Part shown: positions 1 to 64,000 of the stretch, in pieces | How the letters are laid out: every line of letters starts with the position of its first letter | Numbering within the stretch: position 1 is the stretch's first letter | Assembly: GCA_937920585.1 (NCBI GenBank) | Contig: CAKZSB010000265.1 | Location: 1 to 64,000, forward strand | Reading direction: 5' to 3' | DNA: 64,000 nt | Origin: an uncultured Granulosicoccaceae bacterium | GTDB lineage: Bacteria > Pseudomonadota > Gammaproteobacteria > Granulosicoccales > Granulosicoccaceae | Translations under genes and position numbers: made by a program | The notes under the pieces: model-generated | The model's database searches: none | The model's input: only the letters and a program-made list of their open reading frames with translations | Told to the model about the DNA's origin: nothing

Positions 1-370
1 TCTCCTGATTTAAGCTGTGCTTGAGATTCAGGTCTCGTCGTTGTTCCTACCTTACCTTGCTCTTGGCTGCCTTTACTACACACGCTTAACCTCGCTGATT
101 AGCGCGACACAACGGTTACCTAGGCCCGCGATGGCGGTAACTACTGTACCCTGAACAGAACGTTCTTCTACTCACCTTCGTTACTTGCTGATTCGGCAGG
201 CGACTCTGTCTACGGCAACGTTGCCGCTCGCAGTACATAGTACCTGCGTACTTCCTCACTAGAGCGTAGGCTTCGCCTTTCGCAGCCCTGAGGCTTGTAT
301 TGTGGCAGGGACTGTGTGGATTGTTAAAGTGCTAAATGGCTGATCTGCTCTAAGCACAGAGGTAGATTAC
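1..370. other. Gene-free, inverted-repeat-rich region
   Basis: No convincing reading frame is present. The stretch carries several short inverted repeats close together: GTTACC/GGTAAC at 115-141, AGAACGTTCT at 157-166 and GGCAACGTTGCC at 214-225. On the minus strand 321-333 reads AGCACTTTAACAA, close to the boxA of rRNA operon leaders. It lies downstream of dsbD, which is transcribed toward it. A structured RNA leader starting here and running off the left edge is possible but not shown. Confidence 0.4.
321..333 (-). promoter_or_regulatory. boxA-like rRNA antitermination motif (tentative)
   Basis: Read on the minus strand the sequence is AGCACTTTAACAA. The E. coli rrn boxA is TGCTCTTTAACA, so 10 of 12 positions agree. 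If real, it would belong to a transcript heading left out of the window. Only about 40 bases separate it from the dsbD stop, which leaves little room for a normal rrn promoter, so chance similarity is a serious alternative. Confidence 0.3.
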
Positions 371-2347
371 TCAGCGATAGGCCAAAGCACCATCTATAAC
401 CTGCGTAAACTTCGATGCTTTCATAAAGCCCATTACGCGGTAAGCCTGCTGTTCCTCTCCACTCTTGTCATAAAACAGAGTAGCAGGTGGGCCAAACAGT
501 CCGAAGGTCTCGAGCAGCTCTTTGTCTTTTGCGTCATTTGCGGTGACGTCGGCCTTCAGCAGCATGGTATCCGACAGCTGAGCAATCACCTTTGAGTCGG
601 TAAAAGTGTAAGCTTCCATTTCCTTACACGAGACACACCAGTCGGCATAAAAATCGAGCATCACAGTTTGATTGTTTTGTTGTGCCAACGCCAGTTTGGC
701 ATTGAGCCCGTCAAGGCCCTTAACGGGCTCGAATACCAATTCGGCGTGATTAACTGCGCCCGTTCCACCACCGGCTACGATTCCTTTCAGTGGCGTGGTT
801 AACGAATAGCTGCCGCTGGCAACACCGATTAGTAGCAACGTGCCATAAATAATAGTGGTGTAGCCCAGGCCTTTGGCCGCGTAGCCCAGCCCGGTTGGAA
901 CGCTGTCATCCCGCTCGACAGCATTGAGCAGAACACCGCTACTGATAGCCAGCAAGGCTGTCAGCGCCATAATCAACCAGGTGGGCGATATGCGATCCAG
1001 CATCCAAATCGCCATTGCGAGCATTGCCACGCCGAAGATTACCTTTACGGTATCCATCCAGCCGCCTGCTCGGGGCAACCACTTGCCAAATGAAGTACCA
1101 ATCAACAGCAGGGGAAGTCCCATGCCCATGCTGAGTGAGAAAAGCGCGGCGCCACCCAGCACTGCGTCACCAGTCTGAGCGATGTAGAGAAGTGCACCCA
1201 CCAGCGGCGCGGTGACACAGGGGCCGACGATAAGCGCGGACAATACGCCCATCATAGCCACCCCCGGGTAACGTCCACCCTTTTGATTCCCGCTGATAGA
1301 CGTGAGTCGGTTCTGTATCGACTGCGGCATTTGCAATTCATACAAGCCAAACATCGACAGTGCCAGCACAACGAAAAGCAGCGCGGTAGCGCCAATCACG
1401 TACGGGTGTTGCAGAGCAGCCTGGACATTTTCACCGCTCAGACCCACAACGATGCCCGCCAGCGTGTAGGTTAGCGCCATGGCGAGCACATACACCACTG
1501 AAAGACGGAAAGCACGTCCGGTGCTCACCTTCTCTCCATCGCCAACGATAATGGATGACAATATCGGGATCATTGGTAGCACGCAGGGCGTGAAGGTCAG
1601 CAGCAGTCCAAGGCCGAAGAAGGTGATCATCGTCAACAGGGCATTGCCGTTGAGCAGTTTCGCGGCGAGTGCGTCGTGTTCAGCAACCGGTGGGGCAGGT
1701 CTGCCGTCTGCATTTGCACCGGTAGCCGGCGTTGCGTCGCTTGCCGCGATGAATTTGGCCGGTACCACTCTGAAATCCATCGTTTTTATAATCGGCGGAT
1801 AACAAATCCCCACATCCGCGCAACCCTGATAAACAACCTCGATCTGCCCCGATTTAACGTTTTCAGGCAATCCTTCGATGTTCAGATTGGCTGTAGTCAG
1901 GTTGCGGTGGGCAATAACATCGCCGAAGAACTCATCTGTCTTTTGCTTGCCTTCGCTCAATGTGGTTTTAGTGACTGACCCTGTCTCAGGCGCGAGGATT
2001 CGAAAGCCGAATTTGTGTTCATACAGAAAGTACCCATCCTGAATCATCCATTCGATCGGCAGAGCGCCATTCGAAAGATCGCCAATGCTCAGGACGAATG
2101 CATCTTCAGGATCGAGAATTTCCGGCTGCCCGCCGGTTAGGCTGGATAGATTGCTCAGCTGCGCCAGTGGTCCGATTGTCTGTGATGTGTCGGCGGCGTC
2201 GCGATATGATGGGCCGGTCCCTGTTGTAGTGACGCCGAGCGAAAAGCCGCGCTCATTTGCGTGTGTGGCAGTACCAAAGCCGATGGCCAGCAGCAGGATT
2301 GCGATAAATTCGGCAATCATCTGAATACAGCGGGGCGTTTTTGTCAT
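371..2347 (-). CDS. dsbD: Thiol:disulfide interchange protein DsbD
   Basis: DsbD carries electrons from cytoplasmic thioredoxin across the inner membrane to periplasmic disulfide isomerases and cytochrome c maturation proteins. The 658-residue product has an N-terminal signal peptide, a periplasmic domain with the cysteine pair in QGCADVGICYPP, a central membrane domain of about eight helices with the cysteine motifs FTPCVLP and GPCVTAP, and a C-terminal thioredoxin domain with DFYADWCVSCKEM. All three redox cysteine pairs are present. It is longer than E. coli DsbD (565 residues), partly from about 50 extra residues after the signal peptide. It is divergent from fxsA. The ATG start is followed directly by a credible signal peptide. 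Confidence 0.95.
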   Translation of the reverse strand: MTKTPRCIQMIAEFIAILLLAIGFGTATHANERGFSLGVTTTGTGPSYRDAADTSQTIGPLAQLSNLSSLTGGQPEILDPEDAFVLSIGDLSNGALPIEWMIQDGYFLYEHKFGFRILAPETGSVTKTTLSEGKQKTDEFFGDVIAHRNLTTANLNIEGLPENVKSGQIEVVYQGCADVGICYPPIIKTMDFRVVPAKFIAASDATPATGANADGRPAPPVAEHDALAAKLLNGNALLTMITFFGLGLLLTFTPCVLPMIPILSSIIVGDGEKVSTGRAFRLSVVYVLAMALTYTLAGIVVGLSGENVQAALQHPYVIGATALLFVVLALSMFGLYELQMPQSIQNRLTSISGNQKGGRYPGVAMMGVLSALIVGPCVTAPLVGALLYIAQTGDAVLGGAALFSLSMGMGLPLLLIGTSFGKWLPRAGGWMDTVKVIFGVAMLAMAIWMLDRISPTWLIMALTALLAISSGVLLNAVERDDSVPTGLGYAAKGLGYTTIIYGTLLLIGVASGSYSLTTPLKGIVAGGGTGAVNHAELVFEPVKGLDGLNAKLALAQQNNQTVMLDFYADWCVSCKEMEAYTFTDSKVIAQLSDTMLLKADVTANDAKDKELLETFGLFGPPATLFYDKSGEEQQAYRVMGFMKASKFTQVIDGALAYR

Positions 2348-2658
2348 GAGAGCACTTTAGTTCGTATTTTTATCCGCCAAGTGGCGGGATACCGAAAATA
2401 GTTGCGATAGTCGGGGGGTTAAAATTCCCGGCGAAACGCTAGTCTGGTCAAGGTGCCGTGCTGACACTGTAAACAGCGCTTTGCCTTCGAATTTTGTCCG
2501 CGCAGATCCTTCGCTCATCTTCAATGCCCTGCCGGATAGCGGTTTGGGCTGTAACTGGTAAACGTAGTGGTTTGACCAAAGATTGCAAATGACGTTCAGG
2601 CCGTCATTATTAAACAGATAGTGTGCCGTTGTTAACATTCTGAATTGGGAGTATACCT

Positions 2659-3138
2659 TTGTTTCCATTCGTTTTTTTGCTGTTTGTGGCTGTGCCGATC
2701 ATTGAGATATTCCTGCTCATTAAGGTGGGATCTGCCATTGGCGCGTTGCCCACGATCGCGATCGTGATCCTCACTGCGTTTGTGGGCACGCGCATGCTCC
2801 GGTATCAGGGGTTGTCGACGCTGAATCTGGCACGGTCCAAAATGTCTAGCGGCCAGCTGCCGGCCAATGAGATGGTCGAAGGCATTGCGTTGGCTGTGGG
2901 CGGGGCATTGCTGCTCACGCCCGGGTTCGTCACTGACGCAATCGGGTTTGCCTGTTTGATTCCCGTTACACGGCGGCTGATCATCAAATTCCTGAGCCGT
3001 AAGGTCCGAGTGGCCGGGGTTGCAGGATTTCAATCGGCGCCACGCGGAGGGCCTGCCCGCACTGGTGGCGGGCAGGCTTCTGGCAAACGCTCATCGGGCG
3101 ATGTGATCGAGGGAGAGTTCGAACGCAAGGAGGATTGA
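2659..3138 (+). CDS. fxsA: FxsA family membrane protein
   Basis: The 159-residue protein matches FxsA, an inner-membrane protein that in E. coli relieves exclusion of phage T7 by the F plasmid; its normal role is unclear. The N-terminal half has hydrophobic helices and the family signature around residues 10-30 (VPIIEIFLLIKVGSAIG). The segment ALLLTPGFVTDAIGF is also typical, and the C-terminus is a Gly/Arg-rich hydrophilic tail. The start is TTG, with GGGAG about eight bases upstream. In many relatives fxsA precedes groESL, but here a DUF4197 gene follows. Confidence 0.92.
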   Translation: MFPFVFLLFVAVPIIEIFLLIKVGSAIGALPTIAIVILTAFVGTRMLRYQGLSTLNLARSKMSSGQLPANEMVEGIALAVGGALLLTPGFVTDAIGFACLIPVTRRLIIKFLSRKVRVAGVAGFQSAPRGGPARTGGGQASGKRSSGDVIEGEFERKED

Positions 3139-3161
3139 TTGCCCTTGAGTAACTGCGGGTT

Positions 3162-3199
3162 TCCCGGCTTGTCTAACTGAACCTCAGGTTCTGCCGGGA
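3162..3199 (+). repeat. Inverted repeat downstream of fxsA
   Basis: TCCCGGC at 3162-3168 pairs with GCCGGGA at 3193-3199, and inside it GAACC (3179-3183) pairs with GGTTC (3187-3191). There is no T-run afterwards, so it is not a classical intrinsic terminator, but it could stabilise or end the fxsA transcript. Confidence 0.45.
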
Positions 3200-3362
3200 C
3201 ATGCCGTTATGCCCCTCGCGAGTGAGGAGCGGTTGATGTCATGTAATGCAAACTTTGATCTGTTTTGCTTTCAACGTCGTGACTGGTGTGAGAAGGTTCG
3301 CAGCCGTTTGAGATCCGGACAACCCGTCAGTAGCCGGGCCGGGTGATTTAAGAGTGACCAAC

Positions 3363-4124
3363 GTGAAAAAAATAATAAGAACATCAACAGTTGCAGTAGC
3401 CACACTGCTGACCACATTTTCCCTGTCTGTCTCCGCAGGTCTGTTCGATAACCTCGCTGACGTTGCCGATGGCGCCTTAGCCGCATACGGTCAAGGCGCG
3501 GAGCATCGGGATCGGCGCGATCTCACAGCGACTGAAATCGATGACGGTCTGCGCGAAGCGCTCGTGGTTAGCGCAAGCGTTGCCGGCGAGCGGTTGTCTC
3601 GCCGCGATAGCTACGTCAACGGATCCAGGTTGCTCATACCGTTGCCGCATGAATGGCGAAAGGCGCGAGCAGTGGCGCAACGCATCGGTTACAGTGGTGA
3701 TTTCAATGTATTACACAAGCAACTGAATGAAGCTGCGGTCGCTGCAATACCTGCGCTGACCCAACTGATCGATGCGGAAGTTGATGCGCTGTCATTTAGC
3801 AATCCCGCAGAACTGTTGCACAGCAGCAAGAAAACTGCCGCCAGCGAGTATTTGCGCAGCTCGAGTGATTCATCGCTTCGCACCACACTTCACCCGATAG
3901 TCAGGCAGGCGCTGGTGAACAGCGGGGCGACCGCCACTGGGCTGAAAATCGCAACACGGGTTGGCAGCTTGCCAATGGTACGCAATCTCCCACTGGATAT
4001 GACAGATCACGTTGTCGATTTGAGTATCGAGAATTTCTTTCGTCAATTGGGCCTGCAGGAGAGTGCGATTCGCTCGAACCCTCAACGTCGCACCAGCGGA
4101 TTGTTGAAAAAGGTCTTTGGCTAA
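3363..4124 (+). CDS. DUF4197 domain-containing exported protein
   Basis: The protein, about 253 residues, has a signal peptide (VKKIIRTSTVAVATLLTTFS, cleaved near SVSA) followed by a DUF4197 domain filling the rest. It contains family-typical stretches such as TEIDDGLREALVVS and LIPLPHEWRKARAVAQRIGYS. The function of DUF4197 is unknown; members are secreted or periplasmic, mainly helical proteins. The GTG at 3363 gives the best signal peptide, and a second in-frame GTG at 3354 is the alternative. It stands alone between fxsA and fabB on the same strand. Confidence 0.88.
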   Translation: MKKIIRTSTVAVATLLTTFSLSVSAGLFDNLADVADGALAAYGQGAEHRDRRDLTATEIDDGLREALVVSASVAGERLSRRDSYVNGSRLLIPLPHEWRKARAVAQRIGYSGDFNVLHKQLNEAAVAAIPALTQLIDAEVDALSFSNPAELLHSSKKTAASEYLRSSSDSSLRTTLHPIVRQALVNSGATATGLKIATRVGSLPMVRNLPLDMTDHVVDLSIENFFRQLGLQESAIRSNPQRRTSGLLKKVFG

Positions 4125-4227
4125 AGCAGTTAGCGTGTCCGTTGGGCAACAAAACGCTGGCGCGATTCCAGCGATTTCATCACGCGTGCTCTGGTAGTAT
4201 TCCGCCACCATCAACAGGGGAATCATT

Positions 4228-5439
4228 TTGCGTAGAGCCGTCGTCACCGGTGTCGGTATCGTATCTTGCCTCGGCAACACGAAAGAGCGGGTCGCAGAAT
4301 CCCTGCGGCTTGGGCGCTCAGGTATCGTCTCAAGGCCGGAGTATGCCGAGCGAGGAATGCGAAGCCACGTAGCAGGCGTGCCTGAGGTTGATTTCCAGGA
4401 AGCGATCCCCCGCAAGCAGCTAAGATTCATGGGCGATGCGGCTGCCTACGCCTATATCGCCATGCAAGCCGCAATCGACGATGCACAACTTGAACCAGAG
4501 CAGGTCTCCAACCCTCGAACCGGTATCATTGCCGGATCCGGTGGTGCCTCGTCGTCGAGCCAGGTCGACTCGGCCGATGTGATGAGGGACAAGGGTATCC
4601 GCCGGGTCGGCCCTTATCGGGTTACTCAAACCATGGGCAGTACAGTATCTGCCTGCCTGGCAACCCCGTTCAAGATCAAGGGCGCCAACTATTCCATATC
4701 GTCGGCCTGCTCAACCAGTGCCCACTGCATCGGCACCGCGCTCGAACAAATCCAGCTTGGCAAACAAGATATTGTATTCGCCGGCGGTGGTGAAGAAGAG
4801 CACTGGACAATGAGTTGTCTGTTCGATGCGATGGGAGCCTTGTCGTCTCGCTACAACGATACACCCTCGCAGGCCTCCCGAGCCTATGACGCAGAGCGCG
4901 ATGGATTTGTGATTGCCGGTGGCGGTGCCATGCTGGTCGTCGAAGAGCTCGAACATGCGCTCGCTCGTGGCGCCAGCATCTATGCCGAAGTCGTCGGTTA
5001 TGGCGCTACATCAGATGGCCAGGACATGGTGGCGCCGTCGGGTGAGGGTGCTACACGCTGCATGCAGGCCGCGCTTAGTGGTATCTCCGGTTCTGTAGAC
5101 TACTTGAATACCCACGGTACAAGCACGCCTGCCGGTGACATCACCGAGCTGAATGCAATCCGAAAAGTCTTTGGCGACAAACTGCCAAACATCAGCTCGA
5201 CCAAATCGTTGTCGGGACATTCGCTCGGCGCTGCCGGGGCTCATGAAGCCATCTACAGCCTGCTGATGATGCAGAATGGATTTATCGCCGGTTCAGCCAA
5301 TATCGAGCAACTCGATCCAGAGGCTGAAGGCGCCCCGATCGTGCAAAAAACGATCGATGCGGAGCTAAACACCGTTATGTCGAATAGCTTTGGCTTCGGA
5401 GGCACCAACGTTTCGCTGGTATTCCAACGCTACGCATAA
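4228..5439 (+). CDS. fabB: 3-oxoacyl-ACP synthase I (beta-ketoacyl-ACP synthase)
   Basis: FabB condenses malonyl-ACP with acyl-ACP in fatty acid elongation and is needed for unsaturated fatty acids. The 403-residue protein shows the thiolase-fold catalytic triad: Cys161 in [10 protein letters not shown], His296 in NTHGTSTP and His331 in [12 protein letters not shown]. The C-terminal [13 protein letters not shown] is typical. The length matches E. coli FabB (406). The TTG start has a strong AGGGGA ribosome site seven bases upstream. The usual partner fabA is not adjacent. It converges on srkA with a seven-base gap and no obvious terminator. Confidence 0.95.
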
Positions 5440-5446
5440 ATAGCGC

Positions 5447-6448
5447 TCAGCGATACATCGGTAATTGCAGAGGCGGTTCATCCAGAGCCGCACTCTGTTC
5501 CTTGAGCAGCAGGATGTGATCATCCCAGAAGCGATTGCTGCCGATCCACGGGAATGCCTGCCGAAAAGCCGGTTCATCGCGTCGCTGATCCAGCCAGCTC
5601 GCGTAGTGGATAATCCGCAGCGTACGCAGCGCTTCAATCAAAGAGATTTCAGTCGGGTTGAATGTTCTGAACATTGTGTAGCCTTCCAGCAGGTCAACTA
5701 ATCGCGCCTGCTGGTATGCGCGGTCGCCAGACAGAAACAACCATAAATCCTGTATCGCCGGGCCCGTGCGAGCATCATCCAGATCCACGATATGCGGGGT
5801 TTCATCGCGCCACAGGATATTGCCGGGGTGGAAGTCACCATGCAGGCGGATCTGTGGCACAGGGTGATCCTGCAACAGGCGATCTATCTTCGGCTTAAGA
5901 TCACTGATCAGTTGCTCGTATGGCTGGGTCAGGCCCGAGGGCAGGCGATCATTCTCCAGCAGCCATTCCGCGGGTTCCGTTGCCAGCCGCGCAGAGCTGA
6001 TGGCCGGTCGATGACGGAATTGTTTCTGCTCGCCGACCATATGGATCTGGGCGATGAAACGCCCGATGATTTCAAGCTGGTCCGGATTGTCCAGCTCCGG
6101 GCTGCGTCCCCCGCGCATCGGGTAAAGAGCAAACTGGAATCTGCCATACTCTCTCAGTGTGTTGCCCGCTGCGTCGGGCAACGGGCAGACGATCGGTATA
6201 TCGACCGCGGCAAGCTCGGCAGCAAAAGCATGTTCTTCGTTTATCGACTCCGCTGTCCAGCGATTCGGGCGGTAGAACTTTGCGATCACCGGTAAATCGT
6301 CTTCGATCCCCACCCGATACACTCTGTTTTCATAACTATTGAGGGCCAGCAGGCGTCGGTCGCACAGATACTGTTGCGACTCGATGGCATCGATAATCGT
6401 GTCGGGTGACAAATCCGCGAAGTCTGAGTTGTTGTCGTCTACTTCCAT
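5447..6448 (-). CDS. srkA: Stress response serine/threonine kinase SrkA (YihE/RdoA)
   Basis: SrkA is an aminoglycoside-phosphotransferase-like kinase that protects cells from stress-induced death and, in E. coli, sits upstream of dsbA. The product is strikingly similar to the E. coli protein: LNSYENRVYRVG, IAKFYRPNRWTAE, catalytic loop LHGDFHPGNILWRD, metal-binding VDLDDARTGPAIQDLW and the closing EPPLQL. The frame is open for 32 more codons upstream, but the Met at 6448 gives 333 residues, close to the usual 328. No dsbA is adjacent. Confidence 0.93.
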   Translation of the reverse strand: MEVDDNNSDFADLSPDTIIDAIESQQYLCDRRLLALNSYENRVYRVGIEDDLPVIAKFYRPNRWTAESINEEHAFAAELAAVDIPIVCPLPDAAGNTLREYGRFQFALYPMRGGRSPELDNPDQLEIIGRFIAQIHMVGEQKQFRHRPAISSARLATEPAEWLLENDRLPSGLTQPYEQLISDLKPKIDRLLQDHPVPQIRLHGDFHPGNILWRDETPHIVDLDDARTGPAIQDLWLFLSGDRAYQQARLVDLLEGYTMFRTFNPTEISLIEALRTLRIIHYASWLDQRRDEPAFRQAFPWIGSNRFWDDHILLLKEQSAALDEPPLQLPMYR

Positions 6449-6787
6449 AAAGGGATTGCCATGTCGCAACGAGATCAGCTTGCAGTATGGCGGTTTTGTA
6501 AGCATTTTAGGGGCTGATGTGCTTGTGCGATCGGTAAATAGCATCTTTCGGCCATCTGTTGATCGGCATCGTTGTGATACACTTGCACGGATTTACACGC
6601 TGATTGCGGCGATTTGGCGCAATTGCCTGAAGATGTCTGCGGTTGGAACGAGTTACGCCGTCAGATGTCAGCATACAGTCTGCGAAGTGACCATAGAGCG
6701 TCACCGGTCTGCGCAAATCCGCGTGTCATGTGATCCTTACCCGGTCTCCGGGTTCTGTTTTTCTCATCGCTGCTGGCCTCTTGATTC

Positions 6788-7258
6788 ATGGATATACGAA
6801 AAGTAAAAAAACTAATTGAGTTGCTGGAAGAGTCCGCGATCTCTGAAATTGAGATCAAGGAGGGCGAGGAATCCGTGCGAATCAGCCGCGCTAACAGTGC
6901 ACCGGTAGCAGCGGCCCCGCCCGTCGCGGTAGCGCCGCCGCCAGTGGAAACTGCACTGCAAATGCCGCCATCGCCATCGATTGGCAAACTCACTGAAGGC
7001 AAATCGGACGTTTTGGCTGAAGGTACGGTAGTAGAGTCACCCATGGTCGGTACCTTTTATTCATCTCCGTCGCCAGGCAGTCCCTCGTTCGTGAGCGTAG
7101 GCCAGCGGGTGAAGACCGGCGATACACTGTGCATTATCGAGGCGATGAAAATCCTTAACCAAATCGATTCAGAAGTCACCGGCGTCGTAAAAGCTGTATT
7201 AGTCGACGACGGTCAGCCGGTCGAATTCGGCCAGCCGCTCATTGTGGTTGAAGACTGA
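6788..7258 (+). CDS. accB: Biotin carboxyl carrier protein of acetyl-CoA carboxylase
   Basis: AccB carries the biotin that AccC carboxylates and the AccAD transferase discharges onto acetyl-CoA, the first committed step of fatty acid synthesis. It has 156 residues, the same as E. coli. An N-terminal helical dimerisation region is followed by an Ala/Pro-rich linker (about residues 40-60) and a C-terminal biotinyl domain with Lys121 in IEAMKILNQ. accC follows after five bases, the standard accBC operon. The 340 bases upstream, where aroQ often lies, contain no gene. Confidence 0.97.
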
Positions 7259-7263
7259 GCCTC

Positions 7264-8604
7264 ATGGAAAAGGTGCTGATCGCCAATCGTGGCGAAATCG
7301 CGCTGCGCATTATGCGCAGTTGCAGGGATATGGGTATCGGCACGGTGGCAGTGTATTCCACCGCTGATCGCGATCTTAAACATGTACGGCTGGCAGACGA
7401 AGCTGTCTGCATTGGGCCGGCGCCGTCGAAAGACAGTTATCTGAACATACCGGCAATCATTTCTGCCGCCGAGATAACCGATGTCACCGCGATTCATCCC
7501 GGTTACGGTTTTTTGTCTGAAAACGCGGATTTTGCCGAGCGCGTCGAGACCAGCGGGTTCAAGTTTATTGGTCCCTCTCCATCTGTTATTCGCATGATGG
7601 GCGACAAGGTCAGTGCTATCCGCGAAATGCGCGCTGCAGGTGTGCCCTGTGTGCCGGGGTCCAATGGACCGCTGGACGACGATCCTGCACGCAATATGCA
7701 GATCGCCAACGAAATAGGCTACCCGATAATCATCAAGGCCGCCGGCGGTGGCGGCGGTCGTGGCATGCGTGTTGTGCGCAGTAACGAAGAACTTATCGAG
7801 TCGATTAAGCTGACCCAGGCCGAGGCTGGCGCAGCTTTCAACAACGAAATCGTCTATATGGAGAAGTTTCTCGAAAAGCCCCGCCACGTGGAGTTTCAGG
7901 TACTGGCCGACGAATTTGGCAATGCCATTCACCTGGGTGAGCGCGATTGCTCCATGCAACGTCGCCATCAAAAGGTGGTGGAAGAGGCTCCGGCCCCCGG
8001 CATCACCGAGGAACAGCGAGCCACTATCGGCGCCCGCTGCGTCGCCGCCTGCAAGCGTCTCGGTTATCGTGGAGCAGGTACGTTTGAGTTTCTCTACGAG
8101 AATGGCGAATTTTATTTCATCGAGATGAACACACGCGTGCAGGTAGAGCATCCGGTAACCGAGATGATTACCGGCGTGGATATTGTCAAAGAGCAGATCC
8201 GTGTTGCCAACGGCAATCGCCTGTCGCTCACTCAGGAGGATGTCCATATCAAAGGCCACGCCTTTGAGTGTCGCATCAATGCCGAAGACCCCGACACCTT
8301 TATGCCGAGTCCGGGTCTGGTCGAGCAGTTTCATGCGCCTGGTGGACTCGGGGTGCGAGTGGATTCGCATATCTACAACGGCTACAGAGTCCCGCCCTAC
8401 TACGATTCAATGATCGGTAAGTTGATCGTGCACGGCAACACTCGTGCTTCGGCGCTGGCAAGAATGCAGGGTGCCCTCAGCGAGGCTTTTATCGTTGGAA
8501 TCAAAACCAACATACCGTTGCTGGCCAAAATTTGCGACGACGAAAACTTTGCAGATGGTGGCACTGACATCCATTATCTCGAAAAGAAACTTGGCCTGTC
8601 CTGA
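7264..8604 (+). CDS. accC: Biotin carboxylase subunit of acetyl-CoA carboxylase
   Basis: AccC carboxylates biotin on AccB using ATP and bicarbonate. The 446-residue protein has the N-terminal preATP-grasp domain ([16 protein letters not shown]), the glycine-rich ATP loop [13 protein letters not shown], the ATP-grasp motif [20 protein letters not shown], the active-site [14 protein letters not shown] and the biotin carboxylase C-terminal domain. Its length fits the family (449 in E. coli). It is translated directly after accB, consistent with one transcript. Confidence 0.97.
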
Positions 8605-8628
8605 GCGACGATCGGCAGTGCCGTTTTA

Positions 8629-9513
8629 ATGGATGAACCATCCGGATATCAGTTGTTGCGCGTGGCAGTAGCCGCGCAGGCAGCAGAGCTTGCGGAAGAT
8701 CTGTTGCTGTTCGCCGGAGCGTTATCCTGCAGCCTGACTGATGCCGCTGATACCCCTTTACTCGAGCCCGAGCCCGGGCAGACACCGCTGTGGCCGGAAC
8801 TCATCATCACCGGTATGTTCGATGAGAAAACCGATTTGCGACCGGTGTCGGCGCAAGTGTCGACTGCGCTGGGCGATCAGCTTCACTCCATCGAGACAAG
8901 CCCATTGCAAAATCAGCAGTGGGAGCGTGTCTGGATGGCAGATTTTGCCCCGCTTCAGGTCGCGGACGGTTTCTGGATCGTGCCATCATTTGCAGAGCCA
9001 CCGGATCCAGCGGCGATCAACCTGTCGATAGACCCGGGTCTGGCGTTCGGCTCTGGCACGCATGCCACCACGATGCTTTGCCTGCAATGGCTTGCCCGGC
9101 AGGATCTGCAGGATAAATCAGTACTCGACTACGGTTGTGGCTCGGGCATCCTGGCGATCGCCGCTGCGTTGCTCGGCGCGCGTGAAGTTGTGGCGCTCGA
9201 CATTGATCCGCAAGCCTGCCTGTCCACTATCGACAACGCCGAGCGCAACGGTGTTCGTTCGCGAATTTCAGTCGTTGAAGGTGAGATGGAAGGCTCGCGA
9301 TCGTTCGATATTGTCGTGGCTAATATACTGCTGATTCCACTGCTCGATCGCGCCGATAAATTTGCCGGATTGCTACAAGACGGGGGGCGTCTGGCGTTGT
9401 CGGGTGTGCTCGGTGAACAGGCAACACAACTGCGAACCGTTTATGATGCGAGGTTTGCGCAAAGCGAGATTGTTCGGCTCGACGACTGGTTGCTATACAG
9501 TGCCGTTCATTAA
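8629..9513 (+). CDS. prmA: Ribosomal protein L11 methyltransferase
   Basis: PrmA trimethylates ribosomal protein L11 using S-adenosylmethionine. The 294-residue protein has an N-terminal substrate-recognition domain (with WERVWMADFAPLQV), the family stretch LAFGSGTHATTMLCLQWL, the SAM-binding motif VLDYGCGSGILAIAAALLGA and the post-motif VVANILLIPLLDRA, the equivalent of the NPPY-like catalytic loop. Its length equals E. coli PrmA. It lies 25 bases after accC, an arrangement common in gammaproteobacteria. Confidence 0.95.
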   Translation: MDEPSGYQLLRVAVAAQAAELAEDLLLFAGALSCSLTDAADTPLLEPEPGQTPLWPELIITGMFDEKTDLRPVSAQVSTALGDQLHSIETSPLQNQQWERVWMADFAPLQVADGFWIVPSFAEPPDPAAINLSIDPGLAFGSGTHATTMLCLQWLARQDLQDKSVLDYGCGSGILAIAAALLGAREVVALDIDPQACLSTIDNAERNGVRSRISVVEGEMEGSRSFDIVVANILLIPLLDRADKFAGLLQDGGRLALSGVLGEQATQLRTVYDARFAQSEIVRLDDWLLYSAVH

Positions 9514-9558
9514 CCAGCGAATACTTGCAGAACGACGATCCGGATTGGAAAGAGTGCC

Positions 9559-10587
9559 ATGCTGACACGCTGCAATCACTGCGAAGCCTGTTTTCAAATA
9601 AATGAAAGACTGGTTCGCGAAAACGATGCCACCGTCGCCTGTGGCGAATGTGGCAACGTGTTCGACGCGCGCCTGAGTCTGGTTGATGAGTACTCCGGTG
9701 AGTACTACCAACTCGCTGAAGATCGAACCGCTGCAGACGTGGTTGGCCATGCTCACCATCAGCCGGGCAATCAGCGAATTGCGGCAGAATCCGACGACTA
9801 CTGGCCCGAGGAGTCGCAGTGGCTGCCGGATGAAAGTGATGTTACGCCCGAACCTGAACGCAGCGTGCTCGATCAAATTGGCGGTGTTGAAGCACCCTAT
9901 GCTGAAAGACACGATGTGGACGAATACCGGGCGCCCGCTGATGAGCAAGCTGCATCATCGCTGGCCAGTCATGCCAGTGATGGGGCACTACCCGAGGTAC
10001 ACCTGGAGGACTATCCGGCGCTGGCTAACGACTTGCTTGATCACAAGCGAATCGAAAGCCCGGTGAGTGCCCAGCCGGTGGCACCTGCGCAGGACACCGG
10101 CGCCGTTGAAACAGCCGGCTCCACCGCGAGTCCGTGGTCCTGGTTGCTGCCCATCGCGTTGTTGCTTACCGGAATCCTGGTGACGGCTGTCAGCTATCGT
10201 GACTGGATCGCACAGTCCTCACTGCCACGGCCGGCCAGAGCTGTATTTTGCAATTTCGCAGGTTGTGAATTGCCCGTTCAGCAAGCGGTTGATCAACTGT
10301 CGATCATCAGCAAAACCAGCTATAGCCATCCCACAGTAGATGACGCCCTGATCATAACCATCGACATCCTGAACAAAGCCGATTTCGCCCAGCCATACCC
10401 CTCACTGACGGTGATAATGGCGGACGAACAAGGGCGAACCGTGGCGCAACGCGATTTCACATCAGGCGATTATCTGTCCGCAGAGTTCAGCGATAAACTG
10501 CTGCCGTCGGGTACGCCTGTGCGAATTGATCTCGAGGTCGTCGATCCGGGCCTGGCTGCCCAGTCTTTCGAAATCAGTTTGTTCTGA
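9559..10587 (+). CDS. Zinc-ribbon / DUF3426 membrane protein
   Basis: The 342-residue protein starts with an MJ0042-type zinc ribbon, the paired cysteines CNHCEACF and CGECGNVF in the first 40 residues. An acidic low-complexity linker runs to about residue 185, a single membrane helix follows (SWLLPIALLLTGILVTAVS), and a DUF3426 domain ends the protein. The biochemical role of DUF3426 proteins is unknown. Its place between prmA and dusB is conserved in many gammaproteobacteria, which suggests a housekeeping role linked to its neighbours. Confidence 0.88.
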   Translation: MLTRCNHCEACFQINERLVRENDATVACGECGNVFDARLSLVDEYSGEYYQLAEDRTAADVVGHAHHQPGNQRIAAESDDYWPEESQWLPDESDVTPEPERSVLDQIGGVEAPYAERHDVDEYRAPADEQAASSLASHASDGALPEVHLEDYPALANDLLDHKRIESPVSAQPVAPAQDTGAVETAGSTASPWSWLLPIALLLTGILVTAVSYRDWIAQSSLPRPARAVFCNFAGCELPVQQAVDQLSIISKTSYSHPTVDDALIITIDILNKADFAQPYPSLTVIMADEQGRTVAQRDFTSGDYLSAEFSDKLLPSGTPVRIDLEVVDPGLAAQSFEISLF

Positions 10588-10637
10588 TATAGCGTGTTCG
10601 CCATATATCCCGCTGCTCGATATCGAGTACTGACACG

Positions 10638-11615
10638 ATGCAGGTAGCTGACCTGATACTAAACAAACCTGTCGTACTCGCTCCCATGGCGGGTGTAACA
10701 GATCGACCGTTCAGAGTGCTTTGCCGGCGCCTGGGTGCGGATTTGGCGGTGTCTGAGATGATCAGTGCCAACACGGCATTGTTTGCGACACAGAAAACCC
10801 GGCGCAGGCTTGATCACGCTGGTGAGATTTCGCCACGTATCGTGCAAATTGCCGGAGGGGATCCGCAAATGCTGTCTGAAGCGGCACAGCTCAACGAGCA
10901 AATGGGTGCCGATATCGTGGACATCAATATGGGCTGCCCGGCTAAAAAAGTTTGTAACAAGTTGGCGGGATCTGCCCTTTTATCCGATGAACCATTGGTG
11001 TATAAAATCCTGAAAGCGGTTGTGTCGAGCGTGGCAGTTCCAGTGACGTTAAAAATTAGAACCGGGCCGGACAGACACAATCGCAATGGCCCCGCAATAG
11101 CCAGAATAGCTGAAGACTGCGGTGTGGCAATGCTGTCAGTACACGGCCGCACCAGAGCAGATAAATTTCTTGGGGACGCTGAATATGACACGATTGCGCA
11201 GATTAAACATAATGTTTCAATTCCTGTACTTGCCAACGGTGACATCGCCTGTCCCGAGTCTGCAGCACATGTGTTCGAACACACCGGTGCCGATGGCATC
11301 ATGATTGGACGTGCAGCACAGGGTAACCCGTGGATTTTTCGCGAGATAAAACACTACCTTGACACCGGCCAGCGGTTGGCGCCACCCACCGATTCGGAGA
11401 AGGCCGAGGTTCTCAAATGGCATTTGCGAAACCTGTATGAGCTCTATGGGGAATACAGTGGTGTGAGAGTAGCGCGCAAACATATAGCCTGGTACTGCAA
11501 GGGCAAACCGGGGGCAGGGGAATTTCGACAATCGGTTTACCGGGTTGAAAACGCCGAGGAACAACTGGCGCGTGTGGATGAATTTTTCCAACAGCCCGTG
11601 GCTATCGCATCATGA
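10638..11615 (+). CDS. dusB: tRNA-dihydrouridine synthase B
   Basis: DusB reduces uridine 17 in the D-loop of tRNA using FMN. The 325-residue protein has the TIM-barrel start VLAPMAGVTDRPFRVLCRRL, the signature NMGCPAKKVCNKLAGSALL with the catalytic Cys, VHGRTRADKF for FMN phosphate binding, and the C-terminal helical tRNA-binding domain (RVARKHIAWYCKG). Its last codons overlap fis by four bases (ATGA). The dusB-fis pair is a hallmark of gammaproteobacteria, where dusB transcription drives fis. Confidence 0.95.
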   Translation: MQVADLILNKPVVLAPMAGVTDRPFRVLCRRLGADLAVSEMISANTALFATQKTRRRLDHAGEISPRIVQIAGGDPQMLSEAAQLNEQMGADIVDINMGCPAKKVCNKLAGSALLSDEPLVYKILKAVVSSVAVPVTLKIRTGPDRHNRNGPAIARIAEDCGVAMLSVHGRTRADKFLGDAEYDTIAQIKHNVSIPVLANGDIACPESAAHVFEHTGADGIMIGRAAQGNPWIFREIKHYLDTGQRLAPPTDSEKAEVLKWHLRNLYELYGEYSGVRVARKHIAWYCKGKPGAGEFRQSVYRVENAEEQLARVDEFFQQPVAIAS

Positions 11616-11854
11616 GCGAGTTATCTTGCTCCCCGCTGCAGGAAAAAGTGGAAAACGAGCTGCGTCGCTATTTCCAGATTCTCAATGGCCAGCAGCCTGC
11701 CAATCTGCACGATTTGGTTATAGGGCAAGTGGAAGAGGCCTTGTTTCGAGTTGTCATGGAACACTGCGCCGGTAATCAGAGTCGGGCGGCTACCTGTCTC
11801 GGGATTAACCGCGGCACGCTGCGTAAAAAATTGTTGCAGTATAATATCGGTTGA
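11612..11854 (+). CDS. fis: DNA-binding protein Fis
   Basis: Fis is a nucleoid protein that bends DNA and activates rRNA and tRNA promoters. This 80-residue version is shorter at the N-terminus than E. coli Fis (98) but keeps the dimerisation helices and the C-terminal helix-turn-helix (GNQSRAATCLGINRGTLRKK). Its start overlaps the dusB stop in ATGA, so it is probably translated by coupling and transcribed from the dusB promoter. In many gammaproteobacteria purH follows, as here. Confidence 0.95.
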   Translation: MSELSCSPLQEKVENELRRYFQILNGQQPANLHDLVIGQVEEALFRVVMEHCAGNQSRAATCLGINRGTLRKKLLQYNIG

Positions 11855-11955
11855 AAATGACCTCGCGCTAACAATGGTCGCCAGCACATCAGGATAGCGT
11901 TTTACCGAACGCCGTGCGCAATTTCCCGCTTCTGAATACATGAAACCACTGTTAA

Positions 11956-11973
11956 CCGGCATATAGGTGCCGG
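11956..11973 (+). repeat. Inverted repeat in the purH leader
   Basis: CCGGCA at 11956-11961 and TGCCGG at 11968-11973 form a perfect six-base stem with a six-base loop, ending 24 bases before the purH GTG. It could be a small leader hairpin. I see no canonical PurR operator here. Confidence 0.35.
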
Positions 11974-11997
11974 AGCAAACCGCTGACTGAGACCCAC

Positions 11998-13554
11998 GTG
12001 AATCAAACCCCTGTAAAGACAGCACTCATTAGTGTATCCGACAAAAACGGAATCGTGGAGTTTGCCCGCGAACTGCACGCTTCGGGTGTCAAGCTTCTTT
12101 CAACCGGTGGCACGGCTCGGCTGCTGATCGACGCAAACATTGCAGTGACACAAGTGGCGGATGTCACTGGATTTCCCGAGATCATGGATGGGCGCGTCAA
12201 GACACTGCATCCCAAAATTCATGGCGGAATACTGGGGCGTCGAAGTGTAGATTTGAATGTGATGGAGCAACATGGAATCGATCCTGTCGATTTGGTGGTA
12301 GTCAATCTTTATCCGTTTCGGGAAACCATATCCCGGGCTGATGTCAAATTCGCAGAAGCCATTGAAAATATCGATATCGGCGGCCCGGCAATGATTCGCG
12401 CAGCAGCGAAAAATCACGCCGATGTCACCGTGATTACCGACAGTAATGATTATCCGGAATTGCTGCGTCAGCTTGATCAGAATCAATCTGTAGATGAAGC
12501 GTTTCGGCTGCAAATGGCACGCAAGGCTTTTGCCCATACTGCGTCATACGACAGTGCTATCACGCAGTATCTGGAGAGCCAGATGCCGGAGCATTCGTAT
12601 CCGGATGAATTGACCCTCGCGTATTCGAAAGTGCAGGAACTGCGCTATGGTGAAAACCCGCATCAAAGTGCTGTGTTTTATCGCGGGCACATTAACGGCC
12701 CCAGCCTTGCCGGAGCCGAACAATTGCATGGCAAGGCGCTGTCCTATAACAATATTGCTGATGCCGATGCTGCACTGGCTTGTGTTCTGCAGTTCGAAGA
12801 ACCCGCATGCGTGATCGTCAAGCATGCCAATCCGTGTGGTGTCGCGGTCGCCGACTCAATTGGCGCCGCATATGAAGGTGCTTATATCTGTGACCCTGTG
12901 TCTGCCTTTGGCGGCATTATTGCGTTTAACAAAACGCTTGATAAAAACACGCTGGCCGAAATCATCGCAAGACAATTCGTCGAGGTGATTCTTGCACCGG
13001 CAGTGCAGGACGAAGCGCTTGGTTTACTGGTGGAAAAACCGAATATTCGACTACTGACTTATGGAGAGCACGAGCAAAGCCGTGAGCAGGGTTTTGATTA
13101 CAAGCGCGTGGCAGGTGGCATGCTGGTTCAGCAGGCAGATGCCGCGGTAGTTGGACGGGATGATTTGCAGATAGTCACCAAAGCAGGTCTTGAAGATGTG
13201 CAGATTGCCGACTTACTGTTTGCCTGGAAGGTAGTCAAGTACGTTAAGTCGAATGCGATCGTCTATTGCAATAATCTGGCGACGGTCGGCATTGGGGCAG
13301 GGCAGATGAGCCGTGTTTATTCTGCGCGAATTGCTGTTTTGAAAGCGCAGGAAGCAGAACTCGAGATAGCCGGATCAGTCATGGCGTCTGATGCTTTTTT
13401 TCCCTTTCGCGATTCGATTGATCAGGCGGCAGAGAACGGTGTGTCGGCGATCATTCAACCTGGCGGGTCAATGCGTGATGATGAAGTTATTGCCGCTGCC
13501 GACGAACATGGCATCGCCATGGCGTTTACCTCGGTTCGTCACTTTCGCCATTGA
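11998..13554 (+). CDS. purH: Bifunctional AICAR transformylase / IMP cyclohydrolase
   Basis: PurH performs the last two steps of IMP synthesis: formylation of AICAR with 10-formyl-THF and ring closure. The 518-residue protein has the N-terminal MGS-like cyclohydrolase domain ([43 protein letters not shown]) and the C-terminal transformylase domain, including the active-site KHANPCGVA and [20 protein letters not shown]. The GTG start aligns with the usual N-terminus. The gene stands apart from the converging aroE by 224 bases. purD is in this window but 30 kb away. Confidence 0.97.
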
Positions 13555-13735
13555 TGATTCAGGCGCGTCTGCTAAAACGTTGCCAGCACTATTGAGCCGA
13601 GTTCAGATGGCAAACAAACGTGTTCCCGCAATTTAAGTGCCGATCGCCTCTGCAGAACTTGCATCAGCGTGTTAGCGGCGCAACGAAAACAGCTTGGTGA
13701 GCGCAGCGACGGCACAAAGCAGAACAGACTTTTTC

Positions 13736-13759
13736 ATCACTCGATCACTCGATCACTCG
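13736..13759. repeat. Three tandem copies of an 8-bp unit
   Basis: ATCACTCG is repeated three times without interruption between purH and aroE. It is a simple slippage-type repeat. On the minus strand it precedes an ATG at 13737 that opens a 21-codon frame (see findings). Confidence 0.8.
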
Positions 13760-13778
13760 AGTAGATGAACGCGGTTGG

Positions 13779-14597
13779 TTATGCCTGGCTCATAGCGCGG
13801 ATCAGTTCACTGGTATCCGGCTGCAGATCGGTCCATGTGGCGAACGACACTGCGGCTTGTTCAACCAGCATGCCCAGTCCGTCCACGCAGGCTATTGCAC
13901 CATTGGCTGCCGCCCATTGTAAAAATGGTGTGGGTTCTGAACTGTAAGCCAGGTCGTAGCAAAAAGTATCCGCTGTGATGATGCGGCTATCTTCGATGGG
14001 TACAACTCCCGAGAGGCTTGCAGATGTGGCGTTTATCAGCAGGGTAGGACGCAACCCGGCAATCTCAGAGTCAGCAGCTGACTGCACGGGGAAGAGATCG
14101 TGAAACTCCGTAGCCAGGGCGGCAGCTTTGGCAGCCGTTCGGTTTACCAGTGTGATTGATGCGGGGCGCTGTTGCGCCAAAGGTTCCAGAATACCTCGGG
14201 TTGCGCCACCGGCGCCCAGCACAACAATGTTCGCACCTTCAATGGTCTGCCGATGATTGTTGATCAGGTCGTTGATCAGGCCGGCACCGTCGGAATTGTG
14301 GCCGCACAGTTGGGCTCGATCATTGACATAAACTGTGTTCACTGCGCGCGCCCTGTCTGCGGCCGGGGTCAGCACGTCACATAGATTGCAGCAAAGCGCT
14401 TTGAACGGTACCGTTACATTACAGCCCTTGCCACCTTCGCTGAAAAAGGCGCGCAGCCTTAGCGCGAAGTCTTCCTCTTCGGCGAGAATTTTTTTGTATT
14501 CAATATTTCGACTAAACTGTCGGGCAAAATGCTGGTGTATTTCAGGTGATCTGCTGTGTGCAACTGGATTGCCGAAGACGGCGTAGTGTTCTGTCAT
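13779..14597 (-). CDS. aroE: Shikimate dehydrogenase (NADP+)
   Basis: AroE reduces 3-dehydroshikimate to shikimate in aromatic amino acid synthesis. The protein has 272 residues, the same as E. coli, with the substrate-binding start YAVFGNPVAHSRSPEIHQHF, the catalytic Lys and context GCNVTVPFKALC, the glycine-rich NADP loop VLGAGGATRGIL and the NADP-phosphate motif VNRTAAKA. It ends with GLGMLVEQAAVSFATW. It normally follows hemF; here hemB and two other plus-strand genes lie between them. Confidence 0.96.
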   Translation of the reverse strand: MTEHYAVFGNPVAHSRSPEIHQHFARQFSRNIEYKKILAEEEDFALRLRAFFSEGGKGCNVTVPFKALCCNLCDVLTPAADRARAVNTVYVNDRAQLCGHNSDGAGLINDLINNHRQTIEGANIVVLGAGGATRGILEPLAQQRPASITLVNRTAAKAAALATEFHDLFPVQSAADSEIAGLRPTLLINATSASLSGVVPIEDSRIITADTFCYDLAYSSEPTPFLQWAAANGAIACVDGLGMLVEQAAVSFATWTDLQPDTSELIRAMSQA

Positions 14598-14680
14598 GAT
14601 TCAAATTGGCGTCGTTCGTGCGCGCAGGCTCCGGTACGGGAGCCGACTGCGTTTGGCGTTCGGTTGGCGCCAAAGTATAA

Positions 14681-15709
<1,029 letters not shown>

Positions 15710-15933
15710 GCGGTTTTTGAAGCCGCTGGCAGCGACAAACATGTAAGTGCGCCGCCTATTTGCTCGGCGCCTGAAACAGTAGCCGAATCGGGACACAGGC
15801 GGAAAAAAAAACCCGGCGAAATTCCTCAGTTGAGCTAAACCTATACAGATTATCTGCAGTTCCGGCCAGGGTTATCCTTGTCATTCAAGTGTCTGCAGCA
15901 CCAATTTCTAGGTTCAACTGGGTTGTGGGGTCA

Positions 15934-17022
15934 ATGAAACACGCCAATTTTCTCTGCCTGACATTAACCGCATGCGCCGTTGCTGTTGGCGGGTGTGCCC
16001 GTGGTGTTGTCGATGTACCTCCACCCACGGGTGTGGTTGCGCACGACAATACAGCGGGGCCGAGGGCGCCGTCTGCGTTGACAGTCGTGAGAACCCTGGA
16101 TGCTGTGACCATAGCCGGGTCAGTGGCCACAGAGCAGGAAAAACTTGCCTACACAGACCGTGCAGCCGAGTTGTTCGGAGGCGCGATCAATGCCGATGGT
16201 CTGGTAGTGGACGAACAGACGCGGCCCAGCCACTGGGTTGATCAGGCTTTGGGTGTGATGCAGAACATGGCCATCCTGAGTGAGTTTTCGATGGTGATCG
16301 ATGACGATGATCTCACCCTGACAGCCACTGCCGGTAGCCAGGAGGAAGCCGATGGTTACCTGCGCGATGCGGACTCGATCATGGCGGGCAAACTGGCAGT
16401 GCGAAGCGATATCGACATTCGAACGGCCGATCAAGCGCTGGCTTCCAATCTAGAAGCGTCTCGCGATGCTGACATCAAGCCAGCCGTTATGGAATTCCAG
16501 GCTGCGTCTAAATCGGTTGTCGACGCCAGGCTGCTCGATTCCGGTACGCCCGGTTTCGATGAAGTCCCGCTGGCGAGCTTTGAGCAGGACAACATAAACG
16601 ACAGCTTGCAAGTGATCAGCCGTGAGGAGATAGCCGCTCCAGAACTGGAAGAGCCGGCCTTCGGTGCCGCGATGGCTGCTGCCGACTCCGCCGCGACGAA
16701 AATGCCTGTGCCGGGTTTGAATGGCTACTTAAAGAATGTTCGATTTTACGGTGGCAGTGACAAGCTCACCCAGCGCGCCAGGGTGTCTCTCGACACATTG
16801 GCTGAAGCGCTGCAGGAGCGGCCGGGCACCCGTTTGGCGATCATGTCCTACACCAGTAATGCCGGCAAGCCGTGGGAACTGAAAGACAAGGCCAGAATGC
16901 GGGCCAAATCAGTGGTGACTTATCTTGCGCGCAAGGGTATCGAACTGGATCGTCTGCAGGGTTATGCTTTGGGCCATGTAAATGGATCTGGCGATCAAAT
17001 CGTGATTCAGGAAATACAATAA
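15934..17022 (+). CDS. OmpA-family C-terminal domain lipoprotein with BON-like repeats
   Basis: The product, about 362 residues, starts with a lipoprotein signal whose lipobox is VGGC, so it is probably anchored by lipid in the outer membrane. Residues roughly 40-180 look like two BON-type repeats (LDAVTIAGSVATEQEKLAY and a following copy). A linker leads to an OmpA-like peptidoglycan-binding domain of about 100 residues (LTQRARVSLDTLAEAL ... KARMRAKSVVTYLARKGI). This combination suggests a link between outer membrane and cell wall. The frame is open 15 codons farther upstream, but the Met at 15934 gives the signal peptide. The next gene begins 24 bases later. Confidence 0.8.
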   Translation: MKHANFLCLTLTACAVAVGGCARGVVDVPPPTGVVAHDNTAGPRAPSALTVVRTLDAVTIAGSVATEQEKLAYTDRAAELFGGAINADGLVVDEQTRPSHWVDQALGVMQNMAILSEFSMVIDDDDLTLTATAGSQEEADGYLRDADSIMAGKLAVRSDIDIRTADQALASNLEASRDADIKPAVMEFQAASKSVVDARLLDSGTPGFDEVPLASFEQDNINDSLQVISREEIAAPELEEPAFGAAMAAADSAATKMPVPGLNGYLKNVRFYGGSDKLTQRARVSLDTLAEALQERPGTRLAIMSYTSNAGKPWELKDKARMRAKSVVTYLARKGIELDRLQGYALGHVNGSGDQIVIQEIQ

Positions 17023-17045
17023 CCCCGAATGTTGCTCCGGCCGAT

Positions 17046-17489
17046 TTGAAACGACCGTTGTGGTCGCTGCTGCGCGATTGGCAATTTAACCTGGCTTTAT
17101 GTGCTGGCCCGCTTGTGTGGGCCGTACTTGCCTTTGTAATCGATCACGGCGATGGCCCGGCAGCTAGCTGGCCAGCGCCGTTGCTGTTGTTTCAGGTGGT
17201 CTTGCTCTATCCGGTGCTTGAGGAGTTCGCTTTTCGCGGCACGGTGCAAAGTTTTTTGTTGAATTACTCTGCCGGGGCTGCCAACCGCTTCGGGATAACA
17301 ATAGCCAATGTCGTCACCAGTGTGCTTTTCGCGGCGGCGCATTTGCTCTACCAACCCGCACTGTGGGCCCTGGCCACTTTCTTTCCATCACTGATTTTCG
17401 GCTATTTTCGAGAGCGTTATGATCAGGTGCTGCCTGGTCTTTTACTGCACAGCTGGTACAACCTTGGCTTTTTATTCTTTGTGATGTAA
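17046..17489 (+). CDS. CPBP-family glutamic intramembrane protease, MrtJ-like
   Basis: This is a small membrane protein of about 147 residues with four or five helices and the CPBP/ABI protease motifs: YPVLEEFAFRGTVQ (glutamate pair and arginine), LFAAAHLLYQPALWAL (histidine) and LLHSWYNLG (last helix). The short size and the stretch LATFFPSLIFGYFRERY resemble MrtJ, the protease proposed from family models to process JDVT-CTERM sorting signals; that assignment is from memory of the family. The start is uncertain: the frame has no ATG near the membrane segment, and TTG at 17046 is the best fit. No JDVT-CTERM substrate is visible in the window. Confidence 0.75.
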   Translation: MKRPLWSLLRDWQFNLALCAGPLVWAVLAFVIDHGDGPAASWPAPLLLFQVVLLYPVLEEFAFRGTVQSFLLNYSAGAANRFGITIANVVTSVLFAAAHLLYQPALWALATFFPSLIFGYFRERYDQVLPGLLLHSWYNLGFLFFVM

Positions 17490-17505
17490 AAGCACAGTCC
17501 GCACA

Positions 17506-18420
<915 letters not shown>

Positions 18421-18969
18421 TCAGCGCAATTGTTGGCCAGTGACGGCATCAAAAATAGGAGTTGGCCCCGTCAGTCCACCAAGCGGGGCGTTGATAATCG
18501 CGTCTATATCGGCGCCGAGTGTCGCTTCAACTGATGCGGCATCCATGCACGGCGGCTCCCCGCTGTGATTGGCTGATGTGGAGACCAGTGCGCCTCCGAA
18601 GGCGTCGCATAACCTGGCGGCGACAGCGTGGGCCGTGACGCGAACCGCAAGTGTGGGCCGTCCGCCGCGCACCAGTTCGGGCACTTGCCGGGAGCAGGGC
18701 ATAATCCAGGTGACGGGACCGGGCCAATCGCGATCCAGTTGCATTTGCACTTCCGGCGATACCGGCAGTAGAAAGTCATCGAGTTGGGCCTGGTTTGATG
18801 CGATCAAAATCAGGCCCTTGTCGGCGGCGCGCGCCTTGACGGCCAGCAGCCGTTGCACGGCATCTGCATTCAACGGATCGCAACCCAGGCCGTATACCCC
18901 CTCGGTTGGGTAGGCGACCACGCCACCCCGCTTCATCAAGGCGGCGGCGTCGGCGATATCAATATTCAA
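18421..18969 (-). CDS. tsaC: Threonylcarbamoyl-AMP synthase (Sua5/YrdC family)
   Basis: TsaC makes threonylcarbamoyl-AMP from threonine, bicarbonate and ATP, the first step of t6A37 modification in ANN-decoding tRNAs. The 182-residue single-domain protein has VVAYPTEGVYGLGCDPLNADA, VKARAADKGLILIA, WPGPVTWIMPCS, LAVRVTAHAVA and GGALVSTSANHSGEPP, all typical of the short TsaC form without the Sua5 C-terminal domain. Its start overlaps the topA stop by four bases. topA-tsaC-hemF is a common gammaproteobacterial order. Confidence 0.95.
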   Translation of the reverse strand: MNIDIADAAALMKRGGVVAYPTEGVYGLGCDPLNADAVQRLLAVKARAADKGLILIASNQAQLDDFLLPVSPEVQMQLDRDWPGPVTWIMPCSRQVPELVRGGRPTLAVRVTAHAVAARLCDAFGGALVSTSANHSGEPPCMDAASVEATLGADIDAIINAPLGGLTGPTPIFDAVTGQQLR

Positions 18970-21473
18970 CTGGCGCTAGAGGAGGTCGAGCTCTCGGCAG
19001 TGTCGTCAGCAGATTTCTTTGCCGCTACTTTTTTACTGGCAACTTTCTTTTTCGACGCAGTTTTTTTCTTAGCTGCGGATTTTTTCTTTGAGCTGGCTTT
19101 CTTTTTAGACGCGGTTTTCTTCGCCGATGTCTTCTTAGCTGCGGCCTTTTTAGCAGCAGCCTTTTTCTTGCCGCGGCCGCGTTTCTCGGGCGCTTCGTCG
19201 AGCAGTTTTTTGGCCGTCTCGAAGTCTATTTCGGTCGGCTTTTCCTTTTGCTCTTTGGTCAGTTTTGCGTTTTTAGAGCCGTTGGTTAAATAGGCTCCCC
19301 AACGGCCGTTGAGCACCTGTACTTCCGGATCTTCGTCGTAGATTTTGACAATGCGATCGGCATCTGCCTGCTTTTTGGCGGCCACCACTTCCAGCGCTCG
19401 CTCCAGCGTGATCGTATGCGGATCGTCTTCCTTTAGCGAGGCGTATTTGCTGTCGTAACGAATGTAGGGGCCAAAGGGACCAATGCTCGCCGAGATCTTC
19501 TCGCCTTCAGGTGATTCGCCCAGTTTGCGCGGCAGCTTGAAAAGCTCCAGCGCTTCTTCCAGCGTAATCGTGTCCATTTTCTGACCTGGACGAAGGCCTG
19601 CAAATTTTGGCTTTTCCTCATCATCGCGGGTACCGATTTGTACCATAGGTCCAAAGCGCCCGATTCGTGTCGAAACCGGTTTGCCGCTCGCCGGGTCGGT
19701 GCCCAGTTCGCGTGCCTGGATCGCCTCGTCGCGGGTGACGTTCTCTTCCTTGTCCTTAAGCTGGGCCTCGAAGGGATTCCAGAATTCGTGCATCAGCGGC
19801 ACCCATTCTTTCTCGCCTCGCGACACCGCATCGAGTTCGTCTTCCAAGTTCGCGGTGAAGTCGTAGTCGACGTACTGGGTGAAGTGTTTGGAGAGGAACC
19901 GATTGACTACACTGCCGACGTCCGTGGGCGAGAATCGGCGCGCATCCATTTCCACATATTCACGATTCTGCAGCGTGGAGATGATACTCGCATAGGTAGA
20001 GGGGCGGCCAATGCCGAACTCTTCCAGTACCTTGACCAGCGTCGCCTCGGTAAATCTCGGTGGCGGTTCAGTGAAATGTTGTCCAAGATCGATATCGGCC
20101 AGGCTGAGCTTTTCGCCTTTCTCGAGCGCCGGCAGACGCTTTTCTTTTTCCTTGTCTTCCTTGCTGTCGTCAACGTCTTCTTCATAGACGGCCAGAAAGC
20201 CCGGGAATCTCACCGTCGACCCACTCGCGCGAAAACTGTTTTCTTCGCCACAGGCCAGATCTACACTGACCTGATCCATGGTTGCGTGAATCATCTGGCA
20301 GGCGATAGTGCGTTTCCAGATCAGGCTGTAGAGCTTCATCTGATCGGCCGAGAGAAAGCTCTTCAGGCTGTCGGGTGTGCGATCGGCACCGGTGATTCTA
20401 ACGGCCTCGTGCGCTTCCTGGGCGTTCTTGGATTTGTTCTTGTAGAGGTGCGGCGTTTCGGGCAGATAGTTGTCCCCGTAGCGCTGTTGAATGTGCTGGC
20501 GAATGTCGCCAAGCGCATCCTGCGAGAGCGTGACCGAATCGGTACGCATATAAGTGATAAGGCCGACAGCACCTTCACCACCGATATCTATTCCCTCATA
20601 GAGCTGCTGGGCTGTACGCATGGTTCTCTGTGCTGAAAAACCCAGCTTTCGAACCCATTCCTGCTGCAGTGTAGAGGTGGTGAACGGCGCGACGGGATTG
20701 CGCTTGCGTTGTTTCTTCTCGACATTCGACACCACCAGCGTGCCATTTGCCGCCTTCATCAACCGCGCTTTGACCTCGTCCGCCTGCTCGGTATTGGTGA
20801 TGGTGAACTGCTTGACCCGTTCGTTGTCGAGCGTATGCAAGCGGGCCGCAAAGGGCTGTTCGTCCTTGTTCAGATTGGTGGTGACTGTCCAGTATTCTTC
20901 CGGGATGAATTTTCTGATCTCGTCCTCGCGTTCGACGATCAGCCGCAGCGCCGGACTCTGGACTCGGCCGGCGGACAGTCCACGGCGAATCTTTTTCCAC
21001 AACAGCGGCGACAGATTGAATCCAACCAGGTAGTCGAGTGCCCGCCGTGCCTGTTGGGCATTGACCAGATCGTAAGAAAGTTCGCGCGGATTGGCCACCG
21101 CATCCTGCACGGCATCTTTAGTGATTTCGTGGAAAACGACGCGTTTTACGTCTTTATTTTCCAGAGCGCCACGATCCTGCAACAGCTCGACAAGATGCCA
21201 CGAAATCGCCTCACCTTCGCGATCCGGGTCAGTTGCGAGCAAGAGGTTGTCAGCCTTTTTCAACGCCTTGATGATGGCGTCGACGTGTTTTTCGTTGCGC
21301 TCGATCAATTCGTACTTCATGGCGAAGTCCGAGGATGGGTTGACTGCCCCTTCCTTGGGCACCAAATCGCGCACGTGACCATACGAAGCGAGGACCTCGA
21401 AGTCCTTGCCCAGGTACTTCTTGATTGTTTTACCTTTTGCCGGGGACTCGACAACAATCAGGCTTTTGCTCAT
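18966..21473 (-). CDS. topA: DNA topoisomerase I with a lysine-rich tail
   Basis: TopA relaxes negative supercoils by cutting one strand through a tyrosine linkage. The 835-residue protein has the Toprim domain (SLIVVESPAKGKTIKKYLG, LLATDPDREGEAISWHL), the IA core with the active-site Tyr in GLITYMRTDSVTLS, and then TOPRIM C-terminal repeats (FGPMVQIGTRDDEEKPKFA and two more copies between about residues 600 and 750). There are no CxxC zinc ribbons such as E. coli TopA has. Instead the last 65 or so residues are Lys/Ala/Ser repeats of the form KKAAAKK and ASKKK, like histone H1. Similar tails occur in some other bacterial TopA proteins. Confidence 0.96.
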   Translation of the reverse strand: MSKSLIVVESPAKGKTIKKYLGKDFEVLASYGHVRDLVPKEGAVNPSSDFAMKYELIERNEKHVDAIIKALKKADNLLLATDPDREGEAISWHLVELLQDRGALENKDVKRVVFHEITKDAVQDAVANPRELSYDLVNAQQARRALDYLVGFNLSPLLWKKIRRGLSAGRVQSPALRLIVEREDEIRKFIPEEYWTVTTNLNKDEQPFAARLHTLDNERVKQFTITNTEQADEVKARLMKAANGTLVVSNVEKKQRKRNPVAPFTTSTLQQEWVRKLGFSAQRTMRTAQQLYEGIDIGGEGAVGLITYMRTDSVTLSQDALGDIRQHIQQRYGDNYLPETPHLYKNKSKNAQEAHEAVRITGADRTPDSLKSFLSADQMKLYSLIWKRTIACQMIHATMDQVSVDLACGEENSFRASGSTVRFPGFLAVYEEDVDDSKEDKEKEKRLPALEKGEKLSLADIDLGQHFTEPPPRFTEATLVKVLEEFGIGRPSTYASIISTLQNREYVEMDARRFSPTDVGSVVNRFLSKHFTQYVDYDFTANLEDELDAVSRGEKEWVPLMHEFWNPFEAQLKDKEENVTRDEAIQARELGTDPASGKPVSTRIGRFGPMVQIGTRDDEEKPKFAGLRPGQKMDTITLEEALELFKLPRKLGESPEGEKISASIGPFGPYIRYDSKYASLKEDDPHTITLERALEVVAAKKQADADRIVKIYDEDPEVQVLNGRWGAYLTNGSKNAKLTKEQKEKPTEIDFETAKKLLDEAPEKRGRGKKKAAAKKAAAKKTSAKKTASKKKASSKKKSAAKKKTASKKKVASKKVAAKKSADDTAESSTSSSAS

Positions 21474-21597
21474 AAACCGTACGATCTGTGAAGGTTGTTA
21501 GGGAGTGCGAAGTCTACCTTTTAGCACTGTCGGGCGGCTTGTGTAGATTTATTTTTGCTGGCGGCGGGCCAGGGCAGCCTTGTTTGCTAATTGTATT

Positions 21598-22758
21598 TCA
21601 CAACTTATTAATGCGAATGTACGCGCCTGCCGCATCGGATTCAATCCTGCCGAGCAATTCGAGTTCGGTAATCTGCTGGGTTAAGGTTGCTATGTCAATG
21701 TCAATTTGCTCAACAAGCTGGTCGAGCGTTAGCGCTTCGAACTCGAAAACTGACAGCAATCTACTCAGTTCATCGGGCAGCGCTGGTTCGTCATCAGCGG
21801 CGGCTATGTCGGCCTCTGGAAAGCTTAGCTTCGCAGGTAAAAGCGGGGCGATTTGCTGGATGATGTCGTCGATCGATTCAACCAGCGTCGCCCCGTGTCG
21901 AATCAGTTGGTGGCTACCCCGTGACAGCGGGTTGTCAATGTTGCCCGGCACGGCAAACACCTCGCGGGATTGTTCGGTGGCGTGAGCAGACGTGGTGAGC
22001 GAACCGCTTTTGATGGCGGCCTCCACAACCAGGGTCCCGTGGCTCAGGCCGCTTATAATTCGATTCCGTCTCGGAAAGAAGGCAGGGCGCGGGTTTGTGC
22101 CGATTGGAAATTCCGATACCAGCGCACCGCATTTTGCGATCTCGTGGGCCAGCGCGTGGTGGCTGGCCGGGTAGACGCGATCCAGCCCTGTGCCGGTAAC
22201 TGCCACGGTTAGTCCGCCCGCTTCAAGTGTTGCCTTATGGGCCGCCGCGTCGATGCCGTAGGCCAGTCCGCTGCAAACGGTGATGCCATAGCTGGCCAGA
22301 TCGCGGGCAAACCTTGCGGCTATGCGTGTGCCCTGCGTCGTTGGCTTGCGGCTGCCAACTATTGCGAGTTGCGGTGTGTGCAGTACATCGGTATCTCCGC
22401 GCACAAACAATACCGGCGGGGGACTGGGTATCTGCTTGAGCAGGGGCGGATAGCGAGGTGAATCAAGTGTAACGATGGCGCGATCGTCGGCCTGTTCCAG
22501 CCAGTCCAGATCAAGCCGGGTGTCCTCCAGTGCATCGGGCTGCTGCAACGCATTGATTTGCTTGTCACTGGCGCCGGCTGCGCGCAACTGCGAGCCGTTT
22601 GCCTCGAACAGTTTGTCTATGGTTTGAAAAACCGCCAACAGCTTCGGGATAGTTTTCGGCCCTATGCCATTTGTGCGTATGAGCCTTAGCCAGTGGACGA
22701 GATTATCGTTCGAATCGGGAGCGGACACAGATAACAGCTTCGTGTCGAGGGGGCGCAA
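21598..22758 (-). CDS. dprA: DNA processing protein DprA (Smf)
   Basis: DprA binds incoming single-stranded DNA during natural transformation and loads RecA. The 386-residue protein has an N-terminal SAM/HhH-like region (WLRLIRTNGIGPKT), the Rossmann-like core (LAIVGSRKPTTQGTRIA, ITVCSGLAYGIDAAAHKATL, VSEFPIGTNPRPAFFPRRN, REVFAVPGNIDNPLSRGSHQL) and a C-terminal winged-helix domain (LTLDQLVEQIDIDIATLTQQI). The TTG at 22758 is the outermost start and a GTG at 22728 is also possible. In relatives smg lies between dprA and topA; here that gap is only 124 bases and empty. Confidence 0.95.
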   Translation of the reverse strand: MRPLDTKLLSVSAPDSNDNLVHWLRLIRTNGIGPKTIPKLLAVFQTIDKLFEANGSQLRAAGASDKQINALQQPDALEDTRLDLDWLEQADDRAIVTLDSPRYPPLLKQIPSPPPVLFVRGDTDVLHTPQLAIVGSRKPTTQGTRIAARFARDLASYGITVCSGLAYGIDAAAHKATLEAGGLTVAVTGTGLDRVYPASHHALAHEIAKCGALVSEFPIGTNPRPAFFPRRNRIISGLSHGTLVVEAAIKSGSLTTSAHATEQSREVFAVPGNIDNPLSRGSHQLIRHGATLVESIDDIIQQIAPLLPAKLSFPEADIAAADDEPALPDELSRLLSVFEFEALTLDQLVEQIDIDIATLTQQITELELLGRIESDAAGAYIRINKL

Positions 22759-22794
22759 ATAGTAACCGCCAACGCAGGGCGGTGGAAGGGGTGC

Positions 22795-22818
22795 CCCGGA
22801 TGCCGCCAGGCATCCGGG
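22795..22818 (-). repeat. Perfect hairpin between the LysM gene and dprA
   Basis: CCCGGATGCC (22795-22804) and GGCATCCGGG (22809-22818) form a perfect ten-base stem with a four-base loop just after the LysM gene stop on the minus strand. No T-run follows, so it is either an atypical terminator or an mRNA processing or stability element between the LysM gene and dprA. Confidence 0.6.
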
Positions 22819-22835
22819 AGAACAGCAGAATGATT

Positions 22836-24089
22836 TTAGAGTGTTGAAGCGACCCGGTCGTAAATCTTCACGGCCCGGTTGGCTTCCATGATCAGTGCAT
22901 AGCTGACGCGATCAAAGGTTCGAAATACCATCACGACACCCGATTGATCGCCGGGAATGGTTACCCAGTCGTTTTTCTTGCCGGAGATCTGATCACGCAC
23001 CTGGCGGTCATTGCTGATGACTGCCATCACATCGCCCGGCGTCACACCATCGGCTTCGCCAAGGTTCAAAACAACCACCTGGTTTTGACCGCTGCGGGTG
23101 ATTGAATCGAAAACAGAGATGATTTTTCCGCTCGTTTCCAGCGCAGAGGGCTTCGGACGGAAGTTTTCCGGGAAGGCCAGTTCATCAGCGGTCATCATGC
23201 GGTCACCGACCAGGGTTTCGCGCGTGTTGCTGGTGAGCAGGAGAGTAGAGGGATCACCGGCGCGGACCATTCTCGCGGTCGATACCAGTACGGCTTCGTG
23301 TCCCAGCACTTCGCGGTTGTCCGGATCGACCAGGGCTTTGCCGGGTCGGTAGACGTTGTAGCGCGCCGAATTGCCATCCGATTCGGTGCCGCGAACGTAG
23401 ATTTTGTCACCGGCAGCGCTGATGAGTCGATCGTCTTCACCGCTGACCACATAGGGCGCGGCCTTCAACTGAGCGGCAGTAACCACGCGTGGCTTGACCA
23501 GGAATTCCTCGATCGCATCCAGCGGGAAGGTGGAAATAGGCTTGGACGCAGCCGGAATAGTTTGTACCCCTCCGCGCGATAGCTGCAACCGAGGCTTGCC
23601 ATCGACGTAAGTCAGTGAGATTTGATCGCCCGGGAAAATCAGGTGTGGATTGCCAATCTGAGGATTGACGTGCCAGATTTCCGGCCATAGCCAGGGGCGG
23701 CTTAGAAATCGCTCAGAGATGTCCCAGAGCGTATCGCCGTGCGCAACCGTATAGGCACCAGGGTTGTCTGCCCGCACTGAATTTTCAGCCAGTGTGCGCA
23801 GCGACTTCTGTTTTTGACTGGTGGTGTTACGCGAGGCTTGCTGCGCAGGTCTGAAAGTCGCATCTTCGAGTACGATCGAGTTGTCCCCGGGATTACCGGT
23901 GACGACCTGCAGATCGCCGGTTCGAACCTGCTCCCAGTACTCGTCACCCGCATTCAAGGCATCAGGCTGCTTGCTCGCACAAGCTGAAACCAGTGTTGCA
24001 AGGGCGATGACACCAAGGGTTCGACGCGCCAGGGGGCGCTGAAAATCAGCAGAGGAAATGCGCAATCGGGAGTGGTCGGCGAATATCAT
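22836..24089 (-). CDS. LysM-domain lipoprotein
   Basis: The product, about 417 residues, has a lipoprotein-like signal (LGVIALATLVSAC) and a LysM peptidoglycan-binding domain near residues 115-165 (YTVAHGDTLWDISERFLSRP ... HLIFPGDQISLTYVDG). A long C-terminal region follows with segments such as SGEDDRLISAAGDKIYVRG. Proteins of this build are usually encoded between def and dprA in gammaproteobacteria, divergent from def, and are probably cell-wall associated; their exact role is unknown. An in-frame GTG at 24140 is an alternative start, but the ATG at 24089 places the lipobox closer to the N-terminus. Confidence 0.85.
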   Translation of the reverse strand: MIFADHSRLRISSADFQRPLARRTLGVIALATLVSACASKQPDALNAGDEYWEQVRTGDLQVVTGNPGDNSIVLEDATFRPAQQASRNTTSQKQKSLRTLAENSVRADNPGAYTVAHGDTLWDISERFLSRPWLWPEIWHVNPQIGNPHLIFPGDQISLTYVDGKPRLQLSRGGVQTIPAASKPISTFPLDAIEEFLVKPRVVTAAQLKAAPYVVSGEDDRLISAAGDKIYVRGTESDGNSARYNVYRPGKALVDPDNREVLGHEAVLVSTARMVRAGDPSTLLLTSNTRETLVGDRMMTADELAFPENFRPKPSALETSGKIISVFDSITRSGQNQVVVLNLGEADGVTPGDVMAVISNDRQVRDQISGKKNDWVTIPGDQSGVVMVFRTFDRVSYALIMEANRAVKIYDRVASTL

Positions 24090-24317
24090 ATTGATCCGGT
24101 TGGCTTGCGGTTGTTTGCAGACGGCCCGTGCAATGGGCACGGAGCCTGAGTTGATTGCCCGGATGTACCAATTTCAATGCCAACCCCGGGCGGATTAGCC
24201 CGCGAGATGTCATATTCGTGCACCGCGAACAATTTTCTGTGCCTAAAGTGATGTCCGGACTAACGTTTTTGCGGAATACCTGTAAAATTGTCCGCCCTAT
24301 TGAACCTACGCAAACCT

Positions 24318-24818
24318 ATGGCGCTCCTCGATATCCTGATCTACCCCGACAACCGTCTGCGGGACATCGCCAAACCGGTCGATGGCGTGGATGACTCGGT
24401 GCGAGTGCTGCTGGATGACATGCTGGAAACGATGTATGAAGCGCCGGGCATAGGACTGGCTGCCACACAGGTTGGTGTCAACCGTCGGGTCGTCGTCATC
24501 GATGTCTCCGAGGACAAAAACACACCACTGGTGCTGATCAATCCGGAAATCCTGAGCAGCGCCGGTGAGGGCGTTGGCGAGGAGGGCTGTCTCTCAATAC
24601 CCGGCATCTACGAAGACGTTAAACGGGCTGCAGAAATCAGGTTTCGGGCGCTTGATCGCAACGGTGAGAGTTATGAAATGGACGCCGATGGCCTGTTGGC
24701 TGTGTGCGTACAGCACGAGGTGGACCACCTTGATGGCAAGCTGTTTGTGGATTATCTGTCTGCACTCAAGCGCAACAGAATCCGCAAAAAAATGCAAAAA
24801 AGCGAGAAGCCTCGCTAA
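24318..24818 (+). CDS. def: Peptide deformylase
   Basis: Def removes the formyl group from the N-terminal methionine of new proteins. From the ATG at 24318 the protein has 166 residues (169 in E. coli) and carries all three metal-site motifs: [19 protein letters not shown] and [12 protein letters not shown]. The frame is open ten codons upstream, but this Met gives the standard N-terminus [15 protein letters not shown]. fmt follows after 214 bases, pairing deformylation with formylation of the initiator tRNA. Confidence 0.97.
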
Positions 24819-25032
24819 CGGTGTTTTACCCGATGTTATGTGCGAAAGATTTACCGATGTGCCATGCCAGACAGTGCAGGCTGCCAGCACTGAATGGCGA
24901 GCCGTGACACGACCTGCGCCAACCCGCTTTGGCGCGAGATTGCTGCTCAGCCATCGATTTTCCCATCCACCTGTTGACTAAAGCCCGTTAGCTGCGGCAG
25001 GTGCTTTTCTCTCTTCATTAGCTTAAAATGTC

Positions 25033-25971
25033 ATGACGATTAGTCGATTGCGTGTTGTCTATGCCGGCACTCCGGATTTCGCGGTGCCAGCGTTGACGGC
25101 GCTGAACGAAAGCGTGGAAGTGGTGGCGGTATACACCCAGCCGGACCGGCCTGCTGGTCGCGGGCGTCGGCCTGTTGCCAGCCCGGTCAAGCAGATGGCG
25201 CAGCAACTCGGCTTGCCAGTCGAACAGCCTGACAACTTCAAGTCCGCCGAGGTACAGGCCCATCTGGCAGCGTATCGCGCAGACTTCATGATTGTTGCCG
25301 CCTATGGGCTGCTATTGCCGCAGGCGGTACTTGATCTACCCACATACGGATGCGTGAACATTCATGCGTCGCTTTTGCCCAGGTGGCGAGGGGCGGCGCC
25401 GATTCAACGAGCGATTGAAGCAGGTGATGCAAATAGTGGCGTTAGTATCATGCAGATGGCGGCGGGCCTCGACACAGGCGATGTCTGGTTGATGCGCGAA
25501 TGCCTGATTCTCGCGGACACCACCGGTGGCTCGCTGCACGATACATTGGCAGCGGTTGGCGCCACGGCGCTGATGGAGGCAATTCCGGCAATCACCGAGG
25601 GAAGCCTGTCGGCCACGCCACAGGATGACAGCCTGGCTACCTATGCGCGCAAGCTGGACAAACGGGAAGCCAATATCGACTGGTCCGACACGGCCATTGA
25701 GCTGGATAGAAAAATTCGCGCGTTCAATCCGTGGCCAGTCGCACAGCTGAGTCTGGATGGAACCGTGCTGCGCGTGTGGCAGGCCTGCGTGATCAGGGAG
25801 CCCAGCGACCGCCCGGCCGGCGAGGTGGTAGGGATCAGCGACGGCATTGACATTGCCACCGGCGACGGCGTCCTCAGGATTCTGCAAGTGCAGGCACCGG
25901 GCCGCAAACCGGTCTCGGCGCGTGATTACCTCAACGGTCGTGTTATAGCGGTGGGTGCGCAGTGTGGCTAA
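25033..25971 (+). CDS. fmt: Methionyl-tRNA formyltransferase
   Basis: Fmt formylates initiator methionyl-tRNA with 10-formyl-THF. The 312-residue protein starts with the typical RVVYAGTPDFAVPALTAL, has the active-site segment YGLLLPQAVLDLPTYGCVNIHASLLPRWRGAAPI (split here as the folate site and catalytic Asn/His), SIMQMAAGLDTGDVW, and the C-terminal tRNA-binding OB domain from about residue 205 (IRAFNPWPVAQL). It overlaps rsmB by a few codons. Confidence 0.97.
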   Translation: MTISRLRVVYAGTPDFAVPALTALNESVEVVAVYTQPDRPAGRGRRPVASPVKQMAQQLGLPVEQPDNFKSAEVQAHLAAYRADFMIVAAYGLLLPQAVLDLPTYGCVNIHASLLPRWRGAAPIQRAIEAGDANSGVSIMQMAAGLDTGDVWLMRECLILADTTGGSLHDTLAAVGATALMEAIPAITEGSLSATPQDDSLATYARKLDKREANIDWSDTAIELDRKIRAFNPWPVAQLSLDGTVLRVWQACVIREPSDRPAGEVVGISDGIDIATGDGVLRILQVQAPGRKPVSARDYLNGRVIAVGAQCG

Positions 25972-27271
25972 GTCCGACGACAGTATTCGGCTAACCGCTG
26001 TCAGAACATTGACGAGTGTCGTCGCCGATGGCAAATCGCTGGGTGAATTGCTGCCTGCCGCTCGTCAGAACCTCGATACACGCGGTGCCGCGCTATTGCA
26101 GGAACTCACCTACGGTGCTGCGCGCTGGAGCTATCGTCTCGATGCGTTGCTGCTGAAGCTTGTGAATAAACCGTTGCGCAATCGGGATGCCGATGTTCGC
26201 GTGGCTCTGTGGCTGGGGCTCTACGAAGCCGAATACATGCGAACACCGGATTACGCCGTCACAGACTCCTACGTTCGTTTGGCAAAGAAACTTGGCAAAC
26301 CCTGGGCGCGCGGGCTGATCAACGCGACAATTCGTAAATTCTTTCGCGAACGTGAGACGCTGCTCGCCTCGCTGGCGGAAGACGAGGTCGCAGAAACGGC
26401 GCATCCAGCCTGGCTACTCAAGATGCTGTCCGCAGACTGGCCCGAGCAACACCCAAGTATCGCAGAGGCAGGCAATGCCCGCGCGCCGTTGGTGCTGCGT
26501 GTTAACCGGCGGCAGCTGAATCGAACGCAAATGCTCGATGCATTATCGACGGCGGGCATCGCAGCACGACCCCACGAGCTCGCCGATGACGCTATCCTGA
26601 TTGATGGCAACGCCCAGGTTGAACGTTTGCCTGGCTACGAGAACGGGCATTTCTCCGTGCAGGATGTGGCGGCTCAATTGGCTGCCGTGTTGCTGGATGC
26701 CCAAACCGGGCATCGCGTTCTCGATGCCTGTGCCGCGCCGGGTGGAAAAACCTGTCATATCCTCGAGCTGCAGCCCTCGGTCGATCTGATATCGCTGGAT
26801 TCCAGTGCCAGCCGGTTGTTGCGAGTCGAAGAAAATCTAGCGCGCCTTGATCTGACAGCGAAAACAGTCTGCGCCGATGCGTCCGATACGGCGAACTGGT
26901 GGGATGGTCAGCCCTTCGATCGAATTTTGCTCGATGCACCGTGTTCGGCGCTGGGCGTATTGCGACGCCGGCCGGACATCAGGCGACTGCGCCGTGAATC
27001 GGACATTCCAGTGCTCGCCAGCCTGCAATTGGATCTTTTGCAGGCGTTGTGGCCATTGCTGGCGCCGGGCGGGCGGCTGGTTTACGCCACCTGCTCCGTG
27101 TTGCGACGTGAGAACGAGCAAGTGGTGGGGCGATTTCTCGACGCCACCAGCGACGCGCGCGAGGTGCCATTGGAAGTGGATTGGGGATATGAGTGCCTGC
27201 ATGGTCGGCAGATATTGCCGGGTCAGCATGAAGCTGACGGGTTCTACTATGCGATACTCCAAAAAGTATGA
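25955..27271 (+). CDS. rsmB: 16S rRNA (cytosine-967-C5)-methyltransferase
   Basis: RsmB methylates C967 of 16S rRNA. The 438-residue protein has an N-terminal NusB-like RNA-binding domain (residues about 1-150, with LLQELTYGAARW and NATIRKFFRER) and a C-terminal SAM domain with VLDACAAPGGKTCHILEL, the DAPCSALGVLRRRPDI motif and the catalytic cysteine in YATCSVLRRENEQVV. The start is GTG at 25955, overlapping fmt, with another GTG at 25964. It overlaps the next gene by four bases. Confidence 0.96.
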   Translation: MRSVAKSDDSIRLTAVRTLTSVVADGKSLGELLPAARQNLDTRGAALLQELTYGAARWSYRLDALLLKLVNKPLRNRDADVRVALWLGLYEAEYMRTPDYAVTDSYVRLAKKLGKPWARGLINATIRKFFRERETLLASLAEDEVAETAHPAWLLKMLSADWPEQHPSIAEAGNARAPLVLRVNRRQLNRTQMLDALSTAGIAARPHELADDAILIDGNAQVERLPGYENGHFSVQDVAAQLAAVLLDAQTGHRVLDACAAPGGKTCHILELQPSVDLISLDSSASRLLRVEENLARLDLTAKTVCADASDTANWWDGQPFDRILLDAPCSALGVLRRRPDIRRLRRESDIPVLASLQLDLLQALWPLLAPGGRLVYATCSVLRRENEQVVGRFLDATSDAREVPLEVDWGYECLHGRQILPGQHEADGFYYAILQKV

Positions 27272-27867
27272 CTCTGCGCATTTTTTCCAGCCCGCAGTGG
27301 ACGCAAAGCCGGGGCGTATCGGCGTCCTTTGTTAGTGCACTGATACTCGCATTGCTGGTGGCTTCCACAAGCCTTCAGTCTGCGGTGTTGCGCTTCGAGA
27401 GTGCTGGAACCTATCTGGTCGACGACATGTACTATCTCGACTGCTTTGCCCTGATCGAGCTGGCCGACGCACCCGCCAACGCACTGGTCAACGGCGTAGA
27501 ACTCAATTTTGTGGTCGAGCTGGCTGTGCATCGCAATCGTCGCTGGTGGATCGATACGCCGGTGTACGAGCGGCGTCTGCGTTATCGACTGTTCTACTAC
27601 GATCTCACCCGCCACTTTCGTGTTGTCGAAGTGCATACCGGCAACACAACCAACTATCGCAGCCTCGATCAGGCGCTGCGCCATCTCGGCAGCCTGAGTC
27701 GCTATCCATTGTTGCCCGCGGCCCGAATAAAGCGCCACAAGCGCTATACCGCCAGCGTGCGGATAGGGCTTGATCGCACCCGGTTGCCCGGCCCTCTGAT
27801 GGCTCAGGCGCTGGTCTCACGTGCGTGGCAGATGGAGAGTGAGGTTTTCAAATGGTCGCTAAACTAG
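27268..27867 (+). CDS. DUF4390 domain-containing exported protein
   Basis: The 199-residue protein has a hydrophobic N-terminal segment (SALILALLVASTSLQSAV) that is probably a signal peptide, followed by a DUF4390 domain (ELVVE-type strands such as GVELNFVVELAVHRNRRWW and RYRLFYYDLTRHFRVV). The function is unknown. It is joined to rsmB by an ATGA overlap and to ntrY by a 16-base overlap. This rsmB-DUF4390-ntrY order recurs in gammaproteobacteria, which hints at a role connected with the sensor kinase, though this is inference. Confidence 0.87.
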   Translation: MTLRIFSSPQWTQSRGVSASFVSALILALLVASTSLQSAVLRFESAGTYLVDDMYYLDCFALIELADAPANALVNGVELNFVVELAVHRNRRWWIDTPVYERRLRYRLFYYDLTRHFRVVEVHTGNTTNYRSLDQALRHLGSLSRYPLLPAARIKRHKRYTASVRIGLDRTRLPGPLMAQALVSRAWQMESEVFKWSLN

Positions 27868-30065
27868 TCAGGCGGCTGGCCAACAGCCTGCTCCTGATGG
27901 GGCTGCTGTTTGTTTTTCTAATCATCACGCTTTATTTCGTCGCCAATACCGGCGAGCACCTGGATCACTTTGGCCAGCTCTACCAGACTTTGATGTTCGG
28001 TACCGTGGTCGCGCTGGTGATTATCGGGCTGTTGATTCTGGTCAGTGTCTGGCGCCTGATTTCCGATGTGCGCAACAATGTTTCGGGTTCCAGGCTTACC
28101 CTGAAACTGGTGATTGTTTTTGTCGCCATGGCGCTGCTGCCAATGGCACTGGTGTACTCTTTTTCGGTACGCTTTCTCAACTCCAACATCGAGAGCTGGT
28201 TCGATGTCGAAGTTGAGCGCGCGCTCGATGATGCGCTGGGTTTGAGCCGCGACTCTCTCAATGTGTATATGCGTATCCGGCAAAAAACCACGCTCGAGTT
28301 GTCGAATCGGCTGGCTGATGTGCCAGCCGAGCTCGCTGTACTGGTGCTCAATGAACTGGGCAGCGACTCGGAGGCCAGTGAATTGACCCTGATTGGCGCT
28401 GACAATCGCGTCATTGCGAGCACCGCCTTTCTCGATACAGTAACGGTCGCGCCGAGTCGCCCCGCTGACGATATCATCGCCCGAGCACGCGGCGGCAGCG
28501 CCTATCTGAGTACCGACCCCTCCAACGACGGGGAGTTGCAGGTGCGTTCGGTGGTGCCGGTATTCTCCTCGGATCCGCTGGAGGGCGTGTCAGTGCTGTA
28601 TGCCACTTACCCCATCGCCAGCAGTTCGAGCGAGCTGGCCGCGAATGTTCAACAGAGTTTCCGCAATTATCGCCAGCTGGCCTATCTGCGCGAGCCGCTG
28701 AAGCAGAGTTCGGTCGCCACCTTAACGCTCGCCATGTTTCTCTGCCTGATGATGGCGGTATGGGTGGCGTTTTATGCGGCGCGCCGCCTGATGGTGCCGG
28801 TACACAATCTTGTCGATGGCACGCGAATGGTTGCCACCGGTGATTACACCAGCCGATTAAGCAGCAGCGGCAGTGACGAACTGGGTGATCTGGTCGATTC
28901 ATTCAACGCCATGACCGATCAGCTGGAGCGGGCGAGGGCCAGCGCTGCCAGCAGTCAGGAGCAGGCAGAGCGGCAGCGCGCCTACCTGGAGCTGGTGTTG
29001 AGCCGAATATCCAGTGGCGTTATCACGCTGGATCAGCAGCACCGTATCCGCACCTGCAATATCGGTGCGGCCACCATTCTGCAGGCCGGTGACGAGGGCC
29101 TGGAGGCGCTTGATTGCAGCGACTATCGGCAAATGGAGGAATCCAGAACACAGCAATTTTTTGCTGCTATCGATCCGCTGCTAAAAACCGACCGCGCCGA
29201 ATGGAGCACAGAGCTCGAGCTGAGTGGCGAGTCGAGTATTACACCGCTGATCTGCCGTGGGGCGAGTATGCGAGATGAGCAACGCGGCTATACCGGGCAC
29301 GTGCTGGTTTTCGATGACATCAGCGATGTCGTCGAGGCGCAGCGCAATGCAGCCTGGAGCGAAGTCGCCCGGCGGCTGGCGCATGAGATTAAAAATCCGC
29401 TCACCCCGATCCAGTTGTCTGCCGAGCGATTGCAACGCAAGTATGCCGGCAAACTGCACGGCGATGACGCGGTGACCCTGCAGAAGCTCACCGGTACAAT
29501 CGTCACCCAGGTCGGGGCGATGAAATCCATGGTCAAGGCCTTTGCCGAGTATGCGAATGCGCCGAGCATGGAGTTCAGGCGTACGTCGCTCAACGAATTG
29601 ATAAGTGAAATCAGCTATCTGTATCTCGAAGGCGATGAGCAAAATTGCATTACACTTGAGCTTGCGGAGGACATTCCCGCAATTGCCGGCGATGCCAATC
29701 GCATACGACAGGTGCTGCACAATGTCATCAAGAATGCTTTTGAGGCCGCCTCCGACATTCCGCGCACATCGCGGCGTCTCACCATCGCGACCGCACTGGT
29801 CCACACAGACAATGGCGAACAGATTGAAATGCGTTTTCAGGACAATGGCCCGGGCTTTCCGCAGGATTTGCTCGATCGATTGTTCGAGCCCTACGTCACC
29901 ACCAAAAAGAAAGGCACTGGAATCGGGCTTGCGATCGTCAAAAAGATTATTGAAGAGCACGGTGGTTCGGTGCGTGCCAGCAATCCACCGGAAGGTGGCG
30001 GGCTAGTGGCGCTCTGGATCCCCGTATTGCCAAACTACGCGACTCTGCACGGAGATGCCGCATGA
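27852..30065 (+). CDS. ntrY: NtrY-like transmembrane sensor histidine kinase
   Basis: The 737-residue kinase has two N-terminal membrane helices (LLLMGLLFVFLIITLYFVA and TVVALVIIGLLILVSVW), a third near residue 90, an extracytoplasmic sensor region of about 180 residues, another membrane helix near residue 290 and a HAMP domain. A PAS-like domain follows (about residues 370-490), then the dimerisation box with phospho-acceptor His511 in AHEIKNPLTPIQLSAERLQR and an ATPase domain (VLHNVIKNAFEAA, DNGPGFPQDLLDRLFEPY, GTGIGLAIVKKI). In relatives NtrY responds to redox or nitrogen cues. Its partner ntrX overlaps it by four bases. Confidence 0.93.
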   Translation: MVAKLVRRLANSLLLMGLLFVFLIITLYFVANTGEHLDHFGQLYQTLMFGTVVALVIIGLLILVSVWRLISDVRNNVSGSRLTLKLVIVFVAMALLPMALVYSFSVRFLNSNIESWFDVEVERALDDALGLSRDSLNVYMRIRQKTTLELSNRLADVPAELAVLVLNELGSDSEASELTLIGADNRVIASTAFLDTVTVAPSRPADDIIARARGGSAYLSTDPSNDGELQVRSVVPVFSSDPLEGVSVLYATYPIASSSSELAANVQQSFRNYRQLAYLREPLKQSSVATLTLAMFLCLMMAVWVAFYAARRLMVPVHNLVDGTRMVATGDYTSRLSSSGSDELGDLVDSFNAMTDQLERARASAASSQEQAERQRAYLELVLSRISSGVITLDQQHRIRTCNIGAATILQAGDEGLEALDCSDYRQMEESRTQQFFAAIDPLLKTDRAEWSTELELSGESSITPLICRGASMRDEQRGYTGHVLVFDDISDVVEAQRNAAWSEVARRLAHEIKNPLTPIQLSAERLQRKYAGKLHGDDAVTLQKLTGTIVTQVGAMKSMVKAFAEYANAPSMEFRRTSLNELISEISYLYLEGDEQNCITLELAEDIPAIAGDANRIRQVLHNVIKNAFEAASDIPRTSRRLTIATALVHTDNGEQIEMRFQDNGPGFPQDLLDRLFEPYVTTKKKGTGIGLAIVKKIIEEHGGSVRASNPPEGGGLVALWIPVLPNYATLHGDAA

Positions 30066-31429
30066 GTCAGCAGCTCGTTCTGGTCGTCGACGACGAGCCG
30101 GACATTCGCGAACTCGTTAAAGAAATCCTGGAAGACGAAGGCTATGCCGTCCATGTAGCGGCAGACGTGCAGACCGCACGGGAGTCGATCGCCGAACACC
30201 TGCCTGATCTTGTGCTGCTGGATATCTGGATGCCGGATGAAGATGGCGTCAGTTTGTTAAAAAGCTGGCGTGAATCCGGGGAGCTCAAATTTCCGGTGGT
30301 GATGATTTCAGGTCACGCCACGGTCGAAACCGCAGTAGAGGCGACCCGTCTCGGGGCGGTGGATTTTATCGAAAAACCGCTGTCGCTGGCGCGCTTGCTG
30401 TTAACGGTTGAAAAGGCGCTGGCGTCGTACATTCCGGATATCGGTCAGCATGATATCGCCAACGTTCGTCCACGATTGGCGGAACTTGTCGGCGCCAGCA
30501 GTCACATGAGTGACATTCGCGAGGCAATCGAAACTTCTGCTGCTCGCAGCGACAGCGGCGTGTTGATCACCGGTGAGCGGGCAACGGGCAAAATGCTCAT
30601 CGCCCAGCATATCCACCAGGCCAGCAAGCGAGCCGAGCGGCCGTTTGTCGGGCTGCGCTGCGACAGTATTTCAGCTGCCAACGCCTCGCGCGAGTTGCTC
30701 GGTAACGAGAATAGCGCCGGCTATCTCGAGTCGGCTGCTGGCGGCACATTGTGTCTGATCGATGTTGAGGAATTGCCGCTGACCGCGCAAAGTATTGTGC
30801 TGACCGCAATCGAGAGCGGTGAAATCGCGCGTGAAGGCGCGAGTTCGGTGCGCTTTTCAGCGCGAATAATCGCCACCAGCGCGGCTGATCTGCAACGTAT
30901 CATCCGGCAGGGAGAGTTCAGCGAAACGTTGTATCAGCGCCTGTCGATGCAAGTGGTCCGGAGTCTGCCGCTGCGTGAGCATCGCGAAGACGTGCCGGCA
31001 TTGTTGAGCTATCACGTCGATCAACTGGTTGAAAATCGTGGATTGCCCTACCGGCATTTCACCGTCGCCGCGCAAAACCGGCTGCGAAACATGGAATGGC
31101 CCGGCAATATTCTCGAACTCACCAATCTGGTGGAGCGATTGTTGATACTGAGTGATGATGTCGAGATCGATCTTCCCGAACTGGAAAAGCTGGTCGGTGG
31201 CAGTCAGGGCATGAGTTATGAAATGAGTGGTGATGCCATGCGTTTACCGCTTGAACTTCCACTCAGGGAAGCACGCACTGAATTCGAACGGTTCTACCTG
31301 CAACGTCAGCTCGAATTGGTTGATGGCAACATTGTCGAACTGGCGCGGGTAGTGGGTATGGAGCGCACACATCTCTATCGCAAACTGCGCAGTGTTGGCA
31401 TACAGGCCGGGCGAAAGCGTCAGGATTGA
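30062..31429 (+). CDS. ntrX: NtrX-like response regulator without a GAFTGA loop
   Basis: The 455-residue protein has a receiver domain with phospho-acceptor Asp54 (VLLDIWMPDEDG) and Lys105, an AAA+ domain of the sigma-54 activator type, and a C-terminal Fis-type helix-turn-helix (VVGMERTHLYRKLRSVG). The ATPase motifs are altered: Walker A is GERATGK, the region after ELLG (residue 211) runs straight to LESAAGGTL with no GAFTGA loop, and Walker B is CLIDV. It probably binds DNA as a phosphorylation-controlled regulator rather than driving sigma-54 polymerase. It lies directly after its kinase. Confidence 0.92.
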   Translation: MSQQLVLVVDDEPDIRELVKEILEDEGYAVHVAADVQTARESIAEHLPDLVLLDIWMPDEDGVSLLKSWRESGELKFPVVMISGHATVETAVEATRLGAVDFIEKPLSLARLLLTVEKALASYIPDIGQHDIANVRPRLAELVGASSHMSDIREAIETSAARSDSGVLITGERATGKMLIAQHIHQASKRAERPFVGLRCDSISAANASRELLGNENSAGYLESAAGGTLCLIDVEELPLTAQSIVLTAIESGEIAREGASSVRFSARIIATSAADLQRIIRQGEFSETLYQRLSMQVVRSLPLREHREDVPALLSYHVDQLVENRGLPYRHFTVAAQNRLRNMEWPGNILELTNLVERLLILSDDVEIDLPELEKLVGGSQGMSYEMSGDAMRLPLELPLREARTEFERFYLQRQLELVDGNIVELARVVGMERTHLYRKLRSVGIQAGRKRQD

Positions 31430-31555
31430 CGCTCGCTTCAAGCGGAAAATAATCTTGTTTGGTCACACACGTTCACTACCTGGCAGCGATAATCGCAGCT
31501 GTGCCTGTTCCGGCAGCCTCACCAAAGACGCGAAGAGAACAACCGGAAGCATCAT

Positions 31556-32929
31556 TTGAAAATCATAGTGCTGGGCGCCGGGCAGGTTGGATCGACCGTA
31601 GCGCAGAACCTGGCGGTAGAGAACAACGATGTCACCGTTGTCGATACCAATCGATTGCGCCTGGAAGAACTGCAAAGCAGGCTGGATTTAAATACCGTTG
31701 TCGGTCACGCCGCGCATCCCAACGTGCTGGAGATGGCGGGTGCAGAGGATGCCGAGATGGTCGTCGCGGCGACCAACAGTGATGAGACCAACATGGTTGC
31801 CTGCCAGGTTGCCTACTCATTGTTTCGCACGCCAACGAAAATTGCTCGAGTCAGGTCTCAGCAATATATGGCCAAGGGCGACAAGCTCTTCAAGCACAAG
31901 CATATTCCAATCGATGTACTCATCAGTCCCGAGCGACTTGTCACCGACCACATTGAACGCATCATCGAGCACCCGGGCGCGTTCCAGGTAATCGATTTTG
32001 CAGACGGACTGGTGAGACTTGTGGGTGTCGTTGCGGAAGAATCCGCACCCATGACAGGCCGGGTGCCCGACAGAATTTTCGATCTGTTGCCAAACACTGC
32101 CGTGAGAATCGCCGCGCTGTATCGCGACAATGTGGCAATCATTCCCGGCTCTGACACCATTATTCAGGCAGACGATATTGTTTTTTATATTGCTGCCAGA
32201 GAAAACACGGTGTCGGTTATGCAGCAATTTCATAAACTTGATCAACCATCGCGTTATGTGATGATCGCGGGTGGTGGCAATATCGGTTTTGCGCTGGCAC
32301 AGCGCCTGGAGCACCGGTACAAGGTCAAGGTGGTGGAAAAGGACCCAGAGCGTGCCCAGGAGTTAGCGGAGTTGCTGGATAAAGCCATGGTGTTGAACGG
32401 CGATGTTGCCGATCAGCATTTATTGGCGGAAGAGAATATCGGCAAGATGGACTTGTTTTGCGCGCTGACCAACGACGACGAGGCCAACATTCTATCGGCG
32501 ATGGTGGCGCGCAAGATGGGTTCGAATAAAGTGTTATCACTGATCAACCGCCCGGCGTATGTAGAGTTGGTTGAAAAGGGTTTTATCGATCTGGCTATTT
32601 CCCCGCACTCGATAACCATCGGTGCACTGCTTACACACATTCGCCGCGGCGACGTGGTTGCAGTGCACTCCCTGCGCCGCGGTTCGGCAGAGGCGCTTGA
32701 GGCCGTCGCACACGGAGACGAAAAGACCTCTCGCGTGGTGGGGCGAAAAATTGCTGAACTGCCACTGCCGGACGGTGCGATCATCGGGGCCATAGTGCGT
32801 GGCGAAACCGTGAAAATTGCCGATGCCGAATTTGTCATTGAGGCGGGTGATCATCTCATTGTTCTGGTCGTCGACAAACGCGACATCAACGACGTAGAAA
32901 ATCTGTTTCAGGTCGGTGTAACCTACTGA
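31556..32929 (+). CDS. trkA: Trk potassium uptake regulatory protein TrkA
   Basis: TrkA is the cytoplasmic NAD(H)-binding subunit that gates the TrkH channel. The 457-residue protein consists of two RCK units, each a Rossmann fold plus a C-terminal lobe: KIIVLGAGQVGSTVAQNLA at the N-terminus and VMIAGGGNIGFALAQRLE near residue 235. The length equals E. coli TrkA (458). The TTG start has GGAAG about seven bases upstream. The trkH start overlaps its stop, so the two form an operon, following ntrYX as in many relatives. Confidence 0.96.
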   Translation: MKIIVLGAGQVGSTVAQNLAVENNDVTVVDTNRLRLEELQSRLDLNTVVGHAAHPNVLEMAGAEDAEMVVAATNSDETNMVACQVAYSLFRTPTKIARVRSQQYMAKGDKLFKHKHIPIDVLISPERLVTDHIERIIEHPGAFQVIDFADGLVRLVGVVAEESAPMTGRVPDRIFDLLPNTAVRIAALYRDNVAIIPGSDTIIQADDIVFYIAARENTVSVMQQFHKLDQPSRYVMIAGGGNIGFALAQRLEHRYKVKVVEKDPERAQELAELLDKAMVLNGDVADQHLLAEENIGKMDLFCALTNDDEANILSAMVARKMGSNKVLSLINRPAYVELVEKGFIDLAISPHSITIGALLTHIRRGDVVAVHSLRRGSAEALEAVAHGDEKTSRVVGRKIAELPLPDGAIIGAIVRGETVKIADAEFVIEAGDHLIVLVVDKRDINDVENLFQVGVTY

Positions 32930-34377
32930 TGCAACTGCTTGTCGGAGTGCGGGTTGTCGGCATACTGTTGTCGCTGTTCAGTGCAACCATGCTGCTGCCG
33001 GCGTTTGTATCCCTCTATTACTCCGATGGTGCGGCCGCGCCGTTTTTCTTTGCCTTTCTGCTCACACTCGTAACCGGATTGTGTGCCTATCTGCCATTGC
33101 GTGATCACAACGTACCGCTCAACTCGCGGGACGGATTTGTCATCGTGGTGATGTTCTGGACGGTGCTCGGCGTATTTGGTGCTCTGCCACTGTACCTCTA
33201 TGAACCACTCGGGCTAAGCGCTGCGCAAAGTATTTTTGAATCCATGTCCGGATTCACCACAACCGGGGCCACGGTAATAGTTGGTCTGGATCACCTGCCG
33301 GAAGGAATTCTGCTCTACCGGCAACTCGTTCAATGGCTGGGGGGTATGGGTATTATCGTGCTGGCCGTGGCTATATTGCCGTTGCTTGGGATCGTCGGCG
33401 GCATGCAGTTGTATCGGGCGGAAACCCCGGGTCCGCAAAAAGAGAAGATGACGCCCCGCATCGCCGATACCGCAAAGATGTTGTGGTACATCTATCTCGG
33501 ATTGACTATAGCCTGTTGTCTTGCCTACTGGTTGGCGGGCATGTCATTTTTTGACGCGATCGGACACAGCTTTTCAACCGTTGCGATTGGCGGATTTTCA
33601 ACCCACGACGCAAGCATCGGGTATTTTCAAAGCAGTACGATCGAAATGATTGCAGTGGTTTTCATGTTGATATCGGCGGTTAACTTTGCGCTTCACTATG
33701 TGGCCTGGCGCAACCGGTCGGTTAAACATTATCTTGCCGATAGCGAATTCCGCGTGTTTATGCTGATGATCGCCACGCTGTGCCTGGTGTCGGTTGGCTA
33801 TCTCTATGTGACTGATACCGCAAACTTTCAAACAGCGCTTTTAAATGGTGTTTTTCAGGTTGTGTCGATCGCCACAACAACAGGTTTTACGACGGCCGAG
33901 TATTTTAACTGGCCAGGGTTTCTGCCCGTGTTGCTGTTGTTTGCAAGCTTTGTCGGCGGTTGTGCAGGGTCGACAGGCGGTGGAATGAAAGTCATTCGAG
34001 TGCTGCTGCTATTCAAGCAAGGGCTTCGCGAATTAGTGCGTATGGTTCACCCGCATGCGACCTTGCCGGTAAAAGTAGGGCGGAAAACCATTCCCGACAG
34101 AGTCATAGACGGGGTGTGGGGTTTTTTCGCAACCTATGTCGTGTTACTCGCCGTGATGTTGTTGATGCTAATGGCAACCGGGCTTGATCAGGAGACAGCC
34201 TTCTCGGCAGTGGTAGCGTGTATGAACAATCTGGGTCCCGGGCTTGGCCAGGTGGGCGCCAATTACAGTTCGCTGGATTCCATGCAGTTGGCCATATTGT
34301 GTGTAGCCATGTTGTTGGGACGACTGGAAATACTAACGTTGCTGGTCATCCTGACACCGCATTTCTGGCGTAACTAG
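32929..34377 (+). CDS. trkH: Trk potassium uptake channel TrkH
   Basis: TrkH is the potassium-conducting membrane subunit. The 482-residue protein has about ten membrane helices and the four pore-loop repeats, seen as ESMSGFTTTGATVI, HSFSTVAIGGFSTHD, SIATTTGFTTAEY and NNLGPGLGQVG. The conserved GGCAGSTGGGMKVIR lies after the third repeat. The length equals E. coli TrkH (483). It is translationally linked to trkA (TGATG). Confidence 0.96.
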   Translation: MQLLVGVRVVGILLSLFSATMLLPAFVSLYYSDGAAAPFFFAFLLTLVTGLCAYLPLRDHNVPLNSRDGFVIVVMFWTVLGVFGALPLYLYEPLGLSAAQSIFESMSGFTTTGATVIVGLDHLPEGILLYRQLVQWLGGMGIIVLAVAILPLLGIVGGMQLYRAETPGPQKEKMTPRIADTAKMLWYIYLGLTIACCLAYWLAGMSFFDAIGHSFSTVAIGGFSTHDASIGYFQSSTIEMIAVVFMLISAVNFALHYVAWRNRSVKHYLADSEFRVFMLMIATLCLVSVGYLYVTDTANFQTALLNGVFQVVSIATTTGFTTAEYFNWPGFLPVLLLFASFVGGCAGSTGGGMKVIRVLLLFKQGLRELVRMVHPHATLPVKVGRKTIPDRVIDGVWGFFATYVVLLAVMLLMLMATGLDQETAFSAVVACMNNLGPGLGQVGANYSSLDSMQLAILCVAMLLGRLEILTLLVILTPHFWRN

Positions 34378-34378
34378 C

Positions 34379-34975
34379 GTGGATACCGATGCCAATGATG
34401 CGCGGCGTAAATGGGATCGTGTATATGCCGGTACTAGCACAGAACCCGCGCGCGCCTGCCAGGTGCTGAAGACATTTTCCTATTTGTTGCCAACCTCAGG
34501 CCGGGCGCTGGACGTGGCCTGTGGCCGCGGCGGCAATGCGTTGCTGCTTGCGCAGCAGGGTTTGAATACCAGCGCACTTGATATATCTCCTGTCGCCCTC
34601 GATGCGCTCGCGTCACAGGCGAAAGTCTACGGGGTCGCGATTGAACTCATCGAGGCAGATACTGCCGTGTACCGCGCGAGTGAAGCGGAAAAATTCGATG
34701 TAATCGTCGTATCAAATTATCTCGACAGAGATTTCTGCCAGCGGCTACCGCAACTGCTGGCAGCGGGTGGATTATTGTTTTATCAGACTTTCGTCAAGGA
34801 CAGGACAGAGCCGGACAAAGGACCTTCGAATCCGGATTTTTTACTGGATGCCGGTGAATTGCTGAAACTCTTTGGCGCACTTCGAGTGCTGCAGTATGTC
34901 GATTTGGGCACGATCGGCGATGTGTCGCACGGGTTGCGCAATCAGGCTATGCTGGTTGCTTTGCAGGAAAATTGA
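34379..34975 (+). CDS. Class I SAM-dependent methyltransferase (TehB-like)
   Basis: The 198-residue protein has a SAM-binding motif (ALDVACGRGGNALLLAQQG), an acidic post-I residue (TSALDISPVALDAL) and FDVIVVSNYLDRDFCQRLP, a build shared with TehB-type and other small methyltransferases. The substrate is not evident. The start is GTG, one base after the trkH stop, so it is probably the fourth gene of the trk transcript. The following TPR gene begins one base after its stop. Confidence 0.85.
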   Translation: MDTDANDARRKWDRVYAGTSTEPARACQVLKTFSYLLPTSGRALDVACGRGGNALLLAQQGLNTSALDISPVALDALASQAKVYGVAIELIEADTAVYRASEAEKFDVIVVSNYLDRDFCQRLPQLLAAGGLLFYQTFVKDRTEPDKGPSNPDFLLDAGELLKLFGALRVLQYVDLGTIGDVSHGLRNQAMLVALQEN

Positions 34976-34976
34976 T

Positions 34977-35297
34977 ATGAGTCGCGCTAACTTTGAGGCC
35001 ATGCTCGCCAAAGGCCACGACAGTGCCATGCTGCGTTATTCGCTTGGCAATGCCTGTATGGGTGAGCAGGCGTATGAAACAGCGATTGAGCATTTGAAAA
35101 AAGCGGTCGAACTGGATCCAAAGTACAGTGCCGCCTGGAAAATTCTTGGTAAATGCTATGAGGCCGAAGGGCTGTATCAGCAGGCGATTGACAGCTGGGA
35201 TGCCGGCATCACGGTCGCAGAGGAAAAGGGTGACAAGCAGGCACTGAAAGAGATGCAGGTGTTTCGAAAGCGCGCTGCCAGGAAGCTGGGAGACTAG
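34977..35297 (+). CDS. Small tetratricopeptide repeat protein
   Basis: The 106-residue protein is made of about three TPR units: RYSLGNACMGEQAYETAIEH, SAAWKILGKCYEAEGLYQQA and a degenerate last helix pair. It has no signal peptide, so it is probably a cytoplasmic protein-interaction module. The ATG at 34977 is chosen because the open frame upstream overlaps the methyltransferase gene and is not TPR-like. It closes the trk operon and converges on the ABC gene. Confidence 0.85.
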   Translation: MSRANFEAMLAKGHDSAMLRYSLGNACMGEQAYETAIEHLKKAVELDPKYSAAWKILGKCYEAEGLYQQAIDSWDAGITVAEEKGDKQALKEMQVFRKRAARKLGD

Positions 35298-35345
35298 CAC
35301 TACCGCCTGAAAATTCCTGTAATTTGGCAGTGGCAGTACACGAGC

Positions 35346-36437
35346 TCACTGCTTTTGAAAGGCCACCAGATGATCAATTTTCAAGCGCACCCCGATTGAT
35401 TCACCCAGATGGTGATCGTGATGGCTGGGCGCCAGACACATAACGTTAGTGCCGCCGGGCATGCGCAGGGTGTACAGGTGATCCGCACCGCGGAAATTTT
35501 TCTTTAGTACCGTGCCACGGAAGGTGCTGTAATCGTCGTGAATGATATCGTCGGGCCTGACCAGTAAATCGATTTCCATGCCGCGCGGGAGATTGAATGC
35601 CAGCTCGCCGCTCACATTGCCAAGCTCGGTCTGAACAGTCTGCCCGTCGATAATATTGCCGCAGATGAAAACGCCTTCACCGATAAAATCGGCCACGAAC
35701 CGATCGCGTGGCGTGTGGTAGAGATTATAGGCGCTGTCCCATTGCGATAACTGGCCGCTATTCAGCACCCCGATACCATCGGCAATCGCGAAGGCTTCGT
35801 GTTGATCGTGAGTGACCAGAATCGCGGTCACGTTATCCTGTTTAAGAATTTCGCGAACTTCCTGTGCCAGCTGGACCCGCAACTCGGTATCCTGGCTGCT
35901 GAACGGCTCGTCCAGCAATATCAGATCGGGCCGCGGCGCCATAGCGCGGATCAATGCGATACGCTGTTGCTGGCCGCCGGATAGCTCGTGCGGAAACTGT
36001 TTGCCATAGCGCTGCAGATTGACGATCTCGAGCAATTCGCCGGTGCGTTTCTTTATTTCTGCCCGTGGCAGCGAACGGATTCCAAAGCTGACATTCTCAT
36101 TGACGTTCAGGTGAGGGAACAGTGCCAGATCCTGAAACATCATGCCGATACGCCTTTTTTCGGCTGGCACTTGTCGCACCTTGCTGGCGACACTTTCGCC
36201 TCGGATGAACATTTCTCCCTCAGTCAGGGATTCGAATCCTGCGATTGCACGAAGCAGAGTGGATTTACCAGAACCGCTGGGACCGAGCAGGCAACCGATC
36301 ATGCCGGTTTGCAGAGAAAAGCTCACATCGTGGATGATGGGGGTTTTATCGATGCTGATGCTGACGTTACGCAACTCAAATTGTTGAGTGGCTGACTGCG
36401 GTGCGCTGTTGTCAACGTTGCCTGGTGAGCTGGTCAT
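35346..36437 (-). CDS. ABC transporter ATP-binding protein (Fe3+/FbpC-like)
   Basis: The 363-residue protein has Walker A GPSGSGKST, Q-loop MMFQDLALFPHLNVNENV, signature LSGGQQQRIALIRA, Walker B LILLDEPFSS and H-loop LVTHDQHEAFAIADG, then a C-terminal regulatory TOBE-like domain. The overall build is that of importer ATPases such as FbpC (iron) or PotA/CysA-type proteins. The frame stays open to 36758, but residues before the Met at 36437 do not look like protein. No permease or binding-protein gene is adjacent, so it is an orphan ATPase and its substrate is unknown. Confidence 0.88.
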   Translation of the reverse strand: MTSSPGNVDNSAPQSATQQFELRNVSISIDKTPIIHDVSFSLQTGMIGCLLGPSGSGKSTLLRAIAGFESLTEGEMFIRGESVASKVRQVPAEKRRIGMMFQDLALFPHLNVNENVSFGIRSLPRAEIKKRTGELLEIVNLQRYGKQFPHELSGGQQQRIALIRAMAPRPDLILLDEPFSSQDTELRVQLAQEVREILKQDNVTAILVTHDQHEAFAIADGIGVLNSGQLSQWDSAYNLYHTPRDRFVADFIGEGVFICGNIIDGQTVQTELGNVSGELAFNLPRGMEIDLLVRPDDIIHDDYSTFRGTVLKKNFRGADHLYTLRMPGGTNVMCLAPSHHDHHLGESIGVRLKIDHLVAFQKQ

Positions 36438-36991
36438 AAAAGTGCTGGAGTATCTTTGGCAGCGGACCCGAAGTAGGGTGCAGGCGAGTGTACTGCAGCG
36501 GCGCAAAACGGTAAATACAGGCGCTCGCGCAGCTTTGGCCGGTTTGCAGTCACGTTGCGCTGTGGGCGACGGTGTCGCGATTGGGCAGTAGTGTGTTGCA
36601 GGAGGGCCGTTAGCCGGTGTCGGCAACGTGAAACCGCCTTTTTTGATCCCAAACACGGCCCGGTTGGTGTTGCCGGTATCTGGATTATGGTTCAATATCC
36701 GCAGGTTGGGAGATGCGTTGATAACAGCGCTCTCTTTTCCCATACCGACACCAGACACCTCGCGCTTCGTGGATCAGCATGCGGTGCTGCGGGCCAGCCT
36801 GGTGACAATCCGGCCACAGCCGCTGATCATTCACCTGGTCGCCCCTGTCGGTTGGCAACGCAACTCGTGAAAGGCAATTCAGTCTGCTGTGCGTCGCACA
36901 CAGATGTTACCTGCCAGGCATTGACGCGCAATTGGCAAACAATCAATGACCTGAAGACGGGTCGCTGCATAGAATCAGGAGACTACCGATC
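36438..36991. other. Intergenic region between the ABC ATPase gene and ilvE
   Basis: This 554-base stretch between divergent genes holds no convincing gene. The open frames in it (for example 36628-36870) have no ribosome site and no protein-like pattern. It must contain the promoters of both flanking genes, but I cannot identify them with confidence. Confidence 0.6.
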
Positions 36992-37912
36992 ATGTCGATG
37001 TCCGATCGTGATGGCGTTATCTGGCTGGATGGAGAATTAGTGCCCTGGCGGGATGCGAAAGTCCATGTGTTAACGCACACGTTGCATTACGGCATGGGCG
37101 TTTTTGAAGGCGTGCGCGCCTACGAGACACCAAATGGCCCGGCCATCTTCAAGCTCGCCGAGCACACCACCCGGTTGTTCAACTCCGCGAAGATCCTGCG
37201 CATGAACATTCCCTGGGATTTCGACACGCTCTGCCAGGTGCAGCGCGATGTCGTCAAAGAGAACAAGCTCGAGTCGGCCTATCTGCGACCCATGTGTTTC
37301 TATGGTTCCGAGGGCATGGGTTTGCGTGCCGACAACCTCTCCGTGCACTGCATGATTGCGGCATGGGAGTGGGGTGCCTATCTGGGCAGTGAGAGCCTGG
37401 AACGGGGAATACGGATCAAAACGTCTTCGTTTACCCGCCATCACGTCAATATCGCAATGTGCAAGGCCAAGGCAAACGGGCAGTACATGAATTCCATGCT
37501 GGCGCTTCAGGAGGCGATGGAAGACGGCTACGATGAAGCTTTGCTGCTCGATGTCGAAGGTTTTGTCGCCGAAGGCTCGGGGGAGAATTTCTTCATTGTA
37601 CGCAATGGCCAGATTCATACCCCGGATCTGACTTCCGCGCTCGATGGCATCACCCGACAGACCGTGATGGAACTGGCGGCCGAGATCGGCGTGCCGGTAA
37701 TCGAACGTCGTATAACTCGCGATGAGGTGTACATTGCCGATGAAGCCTTTTTCAGTGGCACTGCGGCCGAGATCACACCGATCCGGGAACTGGATAACCG
37801 CACGATTGGCAGCGGTACACGTGGCCCGATTACAACCCGGCTACAGCAAATGTTTTTTGATGCAGTAGCGGGTAAAACAGAGAAGTATTCCCACTGGCTG
37901 ACAGCGGTTTGA
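36992..37912 (+). CDS. ilvE: Branched-chain amino acid aminotransferase
   Basis: IlvE transfers amino groups between glutamate and the branched-chain 2-oxoacids, in synthesis or breakdown of Leu, Ile and Val, using PLP. The 306-residue protein of fold type IV has WLDGELVPWRDAKVHVLTHT, HYGMGVFEGVRAYE, the PLP lysine region CKAKANGQYMNSMLALQEA, EGFVAEGSGENFFIVRNG and AFFSGTAAEITPIRELDNR. The length matches E. coli IlvE (309). With the bkd operon 8 kb away it supplies the 2-oxoacid substrates. A small zinc protein gene follows. Confidence 0.96.
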   Translation: MSMSDRDGVIWLDGELVPWRDAKVHVLTHTLHYGMGVFEGVRAYETPNGPAIFKLAEHTTRLFNSAKILRMNIPWDFDTLCQVQRDVVKENKLESAYLRPMCFYGSEGMGLRADNLSVHCMIAAWEWGAYLGSESLERGIRIKTSSFTRHHVNIAMCKAKANGQYMNSMLALQEAMEDGYDEALLLDVEGFVAEGSGENFFIVRNGQIHTPDLTSALDGITRQTVMELAAEIGVPVIERRITRDEVYIADEAFFSGTAAEITPIRELDNRTIGSGTRGPITTRLQQMFFDAVAGKTEKYSHWLTAV

Positions 37913-37942
37913 TCGCTCAGGTCGATAAATAGCGAGAACAGG

Positions 37943-38131
37943 ATGACAGCATCAGATAAAGCGCAACCAGAGCAGCCGGTTGTGATTAAGCGGGATGAGC
38001 TCCCCGCCTACTGCCCTACTGAATCAATGGGGCTTTGGAATTCGCACCCGCGTGTGTACATACCGCTCGAAGAAACCGACACCGCAGATTGCCCTTACTG
38101 CGGCACCCGGTTTGTATTGGCGGCAGAATAA
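37943..38131 (+). CDS. Small zinc-finger (zf-CHCC type) protein
   Basis: The 62-residue protein has the pattern of the zf-CHCC family: an N-terminal Cys (AYCPTES), a His (WNSHPRVYIPLEE) and a C-terminal CPYCGTRFVL. Related small proteins include the bacterial counterparts of a mitochondrial complex I zinc subunit, but the role here is unknown. It lies 30 bases after ilvE, a neighbourhood seen in other gammaproteobacteria. Confidence 0.88.
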   Translation: MTASDKAQPEQPVVIKRDELPAYCPTESMGLWNSHPRVYIPLEETDTADCPYCGTRFVLAAE

Positions 38132-38133
38132 AA

Positions 38134-38160
38134 AAACGGCCATCACATGGATGGCCGTTT
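38134..38160 (-). terminator. Intrinsic terminator between the zinc protein gene and tolC
   Basis: AAACGGCCAT (38134-38143) and ATGGCCGTTT (38151-38160) make a perfect ten-base stem with a seven-base loop. On the minus strand it is followed by a run of seven Ts, a classical terminator for tolC. On the plus strand only three Ts follow, so it may also end the ilvE transcript less efficiently. Confidence 0.88.
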
Positions 38161-38186
38161 CGTATTGCGCTCACATCTTTCGGGGC

Positions 38187-39491
38187 CTACTCGAGCGACT
38201 GATTAACTGCCTCAAGGTGGTCTTCGATCAGGATACCGGCCGCCTGGCGCAGTTGCAGGCTGCGCAAAACGAATTGATGGCGGGCTGCGGCGTAGTCGGC
38301 ATAGGCGCTGAAAGTATCTCGCAATGAAACTAACACCTCTACAGCGGTACGGGTGCCGGCGTCGAAGCCTGCCTGGGTAGCCTCGCGGGCAACTTCGGTT
38401 GATTTAAGCGCCTGCTGCAGTGCTTTTGCCTGGCTGATGTCGGCGATAACGGTTAAAAATGCATCGCGTGTGTCCTGTTCAACTGCTCTTCTTACCGTCT
38501 CGTAGTTTAACGAAGCCTGCTGGGCACGCGCCTTTGCCTGGTGAATCAGAGCGCTGGTTTGTCCACCGGTATACAAAGAGTAGTTCAGTTGCAGTTTGAG
38601 CTGCGCCTGCTCGCGATCCGGGAAGTTGTCTGATTCAGTGGTGCTGTTGGTATAGCCACCGATAAGACTAACCTGCGGCTTTCGGCCGGCGCGCTCAATC
38701 TTCACATCCATTCGCGCCAGCTCATAGTCCAGTCTTGCAATCTCCAGACGCGGGCTGTTTTCTTCGGCTATCTTCAGCCATTCCGGCAGGCCCGGCGGAG
38801 TAGGGCTGTTGAGCTTTGCATCTTCTCTGAGCTTGGCCAGCGGGGGCACTTCCTGAGCAATAATGACGCGCAGTGACTCCTTGGCCAGAGCCAGCTGGTT
38901 TTCTGCGACCACTTCGTTAGCTCTCGCCAAATCGAGCTGTGCCTGGGCTTCTTTCACATCGGTGATAGCGGTCAGGCCGACTTCGAATCGTCGCTCAGCC
39001 TGCTCTGTTTGCCGGGCGATCGCTTCTCTCGAGGAGCTGGCAGCCCGATAGGCCTCATCGGCTGTGAGAATGTTGAAGTATGCCTGGGCCGTTCTGAACA
39101 TCAGGTTCTGGCGCGCTTCGAGCAGCGTCTCTGCCGCCTGTGCGATGTTCAGCCGGGCAGTTCGAACCGAGGCGGTCGCGGCCGGGGCGTAAATGTTCTG
39201 GGTCAGTGTGGCGGTAACCGAATCCGACTCGTAGCGCTCTTCGGTGTCATAGTCGCGTGTATAGGCTTTATCAGCACTCAACCCGACATTGGGTAACAGT
39301 GCGGAGCGCGCCACTGGTAGCGCCTGGCGTGCCGCTTCATACTGTGCGATCGTCGCCTGAATGACCGAGTCGCGCTCGACTGCAATCTCGTATATGTCGA
39401 TCAGATCTGCGGCGGCTAGCTGGTTAGAACCCGCTAACAGGCTGATGATCAGGAAGGGGCGGCGCAGACAGGCTGGAGGAATCATGCTCAT
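38187..39491 (-). CDS. tolC: TolC family outer membrane efflux channel
   Basis: TolC trimers form the outer-membrane tunnel for type I secretion and tripartite drug efflux. The 434-residue protein has a signal peptide (cleaved near NQLAAA), two outer-membrane efflux (OEP) repeats of long helices, and internal duplication. Typical stretches are LTQNIYAPAATASVR, FRTAQAYFNILTADEAYRA, RFEVGLTAITDVKEAQAQLD and GFDAGTRTAVEVLVSLRDTF. It is somewhat shorter than E. coli TolC (493), mostly at the C-terminus. A PCMT-family gene lies upstream on the same strand; no pump gene is adjacent. Confidence 0.93.
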   Translation of the reverse strand: MSMIPPACLRRPFLIISLLAGSNQLAAADLIDIYEIAVERDSVIQATIAQYEAARQALPVARSALLPNVGLSADKAYTRDYDTEERYESDSVTATLTQNIYAPAATASVRTARLNIAQAAETLLEARQNLMFRTAQAYFNILTADEAYRAASSSREAIARQTEQAERRFEVGLTAITDVKEAQAQLDLARANEVVAENQLALAKESLRVIIAQEVPPLAKLREDAKLNSPTPPGLPEWLKIAEENSPRLEIARLDYELARMDVKIERAGRKPQVSLIGGYTNSTTESDNFPDREQAQLKLQLNYSLYTGGQTSALIHQAKARAQQASLNYETVRRAVEQDTRDAFLTVIADISQAKALQQALKSTEVAREATQAGFDAGTRTAVEVLVSLRDTFSAYADYAAARHQFVLRSLQLRQAAGILIEDHLEAVNQSLE

Positions 39492-39742
39492 TCTCTTGGG
39501 GCAACTTTCCCTGACGGGAATTGCCGATTGCTTTAGTTATAGTCAAGAGAATGTAGTAGGAAATCTGAAGAGTGGGGGTTACCTAACGCCAATATCTTTT
39601 CGCTGGAATCAAATTTCTGGCGTGTGCTGGTGCACGGCAACGGGTGAGCTGCAAGGCATCTGCAAAGAGCCGTGCCGCGATTGTTCGAAATATCTGAAGT
39701 GACGCCGCAGCGTTTGAGATGTCGTTCGTTGTTGGCCGGCGC

Positions 39743-40414
39743 CTAGAAGTCGAAAGCCTGAGCGTTTGCCGGGCCATTGGCCGCTTCGCCAACAGCCGGA
39801 ATATGCGTATCAAAGATACTCTGAACCAGCCAGTCATCGTCGCTGATACGTCGAATAACCTGCGCCTCCATAATCGGGGCATCATTTGCACCTACGGTTA
39901 CAACCAGGCGGCCCATCAGCGTCAGGCGGGTTTTTAGTCTGGCTGGCACAGTTTCCATCGAGCCATTGACGATAATCGCATCGTAGGTTGTGGTGTCAGG
40001 CAGATCGGCGATCAAATCGCCGGTTATGAATTTGATGTTGTCGACGCCACATTGCTCGGCATTGTCGCGCGCGCGATCGTTGGCTGACTGACTGTCGTCA
40101 ATGGCCTCGACGTGCTTGCTCAGGCGGGCGGCACAGGCTGCCAGGTAGCCGCTGCCACTACCGATGATGAGTGTTCTGTCTTCACTTTCGAGCACTGCAG
40201 CCTGAAGCAGGCGCGCCTCGATGTTCGGATTGAGCGAGTAGCCTCGATCATCCAGAGGAATGCGTGTGTCCGAGTAGGCCAGCATGCGATGTGCTTCGGG
40301 CACGAAGTTTTCGCGTGGCAAAGTCGCCAGGGCGTCCAGCACGCGTTGATCCAGCACGTCCCACGGACGGATTTGCTGTTCAATCATGTTGGATCGTGCG
40401 AGGGCGAAATCCAT
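39743..40414 (-). CDS. Protein-L-isoaspartate O-methyltransferase family protein
   Basis: The 223-residue protein belongs to the PCMT family, with ARSNMIEQQIRPWDVLDQRV at the N-terminus, PRENFVPEAHRMLAYSDTRI, the SAM motif LIIGSGSGYLAACAARL and YDAIIVNGSMETVP. Family members repair isoaspartyl residues or have lost that role. This version, encoded next to tolC, belongs to a branch with an unproven substrate. The frame is open 161 codons upstream, antisense-side to rhlB, but the Met at 40414 gives the standard N-terminus. Confidence 0.87.
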   Translation of the reverse strand: MDFALARSNMIEQQIRPWDVLDQRVLDALATLPRENFVPEAHRMLAYSDTRIPLDDRGYSLNPNIEARLLQAAVLESEDRTLIIGSGSGYLAACAARLSKHVEAIDDSQSANDRARDNAEQCGVDNIKFITGDLIADLPDTTTYDAIIVNGSMETVPARLKTRLTLMGRLVVTVGANDAPIMEAQVIRRISDDDWLVQSIFDTHIPAVGEAANGPANAQAFDF

Positions 40415-40487
40415 TGCTGTAGCTCCGAAAAAAGAATGGCTGCGGATAGTAAGGAAAAAAGCGCCTGAAAAAAACCGTGAGGCGGAA

Positions 40488-41810
40488 TCAGGTGGTCGCT
40501 TTGCTGCTCGAATTGCTATTGCCACCCCGGTTGCCACCACCCGAGCTGCGGCGCCGCCGATTGGTGTTGCCGGATGGTTTGTTGCCACGTGGCCGATTCG
40601 GACGGTCTGATCGAGGTCGGCTGGTTGGCTTTTTGGGTTCGACGAGCAGTTCTTCGGTAATCGGCGATGAGGCAATTTCGTGGCCAAGCATCTCTTCGAT
40701 TTCAGGCAGCGAGAAGACGTATTGCTCGCAGGCGAAAGAGATCGCCTCGCCCGATGCACCGGCGCGAGCTGTTCTGCCGATTCGGTGCACGTAGTCCTCG
40801 GCCTGTTGCGGCAGATCGTAGTTAAAGACGTGAGTGACGCCCTCGATATGCAGGCCACGTGCGGCGACATCTGTTGCGATAAGCGTGTTGAGCGCACCGC
40901 TGGTGAGGTTTTCGATCAGACGCTGGCGTTTTTTTTGCCGAACATCCCCCGAGAGCACATCGGCGGATACGCCATTGGCCTGCAGGTAGGCCAATACTCG
41001 TTCACCTGCGCGCTTGGTATTGACGAAAACAATACAGCGCTCGGGTTTCCGGCTGGCGAGTAAACCGAGCAACAGGGGTATTTTTTCTTCCGATGAGGGG
41101 TGAAACAGCTGCTGGTTGACCTTCTCCGCCGCGACCTGATCTGATTGTGATTTCAGGTCGATCGGGTTATTCATGTGCTCGTAGGCGAGTTCCATGACGC
41201 GATGCGACAAGGTTGCTGAAAAAAGCAGATTCAGCCGTTCTGTAGGTTCTGGCATACGGCGAAGCAGGTAGCGGATGTCGCTGATGAAGCCGAGGTCGAA
41301 CATGCGATCGGCCTCATCGAGAACGGCGACCTGGGCGCGCTTGAGCGAAAAGACCTTTTGTTTGAAGTAATCTATGATGCGACCTGGCGTGCCAATCAGG
41401 ATATCAGCGCCTTCCTGAATCTGTTTGCGCTGTTTATCGTAGTCGGTGCCGCCATAAGCGAGGGCAATGCGAAAGTCACAGTTGCCGGCTAGCAACTCGG
41501 CATCTTTGTGAATCTGTATGGCAAGTTCTCGCGTGGGTGCCAGAATGAGCGCGCGAACGTCGTTCGGCTTGCGTTCCGGCGCTGCCGGGTTATTCAGCAA
41601 ATGCTGATACAGGCCCAACAGAAATGCCGCGGTTTTGCCGGTGCCGGTCTGGGACTGAGCAGCTATATCACGCCCCTCGAGCATCGGCGGCAGTGACAGC
41701 AGCTGAATCTCAGTGCAATATTCAAGATTGGCGCTCTGCAACGCGGACTGCAGATCCGGGCTGAGGTCGAATTGAGTGAAACTGACGTCTGTCAGATAGT
41801 TAGACTTCAT
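40488..41810 (-). CDS. rhlB: DEAD-box RNA helicase RhlB
   Basis: RhlB unwinds RNA and in E. coli is part of the degradosome. The 440-residue protein has all helicase motifs: Q motif TEIQLLSLPPML, AQSQTGTGKTAA, PTRELA, GTPGRI, LDEADRMFDLGF, FSATLS, TDVAARGLHIEGV and HRIGRTARAG. The tail of about 60 residues is rich in Arg, Gly, Asn and Ser, a likely RNA-binding extension. It is divergent from trxA-rho, exactly as in E. coli, which supports RhlB over other DEAD-box families. Confidence 0.93.
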   Translation of the reverse strand: MKSNYLTDVSFTQFDLSPDLQSALQSANLEYCTEIQLLSLPPMLEGRDIAAQSQTGTGKTAAFLLGLYQHLLNNPAAPERKPNDVRALILAPTRELAIQIHKDAELLAGNCDFRIALAYGGTDYDKQRKQIQEGADILIGTPGRIIDYFKQKVFSLKRAQVAVLDEADRMFDLGFISDIRYLLRRMPEPTERLNLLFSATLSHRVMELAYEHMNNPIDLKSQSDQVAAEKVNQQLFHPSSEEKIPLLLGLLASRKPERCIVFVNTKRAGERVLAYLQANGVSADVLSGDVRQKKRQRLIENLTSGALNTLIATDVAARGLHIEGVTHVFNYDLPQQAEDYVHRIGRTARAGASGEAISFACEQYVFSLPEIEEMLGHEIASSPITEELLVEPKKPTSRPRSDRPNRPRGNKPSGNTNRRRRSSGGGNRGGNSNSSSKATT

Positions 41811-41937
41811 CCCCGAATAATAGCCTATTTAATGAGAGCGCGTTTCTACTTACGCGATACTGTGCGGGCTGCTTGAAATAATTGGCCCGAACACCACATT
41901 TCATACACAATGGCAGGCCGTCTGTCAGGAGAAATTT

Positions 41938-42264
41938 GTGAGCGATAAAATCATCCATCTCAGCGATGACAACTTTGAATCTGAAGTTCTTCAGTCCGAG
42001 GTGCCGGTGCTGGTCGATTATTGGGCAGAGTGGTGCGGCCCCTGCAAAATGATCGCACCCATTCTCGAAGAGATGGCTGACGAACTGGGCGATAAAGTCA
42101 AAATTGCCAAGCTCAACATCGACGACAACCAGAACACGCCTCCCAAGTACGGTATTCGCGGAATCCCGACACTGATGCTGTTCAAAAACGGATCAGTCGA
42201 GGCCACTAAAGTGGGTGCATTGTCGAAGTCACAACTATCGGCGTTTATCGACGGCAACGCCTAA
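41938..42264 (+). CDS. trxA: Thioredoxin 1
   Basis: TrxA is the general cytoplasmic disulfide reductant, and also the electron donor for DsbD. The 108-residue protein has the active site [10 protein letters not shown] and the cis-proline motif [11 protein letters not shown]. The length matches E. coli (109). The GTG start has AGGAGA six bases upstream. It lies between divergent rhlB and downstream rho, the conserved gammaproteobacterial order. Confidence 0.97.
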
Positions 42265-42276
42265 GCAAGCATTTTG

Positions 42277-42306
42277 AGCCGCTTGCAATGCTGATTGCAG
42301 GCGGCT
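42277..42306 (+). terminator. Hairpin downstream of trxA, probable terminator
   Basis: AGCCGCTTGCAA (42277-42288) pairs with TTGCAGGCGGCT (42295-42306) with one G-U pair and a six-base loop. It lies 13 bases after the trxA stop. The following bases (TGCGCATATTT) hold only a weak T-rich stretch, so termination may be partial and rho may be partly read from the trxA promoter. Confidence 0.65.
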
Positions 42307-42595
42307 TGCGCATATTTCGATTGACGCAGGCGAGCTTAAGTCTGCCACGGGCGCAGAGCCTGCCATTGGCGATTGGCTCGCCAATTGCGTGCGCTCAAAT
42401 GAATCTGGACGTCCTGCCAGCCTCATGCTATGGTCAGCAGTCCTTCTAGGTATATCAGCCGCTTCATCCCCACTCGTGAACGGCCCAAATCAAGTCCTGT
42501 TAATTGACTGGCAACACAGCCATCCGTTTGTTCTCACTGAGCAGACATAAGGCGTATCCTCGCGCCGCGCGTCGGAACATCTCTACCAGCCCACT
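42307..42595 (+). promoter_or_regulatory. Leader region of rho
   Basis: These 289 bases between the trxA hairpin and the rho ATG hold no gene. Rho autoregulates its own long leader in E. coli, and the same is plausible here. I could not identify a specific promoter or attenuator. Confidence 0.4.
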
Positions 42596-43852
42596 ATGAA
42601 TCTCACCGATCTAAAGAAAAAATCTGCCAGCGAGCTGATAGAGCTTGCGCAATCAGACGGTATCGACAACGTTGCGCGCTCGCGCAAGCAGGACATCATC
42701 TTTTCACTGCTTAAAGCTCACTCTAAAAAGGGTGAGGATATCTTTGGCGGTGGAGTGCTTGAGATTCTGCAGGACGGATTCGGATTCCTTCGCTCTGCGG
42801 ACAGTTCCTACCTGGCCGGTCCGGACGATATCTACGTGTCTCCCAGCCAGATCCGGCGTTTCAACCTCCGCACCGGCGATACTATTTCCGGCAAGATTCG
42901 CCCACCCAAGGACGGTGAGCGCTATTTTGCATTGCTCAAAGTCGATGAAATCAACTTTGGGCCACCGGAGCAGGCGCGCAACAAGGTTTTGTTCGAAAAC
43001 CTTACCCCGCTGCATGCCACCAATCGATTAACCCTTGAGCTGGGCAATGGCAGTACCGAGGACATCACTGCCCGTACGATCGATTTTGTCGCCCCGATCG
43101 GCAAAGGGCAGCGGGCGCTGATCGTGTCGCCGCCCAAGGCCGGCAAGACCATGATTTTGCAGAACATCGCCCAGAGCATCGCCGCCAACGATCCGGAGTG
43201 TGTCCTGATTGTATTACTGATTGACGAGCGCCCTGAGGAAGTAACCGAAATGGAGCGCATGGTGCAGGGCGAGGTCGTTTCGAGCACTTTCGATGAACCC
43301 GCCAGCCGGCATGTGCAAGTGGCTGAAATGGTTATTGAAAAAGCCAAGCGCCTGGTTGAGCACAAGCAGGATGTAGTGATTCTGCTCGATTCCATCACCC
43401 GCCTGGCCCGTGCCTACAACACGGTGATTCCCTCCAGCGGCAAGGTGCTGACAGGCGGTGTCGATGCACACGCGCTGCATCGTCCCAAGCGCTTCTTTGG
43501 CGCGGCGAGAAACATTGAAGAGGGCGGTAGTCTCACAATTGTTGCGACTACGCTTGTAGATACCGGGTCAAAAATGGACGAGGTGATCTACGAAGAATTT
43601 AAAGGCACCGGTAATATGGAGCTGCATCTGGATCGTCGTATCGCCGAGAAGCGTGTCTTTCCAGCCATCAGCGTCAACCGCTCAGGCACCCGGCGCGAAG
43701 AACTCATGATCGAACCCGAAGAGCTGCAGAAAATATGGGTATTGCGCAAGTTCCTGCACCCGATGGACGAAATTGAGGCGATGGAATTCCTGATGGGGCG
43801 CCTGCAGCAAACCAAAACCAACAGTGAATTTTTCGACGCGATGAAACGCTAG
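42596..43852 (+). CDS. rho: Transcription termination factor Rho
   Basis: Rho is the hexameric RNA helicase that ends many transcripts. The 418-residue protein (419 in E. coli) has the N-terminal Rho domain, an RNA-binding OB fold ([31 protein letters not shown]), Walker [16 protein letters not shown], Walker [17 protein letters not shown] and the Q/R loops around [20 protein letters not shown]. Its stop codon overlaps the purD stop in a shared CTAG, so the two convergent genes have no spacer. Confidence 0.98.
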
Positions 43853-45168
43853 CTGTTCTCTCTGGCGGCGGCGCGATGGCCGATATCCCGCCGAAAAAAG
43901 GCACCATCCCAACTGATTCGCGACACTCTTTCATAGGCGGCGCGCTGCGCGCCGGAAACTGTGTCTGCGAGCGCTGTTACGCATAACACTCTTCCACCAG
44001 CAGTAACCGTTGCGCCACTGGCATCACTTGCTGTACCGGCGTGAAAAACCCGGCACTGGTCGGAGTTGTGCTGGCTAAGGGCCTCGCCCTCGATGGCGAG
44101 ACCAGTCTGATACTGGCCGGGATAACCACCCGCAGCCATCACTACACCCAGCGCAAATTCGCGTCGCCAGGCAGGCGATTGCTCATCCAGTTTACCCGCG
44201 ACAGCAGCCCTGCATATCGGCACCAGATCCGACGCCAGCCGCATCATGATCGGCTGGGTTTCGGGGTCCCCCATGCGCACGTTGTACTCGAGCACTCGTG
44301 GTGTGCCATCGGCGGCGATCATCAATCCGGCATAGAGAAAACCTGTGAAGGGCCTGCCGTCGGCTCGCATGCCAGCCAGCGTTGGCAGCATGATGGTGTC
44401 CATGATTTTTTGATGTAGTGCATCATCGACCAGCGGGGCAGGCGAGTAAGCACCCATGCCGCCGGTATTGGGGCCGGTGTCCCCCTCATCTCTCGCCTTG
44501 TGATCCTGTGAGGTCGCCATCGGCAACAGGTGTTCGCCATCGGCCACACAAATGAAGCTGATCTCCTCGCCAACCAGAAAATCCTCTATCACAACCCGGC
44601 TGCCCGCATCGCCAAACTGGCGTTTGTCGAGCATATCCACCACCGCCTGTTCGGCAGCGTCAGTGGAGTGGGCGATGACAACGCCTTTGCCAGCGGCCAG
44701 CCCGTCCGCTTTTACAACCAACGGCGCAGATTTTCGCCTGATGTAGGCAATTGCCGGTTCGATTTCAGTGAACACCTCGTAGTCGGCAGTGGGGATGGCG
44801 TGGCGTTTGAGAAAAGCCTTGCAGTAAGCCTTGCTGCCCTCGAGCTCGGCGGCCTTTGCGGTCGGGCCGAAAATGGGCAGGCCACGGGCCTGAAAGGTGT
44901 CAACGACGCCCGCCACCAGCGGAGCCTCCGGTCCGACAATGGTCAGTGCGATATCATTGTCGGCGGCGAAGTCGGCGAGTTTGTCGATCTCACCGGTGCC
45001 GATATCGATATTGCTGACTCCGGGTTCCGCTGCCGTACCGGCGTTGCCGGGCGCAACAAAAACCTGTTTGACGCCCGCACTGTTGCCGGTTTTCCAGGCC
45101 AGCGCGTGTTCTCTGCCACCATTGCCTATAATCAGGATGTTCAAACCATTACTCTTGTTTGTTGTCAC
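43849..45168 (-). CDS. purD: Phosphoribosylamine-glycine ligase (GARS)
   Basis: PurD joins glycine to phosphoribosylamine in purine synthesis. The 439-residue ATP-grasp enzyme has [83 protein letters not shown] and [18 protein letters not shown]. The start is GTG. It runs divergently from the bkd operon and converges on rho with a four-base overlap. purH lies elsewhere in the window. Confidence 0.97.
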
Positions 45169-45181
45169 TTCAGTTCGATGA

Positions 45182-46576
<1,395 letters not shown>

Positions 46577-46579
46577 GTC

Positions 46580-47593
46580 ATGAGCCACATGAATATGATC
46601 GAAGCAGTGCGCGACGCGATGGACGTGATGCTGCTGCGCGATGACAACGTCGTCGTGTTCGGTGAAGACGTCGGCTACTTTGGTGGCGTGTTTCGATGCA
46701 CTGACGGATTGCAGGAAAAGTACGGCAGTGCGCGCGTTTTTGATACGCCGATAAACGAGAGCGGTATCGTCGGTGTGGCGGTGGGTATGGGGGCCTATGG
46801 TTTGCGTCCCGTCGCCGAGGTGCAGTTTGCCGACTACGTCTATCCCGCCTACGACCAGCTGACGCAGGAGGCCGCGCGATTGCGGCATCGCTCTAATGGC
46901 CAGTTCATCTCGCCGTTGACTGTTCGAATGCCCTGTGGCGGAGGCATATTCGGTGGTCAGACTCACAGCCAGAGCCCCGAGGCACTGTTTACTCACGTGG
47001 CCGGGCTCAAAACGGTTATGCCGTCTAATCCCTACGATGCCAAGGGCCTTCTTATCGCCTCGATCGAGGATGATGACCCGGTGATTTTTCTCGAGCCAAA
47101 ACGCGTCTACAACGGACCGTTCGATGGTCATCACGACAAACCCGTTCGGCCCTGGTCGGATCATCCATTGGGGGAAGTGCCCGAGGGGCACTACCGCGTT
47201 GAGCTGGGTGAGGCCGCTGTGCGGCGTGAAGGAAACGATCTGACCATCATAACCTACGGCACGATGGTGTTCGTCGCGCTGGCTGCGATCGAAGAGGCCG
47301 GTATCGATGCAGAGGTAATCGACCTGCGATCCCTGCTGCCGCTGGACATCGACGCAATCGAGGCTTCGGTAAAGAAAACCGGTCGTTGCGTGATTGTGCA
47401 TGAGGCAACGCTTACCTCAGGGTTTGGTGCCGAGCTTTCGGCGCAAATTCAGGAGACCTGCTTCAGTTCGCTCGAAGCGCCTGTGTCGCGGGTAACGGGT
47501 TGGGATACCCCCTATCCGCACGCTCAGGAATGGCACTATTTTCCTGGCCCCAAACGAGTTGCGGCCGCGTGTAAGCGGGCGATGGAATACTGA
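46580..47593 (+). CDS. bkdA2: 2-oxoisovalerate dehydrogenase E1 beta subunit
   Basis: BkdA2 is the partner subunit of BkdA1 in the E1 tetramer. The 337-residue protein has MNMIEAVRDAMDVMLLRDDN, VVVFGEDVGYFGGVFRCTDG, FDTPINESGIVGVAVGMGAY, AEVQFADYVYPAYDQLTQEA and the C-terminal transketolase-like domain with VIDLRSLLPLDIDAIEASVK. It begins three bases after bkdA1 and overlaps the first base of bkdB. Confidence 0.95.
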   Translation: MSHMNMIEAVRDAMDVMLLRDDNVVVFGEDVGYFGGVFRCTDGLQEKYGSARVFDTPINESGIVGVAVGMGAYGLRPVAEVQFADYVYPAYDQLTQEAARLRHRSNGQFISPLTVRMPCGGGIFGGQTHSQSPEALFTHVAGLKTVMPSNPYDAKGLLIASIEDDDPVIFLEPKRVYNGPFDGHHDKPVRPWSDHPLGEVPEGHYRVELGEAAVRREGNDLTIITYGTMVFVALAAIEEAGIDAEVIDLRSLLPLDIDAIEASVKKTGRCVIVHEATLTSGFGAELSAQIQETCFSSLEAPVSRVTGWDTPYPHAQEWHYFPGPKRVAAACKRAMEY

Positions 47594-48879
47594 TGGCACA
47601 TCGAATCGTAAAACTGCCGGATGTAGGTGAAGGTGTTGCCGAGGCCGAGGTGGTGGAATGGGCGGTGGCGCCCGGTGACGCAGTGCGTGAGGACCAGATG
47701 CTCGGCGCAGTGATGACCGACAAAGCGACCGTTGAAATACCGTCGCCTGCCGATGGACGCGTAGTGTCGCTGGGTGCAGAACTGGGTAGCACGCTGGCAG
47801 TCGGTGCGGATTTTGTCGTCCTGGATGTTGGCGCCGCCGCGGTTCAGGAATCACCGGCGCAGCCCGCACCACCTGAGAAAGCCACGCCTCCAGAGGCGGT
47901 CCGCCCTGCTGTAAAAGCACCTGCCGAGCAGCAACCTCAGGCCAGCGTCTCCACACCTCCTGCTATTGATGGATCCGCACAGCAACTGCCGAAAACCCGT
48001 GTGGTGGAGCCGCAGACGGCTGATGCCGCCAATGGCGCGCGGGTACTTGCAGCACCTGCGGTGCGGCAACGGGCTCGGGCGCTGGGCATCGAACTCGGGG
48101 CGGTGGTCGGCACTGGTGCTGACGGGCAGATTCAACACGCAGACCTGGATGCCATGCTTGCCACGGGCGTGCGCGCCGACAGCGGTGAAGTAGTCGATGT
48201 GCCACTGGTGGGCCTGCGCCGGCAAATTGCTGCGCGGATGCAAAAGGCCAAACAGACGATCCCTCACTTTACTTATGTCGAGGAGGTTGATGTCACCGAA
48301 CTCTCACGTCTGCGTGAGCATCTCAAGTCGCAGGCCGGCGACGCGGGTTCAGCGCCCACACTACTGCCTTTCATTATCAAGGCAATGGCCGTCGCATTGG
48401 CTGATTTTCCTCAGATGAACGCGCGATTCGACGACGAAGCAGGGATGATCAGGCAATTTGCCGATATCCACATCGGCCTGGCGACGCAAACCCCGGCGGG
48501 CCTGATGGTACCGGTCATTCGCAACGCCGGCACGTGTTCGATCGATGTGTTGTCTGCCCGCATCCGCGAGTTGGCGAATGCTGCTCGTGATGGCAAGGCC
48601 AGTCGCGATGATCTGGTCGGTTCAACGATCACCCTTTCCAGCCTTGGTGCATTGGGTGGAATCGTGTCCACGCCGGTGATCAACCATCCCGAAGTAGCGA
48701 TTATCGGTGTGAACAAAATCGTTGAACGGCCAGAGTTTTCCAATGCAATGGTGAGCGTGCGAAAGATCATGAATCTATCGTCATCATTCGATCACCGTGC
48801 CGTCGATGGCTACGAGGCAGCGCAGTTCGTTCAGCGAATTAAAACGCTGCTGGAATATCCGGCGACCATCTTTATGTAG
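47593..48879 (+). CDS. bkdB: Branched-chain 2-oxoacid dehydrogenase E2 (lipoamide acyltransferase)
   Basis: BkdB accepts the acyl group on its lipoyl arm and passes it to CoA. The 428-residue protein has one lipoyl domain (residues 1-80, Lys44 in MTDKATVEIPSP), a Pro/Ala-rich linker, a peripheral-subunit-binding domain (VLAAPAVRQRARALGIEL) and a catalytic domain ending with SSSFDHRAVDGYEAAQFV, where His and Asp are catalytic. No lpd (E3) gene follows, so the complex must share a lipoamide dehydrogenase encoded elsewhere. Confidence 0.94.
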   Translation: MAHRIVKLPDVGEGVAEAEVVEWAVAPGDAVREDQMLGAVMTDKATVEIPSPADGRVVSLGAELGSTLAVGADFVVLDVGAAAVQESPAQPAPPEKATPPEAVRPAVKAPAEQQPQASVSTPPAIDGSAQQLPKTRVVEPQTADAANGARVLAAPAVRQRARALGIELGAVVGTGADGQIQHADLDAMLATGVRADSGEVVDVPLVGLRRQIAARMQKAKQTIPHFTYVEEVDVTELSRLREHLKSQAGDAGSAPTLLPFIIKAMAVALADFPQMNARFDDEAGMIRQFADIHIGLATQTPAGLMVPVIRNAGTCSIDVLSARIRELANAARDGKASRDDLVGSTITLSSLGALGGIVSTPVINHPEVAIIGVNKIVERPEFSNAMVSVRKIMNLSSSFDHRAVDGYEAAQFVQRIKTLLEYPATIFM

Positions 48880-48963
48880 GCGGTCGCGTCGCGTGCGATC
48901 GCAGTTGATAATTTCCCGTTTGCAAAGCAGCATAGGCAGGATCACTGGCACACTGGACAAGCG

Positions 48964-49848
48964 TTGGATATTCCATTTTCGCGGGAACTCGATTTCACCT
49001 ACGGCAAGCCGGATCAACTTGCGCCCGGGCTTCGCCGGGTAATTTGTCCCAACAGTGGCTCGTTTACGTTGTTTGGTACCGGCAGTTACATTATCGGTCA
49101 GGGCGAAGTCGCGATTGTTGATCCCGGCCCTGCCGATGATGGGCATATCCAGGCGTTGCTCGCGGCGACCCAAGGCGAGCGGATCAGTCATATCCTGGTG
49201 ACGCACACTCACATCGATCACTCGCCCGGATGCAGGCTATTGCAGCAGTACTGTGATGCCGAGACCTGGGCGATGGGTCCGCATGGACTGGGCAGGCTGA
49301 CCGCAGACGCCTTTGGTGGTGACTTCGACTTCAAGCCCGATCAAACCATTGTCGACGGACAAATCATCAAGGGTGGCGACTGGCGTGTCGAGTGTTTGTA
49401 CACCCCCGGTCACAGTATCAATCACATGAGCTTCGCACTATCTGAGGATATGCTACTGTGTGGTGACTTGGTGATGGGTTGGTCTACCACGATCGTGTCG
49501 CCACCCGATGGCAATATGAAAGACTACATGCAAAGTCTTGAGCGATTGCTTGGGCGTGGCGATCGGGTGCTTTATCCTGCACATGGAGGGCCGATAGAAT
49601 CTCCGCAGCACTATGTGCGCAGTCTGTACGAACATCGTATGCAACGCATTGATCAGGTGCGCAGTTGCATCGGCGACGGCGTCCACCAGGTGGCCGACAT
49701 GGTTCCGTTGATCTACACCGAACTCGATTCTTCAATGTACGGTGCGGCGGCTCAAAGTGTACTCGGATCGATTGAGTACCTTATAGCCACCGAGGCGGTA
49801 TCCAGTTCCGGGGGATTATCGCTGGCCAGCGAGTACAGACTGACCTGA
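48964..49848 (+). CDS. MBL-fold metallo-hydrolase (LACTB2-like)
   Basis: The 294-residue protein has the metallo-beta-lactamase metal motif THTHIDHSPG, a second His in YTPGHSINHMSF, GDLVMGW, and a C-terminal helical region like LACTB2-type hydrolases. Substrates of this branch are unknown in bacteria; mammalian LACTB2 is an RNase, but similar folds hydrolyse thioesters. Position after bkdB, 85 bases downstream, might suggest an acyl-CoA related role, but this is speculative. The start is TTG at 48964. Confidence 0.82.
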   Translation: MDIPFSRELDFTYGKPDQLAPGLRRVICPNSGSFTLFGTGSYIIGQGEVAIVDPGPADDGHIQALLAATQGERISHILVTHTHIDHSPGCRLLQQYCDAETWAMGPHGLGRLTADAFGGDFDFKPDQTIVDGQIIKGGDWRVECLYTPGHSINHMSFALSEDMLLCGDLVMGWSTTIVSPPDGNMKDYMQSLERLLGRGDRVLYPAHGGPIESPQHYVRSLYEHRMQRIDQVRSCIGDGVHQVADMVPLIYTELDSSMYGAAAQSVLGSIEYLIATEAVSSSGGLSLASEYRLT

Positions 49849-50040
49849 AAGCCAATTGTTCGTGTCTCAAATGTAAAGTAGTTGAATCACTGCAGGCACT
49901 ATCATGGAGATGACCGGAAAAAAATTAACCGGCAGAGGATAGAAGACAACAATTTCCAATAATAACCCTGTCTTTCATCAGTATTTCCGCCCCGCTAGAT
50001 GTAATGCGGAATGTTACATTATTGAAACTGAGGGATTTAA
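49849..50040. other. Intergenic region before the 50-residue gene
   Basis: These 192 bases hold no gene. They are AT-richer than their surroundings and include the 49999-50019 inverted repeat. I see no clear promoter. The wider stretch to 50623 is gene-poor, with only two very small genes. Confidence 0.5.
49999..50019 (+). repeat. Inverted repeat ATGTAA-N9-TTACAT upstream of a small gene
   Basis: ATGTAA (49999-50004) and TTACAT (50014-50019) are perfect inverted half-sites separated by nine bases, ending 21 bases before the ATG at 50041. The dyad has the size of a dimeric regulator operator, but no family is implied by the sequence. Confidence 0.45.
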
Positions 50041-50193
50041 ATGAGACTACCTAGAACGGTTGTCTGGGCCGGCTTAATTGCCGCGTGTGTCATTGGGCAG
50101 TTGATGATCTGGACGGAGGTGGCCGAGGGGCTTTTCCAGAATAATCGCAAAGCATCTGCCGTGGCAGATGATCTTGATATAGCAGCAGGTTAA
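50041..50193 (+). CDS. Small predicted membrane protein (50 residues)
   Basis: An ATG with GAGGG about nine bases upstream opens a 50-codon frame. The product starts MRLPRTVVWAGLIAACVIGQ, giving one hydrophobic helix at about residues 6-24, followed by an acidic and polar tail ending DDLDIAAG. I do not recognise a family. It is too short for strong statistical support, but the ribosome site, the helix and the hairpin after it (50224-50246) fit a real gene. Confidence 0.5.
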   Translation: MRLPRTVVWAGLIAACVIGQLMIWTEVAEGLFQNNRKASAVADDLDIAAG

Positions 50194-50223
50194 GGGTCTT
50201 ACTGAGGCCTGTGTAAATGTATG

Positions 50224-50246
50224 ATCCTGGAGCGGTGCTCCAGGGT
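50224..50246. terminator. Hairpin between two convergent small genes
   Basis: CCTGGAGC (50226-50233) and GCTCCAGG (50237-50244) form a perfect stem with a three-base loop, extendable by a G-U and an A-T pair. It lies between the ends of the plus-strand small gene (50193) and the minus-strand small gene (50283). No T-run follows on either strand, so its role as terminator is only probable. Confidence 0.5.
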
Positions 50247-50282
50247 CGACAGCACCGGAGTTCCGGCGAGTCAGCAGTATCG

Positions 50283-50480
50283 TTAAATTTGGCCCGGAAG
50301 GGTTGCGCGTTTGCGCCGAAGAGGATTGGTGGTTAGCAGTTTTAGAACTGCAGAGCCGATGTGCTGCTGACTGGCAACGCCGACGGGGTTACTGTTGTCC
50401 TGACAATGGAAAGAAGTTTCTTCGCAGAACTGCGTGATGGTCTGATAGGCTGAAGGTAAGTTTCCGTTGCGTTTTTTCAT
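50283..50480 (-). CDS. Small hypothetical basic protein (65 residues)
   Basis: The frame starts MKKRNGNLPSAYQTITQFCE and ends LLTTNPLRRKRATLPGQI. It has two cysteines (FCEETSFHC), no membrane helix and a basic C-terminus. I do not recognise the family. Support is unusually good for so small a gene: AAAGGA lies eight bases upstream of the ATG, and a perfect extended -10 element (TGCTATAAT) about 34 bases upstream gives a short untranslated leader. It could also be a small regulator or peptide product; nothing nearby fixes its role. Confidence 0.6.
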   Translation of the reverse strand: MKKRNGNLPSAYQTITQFCEETSFHCQDNSNPVGVASQQHIGSAVLKLLTTNPLRRKRATLPGQI

Positions 50481-50487
50481 ATAATAG

Positions 50488-50493
50488 TCCTTT
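50488..50493 (-). promoter_or_regulatory. Ribosome binding site of the 65-residue gene
   Basis: Read on the minus strand the site is AAAGGA, eight bases before the ATG at 50480, a near-ideal Shine-Dalgarno spacing. It supports translation of this small frame. Confidence 0.7.
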
Positions 50494-50513
50494 AGACAAC
50501 GTGTCGACCCTCA

Positions 50514-50522
50514 ATTATAGCA
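50514..50522 (-). promoter_or_regulatory. Extended -10 promoter for the 65-residue gene
   Basis: On the minus strand the sequence is TGCTATAAT, a perfect TATAAT with the TGn extension. No good -35 hexamer stands 16-18 bases upstream, which extended -10 promoters tolerate. Transcription would begin near 50507, about 27 bases before the ATG. Confidence 0.65.
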
Positions 50523-50623
50523 TCCACCGGGTGTTTTCACATTGACGGTCGTGCAACCCCCCATCCGCCCTGTGCACTTGCGTATAAGTCGCCGGAGCGA
50601 TCCCCGCTACGGTAGCCCTGATT

Positions 50624-51712
50624 TTGCAGCCACACACCGAAGATTTTGCCAGTTTATTCCGCACCGAGATTCCATTAATGGATGTGCGAGCACCCGTTGA
50701 GTTCGCGCGTGGCAGTATTCCCGGAGCGGTAAATGTTCCGTTGCTTGATGATTCACAACGCGCAGAAATCGGAACCGAATACGCCGAGCACGGCCAGGAT
50801 GCCGCAGTGAAACTCGGTTTGGCTGCGGCAACGCAATCTATCAGGCAACAAAGAATTGCGGCGTGGAGCGCATTTGCCAAAGAAAATCCAAACGGCCTTT
50901 TATACTGTTTCAGGGGCGGATTACGCTCGCGAATAACTAGCGACTGGCTATCAGAAAACGGTATCGATATGCCCTACGTCACTGGCGGTTACAAAGCCAT
51001 GCGACGTTGGCTCATCGAGCAGCTCGAACAACTTTGCTCCGATGGCAGAATGTTGGTCGTGTCCTCTACCACGGGATCGGGAAAAACGGATCTATTGTGC
51101 AAGTGGCAACGCAGTGTCGATCTGGAAGGTATCGCAAGGCACCGGGGCAGCGCCTTTGGTGGCACCTTTACCGCACAGCCAAGCCAGGCGAGTTGGGAGA
51201 ACGCTGTTGCCGCCTGTTGGTATCGCTTGTCACAACAATCTGAACAACCCGTGCTATTTGAAGCAGAGTCACATTTAATAGGACGAATATCATTGCCCGC
51301 CTGTTTACAGCAGGCATTGGGCAAAGCACCGTTACTCGCACTTGAAACGCCCTACGAAGAGCGGGTAGAAAGAATACGAAAAGACTATATCCATTTCGCG
51401 TTACAACATTTTGAAGCAACCGATCCGCAGCATGCGATGCAACGCCTGCACGACTACGCGGCAGGTAATCTTGCACGTATTCAAAGGCGTTTAGGCGGTG
51501 AGCGTTACAAGCGAATGATGACCTTGTTGCCCACTGCACTGGAAGAGGTATCAGCTGAAGGCGAAAGCCCTTCTCTCGATGCCATGATCGAAATCATGTT
51601 GATTGACTACTACGACCCCTTATACAACCATAAAATAGAGGCCAGAAAAAACCGTATCGCTGTAACCGGAAATGAAACCGAGTTGCTTGAGTGGCTTGGA
51701 AAAAACAGCTAG
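50624..51712 (+). CDS. mnmH: tRNA 2-selenouridine synthase
   Basis: MnmH (SelU, YbbB) geranylates and then selenates 2-thiouridine at the wobble base of tRNAs for Lys, Glu and Gln, using selenophosphate. The 362-residue protein has an N-terminal rhodanese domain (LMDVRAPVEFARGSIPGAVN) with catalytic Cys95 in LLYCFRGGLRSR and a C-terminal P-loop domain with VVSSTTGSGKTDLLCK. The length matches E. coli (364). The TTG at 50624 is the only sensible start. The SelD fusion follows immediately, with ATG directly after the stop, making a selenium operon. Confidence 0.94.
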   Translation: MQPHTEDFASLFRTEIPLMDVRAPVEFARGSIPGAVNVPLLDDSQRAEIGTEYAEHGQDAAVKLGLAAATQSIRQQRIAAWSAFAKENPNGLLYCFRGGLRSRITSDWLSENGIDMPYVTGGYKAMRRWLIEQLEQLCSDGRMLVVSSTTGSGKTDLLCKWQRSVDLEGIARHRGSAFGGTFTAQPSQASWENAVAACWYRLSQQSEQPVLFEAESHLIGRISLPACLQQALGKAPLLALETPYEERVERIRKDYIHFALQHFEATDPQHAMQRLHDYAAGNLARIQRRLGGERYKRMMTLLPTALEEVSAEGESPSLDAMIEIMLIDYYDPLYNHKIEARKNRIAVTGNETELLEWLGKNS

Positions 51713-53863
51713 ATGCACGAGCGAGAACTGGTTCTTGTGGGCGGCGGGCATGCCCACGCACTGATTATTCGCATGTTGGCGATGAAGCCCATACCGGGTG
51801 TTCGGGTCACGCTGATCTCCGAACAAACGCTGACACCCTATTCCGGAATGTTGCCAGGTTTTGTCGCCGGGCACTATAGCGTCAACGATACCCACATAGA
51901 TTTGAACCGCCTCTGTCAATGGGCAGGTGTCAGGTGGATCAGAGCGCGGGCAACCGGAATCGATCCCGACTCAAAAAATATTCGGCTTCAGGGACGGCGC
52001 GACTTTGCCTACGACAAAGTGTCGATTGACACTGGCTCCACCCCTGACTTATCCGTCCCGGGTGCGCGCGAGTATGCTGTAGGGGTAAAACCCGTCAGTG
52101 GATTTACCACTTTACTGGCGAAACTACTGCACGCCAGCGAGCACAATGAAAATGCGCACTGGGGTGTTATCGGCGCCGGGGCAGGTGGCGTTGAGCTGGT
52201 TTTAGCACTGGCTTACCGGTTGCGGCACAAAGAGAATCTAAAGTTTCACCTGATTTTTCCGGGTGTAGATATGCTGCGTGGATACCCGGCACGCCTGCAA
52301 CGCGAAGTCGAGGCGGCGATGCAGCGCCACGGTGTGACGATGCACGCCAATTTTCGTGTCAGCAGGGTGCACGAGAATGGTGTCGAGGCGAACGATGGTC
52401 AGCGAATCGAGCTTGCGCAGAGTATCTGGTGTACCGGGGCCGCCGCACCGAAATGGCTGGCAGATAGTTCGCTCGCATTGAGTGAAAATGGTTTTATTTC
52501 GGTCAGCCAGAGTTTGCAAAGTAATAGCCACGCTGATGTATTTGCGGCTGGCGATGTTGCTGAAATGATCGACGATCCTCGTCCCAAGGCGGGCGTTTAT
52601 GCCGTCAGGCAAGCGCCATTCCTAATGAAGAATTTGCATCGTGCATTCGCGCAAAAGACGCTGGTCAAAGTGAATCTGCAAACCGATTTTCTGTCACTCG
52701 TATCGCTTGGTGATAAACGTGCGGTGGGTTGCCGTTTTGGATTTAGTGCCGAGGGTCAATCGATTTGGCGCCTTAAAGATTATATCGATCGAAAGTTTAT
52801 GGATCGACTGAACGATCCCGGGCCGCGCCCTGATATGCAGGCAACCGAAGAGATGCCGATGCACTGCGCTGGTTGTGGCAGTAAACTGGGGCCCGAGCTG
52901 GTGGCAGACAGTCTGGCGCAAATTCCGATTTATCACAGTGAGCACGTAGTACCTGCACTTGGGGCTGCCGAAGACGCTGCGCTGATGAAAATGCCTGCTG
53001 GCAAAATCGCTGTGCAGAGCATCGATGGTTTTCGCACATTCACCGGTGACCTGGAAAATTTTGGCGAAATCTGCGTGTACCACGCATTGAGCGATATCTA
53101 TGCGATGGGCGCCACAGCAGTGTCCGTGCAGGTCTGGATCAATATTGCCTACAACCATCCCCGGCTTATAAAACGCGACTATTTACGTTTGATGGGTGGC
53201 GTCGCGACGGCATTGCAACGTGAGCAGGTAGCGCTTGCCGGTGGGCACAGTACAGAAGGTATGGAAACTCATGTTGGCGTAGTGGTTACAGGGTATGCCG
53301 ACGAACAACGGGTGTGGCGCAAAAACACACCTGACACAGGTGATTTACTGTTGCTGAGTAAGCCACTGGGTACCGGAGTGATTTTGGCAGCAGACATGCA
53401 GTTGGCCGCCCCCGCCACTGCAGTGGAATCGGCTTTTGCAACCATGATGCAGTCCAATCGGTCGGTTGCCGATACCCTTTTGCAGTTAAAACCCTCTGCC
53501 GTTACGGATGTCACCGGGTTTGGATTAATCGGGCATTTGCTCGAAATGTTAACCGATACCGGTAAGGGCGCTCGTGTGCAAATGAACAAAGTGCCGGCAA
53601 TTGAAGGTGCGATATCCCTGCTCGCCGATGGCCATCGTTCGACGCTGCATCCGCAACTCTTCGCGAATCTTATGCATTGTAGAGTGGATGACGGCATTGC
53701 CGACGCGGAACGGGATCTGTTGTTTGATCCACAAACCAGTGGTGGTTTATTGATTGCAATCAATCCCGAGCAATACGATGCATTGATCGCGAAGCAGCCA
53801 CAGATGGTGGCAATCGGGTTCATTACGGACAATGCCGATGATCTGCATTTAGCCAATGAGTAA
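51713..53863 (+). CDS. selD: FAD-dependent oxidoreductase fused to selenide, water dikinase (SelD)
   Basis: SelD makes selenophosphate from selenide and ATP. The 716-residue protein has two parts. Residues about 1-370 are a pyridine nucleotide-disulfide oxidoreductase-like domain (LVLVGGGHAHALIIRML for FAD, WGVIGAGAGGVELVLALAYRL for NAD, DVFAAGDVAEM). Residues about 380-716 are SelD, with the nucleophile Cys388 and Lys391 in HCAGCGSKLG, AEDAALMKM, VQSIDGF, YHALSDIYAMGA, GGHSTEGMET and DPQTSGGLL. E. coli SelD (347) lacks the first domain. Similar fusions are known, for example in cyanobacteria. The extra domain may reduce a selenium source, which is inference. Confidence 0.93.
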   Translation: MHERELVLVGGGHAHALIIRMLAMKPIPGVRVTLISEQTLTPYSGMLPGFVAGHYSVNDTHIDLNRLCQWAGVRWIRARATGIDPDSKNIRLQGRRDFAYDKVSIDTGSTPDLSVPGAREYAVGVKPVSGFTTLLAKLLHASEHNENAHWGVIGAGAGGVELVLALAYRLRHKENLKFHLIFPGVDMLRGYPARLQREVEAAMQRHGVTMHANFRVSRVHENGVEANDGQRIELAQSIWCTGAAAPKWLADSSLALSENGFISVSQSLQSNSHADVFAAGDVAEMIDDPRPKAGVYAVRQAPFLMKNLHRAFAQKTLVKVNLQTDFLSLVSLGDKRAVGCRFGFSAEGQSIWRLKDYIDRKFMDRLNDPGPRPDMQATEEMPMHCAGCGSKLGPELVADSLAQIPIYHSEHVVPALGAAEDAALMKMPAGKIAVQSIDGFRTFTGDLENFGEICVYHALSDIYAMGATAVSVQVWINIAYNHPRLIKRDYLRLMGGVATALQREQVALAGGHSTEGMETHVGVVVTGYADEQRVWRKNTPDTGDLLLLSKPLGTGVILAADMQLAAPATAVESAFATMMQSNRSVADTLLQLKPSAVTDVTGFGLIGHLLEMLTDTGKGARVQMNKVPAIEGAISLLADGHRSTLHPQLFANLMHCRVDDGIADAERDLLFDPQTSGGLLIAINPEQYDALIAKQPQMVAIGFITDNADDLHLANE

Positions 53864-53908
53864 AGCGAAAAGACCTCTGTTGTTATCAGCGATCCCGGTG
53901 TTGCTCGC

Positions 53909-54667
53909 GTGAACGGGCACGAGGAAAATCCGGATCAGTACCCCTTGTTGCGGCAGGCGGGTGACGCTGCCATATTGGTTGAATTTGGCGCCGTGCTCGA
54001 CCTTGCCGTCAACGCTGCCGCGCAGGCCTTCGACGCCCGCTTGCGCGAGGTATCTATCGGTGGTGTTCTGGAAACAACACCCACCTTGCGTTCGGTGCTG
54101 GTGCGTTATGATCCGCTGAATAAGGATTGTGAAACGCTCCATCGTGAACTTCAAAGCCATTTGCAAGAACGCAACTGGTTACAGGCCGAACCCGGTGGCG
54201 GGCGTCGCAAGTGGTTGGTGCCGGTCGCCTATGGTGATGACTATGGCCCCGATATAGAAGATGTGGCGCGACTGCTGAAAAGCGATGTAGATGAAGTCAT
54301 TCGCGTGCACTGTGCATTGAGCTTGCGTGTGTTGACGCTGGGCTTTGCGCCGGGCTTTACCTATTTGGGTCTGATGCCCGAGCGCTGGGATTTACCGCGA
54401 TTGAATTACGTGAAGCCAGAGGTACCCGCCGGAGCAATCTCTGTTGCGGTTCGTCAAACAGTTATGACATCGACACCCATCCCCACAGGCTGGCGCACCA
54501 TTGGCCAAACACCTTTTAGTAACTTCAACCTGAAGATCGATCCGCCATTTGTGATTGGCAGCGGCGATGAGATCGGCTTCAGAGCGATCGACAGAGAGGA
54601 ATACGAATACCTTGCTCAACGCGTCGCCGCCGGCGAGGCAATACTGCAACCGGCAGAGGCAAAATGA
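53909..54667 (+). CDS. pxpB: 5-oxoprolinase subunit B (KipI homologue)
   Basis: PxpB with PxpC and PxpA forms the ATP-dependent 5-oxoprolinase that opens 5-oxoproline to glutamate. The 252-residue protein has the domain start LRQAGDAAILVEFG, the strongly conserved LSLRVLTLGFAPGFTYLGLM, and GAISVAVRQTVMTS with PTGWRTIGQTPF. It is somewhat longer than E. coli PxpB (218) at the N-terminus. The start is GTG. It overlaps pxpC by four bases. Confidence 0.93.
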   Translation: MNGHEENPDQYPLLRQAGDAAILVEFGAVLDLAVNAAAQAFDARLREVSIGGVLETTPTLRSVLVRYDPLNKDCETLHRELQSHLQERNWLQAEPGGGRRKWLVPVAYGDDYGPDIEDVARLLKSDVDEVIRVHCALSLRVLTLGFAPGFTYLGLMPERWDLPRLNYVKPEVPAGAISVAVRQTVMTSTPIPTGWRTIGQTPFSNFNLKIDPPFVIGSGDEIGFRAIDREEYEYLAQRVAAGEAILQPAEAK

Positions 54668-55716
54668 GTACGGTAGTCGAGGTACTTTCGATCGCGGGCA
54701 GTGTTTCAATTCAGGATCATGGTCGGGCAGGGTATCAGCGTTATGGTGTGGCAGAAGGTGGAGCGATGGATCGCTTTGCTTTGCATCAGGGCGCAACACT
54801 TTTGAACAATTCAACCGATGCCGCTGTGCTGGAAATGGCCGGCGCCGGAGCCCGGCTGGAAATCTCGGGTGAGAAAACGGCGTTTGCCTGCACCGGTGCG
54901 CCGATGTCGCTGCAGATTAATGGCCAGACTCTGCGCTGGAACAGCAGCTTTGTTGCAGCGCCTGGTGATATTGTCGAAATTGGTTCGGCCTCGCAGGGTG
55001 TCTATGGATATTTGCATATAGCCGGTGGATTCGAGGTGCCTGCTATTTTGGGCTCGCGTGCCACCCACAGTCGTGCAGGCTTTGGCGGGCATGAAGGGCG
55101 TGTGTTAATCGCTGGAGACAAGCTTGCTGCGGCCGGCTCGGGAATCGATATTCAGATGCGCGGGCTGCCACCGGAAGATTATTTCAATAGTGAATTGATC
55201 CGGATCGTCTGGGGGGCTCAGGCGCATCTTTTCGATCAAAACATTCGCAGTCGATTTCTGGACACCACATTTACCATGACGATGAGGCGTGATCGAATGG
55301 GCGCGAGGTTGAGCGCCGACGACGAGACTTTTCTGCCGGCCAGCGGGCTGACTGGCATTTCCGATGCGGTACTGGCAGGCGACATACAAATTGCCGGCGA
55401 TGGCGCTGCTACGGTACTGTTAGCTGACCGGCAGCCCACCGGCGGCTATCCACGAATCGCGACGGTGATTTCAGCTGATCTTGGGGCAGTTGCGCAAATG
55501 CGTAGCGGCAGGCAGTTCAAATTTGGCTTACTCGGTGTAAGCGAGGCAGTCGACGTATTGCGAGCTCAGGATCGCAGGGTTCGCCAGTTGTCGTCACTGC
55601 TGCAGCCGCTGGTTCGCGATCCGAGCGAAATAACCGATCTGCTCGAATACAACCTGATCGATGGTTTTACCACAGGCGAAGAGCCCGTACCCATACAACC
55701 GAGCGCAAAAAAATGA
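54664..55716 (+). CDS. pxpC: 5-oxoprolinase subunit C (KipA homologue)
   Basis: PxpC is the carboxyltransferase-like partner of PxpB. The 350-residue protein has SIQDHGRAGYQRYGVAEGGA at the start, ALHQGATLLNN, GYLHIAGGFEVPAILGSRAT, DRMGARLSADD and VLLADRQPTGGYPRIATVIS, all typical of the biotin-dependent carboxylase-like domain. The arrangement B-C-A with ATGA overlaps on both sides indicates one operon. Confidence 0.94.
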   Translation: MSTVVEVLSIAGSVSIQDHGRAGYQRYGVAEGGAMDRFALHQGATLLNNSTDAAVLEMAGAGARLEISGEKTAFACTGAPMSLQINGQTLRWNSSFVAAPGDIVEIGSASQGVYGYLHIAGGFEVPAILGSRATHSRAGFGGHEGRVLIAGDKLAAAGSGIDIQMRGLPPEDYFNSELIRIVWGAQAHLFDQNIRSRFLDTTFTMTMRRDRMGARLSADDETFLPASGLTGISDAVLAGDIQIAGDGAATVLLADRQPTGGYPRIATVISADLGAVAQMRSGRQFKFGLLGVSEAVDVLRAQDRRVRQLSSLLQPLVRDPSEITDLLEYNLIDGFTTGEEPVPIQPSAKK

Positions 55717-56480
55717 CCGATACGCTGGATTTGAATGCCGATCTGGGTGAGTCGTTCGGGCCCTGGAAGATGGGTGCTGATGAGGCGATGCTCGATATCG
55801 TAACCAGTGCCAATATCGCCTGCGGGTTTCACGCCGGTGATCCGGTCGTAATGACTAAAACCGTTCAGATGTGTCTGGATAAAGGGGTCAATATTGGCGC
55901 GCATCCCGGTTTTCACGATCTGCAGGGCTTTGGCCGTCGTCGCGTCGTGAACCTCGATCTACTCGAATTGCGTGCGTCAATTCTGTACCAGATTGGCGCA
56001 TTGCAAGCGATCGCCGGATCACTTAACGGGTCGGTTACGCATGTCAAAATGCATGGTGCGCTAGGTAATATGGCCAGTGAAGAGGCGCCTGTGGCGCAGG
56101 CGTGCATCGCCGCTATCGCCGACCTGGACGCCAAAGCAGGTATTGTTGCGATGGCGGCTACCCATCTGCAATTCGAGGCTGAAAAGACAGGTGCTCCGGT
56201 AATCAGGGAAATCTACGCAGATCGCGCTTACAACGACGATGGAACACTGGCCGCCCGGGGTCAGCCCGGTTCGGTGATTCACGATCCGGAACTCGCCGCC
56301 AATCGAGTTTTGCAAATGCTCGAAGATCAGGCCGTCGTTTCAGTCAATGGTGTCAGTGTTGCGGTTCAACCCGAGACGGTTTGCGTCCACGGTGATTCAC
56401 CCGGTGCGGTGCAGATGGCTGAACATCTGCGTGTCCGGCTGGAGCAGGCTGGCGTGCGTGTGACGGGCTATCGACACTGA
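55713..56480 (+). CDS. pxpA: 5-oxoprolinase subunit A (LamB/YcsF family)
   Basis: PxpA completes the 5-oxoprolinase. The 255-residue protein has LDLNADLGESFGPWKMGADE, SANIACGFHAGDPVVMTKTV, GAHPGFHDLQGFGRR, VTHVKMHGALGNMA and VCVHGDSPGAVQMAEHLR, the full LamB/YcsF signature. It is joined to pxpC by a four-base overlap. The pathway recycles 5-oxoproline formed by spontaneous glutamine cyclisation. A small minus-strand gene converges on it with a 20-base gap. Confidence 0.96.
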   Translation: MTDTLDLNADLGESFGPWKMGADEAMLDIVTSANIACGFHAGDPVVMTKTVQMCLDKGVNIGAHPGFHDLQGFGRRRVVNLDLLELRASILYQIGALQAIAGSLNGSVTHVKMHGALGNMASEEAPVAQACIAAIADLDAKAGIVAMAATHLQFEAEKTGAPVIREIYADRAYNDDGTLAARGQPGSVIHDPELAANRVLQMLEDQAVVSVNGVSVAVQPETVCVHGDSPGAVQMAEHLRVRLEQAGVRVTGYRH

Positions 56481-56500
56481 CTGGCTGTTCCAGAGCTGTG

Positions 56501-56890
56501 TTAGTGGCAGAAAAACGGGATATTGAACACCGCTGAAACAGAGGGTGCATCACGCATTCGGTTTACCAGCGTCCTGCGTGTTGCGGCATTGACGTTCACC
56601 GTATAGAGGTTTTGAAAGCGGCTGTCCTGCAAATCGTCGAGGCCAGCGGTATTGGCAATGAATTGGCTCAACGCCAGCTTGTCAGTTGAAGTGACAAAGT
56701 ACTCCAGTTTGTCACCCGGGGTAGCGGTAGCGGCATCGTAGTGCTGCAGGTAGGCGCTGATGAACAGTTCTGAAATGGTCGATGCGTGTCGACCGATAAC
56801 CCAGCTGCCCGAGGCCAGGACCAGCAACAGCAGCGCTATTTTCAGCGCGCCCGGACTGCGTGGCGCTTCGGTTGTGTCGACAAGTTGCAT
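56501..56890 (-). CDS. Hypothetical single-pass membrane protein
   Basis: The 129-residue product (from the Met at 56890; an in-frame GTG at 56956 is an alternative) has a hydrophobic helix at about residues 15-35 (ALKIALLLLVLASGSWVIG) and a soluble remainder with LEYFVTSTDKLALSQFIANT and a C-terminus that ends FNIPFFCH. I do not recognise a family. It lies just downstream of the PilZ gene on the same strand with a 72-base gap, so the two may be cotranscribed. Confidence 0.65.
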   Translation of the reverse strand: MQLVDTTEAPRSPGALKIALLLLVLASGSWVIGRHASTISELFISAYLQHYDAATATPGDKLEYFVTSTDKLALSQFIANTAGLDDLQDSRFQNLYTVNVNAATRRTLVNRMRDAPSVSAVFNIPFFCH

Positions 56891-56962
56891 AGCGGGAACT
56901 GTTGTTCTGGCTGTGACTGTGCCCGTAAGGGTAGCACCGTGGCGCCAGGCCGGCACACCGGA

Positions 56963-57340
56963 TTAGCCGTTATGAGTTTGCCGGTAGACGCGTTCTACAT
57001 GGTTGTGCAGCAGCGCGCGGGTATCGTCTGTTACGTCGGTGAAGCCGATGTTGGTGTAGTAGCGCTGTTCGCCGTCGTTGCAGCAGTCCTCGCCGGTGTC
57101 CACTACCCGGCCGGTCAGCTGCACCGTTGCCTCAGTGGACAGATGCATAACCAGCCGAACGGTTTGCCGGCTTTGCAGTGCGTTGTTGGCTACGACCCGC
57201 AGACCGGTGGTGCTAAGCCGCACAAAACGCGTGGCGCGATCAAACTGTGGCTGATTGCCGGGTTTGCCTGAAGCGGGAAATATTTGCAAGTCCACAGCAT
57301 CGGCGACTCGGCGCGCTCGCCTCCTTTCCGTACTTTTCAT
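56963..57340 (-). CDS. PilZ domain protein
   Basis: The 125-residue protein starts with the basic motif RRRARR and has RLSTTGLRV about 40 residues later, matching the RxxxR and DxSxxG c-di-GMP-binding signatures of PilZ domains, although Asp is replaced by Arg-Leu in the second. A beta-barrel-like remainder (VRLVMHLSTEATVQLTGRVV) fits the fold. It is probably a c-di-GMP receptor or a PilZ protein that lost binding. AGGAAG precedes the ATG at a good distance. Confidence 0.82.
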   Translation of the reverse strand: MKSTERRRARRVADAVDLQIFPASGKPGNQPQFDRATRFVRLSTTGLRVVANNALQSRQTVRLVMHLSTEATVQLTGRVVDTGEDCCNDGEQRYYTNIGFTDVTDDTRALLHNHVERVYRQTHNG

Positions 57341-57553
57341 CGAAATTCTTCCTGAATTTCCAATTGTTTATAGAGCATACTATTTTACAACGCGACGGTA
57401 GAATTGCGGGAAAAATTTAATTTGAAGTATTTCTGTCAGCCGGTAATCGTGCTGAATTGTGAGGGGTTTTTCTGTGAAGGTCATCACACGAGATTGTTAT
57501 ATTGCCAGCCTGGCGACAAGTCGTGAGATGACTGGCGCAAACCAGGGAATATT

Positions 57554-58816
57554 ATGTCGGTGATTTTGCGCGGCATGCCAGCGGGTTGTGAACGAAATGT
57601 ACTGATGTACCCGTGGTTTCAGGTGTTACAGAATCTCATTTTCTGGATGCCGATCTTTTTCCTTTTTTTTGCCTCGCGATTCAGCGTTGCAGACCTGCTG
57701 ATTCTCGAAGCCATTTACTACGCAGTGGTGGTATTGGCAGAGGTACCATCCGGCTACTTTTCTGATCGTATTGGCAGGCGCGCCACATTGATTGCGTCGT
57801 CGCTTTGCTGGTTGCTGGCCGGCGTCTTGTTTTGCATCAGTCAAACGTTCGGTGGATTTGCGTGTGCTCAGGCACTGCTTGCCGCTGGTATGGCATTGCG
57901 TTCCGGTACCGATAGCTCCCTGTTGTACGAATCACTCGTGCGCACCGGAGCAGGCGCAGACATCGCGACCCATGAGGCCCGCGCGCAAACCTGGTCGTTG
58001 CTGGCGCTGGCTTTTGCGTCCATAACCGGCGGTGCGCTCGCATTGCTCGATCTCAGGTTGCCCTATCTGTTTTCGGCAATTGCCGCCGCGTTGGCACTGG
58101 TGCTCGCCTGGTGCTTTGTTGAACCGGGGGACGAGACCACTGAACGTACAGGCATCCTCCAGTCGATTCGCCTGATTGTGCAAACGCGAAGTAACCCGGT
58201 GCTGATGTGGTTGCTGGCTTTTTCCGTTGCGATGACGGTTTTGGTGCACATTCCCTATGAGATGTTACAACCCTACGTCGGTTTTGTATTTGATGCATCC
58301 GCGGCCGGCCAGGCTAACACGGGGGAATGGCGAGATACCCCGCTGATCAGCGGCGTCGTACTAGCCCTGACAATGGGGCTGGGGGCTTTGGGTAGTACGT
58401 TGTCAATTAGGCTGCGTGATCGGTTCGGCGTGGGCGGCGTACTGTGGATAGCCATCGCGATTATCTCTACCATTATTCTGTCGATGGCGGCGCTGGTGCA
58501 CTGGGCAGTACTCGTTTTGGTTGTATTGCGCAGCCTGTCGGCAGCGCTTGCCACGCCGATACTTAATTCAGTTATTCACCAGCAACTGCCGAACAGCATA
58601 CGAGCAACGTATTTTTCACTGCACAGCCTGCTGGGAAGGCTGGCATTTTCGATCACGCTCTTTTCAGCAGCGGCGATGGTCGCCCATGCGCCGCTGACTT
58701 TGGAGCTGATGCGCCAGATGCTTTCCGGCTTTGCACTGCTGACAATCGTGTTACTGCCTTTGCTGACGCTGGGTGTCCGACCGCTGAATCGAGCCGAACA
58801 CGATGCCGGTCATTAA
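57554..58816 (+). CDS. Major facilitator superfamily transporter
   Basis: The 420-residue protein has about 12 membrane helices. The loop between helices 2 and 3 reads EVPSGYFSDRIGRRATLIAS, the MFS signature, and a second half repeat begins after about residue 210. The substrate cannot be told. AGGGA lies before the ATG. Its last codon overlaps the uppP stop in a shared TTAA. Confidence 0.88.
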   Translation: MSVILRGMPAGCERNVLMYPWFQVLQNLIFWMPIFFLFFASRFSVADLLILEAIYYAVVVLAEVPSGYFSDRIGRRATLIASSLCWLLAGVLFCISQTFGGFACAQALLAAGMALRSGTDSSLLYESLVRTGAGADIATHEARAQTWSLLALAFASITGGALALLDLRLPYLFSAIAAALALVLAWCFVEPGDETTERTGILQSIRLIVQTRSNPVLMWLLAFSVAMTVLVHIPYEMLQPYVGFVFDASAAGQANTGEWRDTPLISGVVLALTMGLGALGSTLSIRLRDRFGVGGVLWIAIAIISTIILSMAALVHWAVLVLVVLRSLSAALATPILNSVIHQQLPNSIRATYFSLHSLLGRLAFSITLFSAAAMVAHAPLTLELMRQMLSGFALLTIVLLPLLTLGVRPLNRAEHDAGH

Positions 58817-59634
58817 GCCAGCGTGATGCCGGGGATCCATCCGTAGATAACGGCAAACAGAACTGCCGCCAGTGCCAGCCGGTATATCATAAAGATCAGG
58901 AATCCCATGCGCTTGACCAGTGCCATCAGCACCGTGATCGCAAACAGCGCAGCAAAAAAGGTCAGCAGCGCTGCCCATAAGGCATCAGGGGGAATTCCAT
59001 CGCCAAGTTGAATCACCTCGATGGCGGTAAAGGCGCCAGCGGCGGCGATGGCCGGAATGCCCAGCAGGAATGAGAATCGGGCGGCTTCAGCGCGTTCAAA
59101 ACCCAGAAACCGTGCTGCTGTCATGGTGATGCCAGAGCGACTGGTGCCGGGAATGAGAGCCAGCGCTTGTGCACAGCCGATGACTAAAGCGGGTGACAGC
59201 GTCATGTCTTCCATTACCTTCGTACGTTTACCGACCACATCGGCAACGTAGAGCAAAACGCCGAAAATTACCGCATTCCAGGCGACAATTTCAACGCCGC
59301 GAATGTGCTCGTACAAACCGGATAATTTCAGACCCGCGCCCAGCGCCAGTGCCGGAATCGTGGCCAGTGCAATGTATCCCGCCATGCGGGCATTGTCAGT
59401 CTTTTTGCGCAAGGCGATATCTTTGGTGCCAATCAGCAAATTGATTACATCACGCCAGAAATAGGCGATCACGGCAAACAGTGAGCCGACGTGCACCATC
59501 ACATCGGTGACAATGCCCTGATCTGGCCAGTCTGTCAGCGCAGGAATCAGCAGCAGGTGCCCTGACGACGACACCGGTAGAAATTCTGTCAGGCCCTGCA
59601 CGATGGCGAGGACTATAATTTGTTCAATACTCAT
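58813..59634 (-). CDS. uppP: Undecaprenyl-diphosphatase (BacA)
   Basis: UppP recycles undecaprenyl diphosphate to the lipid carrier of cell wall and LPS synthesis and gives bacitracin tolerance. The 273-residue membrane protein has the catalytic motif QGLTEFLPVSSSGHLLLIP, the second motif LIPGTSRSGITMTAARFLG, and eight hydrophobic helices. The length equals E. coli. It converges on the MFS gene with a four-base overlap. Confidence 0.95.
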   Translation of the reverse strand: MSIEQIIVLAIVQGLTEFLPVSSSGHLLLIPALTDWPDQGIVTDVMVHVGSLFAVIAYFWRDVINLLIGTKDIALRKKTDNARMAGYIALATIPALALGAGLKLSGLYEHIRGVEIVAWNAVIFGVLLYVADVVGKRTKVMEDMTLSPALVIGCAQALALIPGTSRSGITMTAARFLGFERAEAARFSFLLGIPAIAAAGAFTAIEVIQLGDGIPPDALWAALLTFFAALFAITVLMALVKRMGFLIFMIYRLALAAVLFAVIYGWIPGITLA

Positions 59635-59739
59635 TGATTTTCAGTCGGACCTTTGATTGAACCCGTATCAAGTGGGAGTGAAAGAGCGGGGCGATGCCGG
59701 GAACAGTCGCTGTCCGTGACGAATGGTTCCACGGAATCG

Positions 59740-60690
59740 TTAACTGCCCGTATTGCCGGCAGCCAGATCGATCAGCGCGGCCACACAGGCGATAGGTTTG
59801 AAAAATCCAGGATTGCTGATGCCGGATGCCAGCGTCGTCTCGTTGAGGGTGCCCTGGATGATGCCGAGAATTTTACCCGATTGTGCATCGACCACCGGCC
59901 CGCCTGACGTACCTTGCTCAAATGGTAAATCAGTCAGTACCACTAGATTGTCGTCGCAGCCAGTTTGTCCGGCACTGTTGTCAGCATCGGCTGCCAGCGT
60001 CGCAAATCCAATGACGCTGGCCTGTTTTTTAATAGATTCACCTTCGCCAGGGTACAGCCAGTTTATCGCTTGATCCGGATAGACATCCTGCAAGCCTGCG
60101 AAAGTTAGTGCTGTGGAATCATTGCCTGTCGTGTGGGGCAGTTCGATTACCGCGATATCGACATCGGGATAAATGGTTTTCGCCTGCACCGGCCGGCCAT
60201 TCACCATGGCGTAGTGATTGATGACGCTGTCATATTTTGGCCCCTGAAGAACATGCAGCGCGGTAATCAGGTGATTGCCGAAGGCAAAGCCACTGCCGCT
60301 GCCATCGAGAATGGTGCCGTTGCGCAATTCAGTCACCGTTTGCAGCGAACGGGCAATGCGAATCAGAATCTCCTCTCGATCTTCCTCTTCGGGTTCCTCA
60401 TCCCAGCTTGCTGTATGCGTGACGAGTGCCGGATCGACTTCTATGATCAGCTGGCCCGGTGCCAATTGCTGATTTTGGGCGTTGGTTTCCGGCCCGCCAT
60501 CGTCGTGCTCGTGATTGCCGGAAAATGCCGCGCCGAAGCCGTGTGAAAGCCCGCTCGGAAACGTTTCGTTCTCGCTGCTGGCCACGGGGCTGACGAGCAG
60601 TGTCGCCACTGCGCATAACAGGGCGATCGGCCAGACAACACCTATAAAAATCCGCAGCCCTTTCGGCTTTGTATTCGCTCTGTGCAACAT
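59740..60690 (-). CDS. Exported trypsin-like serine protease
   Basis: The 316-residue product has an N-terminal hydrophobic segment (GVVWPIALLCAVATLLVSP) that is a signal peptide or membrane anchor, an acidic region, and a chymotrypsin-fold domain with the triad visible as ITALHV (His), VDIAVIEL (Asp) and FEQGTSGGPVVD (Ser). It lacks a PDZ domain, so it is not DegP/DegS. Met at 60690 is chosen as start; in-frame Met codons up to 60771 give a longer cytoplasmic N-terminus. It lies upstream of uppP on the same strand with a 105-base gap. Confidence 0.82.
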   Translation of the reverse strand: MLHRANTKPKGLRIFIGVVWPIALLCAVATLLVSPVASSENETFPSGLSHGFGAAFSGNHEHDDGGPETNAQNQQLAPGQLIIEVDPALVTHTASWDEEPEEEDREEILIRIARSLQTVTELRNGTILDGSGSGFAFGNHLITALHVLQGPKYDSVINHYAMVNGRPVQAKTIYPDVDIAVIELPHTTGNDSTALTFAGLQDVYPDQAINWLYPGEGESIKKQASVIGFATLAADADNSAGQTGCDDNLVVLTDLPFEQGTSGGPVVDAQSGKILGIIQGTLNETTLASGISNPGFFKPIACVAALIDLAAGNTGS

Positions 60691-60904
60691 TTTGCGACTG
60701 ATAGGTAACCGACAGCAGGAAGTTCCCTCGCGATGCATTTTACATACCGCGCAATGGTTGTCTGTTCTCAAAATGTTTCAATTTGCGCGACCCGGAGTTG
60801 CGATGTCGCGGCACGTCACTTGCAGGATTTGCGCTTCGCCTGCGGCTTTCCGCGGTTGTTCCGTGCGTCCGATTAAACCAGTGCCTGCGAGATCTGCCTA
60901 ACCA

Positions 60905-63900
60905 ATGAGACTATTGTATTCAGTACTTGTGTGTCTGTTGCTTGTGGGATGTAATAGTGGATCACGAAACAGCAATGCGCCGGTAACCGGAACCGCCTTC
61001 GCGCCAATACCGGTCGAGGCACGTCGTATAGCGATAGTCCATTCCGCCACCAGTGCGGCAAGGTTCTACGACGAATTCATCTTCAATCAAACCTTTGCCG
61101 CGATGCAGCAACTGGCGCGGCAAGCGGGTCTGCCCTACGATCTTTTGAGTGAGTCGGACCTGACCGACGCGAGCAGACTTGCCAGCTACGATGCGATTGT
61201 CCTGCCTAACGTCAGCAACGCGCCGGCGTCAATCCGTGATTCGATGATCGCAGCGCTGGTCAGTGCGCAGCAAGCAGGCACCGGAATTATCTCCTCTGGA
61301 GATTTGCTGGCTGTTGATGAGCAAGGCCAGTCTTTTGATGACTGGGATACAGCGGCACGTCAGCTTTTAGGATTGGCGCCTTCCTCATATATTGAGGGTG
61401 AGGCGACGGTCGTGAGCATCAGCAACGCCGATCACCCCGTCACCAGTGGTTACGCCGTCAATGAACAAATTGCGGACTACGCGCGCGCCTGGTATGCAGA
61501 CTACCAGCCCGTTGACGGGACAATCCCTGTTGTACTGGCAACTGCAACGAGCGATGGTCAGTCATACAATGCCGTAGTGGCAACGAATAACACGGGCCGT
61601 GCCGTCCACTTTGCCAATGAAGAATTGCTTGGCGACAATCTCCTGTGGCCGGCACTGCAGTGGGTTGTGTACGGAGATAGAGCGCCGGTCGCGTTGCAGT
61701 TGTCACGTTCCGACAGTATCGCACTAGCGCGAAACGATATGGATCAAACCATGTACCCGGCCTTGCTGGATACCACTCACGTACCACTGCTGGACATACT
61801 GCGAGACTGGAAGCGTGATTTCAATTTCACGGGATCGCACTATATTGACATCGGCAATGATCCTGCCAACGGTTTGTATACCGACTGGAGTGTCTCCGCG
61901 CCATTGATGCAGCAGTACATTGATCTGGGTATAGAGATCGGAACACACTCCTGGACGCACCCGTATTTTACTGCGCAATTGACTGATACCCAGCTGGAAT
62001 TCGAATTCAATCAGGCGAAAAATGAAATAAGCACACAGTTGAATTATCCGGTTACCGGTGGCGCTATACCGGGAAATACCGAAAGCCTTCGCGTAGTCGA
62101 AAATCTCAATCAGTGGTTTGAATATTTCTCTGGAAAAGCCAATCCGTTCGGGCTAACCCAGCCCGCTGCAGTCGGCAAGCTAAGGCCGGACCACAACCTG
62201 ATCTATTTCAGTTTGAATACATCGCCAGACTTCACGCTTGCCGATTTCCTGAACTATCCACCGGATGTTGCCGAGCAGGTTTGGCGGGATGAGATCGATG
62301 CTATTTTGTCACCGCATGCGCGGCAACCGCTGATCCACTGGCTGTGGCACGACTACGCGCCTACAACGGAAATCGCCAATGGAACCTACACCCGTGAGAT
62401 GTTTGATAACACCGTCGCCTACATGCATCAGCGCGGTGCAGAATTCGCCACGCTCGACGACATGCAAAAACGAATTCGTAATTTTGCAACAGCTGAATTG
62501 ACAGTAGGCGCATCAGCAACCGTTGAGGCAAATATTGCAGGCACAGGCCTTGGCCAGTTCTCGTTGCAAATGGCGGACGGACATTCAATCAAAAATGTAG
62601 CGAACTGGTACGCCTACAGCGATGATAAAGTCTTTTTGCCCGAGAACGGCGGGCAATTCAGTATTGTCAGTGGCGCGAATCCCGATGCGGTTACACGCAT
62701 CAGCAGCCTGCCAATGCGTGCGAAATTACTTGGCCTGAACGGTGACGGGGCGACACTGACATTCGAATTCTCAGGTTCCGGGGAAGTCACCGTAACGCTC
62801 AACCCGCAGCTGGTTGGTAACTACGTCGTCAGTGGTGCCGATTCAATTATTGAAAATGAAGATACGCTGGTGCTCGCGTTCAACAATGAAGCAACCCACA
62901 GCGTTTCTATCGATTACAACACCGCGCCAAATGTCGAGCCGGTAGCGGTGAACCAGTCGGTCACAACCGGTGCCGGGCAGTCGATTGATATCACACTGGT
63001 AGCGACAGACGCTGATAATGAGTCACTTGAGTACAGTATCATCACGCAGCCGTCGAACGGGGTACTGAACGGTACTGCACCGAACGTGTTGTATACGCCA
63101 AATTCAGATTACACGGGTATGGATACGTTCAGCTTCGCTGCCAGTGATGGTGTCGCACAGAGTAATGTCGCCACGGTTGCTGTTGAAGTTACTGCCACAC
63201 CGATCCCGAACCTCCCTCCGGTGGCCAACAGTCTTGCTGTGCAAACACTTATCGATACCCCGGTTGAGTTGATGCTGGGGGGGAGTGACAATGAGGGGCG
63301 GTCGCTAAGCTATAACCTGCTAACGCCACCGGCCAATGGAACATTGAATGGTGTTGCTCCTGCGTTTGGCTATACTCCGGCGACCGGATACACCGGCGTC
63401 GATCAGTTTACGTTTTTGGTAAGTGATGGCACGAATGACAGCGAGCCTGCAACGGTTACGGTCAATGTTGTCGCGCAACTGCCACCAGTCAACGGTACGC
63501 GATCGAATCAGCTGGGCAATGACAGTGTCACTCTGGATGGTTCCCTGGCAGAGTGGAATGCAGTGACGTCCTTCGGTGTCGATGCCGATGATGCCAACAA
63601 CACCAATGATGCGATCGACTGGCAGGAAGCCTGGGTCGCCCATGACAACGACTATCTCTACATCGCCTATCAAACCTACGAGGCCACTAGTCTGACCTGG
63701 GGTCATGGTGTGTATCTGGATACAGACACCAGCAGCTTAACCGGGTTTCGTGGATTTGGTTCCGAACTGTCGATCGGTGCCGACTTTCTGCTCGAGGGAC
63801 AATCGCTCTTCAGGTACGGGCCGGACGCTGATGGCACAAGTTGGAGCTGGGAGTTCGTGGCGTCGGTGGATGCGGGCAACTCAGGCAATACAAGCGAGTT

Positions 63901-64000
63901 CGCCATTGCACTGGCAGACCTTGGGGATCCCGTCAATCTCAGGCTGGTGTTGCGTGGCAATAGTGCAGCAACCGGTGGCAGCACGCTCGATAACTTCCCC
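60905..64000 (+). CDS. Large surface lipoprotein with deacetylase-like and Ig-like domains (3' end outside window)
   Basis: The frame runs from the ATG at 60905 without a stop to the window edge, 1032 codons. A lipoprotein signal ends at Cys16 (LLLVGC). Residues about 25-260 look Rossmann- or amidotransferase-like (YDAIVLPNVSNAP). Residues about 275-500 resemble a polysaccharide deacetylase, with D315, D319 and the zinc pair H348/H352 in EIGTHSWTHPYF. Two cadherin/tandem-95-like repeats (about 675-766 and 768-858) each contain YTP-type strands and DTFSF- or DQFTF-like ends. Residues 860 onward resemble a CBM9-type sugar-binding domain (TLDGSLAEW, DNDYLYIAYQTY). An outer-membrane enzyme acting on polysaccharide is likely; the C-terminus is unseen. 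Confidence 0.85.
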   Translation, partial: MRLLYSVLVCLLLVGCNSGSRNSNAPVTGTAFAPIPVEARRIAIVHSATSAARFYDEFIFNQTFAAMQQLARQAGLPYDLLSESDLTDASRLASYDAIVLPNVSNAPASIRDSMIAALVSAQQAGTGIISSGDLLAVDEQGQSFDDWDTAARQLLGLAPSSYIEGEATVVSISNADHPVTSGYAVNEQIADYARAWYADYQPVDGTIPVVLATATSDGQSYNAVVATNNTGRAVHFANEELLGDNLLWPALQWVVYGDRAPVALQLSRSDSIALARNDMDQTMYPALLDTTHVPLLDILRDWKRDFNFTGSHYIDIGNDPANGLYTDWSVSAPLMQQYIDLGIEIGTHSWTHPYFTAQLTDTQLEFEFNQAKNEISTQLNYPVTGGAIPGNTESLRVVENLNQWFEYFSGKANPFGLTQPAAVGKLRPDHNLIYFSLNTSPDFTLADFLNYPPDVAEQVWRDEIDAILSPHARQPLIHWLWHDYAPTTEIANGTYTREMFDNTVAYMHQRGAEFATLDDMQKRIRNFATAELTVGASATVEANIAGTGLGQFSLQMADGHSIKNVANWYAYSDDKVFLPENGGQFSIVSGANPDAVTRISSLPMRAKLLGLNGDGATLTFEFSGSGEVTVTLNPQLVGNYVVSGADSIIENEDTLVLAFNNEATHSVSIDYNTAPNVEPVAVNQSVTTGAGQSIDITLVATDADNESLEYSIITQPSNGVLNGTAPNVLYTPNSDYTGMDTFSFAASDGVAQSNVATVAVEVTATPIPNLPPVANSLAVQTLIDTPVELMLGGSDNEGRSLSYNLLTPPANGTLNGVAPAFGYTPATGYTGVDQFTFLVSDGTNDSEPATVTVNVVAQLPPVNGTRSNQLGNDSVTLDGSLAEWNAVTSFGVDADDANNTNDAIDWQEAWVAHDNDYLYIAYQTYEATSLTWGHGVYLDTDTSSLTGFRGFGSELSIGADFLLEGQSLFRYGPDADGTSWSWEFVASVDAGNSGNTSEFAIALADLGDPVNLRLVLRGNSAATGGSTLDNFP

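Follow-up and report, generated by a model that had tools for sequence, protein, structure and literature searches.

The DNA analyzed here, a window of 64,000 nucleotides from contig CAKZSB010000265.1 of an uncultured Granulosicoccaceae bacterium, encodes a small protease (positions 17046–17489, forward strand) that, judged by its sequence, is a true member of MrtJ, the protease family that sorts JDVT-CTERM proteins, with cleavage as its predicted activity. It is probable that MrtJ sorts several unlinked JDVT-CTERM clients and that the OmpA-domain protein encoded by the neighboring gene is the envelope partner of a client class with a TGLxG stretch in its tail. The evidence suggests that mrtJ, the OmpA gene, and large surface proteins encoded elsewhere constitute one surface-display module. 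There is direct support for the gene, its family, the conserved active-site residues, the tails of the clients, and the co-occurrence of protease and tails.

Identity of the protease

The mrtJ gene encodes a CPBP glutamic intramembrane protease of 147 amino acids. Its start is uncertain; the frame opens with a TTG, separated by 23 bases from the stop of the upstream OmpA gene (17022), and neither an ATG nor a clear ribosome-binding site is visible. Among 11 NCBIfam families, the product matches best the MrtJ model NF033192 (99.6 bits, cut-off 75; 100.6 bits in a search of the whole genome), and only a single copy was found in the source genome by profile search. The 10 other families listed, including the runner-up Mrt_core (64.2 bits, cut-off 100), each remain under their own cut-off, and the general Rce1-like family is the only Pfam family above its cut-off (59.6 bits). 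The original prediction, which had noted the resemblance of a small CPBP protease to MrtJ, was borne out, including both motifs quoted in its favor, and the better match to another CPBP subfamily that would have spoken against it did not occur.

The residues of the CPBP signature (EExxxR, His, and HxxxN; here E59, E60, R64, H99, H135, and N139) are invariant in all 45 aligned MrtJs. They are located in the catalytic motif EEFAFR (17220–17237), at H99 (17340–17342), and in the catalytic motif HSWYN (17448–17462), all on the forward strand; the catalytic role of EEFAFR-type motifs in CPBP proteases is that described in PMC11980579. The AlphaFold2 model of MrtJ (mean pLDDT 93.9) aligns in VIA-align with SpdC (6u0o_A; Z 12.2, rmsd 3.2, 137 aligned) and Rce1 (4cad_C; Z 8.8, rmsd 3.5, 135 aligned), well above a third row at Z 5.0, with Z values of this size alone not being decisive for a helical protein. 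Foldseek returned no row with E < 0.001 for the same model, and its top row was again SpdC (probability 0.97).

JDVT-CTERM clients in the source genome

That no JDVT-type tail is visible in the window had been noted before and agrees with a six-frame search, whose best row (E 0.086) is not a C-terminus. At the right edge of the window, a long surface protein with Ig/cadherin-like repeats (60905–64000, forward strand), considered in the original prediction as a possible bearer of a sorting tail, is encoded in a frame that is still open at the end of the contig (base 64603), and no other contig of the genome shares its last 155 bases. In the entire genome, a draft of 5.34 Mb in 489 contigs that is 91.6% complete, three JDVT-CTERM tails exceed the cut-off of 27 (45.8, 38.0, and 27.3 bits), all of them on contigs other than that of mrtJ. 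This is the genome-wide search that the original prediction had called for, and the complete lack of such C-termini that would have counted against it was not observed.

The best of these tails (45.8 bits) belongs to a 665-aa frame on contig C284, which has a subtilase domain and ends in GGGCTLSVGKQPFDPLLPLLAGLALLGVIRHKHCAKSAG. The client on C158 is a giant of at least 2280 aa, whose N-terminus is lost at the contig end; it is rich in TSP3-like repeats, as recognized by eye, and ends in GGGCTLVKGAGFDPLLPLLLLLALVYSFGAGRCRYAVNPR. The client on C390 (546 aa) has a TSP3_bac domain (Pfam) and a tail with a cysteine; two weaker rows of the genome, on C149 and C114, are without a cysteine. The C158 giant scores 312 bits (50% over 332 aa) against the giant of a JDVT–OmpA–mrtJ triad from another family and 318 bits against that of Candidatus Thiodiazotropha, which is complete with 2028 aa; the C158 tail has a TGLxG stretch ahead of the cysteine, as in the giants of the triads. 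The 1.5 kb downstream of its gene contain no OmpA gene. The type II secretin GspD is encoded in the genome (589 bits, cut-off 351). In this genome, MrtJ thus probably serves several unlinked clients, namely the subtilase and two proteins with TSP3 repeats, one of which is the giant; a barrel partner or a fourth client may be missed, the genome being a draft.

Co-occurrence of MrtJ and JDVT-CTERM

The 57 relatives compared comprise 36 genomes of the family Granulosicoccaceae (that of the window included) and 21 genomes of other families. MrtJ is above the cut-off in 35 of the 36 family genomes vs. 3 of the 21 others, and JDVT-CTERM is above its cut-off in 33 of the 57; each genome of the family has between 1 and 14 JDVT-CTERM matches with E ≤ 0.1. 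Among 370 genomes evenly drawn from the class, 48 have both, 10 only MrtJ, 3 only JDVT-CTERM, and 309 neither (Fisher p 1.6e-46), with absences of JDVT-CTERM being soft, as at most 20 candidates per genome were scored. Two of the three genomes with only JDVT-CTERM possess a relative of MrtJ below the cut-off. The N-terminal domain of the giant client was rejected as a marker of the system: it is present in 20 of the 57 relatives, yet nine g4 proteins of ~1550 aa and one protein of G016 have it without a JDVT tail.

Genes resembling mrtJ also adjoin JDVT-like tails at nine loci (L328, L349, L350, L362, L363, L365, L371, L374, and L382) from a Bathymodiolus symbiont, groups of Campylobacterota, Nitrospira, and Magnetococcales, mostly outside the beta- and gammaproteobacteria that are named in PMC11980579.

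The OmpA-domain gene upstream of mrtJ

The gene upstream of mrtJ (15934–17022, forward strand; ATG at 15934, longest frame from a GTG at 15889) encodes an OmpA-domain lipoprotein that is likely a partner of JDVT surface proteins. Its lipobox cysteine (AVGGC; 15994–15996) is invariant in eight aligned lipoproteins of the genera g1 and g4. It is followed by a BON-like N-terminal domain (16060–16449; residues about 41–170 of the model, mostly with pLDDT 76–89), which in the model resembles that of OmpATb (Foldseek: 2l26, Rv0899, E 3.4e-8; 2kgs, OmpATb N-domain, E 1.2e-5), and by an OmpA-like domain (16732–17019; PF00691, 34.1 bits, cut-off 27.2). The original prediction was borne out in its pairing of the protease gene with that of a BON/OmpA lipoprotein. 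In OmpA domains, the Asp of the HTD motif binds peptidoglycan. This Asp is absent from all eight aligned g1 and g4 lipoproteins, whereas it is invariant in 16 barrel partners, which renders peptidoglycan binding by the lipoprotein of the window doubtful. The lipoprotein has only the OmpA domain in common with the barrel partners (107 aa, 32%, 44 bits) and does not match the partner that consists of a barrel alone.

At 27 of the 36 loci of the family, the gene immediately upstream of mrtJ, on the same strand, encodes an OmpA domain, whereas the other nine loci (in eight genomes) lack such a gene; none of the 36 has a JDVT tail next to mrtJ. Among 56 mrtJ loci outside the family (e.g., L319, L320, L387, and L351 of UBA5122), the order JDVT–OmpA–mrtJ occurs at 8, a JDVT gene without an OmpA gene at 13, and neither at 33; at the remaining two, OmpA and mrtJ genes are present and the contig ends just upstream. 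Conservation of the pair in relatives, which had been proposed as a check, is thus evident within the family and, as part of the triad, also beyond it. Because the OmpA gene is lacking at 9 of 36 family loci and at 46 of the 56 others, the partner is not required by every MrtJ. Nevertheless, all 10 OmpA matches outside the family lie on the strand of mrtJ and within 1 kb upstream of it, a slot that accounts for 56 of 1408 strand-kb. Barrel-OmpA-type proteins are, by their sequence matches, greatly expanded in the genomes of the family (f1), with 8–34 matches per genome at E 1e-10, compared with a range of 0–23 for the 21 relatives from other families. Despite these many genes, chance adjacency to mrtJ would still be rare, and the OmpA gene beside mrtJ is no random neighbor. 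The tree of MrtJ (145 columns) is poorly resolved, with triad rows in at least two places, and does not support a single origin of the triad.

The partner is usually an outer-membrane barrel with an OmpA domain and is a lipoprotein in the genus of the window and one other. Four triad partners that were scanned combine an OMP_b-brl barrel with an OmpA domain, and a custom barrel profile detected the barrel in all eight triad partners. The middle gene of Candidatus Thiodiazotropha encodes a barrel alone (187 aa; L325), 48–50% identical to the barrels of two triads, which indicates that the barrel can stand without an OmpA domain. Among the 27 partners of the family, 18 have the barrel, and 9 (that of the window and eight of genus g4) do not; the lipobox cysteine is present in all eight of the latter that could be aligned (L086 was left out because it is truncated by a contig end).

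Tail types and fusions of adhesin and partner

Linkage to the partner is reflected in the tails of the clients. Among 100 distinct JDVT tails, which were taken from selected loci (those of the best hits and of the triads, plus another 40 regions; one duplicate removed) and are not a random sample, 31 are tied to an OmpA domain, either in the same frame (11) or in a gene within 2.5 kb downstream (20). The TGL-type pattern is found in 29 of these 31 tails vs. 27 of the 69 unlinked tails (Fisher p 1.7e-7). The invariance of the cysteine in the tail profile is partly due to selection, because the profile was built from 24 hits at the analyzed loci. In genomes without an OmpA gene at mrtJ (G009, G011, and G013), a JDVT–OmpA pair is present elsewhere, which indicates that the partner gene goes with the client in some genomes and with the protease in others; in the source genome, it stayed with the protease.

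At least 11 stop-free frames in ten genomes fuse the two parts in the order adhesin, JDVT tag, basic cluster, second signal-like segment, barrel, and OmpA domain. By eye, the second segment ends in a lipobox in four of the 11 (L038, L305, L064, and L271) and in an A-x-A-like site in the other seven; in UBA5122, the fused frame ends just ahead of that of mrtJ. The placement of a signal peptide immediately after the tag would be understandable if cleavage is supposed to separate the two halves.

Matching frame lengths point to additional cases, among them G028 C94 (7519 aa) and G002 C70 (12049 aa), where JDVT and barrel-OmpA rows share a single open frame; these two are possibly giant fused adhesins.

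Alternative interpretations

Assignment of the protease to another CPBP subfamily (prenyl-protein or bacteriocin-type), with an accidental link to JDVT-CTERM, would be in line with the general Rce1-like match in Pfam and the fact that CPBP proteins are common, but it is highly improbable: the product exceeds the equivalog cut-off of NF033192, MrtJ and JDVT tails co-occur tightly, and although 12 of 14 control genomes match the MrtJ model, every one of them does so below the cut-off. That MrtJ and its clients are real and only the OmpA lipoprotein is a bystander, with both genes simply kept in a conserved hemB locus, is a more serious objection. The mrtJ loci of the family are situated in a conserved aroE–hemB area, with HemB near mrtJ in 30 of the 35 loci searched and also in the window, where mrtJ lies between hemB (14699–15709, forward strand; Pfam ALAD, 468.7 bits) and the convergent hemF (coproporphyrinogen oxidase; 17506–18417, reverse strand; Pfam Coprogen_oxidas, 440.2 bits). 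The nine family loci without an OmpA gene and the different N-terminal domain and altered OmpA motif of the lipoprotein point in the same direction. We nevertheless regard a mere bystander as unlikely, since OmpA genes precede mrtJ also in other families, eight times with a JDVT gene in front, since partner genes trail JDVT genes also away from mrtJ (eight loci, seven of them in the family), and since at least 11 frames fuse tag and partner, one of them directly preceding mrtJ in UBA5122.

Slightly less remote, albeit still rather unlikely, is a lipoprotein that took the place of the barrel partner without its job and that, for instance, acts as a chaperone in the periplasm or senses the state of the envelope instead of providing an anchor. 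The lack of a barrel at the nine g1 and g4 loci that have the gene, the loss of the usual Asp in all eight aligned lipoproteins, and the best match to the barrel partner in the source genome (E 3.1e-52, vs. values of about 1e-98 or lower for every one of the 35 relatives within the family) are compatible with such a change of function. However, both the OmpA-like domain and the slot directly upstream of mrtJ were retained, and the four fused partners with an internal lipobox indicate that a lipid anchor on the partner would be nothing unusual in this system. Gene linkage and fusions favor a role of the OmpA-domain neighbor as partner of the clients.

Comparison with known systems and proposed mechanism

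MrtJ is described in PMC11980579 beside a single JDVT-CTERM gene, as a two-gene system. The same protease and tail families (NF033192 and NF033191) are encountered here, both above their curated cut-offs, but the genes of the several clients are located away from mrtJ, which is instead accompanied by a gene with an OmpA domain; the arrangement of mrtJ adjoining one JDVT gene was not encountered at the 36 family loci. Another parallel may exist in Myxococcus, where TraA and TraB share an operon and identical mutant phenotypes, TraB is thought to fix or present TraA at the outer membrane (PMC3325183), and the myxosortase MrtX has been shown to cleave the MYXO-CTERM of TraA (PMC11980579). Both systems have a C-terminal tag with a cysteine, a partner gene with an OmpA domain, and a CPBP protease for the tag (PMC3325183, PMC11980579), whereas tag, adhesin, and protease subfamily differ; two barrel partners reach 72.3 and 73.0 bits with the TraB model NF033763, below its cut-off of 700, and the model is not among the NCBIfam matches listed for the lipoprotein of the window. 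MXAN_5598 of Myxococcus is likewise a single protein in which an internal sorting tag separates the adhesin from the barrel-OmpA part (PMC11980579), but the tag is MYXO-CTERM, whereas the JDVT fusions comprise at least 11 genes and have a second signal-like segment or lipobox after the tag. PdsO of the proteobacterial dedicated sortase system is also an OmpA-like protein tied to a sorting enzyme; the lipoprotein of the window scores 31.3 bits with its model (TIGR03789), under the cut-off of 152.2. The sorting enzyme of the PdsO system is of a different class from MrtJ.

We read the module as resembling myxobacterial TraA/TraB plus myxosortase, i.e., as an already described enzyme family in an arrangement that has three parts, several clients, and, in some cases, fusions. 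If the processing steps (cleavage, lipidation, and docking) follow those of MrtX and MYXO-CTERM, the clients would be exported by Sec and held in the inner membrane by the helix of the tail and its basic cluster. Some enzyme would lipidate the cysteine of the tail, MrtJ would cut behind the lipidated residue, and type II secretion would bring the client to the surface, where the adhesin, once processed, would be retained at or docked to the outer membrane by the OmpA-domain partner, in analogy to the presumed role of TraB for TraA. In the genus of the window, the barrel is gone, and its place would be taken by a lipid anchor.

A further-reaching interpretation, to which we lean somewhat less than we doubt it, regards JDVT sorting in Gammaproteobacteria as a TraAB-type display machine of three parts (adhesin, outer-membrane partner, and MrtJ), in which the tag of a fused form would be an internal cutting site, so that cuts there and by signal peptidase I or II would release from one polyprotein, in a 1:1 ratio, an adhesin anchored by lipid and the outer-membrane anchor that belongs to it, and in which the lineage of the window would have swapped the barrel anchor for a lipoprotein. 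In PMC11980579, MrtJ is known as half of a cassette of two genes. A third gene that recurs, the use of MrtJ for several dispersed clients in one family, and naturally occurring polyproteins would reveal the purpose of the JDVT tag, namely to provide adhesins of the surface with a partner that anchors them at the outer membrane, as in the kin recognition by TraA/TraB. With the fusions, cleavage can be tested directly, since adhesin and barrel would stay tethered to each other in an uncut product, and the lipid-transfer step of the pathway could be sought in the same lineages.

Other sorting-like tails in the source genome

The source genome also encodes a rhombosortase (G000 C111:2229-2681, L103; 153.5 bits, cut-off 84) and has four GlyGly-CTERM rows above the cut-off (L107–L110), which indicates a second C-terminal sorting system beside MrtJ. 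JDVT-like tails without a cysteine are present at C339:770-832 (L107; VTGVRGGGSLDLALLLL) and C114:8193-8282 (L005, L014; GGGSVATGRDPFLPLLLL), and clients may have moved between MrtJ and rhombosortase. A 73-aa frame at C149:7502-7723 (L013) combines a signal-like start with a sorting-like tail without a cysteine and is located ~0.5 kb from a rhomboid-like row (C149:8209-8646).

Follow-up and report, generated by a model that had tools for sequence, protein, structure and literature searches.

An open reading frame at the end of a contig

The stretch of DNA analysed here (the window) covers bases 1 to 64000 of a contig of 64603 bases, which belongs to a 5.34 Mb genome from a member of the Granulosicoccaceae. 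At its right-hand end a single open frame starts with an ATG at position 60905 on the forward strand and runs up to the window end at 64000, i.e. over its first 1032 codons, and an earlier note on this DNA, made from the letters alone, was right to describe it as one long frame of at least 1032 residues. That note had pointed to the sequence right of the window for the end of the gene; the contig continues there for 603 more bases, up to its end at 64603, without closing the frame, giving a protein of at least 1233 aa. Judging from its relatives in 11 of the 35 other Granulosicoccaceae genomes (48-52% identity, with two copies in one genome), the frame is a real conserved gene. Since these relatives are mostly 1566-1663 aa long, the window protein is probably without its last ~400 residues, owing to the cut at the contig end. 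The missing 3' end was sought on the other contigs of the same genome and was not found there. The neighbours of the gene within the window (MFS, UppP and protease genes) are not common to the loci of its relatives. Elsewhere in the window, sequence reading gave a frame resembling tRNA 2-selenouridine synthase (50624-51712), directly before a 716-aa frame resembling an FAD-dependent oxidoreductase fused to selenophosphate synthetase (51713-53863), as well as three consecutive frames resembling the 5-oxoprolinase subunits PxpB, PxpC and PxpA (53909-56480).

The encoded protein begins with a signal peptide carrying a lipobox (LVG-C16; 60905-60955, as all following features on the forward strand), in which residue +2 is Asn and not Asp. 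Lipoboxes are also present in most family members and in a distant member from another genome (G267), and the lipoprotein assignment of the earlier note thereby stands. The lipobox leads straight into an N-terminal alpha/beta domain (aa 41-261; 61025-61687), with a GH114 match being absent from the window protein in the Pfam search. This domain had been called Rossmann-like, which holds in so far as it is alpha/beta (AF2) and ThuA-like, while its score with the Pfam ThuA model (27.1 bits) stays below the cut-off of 33.4. It is followed by a carbohydrate esterase (CE) domain of the NodB type (aa 262-535; 61688-62509), recognised by hhalign to PelA and by Pfam Polysacc_deac_1 at 24.7 bits, above the cut-off of 23.1, in agreement with the deacetylase-like domain described before. 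A beta-rich domain (aa 536-656; 62510-62872), delimited by AF2 strands and hhalign to PelA, completes the core.

Downstream of the core lie two repeats (aa 676-760, 62930-63184, and aa about 771-857, 63215-63475), over which a Pfam Big_9 match of 84.1 bits is spread in two stretches. The number of repeats thus agrees with the earlier description as tandem-95-like, with the NCBIfam tandem-95 model itself, at 68 bits, falling short of its cut-off of 90. From aa 862 to about 1050 (63488-64000, where the window end cuts it) follows a module delimited by its conservation in the family, often present twice in full-length relatives, and after it, beyond the window, two further Big_9-like repeats can be read from the translation. 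The label 'CBM9-like' previously given to this module could not be upheld, as Pfam gave nothing for it at E values up to 1 and a profile search of the PDB gave no relevant match at useful significance; by eye, it looks like a calcium-dependent binding domain. The same module occurs on another contig of this genome (C11; G000:C11:1-3462, L107), which was considered as the missing 3' end and rejected, because it encodes another protein, whose C-terminal segment is rich in Gly. This other surface protein carries three tandem copies of the module, and its C-terminal segment GGGAFGPGWLMLAPLVAWLRRRGR looks like a GlyGly-CTERM sorting signal.

Active-site motifs and the relation to PelA

Four motifs of the CE domain could be matched with PelA, the Pel deacetylase. 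Motif 1, R276-N-D278-M-D280 (61730-61744), corresponds to H526-x-D528-x-D530 of PelA. Motif 2, H348-SWT-H352 (61946-61960), aligns to PelA HTFSHP and contains the predicted metal ligands, equivalent to H600 and H604, for which the residue numbers given earlier were correct. Motif 3, G385-x-A-x-P-G390 (62057-62074), matches GDALPG, and motif 5, W481-H482-D483-Y484 (62345-62356), likely provides the catalytic acid in the place of PelA H761, based on its context relative to YYHFY. Among 22 aligned relatives, which belong to the Gammaproteobacteria, Alphaproteobacteria and Cyanobacteriota, there is no variation at R276, D278, D280, H348, H352, P389, G390, W481, H482, D483 and Y484. In PelA, D528 is the base, which H526 is proposed to activate, while D530, H600 and H604 bind the metal and H761 is the acid (PMC12022489). 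H526 stands where other families have an activating Arg (PMC12022489), and it is Arg that is read from the alignment at this position in all 22 relatives, with the DxD part being kept. By analogy, D280, H348 and H352 would hold the metal, D278 would be the base, activated by R276, and H482 would be the acid. That the protein has instead become a non-catalytic surface lectin or adhesin, keeping the fold in order to bind Pel, would fit its large repeat and binding-type modules, and the Rhodobacterales loci, with their dead homologue of PelA (see below), show that such losses happen; however, binding alone would not need the metal and acid-base residues, all of which are kept in 22/22 relatives across two phyla, and we therefore regard such a loss of catalysis as very improbable.

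A profile of the family core aligned by hhalign (aa 78-648) collinearly with residues 349-926 of PelA, represented by 13 PelA proteins. The score of the CE domain against that of PelA was 36.0, compared to a maximum of 25.0 in 100 column shuffles, and that of the C-terminal domain was 26.9 compared to 20.4 (likewise the maximum of 100), whereas the N-terminal domain, at 20.1 versus 21.2 for its best of 100 shuffles, was not significant. With HMMER, the family profile found no PelA or Agd3 match in the PDB, even at E 10, and sequence searches of the PDB reach ordinary NodB deacetylases only. AlphaFold2 (AF2) models, each built on a 5-row alignment, reached a mean pLDDT of 55 for the core (618 aa) and of 41 for the CE domain alone (283 aa), the latter without a meaningful fold match, and the CE domain did not fold in either of them. 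The models are thus no guide to the distorted (beta/alpha)7 barrel of the NodB superfamily; the residues of its Asp-His-His metal site are conserved. Local confidence was higher across most of aa 39-149 (pLDDT 60-89) and in the strands of the beta-rich domain at aa 536-656 (53-85). When the low-confidence core model was compared by Foldseek to 350,542 PDB chains, PelA (9cgy) ranked first (E 6.9e-8, 704 columns), with a low TM-score because the CE domain is unfolded in the model; given the weak model, this rank is taken as supporting evidence only. Together with the collinear alignment and the two parts that exceed 100 shuffles, it indicates that the resemblance to PelA, which had been suspected from the sequence, is real: going by these profile comparisons, the three-domain core is a remote but collinear homologue of PelA (CE21).

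The likeness to PelA of Pseudomonas (PDB 9CGY) concerns the order of the alpha/beta, CE and beta-rich domains as well as the motifs ([H/R]xDxD, HxxxH, GxAxPG and a late catalytic His), with 68 residues between D280 and H348 compared to 70 between D530 and H600. Unlike PelA, the window protein has no N-terminal GH114 hydrolase, has Arg for H526, carries extra repeats and binding-type modules, and is only remotely similar in sequence; moreover, members of its family are lipoproteins or RTX-tailed, and hence probably extracellular.

Membership of CE18, the family of Agd3 from Aspergillus (with CBM87; PDB 6NWZ), has to be considered as well, since Gram-negative bacteria are reported to have members of this family in loci that also encode Pel-like outer membrane components. 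Agd3 has the same three-domain plan and acts extracellularly on an alpha-1,4-GalNAc polymer, as would the window family if its substrate is inferred correctly, and the gene company of Agd3 (epimerase, GH114 and spherulin-4 hydrolase) is that of the Calothrix and Rhodobacterales loci described below; in bacteria, too, Agd3 homologues are accompanied by GH114 and Pel-like parts (PMC7229062). However, Agd3 has adjacent Asp residues (DD) in its motif CM1, more than 120 residues between the metal motifs and a long beta2 insertion (PMC7229062), whereas motif 1 is DxD in all 22 relatives, as in PelA, the gap of 68 residues leaves no long insertion between the metal motifs (the comparison with Agd3 being by description), and no Agd3 chain was found in the PDB with the family profile at E up to 10. 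An assignment to CE18 thus has a low probability. In PelADA of Bacillus cereus (CE26, with CBM114; PDB 9ZAU), a PelA-type deacetylase part is likewise separated from the hydrolase, and an N-terminal alpha/beta domain, a C-terminal beta-sandwich and an Asp near the catalytic His are shared features. Motif 1 of PelADA again consists of adjacent Asp residues (D262, D263; PMC13254593) and not of DxD, and the window family further differs by its extra repeats, by its putative export through a lipid or RTX tail rather than a transmembrane helix, and by the Rhodobacterales loci encoding the hydrolase as a separate gene. With the canonical CE4 NodB deacetylases, the Polysacc_deac_1 match and HxxxH are shared, as opposed to motif 1 (NDMD, not TFDD), motif 3 (in which the RxPY type was not found) and the alpha/beta and beta-rich partner domains. 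Because the motif tests for CE18 and CE26 (both compared by their described motifs) failed and the hydrolase domain of the CE21 PelA is absent, the family is best called, on present sequence comparisons, a PelA-related family of its own beside CE18, CE21 and CE26.

Relatives in Pel-type loci

Beyond the Granulosicoccaceae the gene is uncommon, but Rhodobacterales plasmids and a cyanobacterium, Calothrix brevissima, do have relatives. When 398 Pseudomonadota genomes were screened with the family profile, the window genome alone gave a match, one further distinct full-length match came from 369 genomes of the class, and a scan of viral contigs and a phage collection gave no relatives. In a tree of the core, the Granulosicoccaceae proteins stand apart from a group of Calothrix, Rhodobacterales and G267 proteins. 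No paper on this family or on the Rhodobacterales arrangement was found in the literature searched, which was short on subscription journals.

A relative is carried by 7 of 72,556 plasmids, all of Rhodobacterales, and all seven also encode PelF, which is present on only 35 of the 72,556; in fact, the seven plasmids are the seven best PelF matches. In the annotated Sulfitobacter and Cereibacter loci the order is the relative, (glmS), galE, a GH114 hydrolase, two genes on the opposite strand, a polysaccharide export protein, small proteins, pelF and pelG, while in Paracoccus the record starts within the locus and so divides it. One of the opposite-strand genes encodes a homologue of PelA that lacks the hydrolase domain (25% identity and E 6e-39 for Cereibacter). 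In the homologues of Cereibacter (L044:17971-20292) and Paracoccus (L041:22981-25227) the HxDxD, the HxxxH and the catalytic His are all lost, so that they look, by their motifs, like catalytically dead scaffolds; those of Sulfitobacter have no intact motif either, but are very divergent, which makes the loss of the motifs less certain. As the PelA homologue of the locus is without these motifs, the relative of the window protein is the only intact PelA-type deacetylase that could be recognised by sequence in the Rhodobacterales loci.

In Calothrix brevissima (L020:1981-13019) two tandem RTX-tailed copies share a stretch of 20 kb with galE, a spherulin-4 family hydrolase (Spherulin4, E 3e-54) and PelF; a search of this genome for PelA found none. 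The fungal galactosaminogalactan cluster consists of an epimerase, Agd3, Ega3, Sph3 and a glycosyltransferase, which the Calothrix gene set parallels. RTX C-termini are found in the Rhodobacterales and Calothrix relatives and in that of another genome (G003), as opposed to the lipoboxes in most others, and genes for TolC and an ABC exporter are near the Sulfitobacter relative, which fits export of the RTX-tailed proteins by a type I system. Since the PelA of the locus has an inactive site (Rhodobacterales) or is undetected (Calothrix), the RTX-tailed relatives would probably be the main Pel deacetylase, acting extracellularly. That relatives belong to a Pel cluster whose ordinary periplasmic enzyme no longer has its active site suggests that the deacetylation step has moved outside the cell in these related bacteria.

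The window organism and the proposed function

As the earlier note had remarked, there are no pel genes next to the gene, nor are there any in the rest of the window. The genome does have a complete-looking pel operon on another contig (C464), where a PelA with intact HIDGD, HTFSHP and YYHFY adjoins PelB, PelF and PelG. The lack of adjacency has therefore turned out not to count against the PelA reading. The window protein thus occurs beside PelA and does not replace it, and because of this intact PelA it would add a second deacetylase in the form of a surface lipoprotein. PelF is present in 11 of 12 Granulosicoccaceae genomes with the gene (the sole exception being 77% complete) and in 17 of 24 without, which is not clearly higher, and co-occurrence within the family is uninformative, as most genomes have PelF. 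In a comparison across lineages, a dead or absent PelA goes with a gene inside the pel-type locus, and an intact PelA with a gene at another place in the genome.

The absence of linkage to pel in the Granulosicoccaceae and G267 would also be expected if the enzyme deacetylated another polysaccharide (e.g. chitin, peptidoglycan, or an algal or host glycan) for feeding or attachment, without any role in Pel. The best family match of the catalytic domain is in fact the generic NodB model of Pfam, and Big_9 repeats are also a frequent feature of surface adhesins and enzymes of ordinary kinds. Against such a different substrate stand the collinearity of the core with PelA and the Rhodobacterales and Calothrix relatives, which are found in pel-type loci with galE and alpha-galactosaminidase-type hydrolases, and we consider it unlikely. 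The window protein is, in our estimation, quite probably an extracellular metal-dependent N-deacetylase of a Pel-like alpha-1,4-GalNAc exopolysaccharide, with a core of the PelA/Agd3/PelADA type. Its lipid would tether it to the outer membrane and the Ig-like repeats would hold the enzyme off the surface, such that acetyl groups may be removed from the Pel-like polymer after export, in addition to the action of the intact periplasmic PelA. The remodelling of an exopolysaccharide at or outside the cell surface, already suggested for this protein, gains support from the relatives in pel-type loci. Homology, conserved motifs, gene linkage and the loss of motifs in the PelA homologues are what the sequences show, while activity, substrate, surface exposure and type I export are inferred. 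More broadly, the proteins may form an undescribed carbohydrate esterase family of extracellular Pel-type deacetylases, which in Rhodobacterales replaces a periplasmic PelA that is split into a hydrolase and a dead scaffold, and in Granulosicoccaceae provides a second stage, at the surface, after PelA; for this wider reading the arguments seem evenly balanced.

In Gram-negative bacteria, the deacetylation of Pel, a widespread polymer of biofilms, is understood as a periplasmic step that is coupled to export. If exported PelA-like deacetylases do act beside a dead PelA homologue, this step can move outside the cell, and it becomes testable whether Pel has to be deacetylated in order to be made and exported, or whether only the finished matrix needs this for its properties; such proteins would also offer an enzyme for altering Pel from outside.

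As for hydrolases, a separate GH114 gene with a lipoprotein-like product lies on a further contig of the window genome (C392). In several family genomes PelA is accompanied by 3-4 GH114 genes, and one relative's genome (G013; L084:3787-6656) has three GH114 genes in tandem, at least two of them with lipoprotein-like N-termini.
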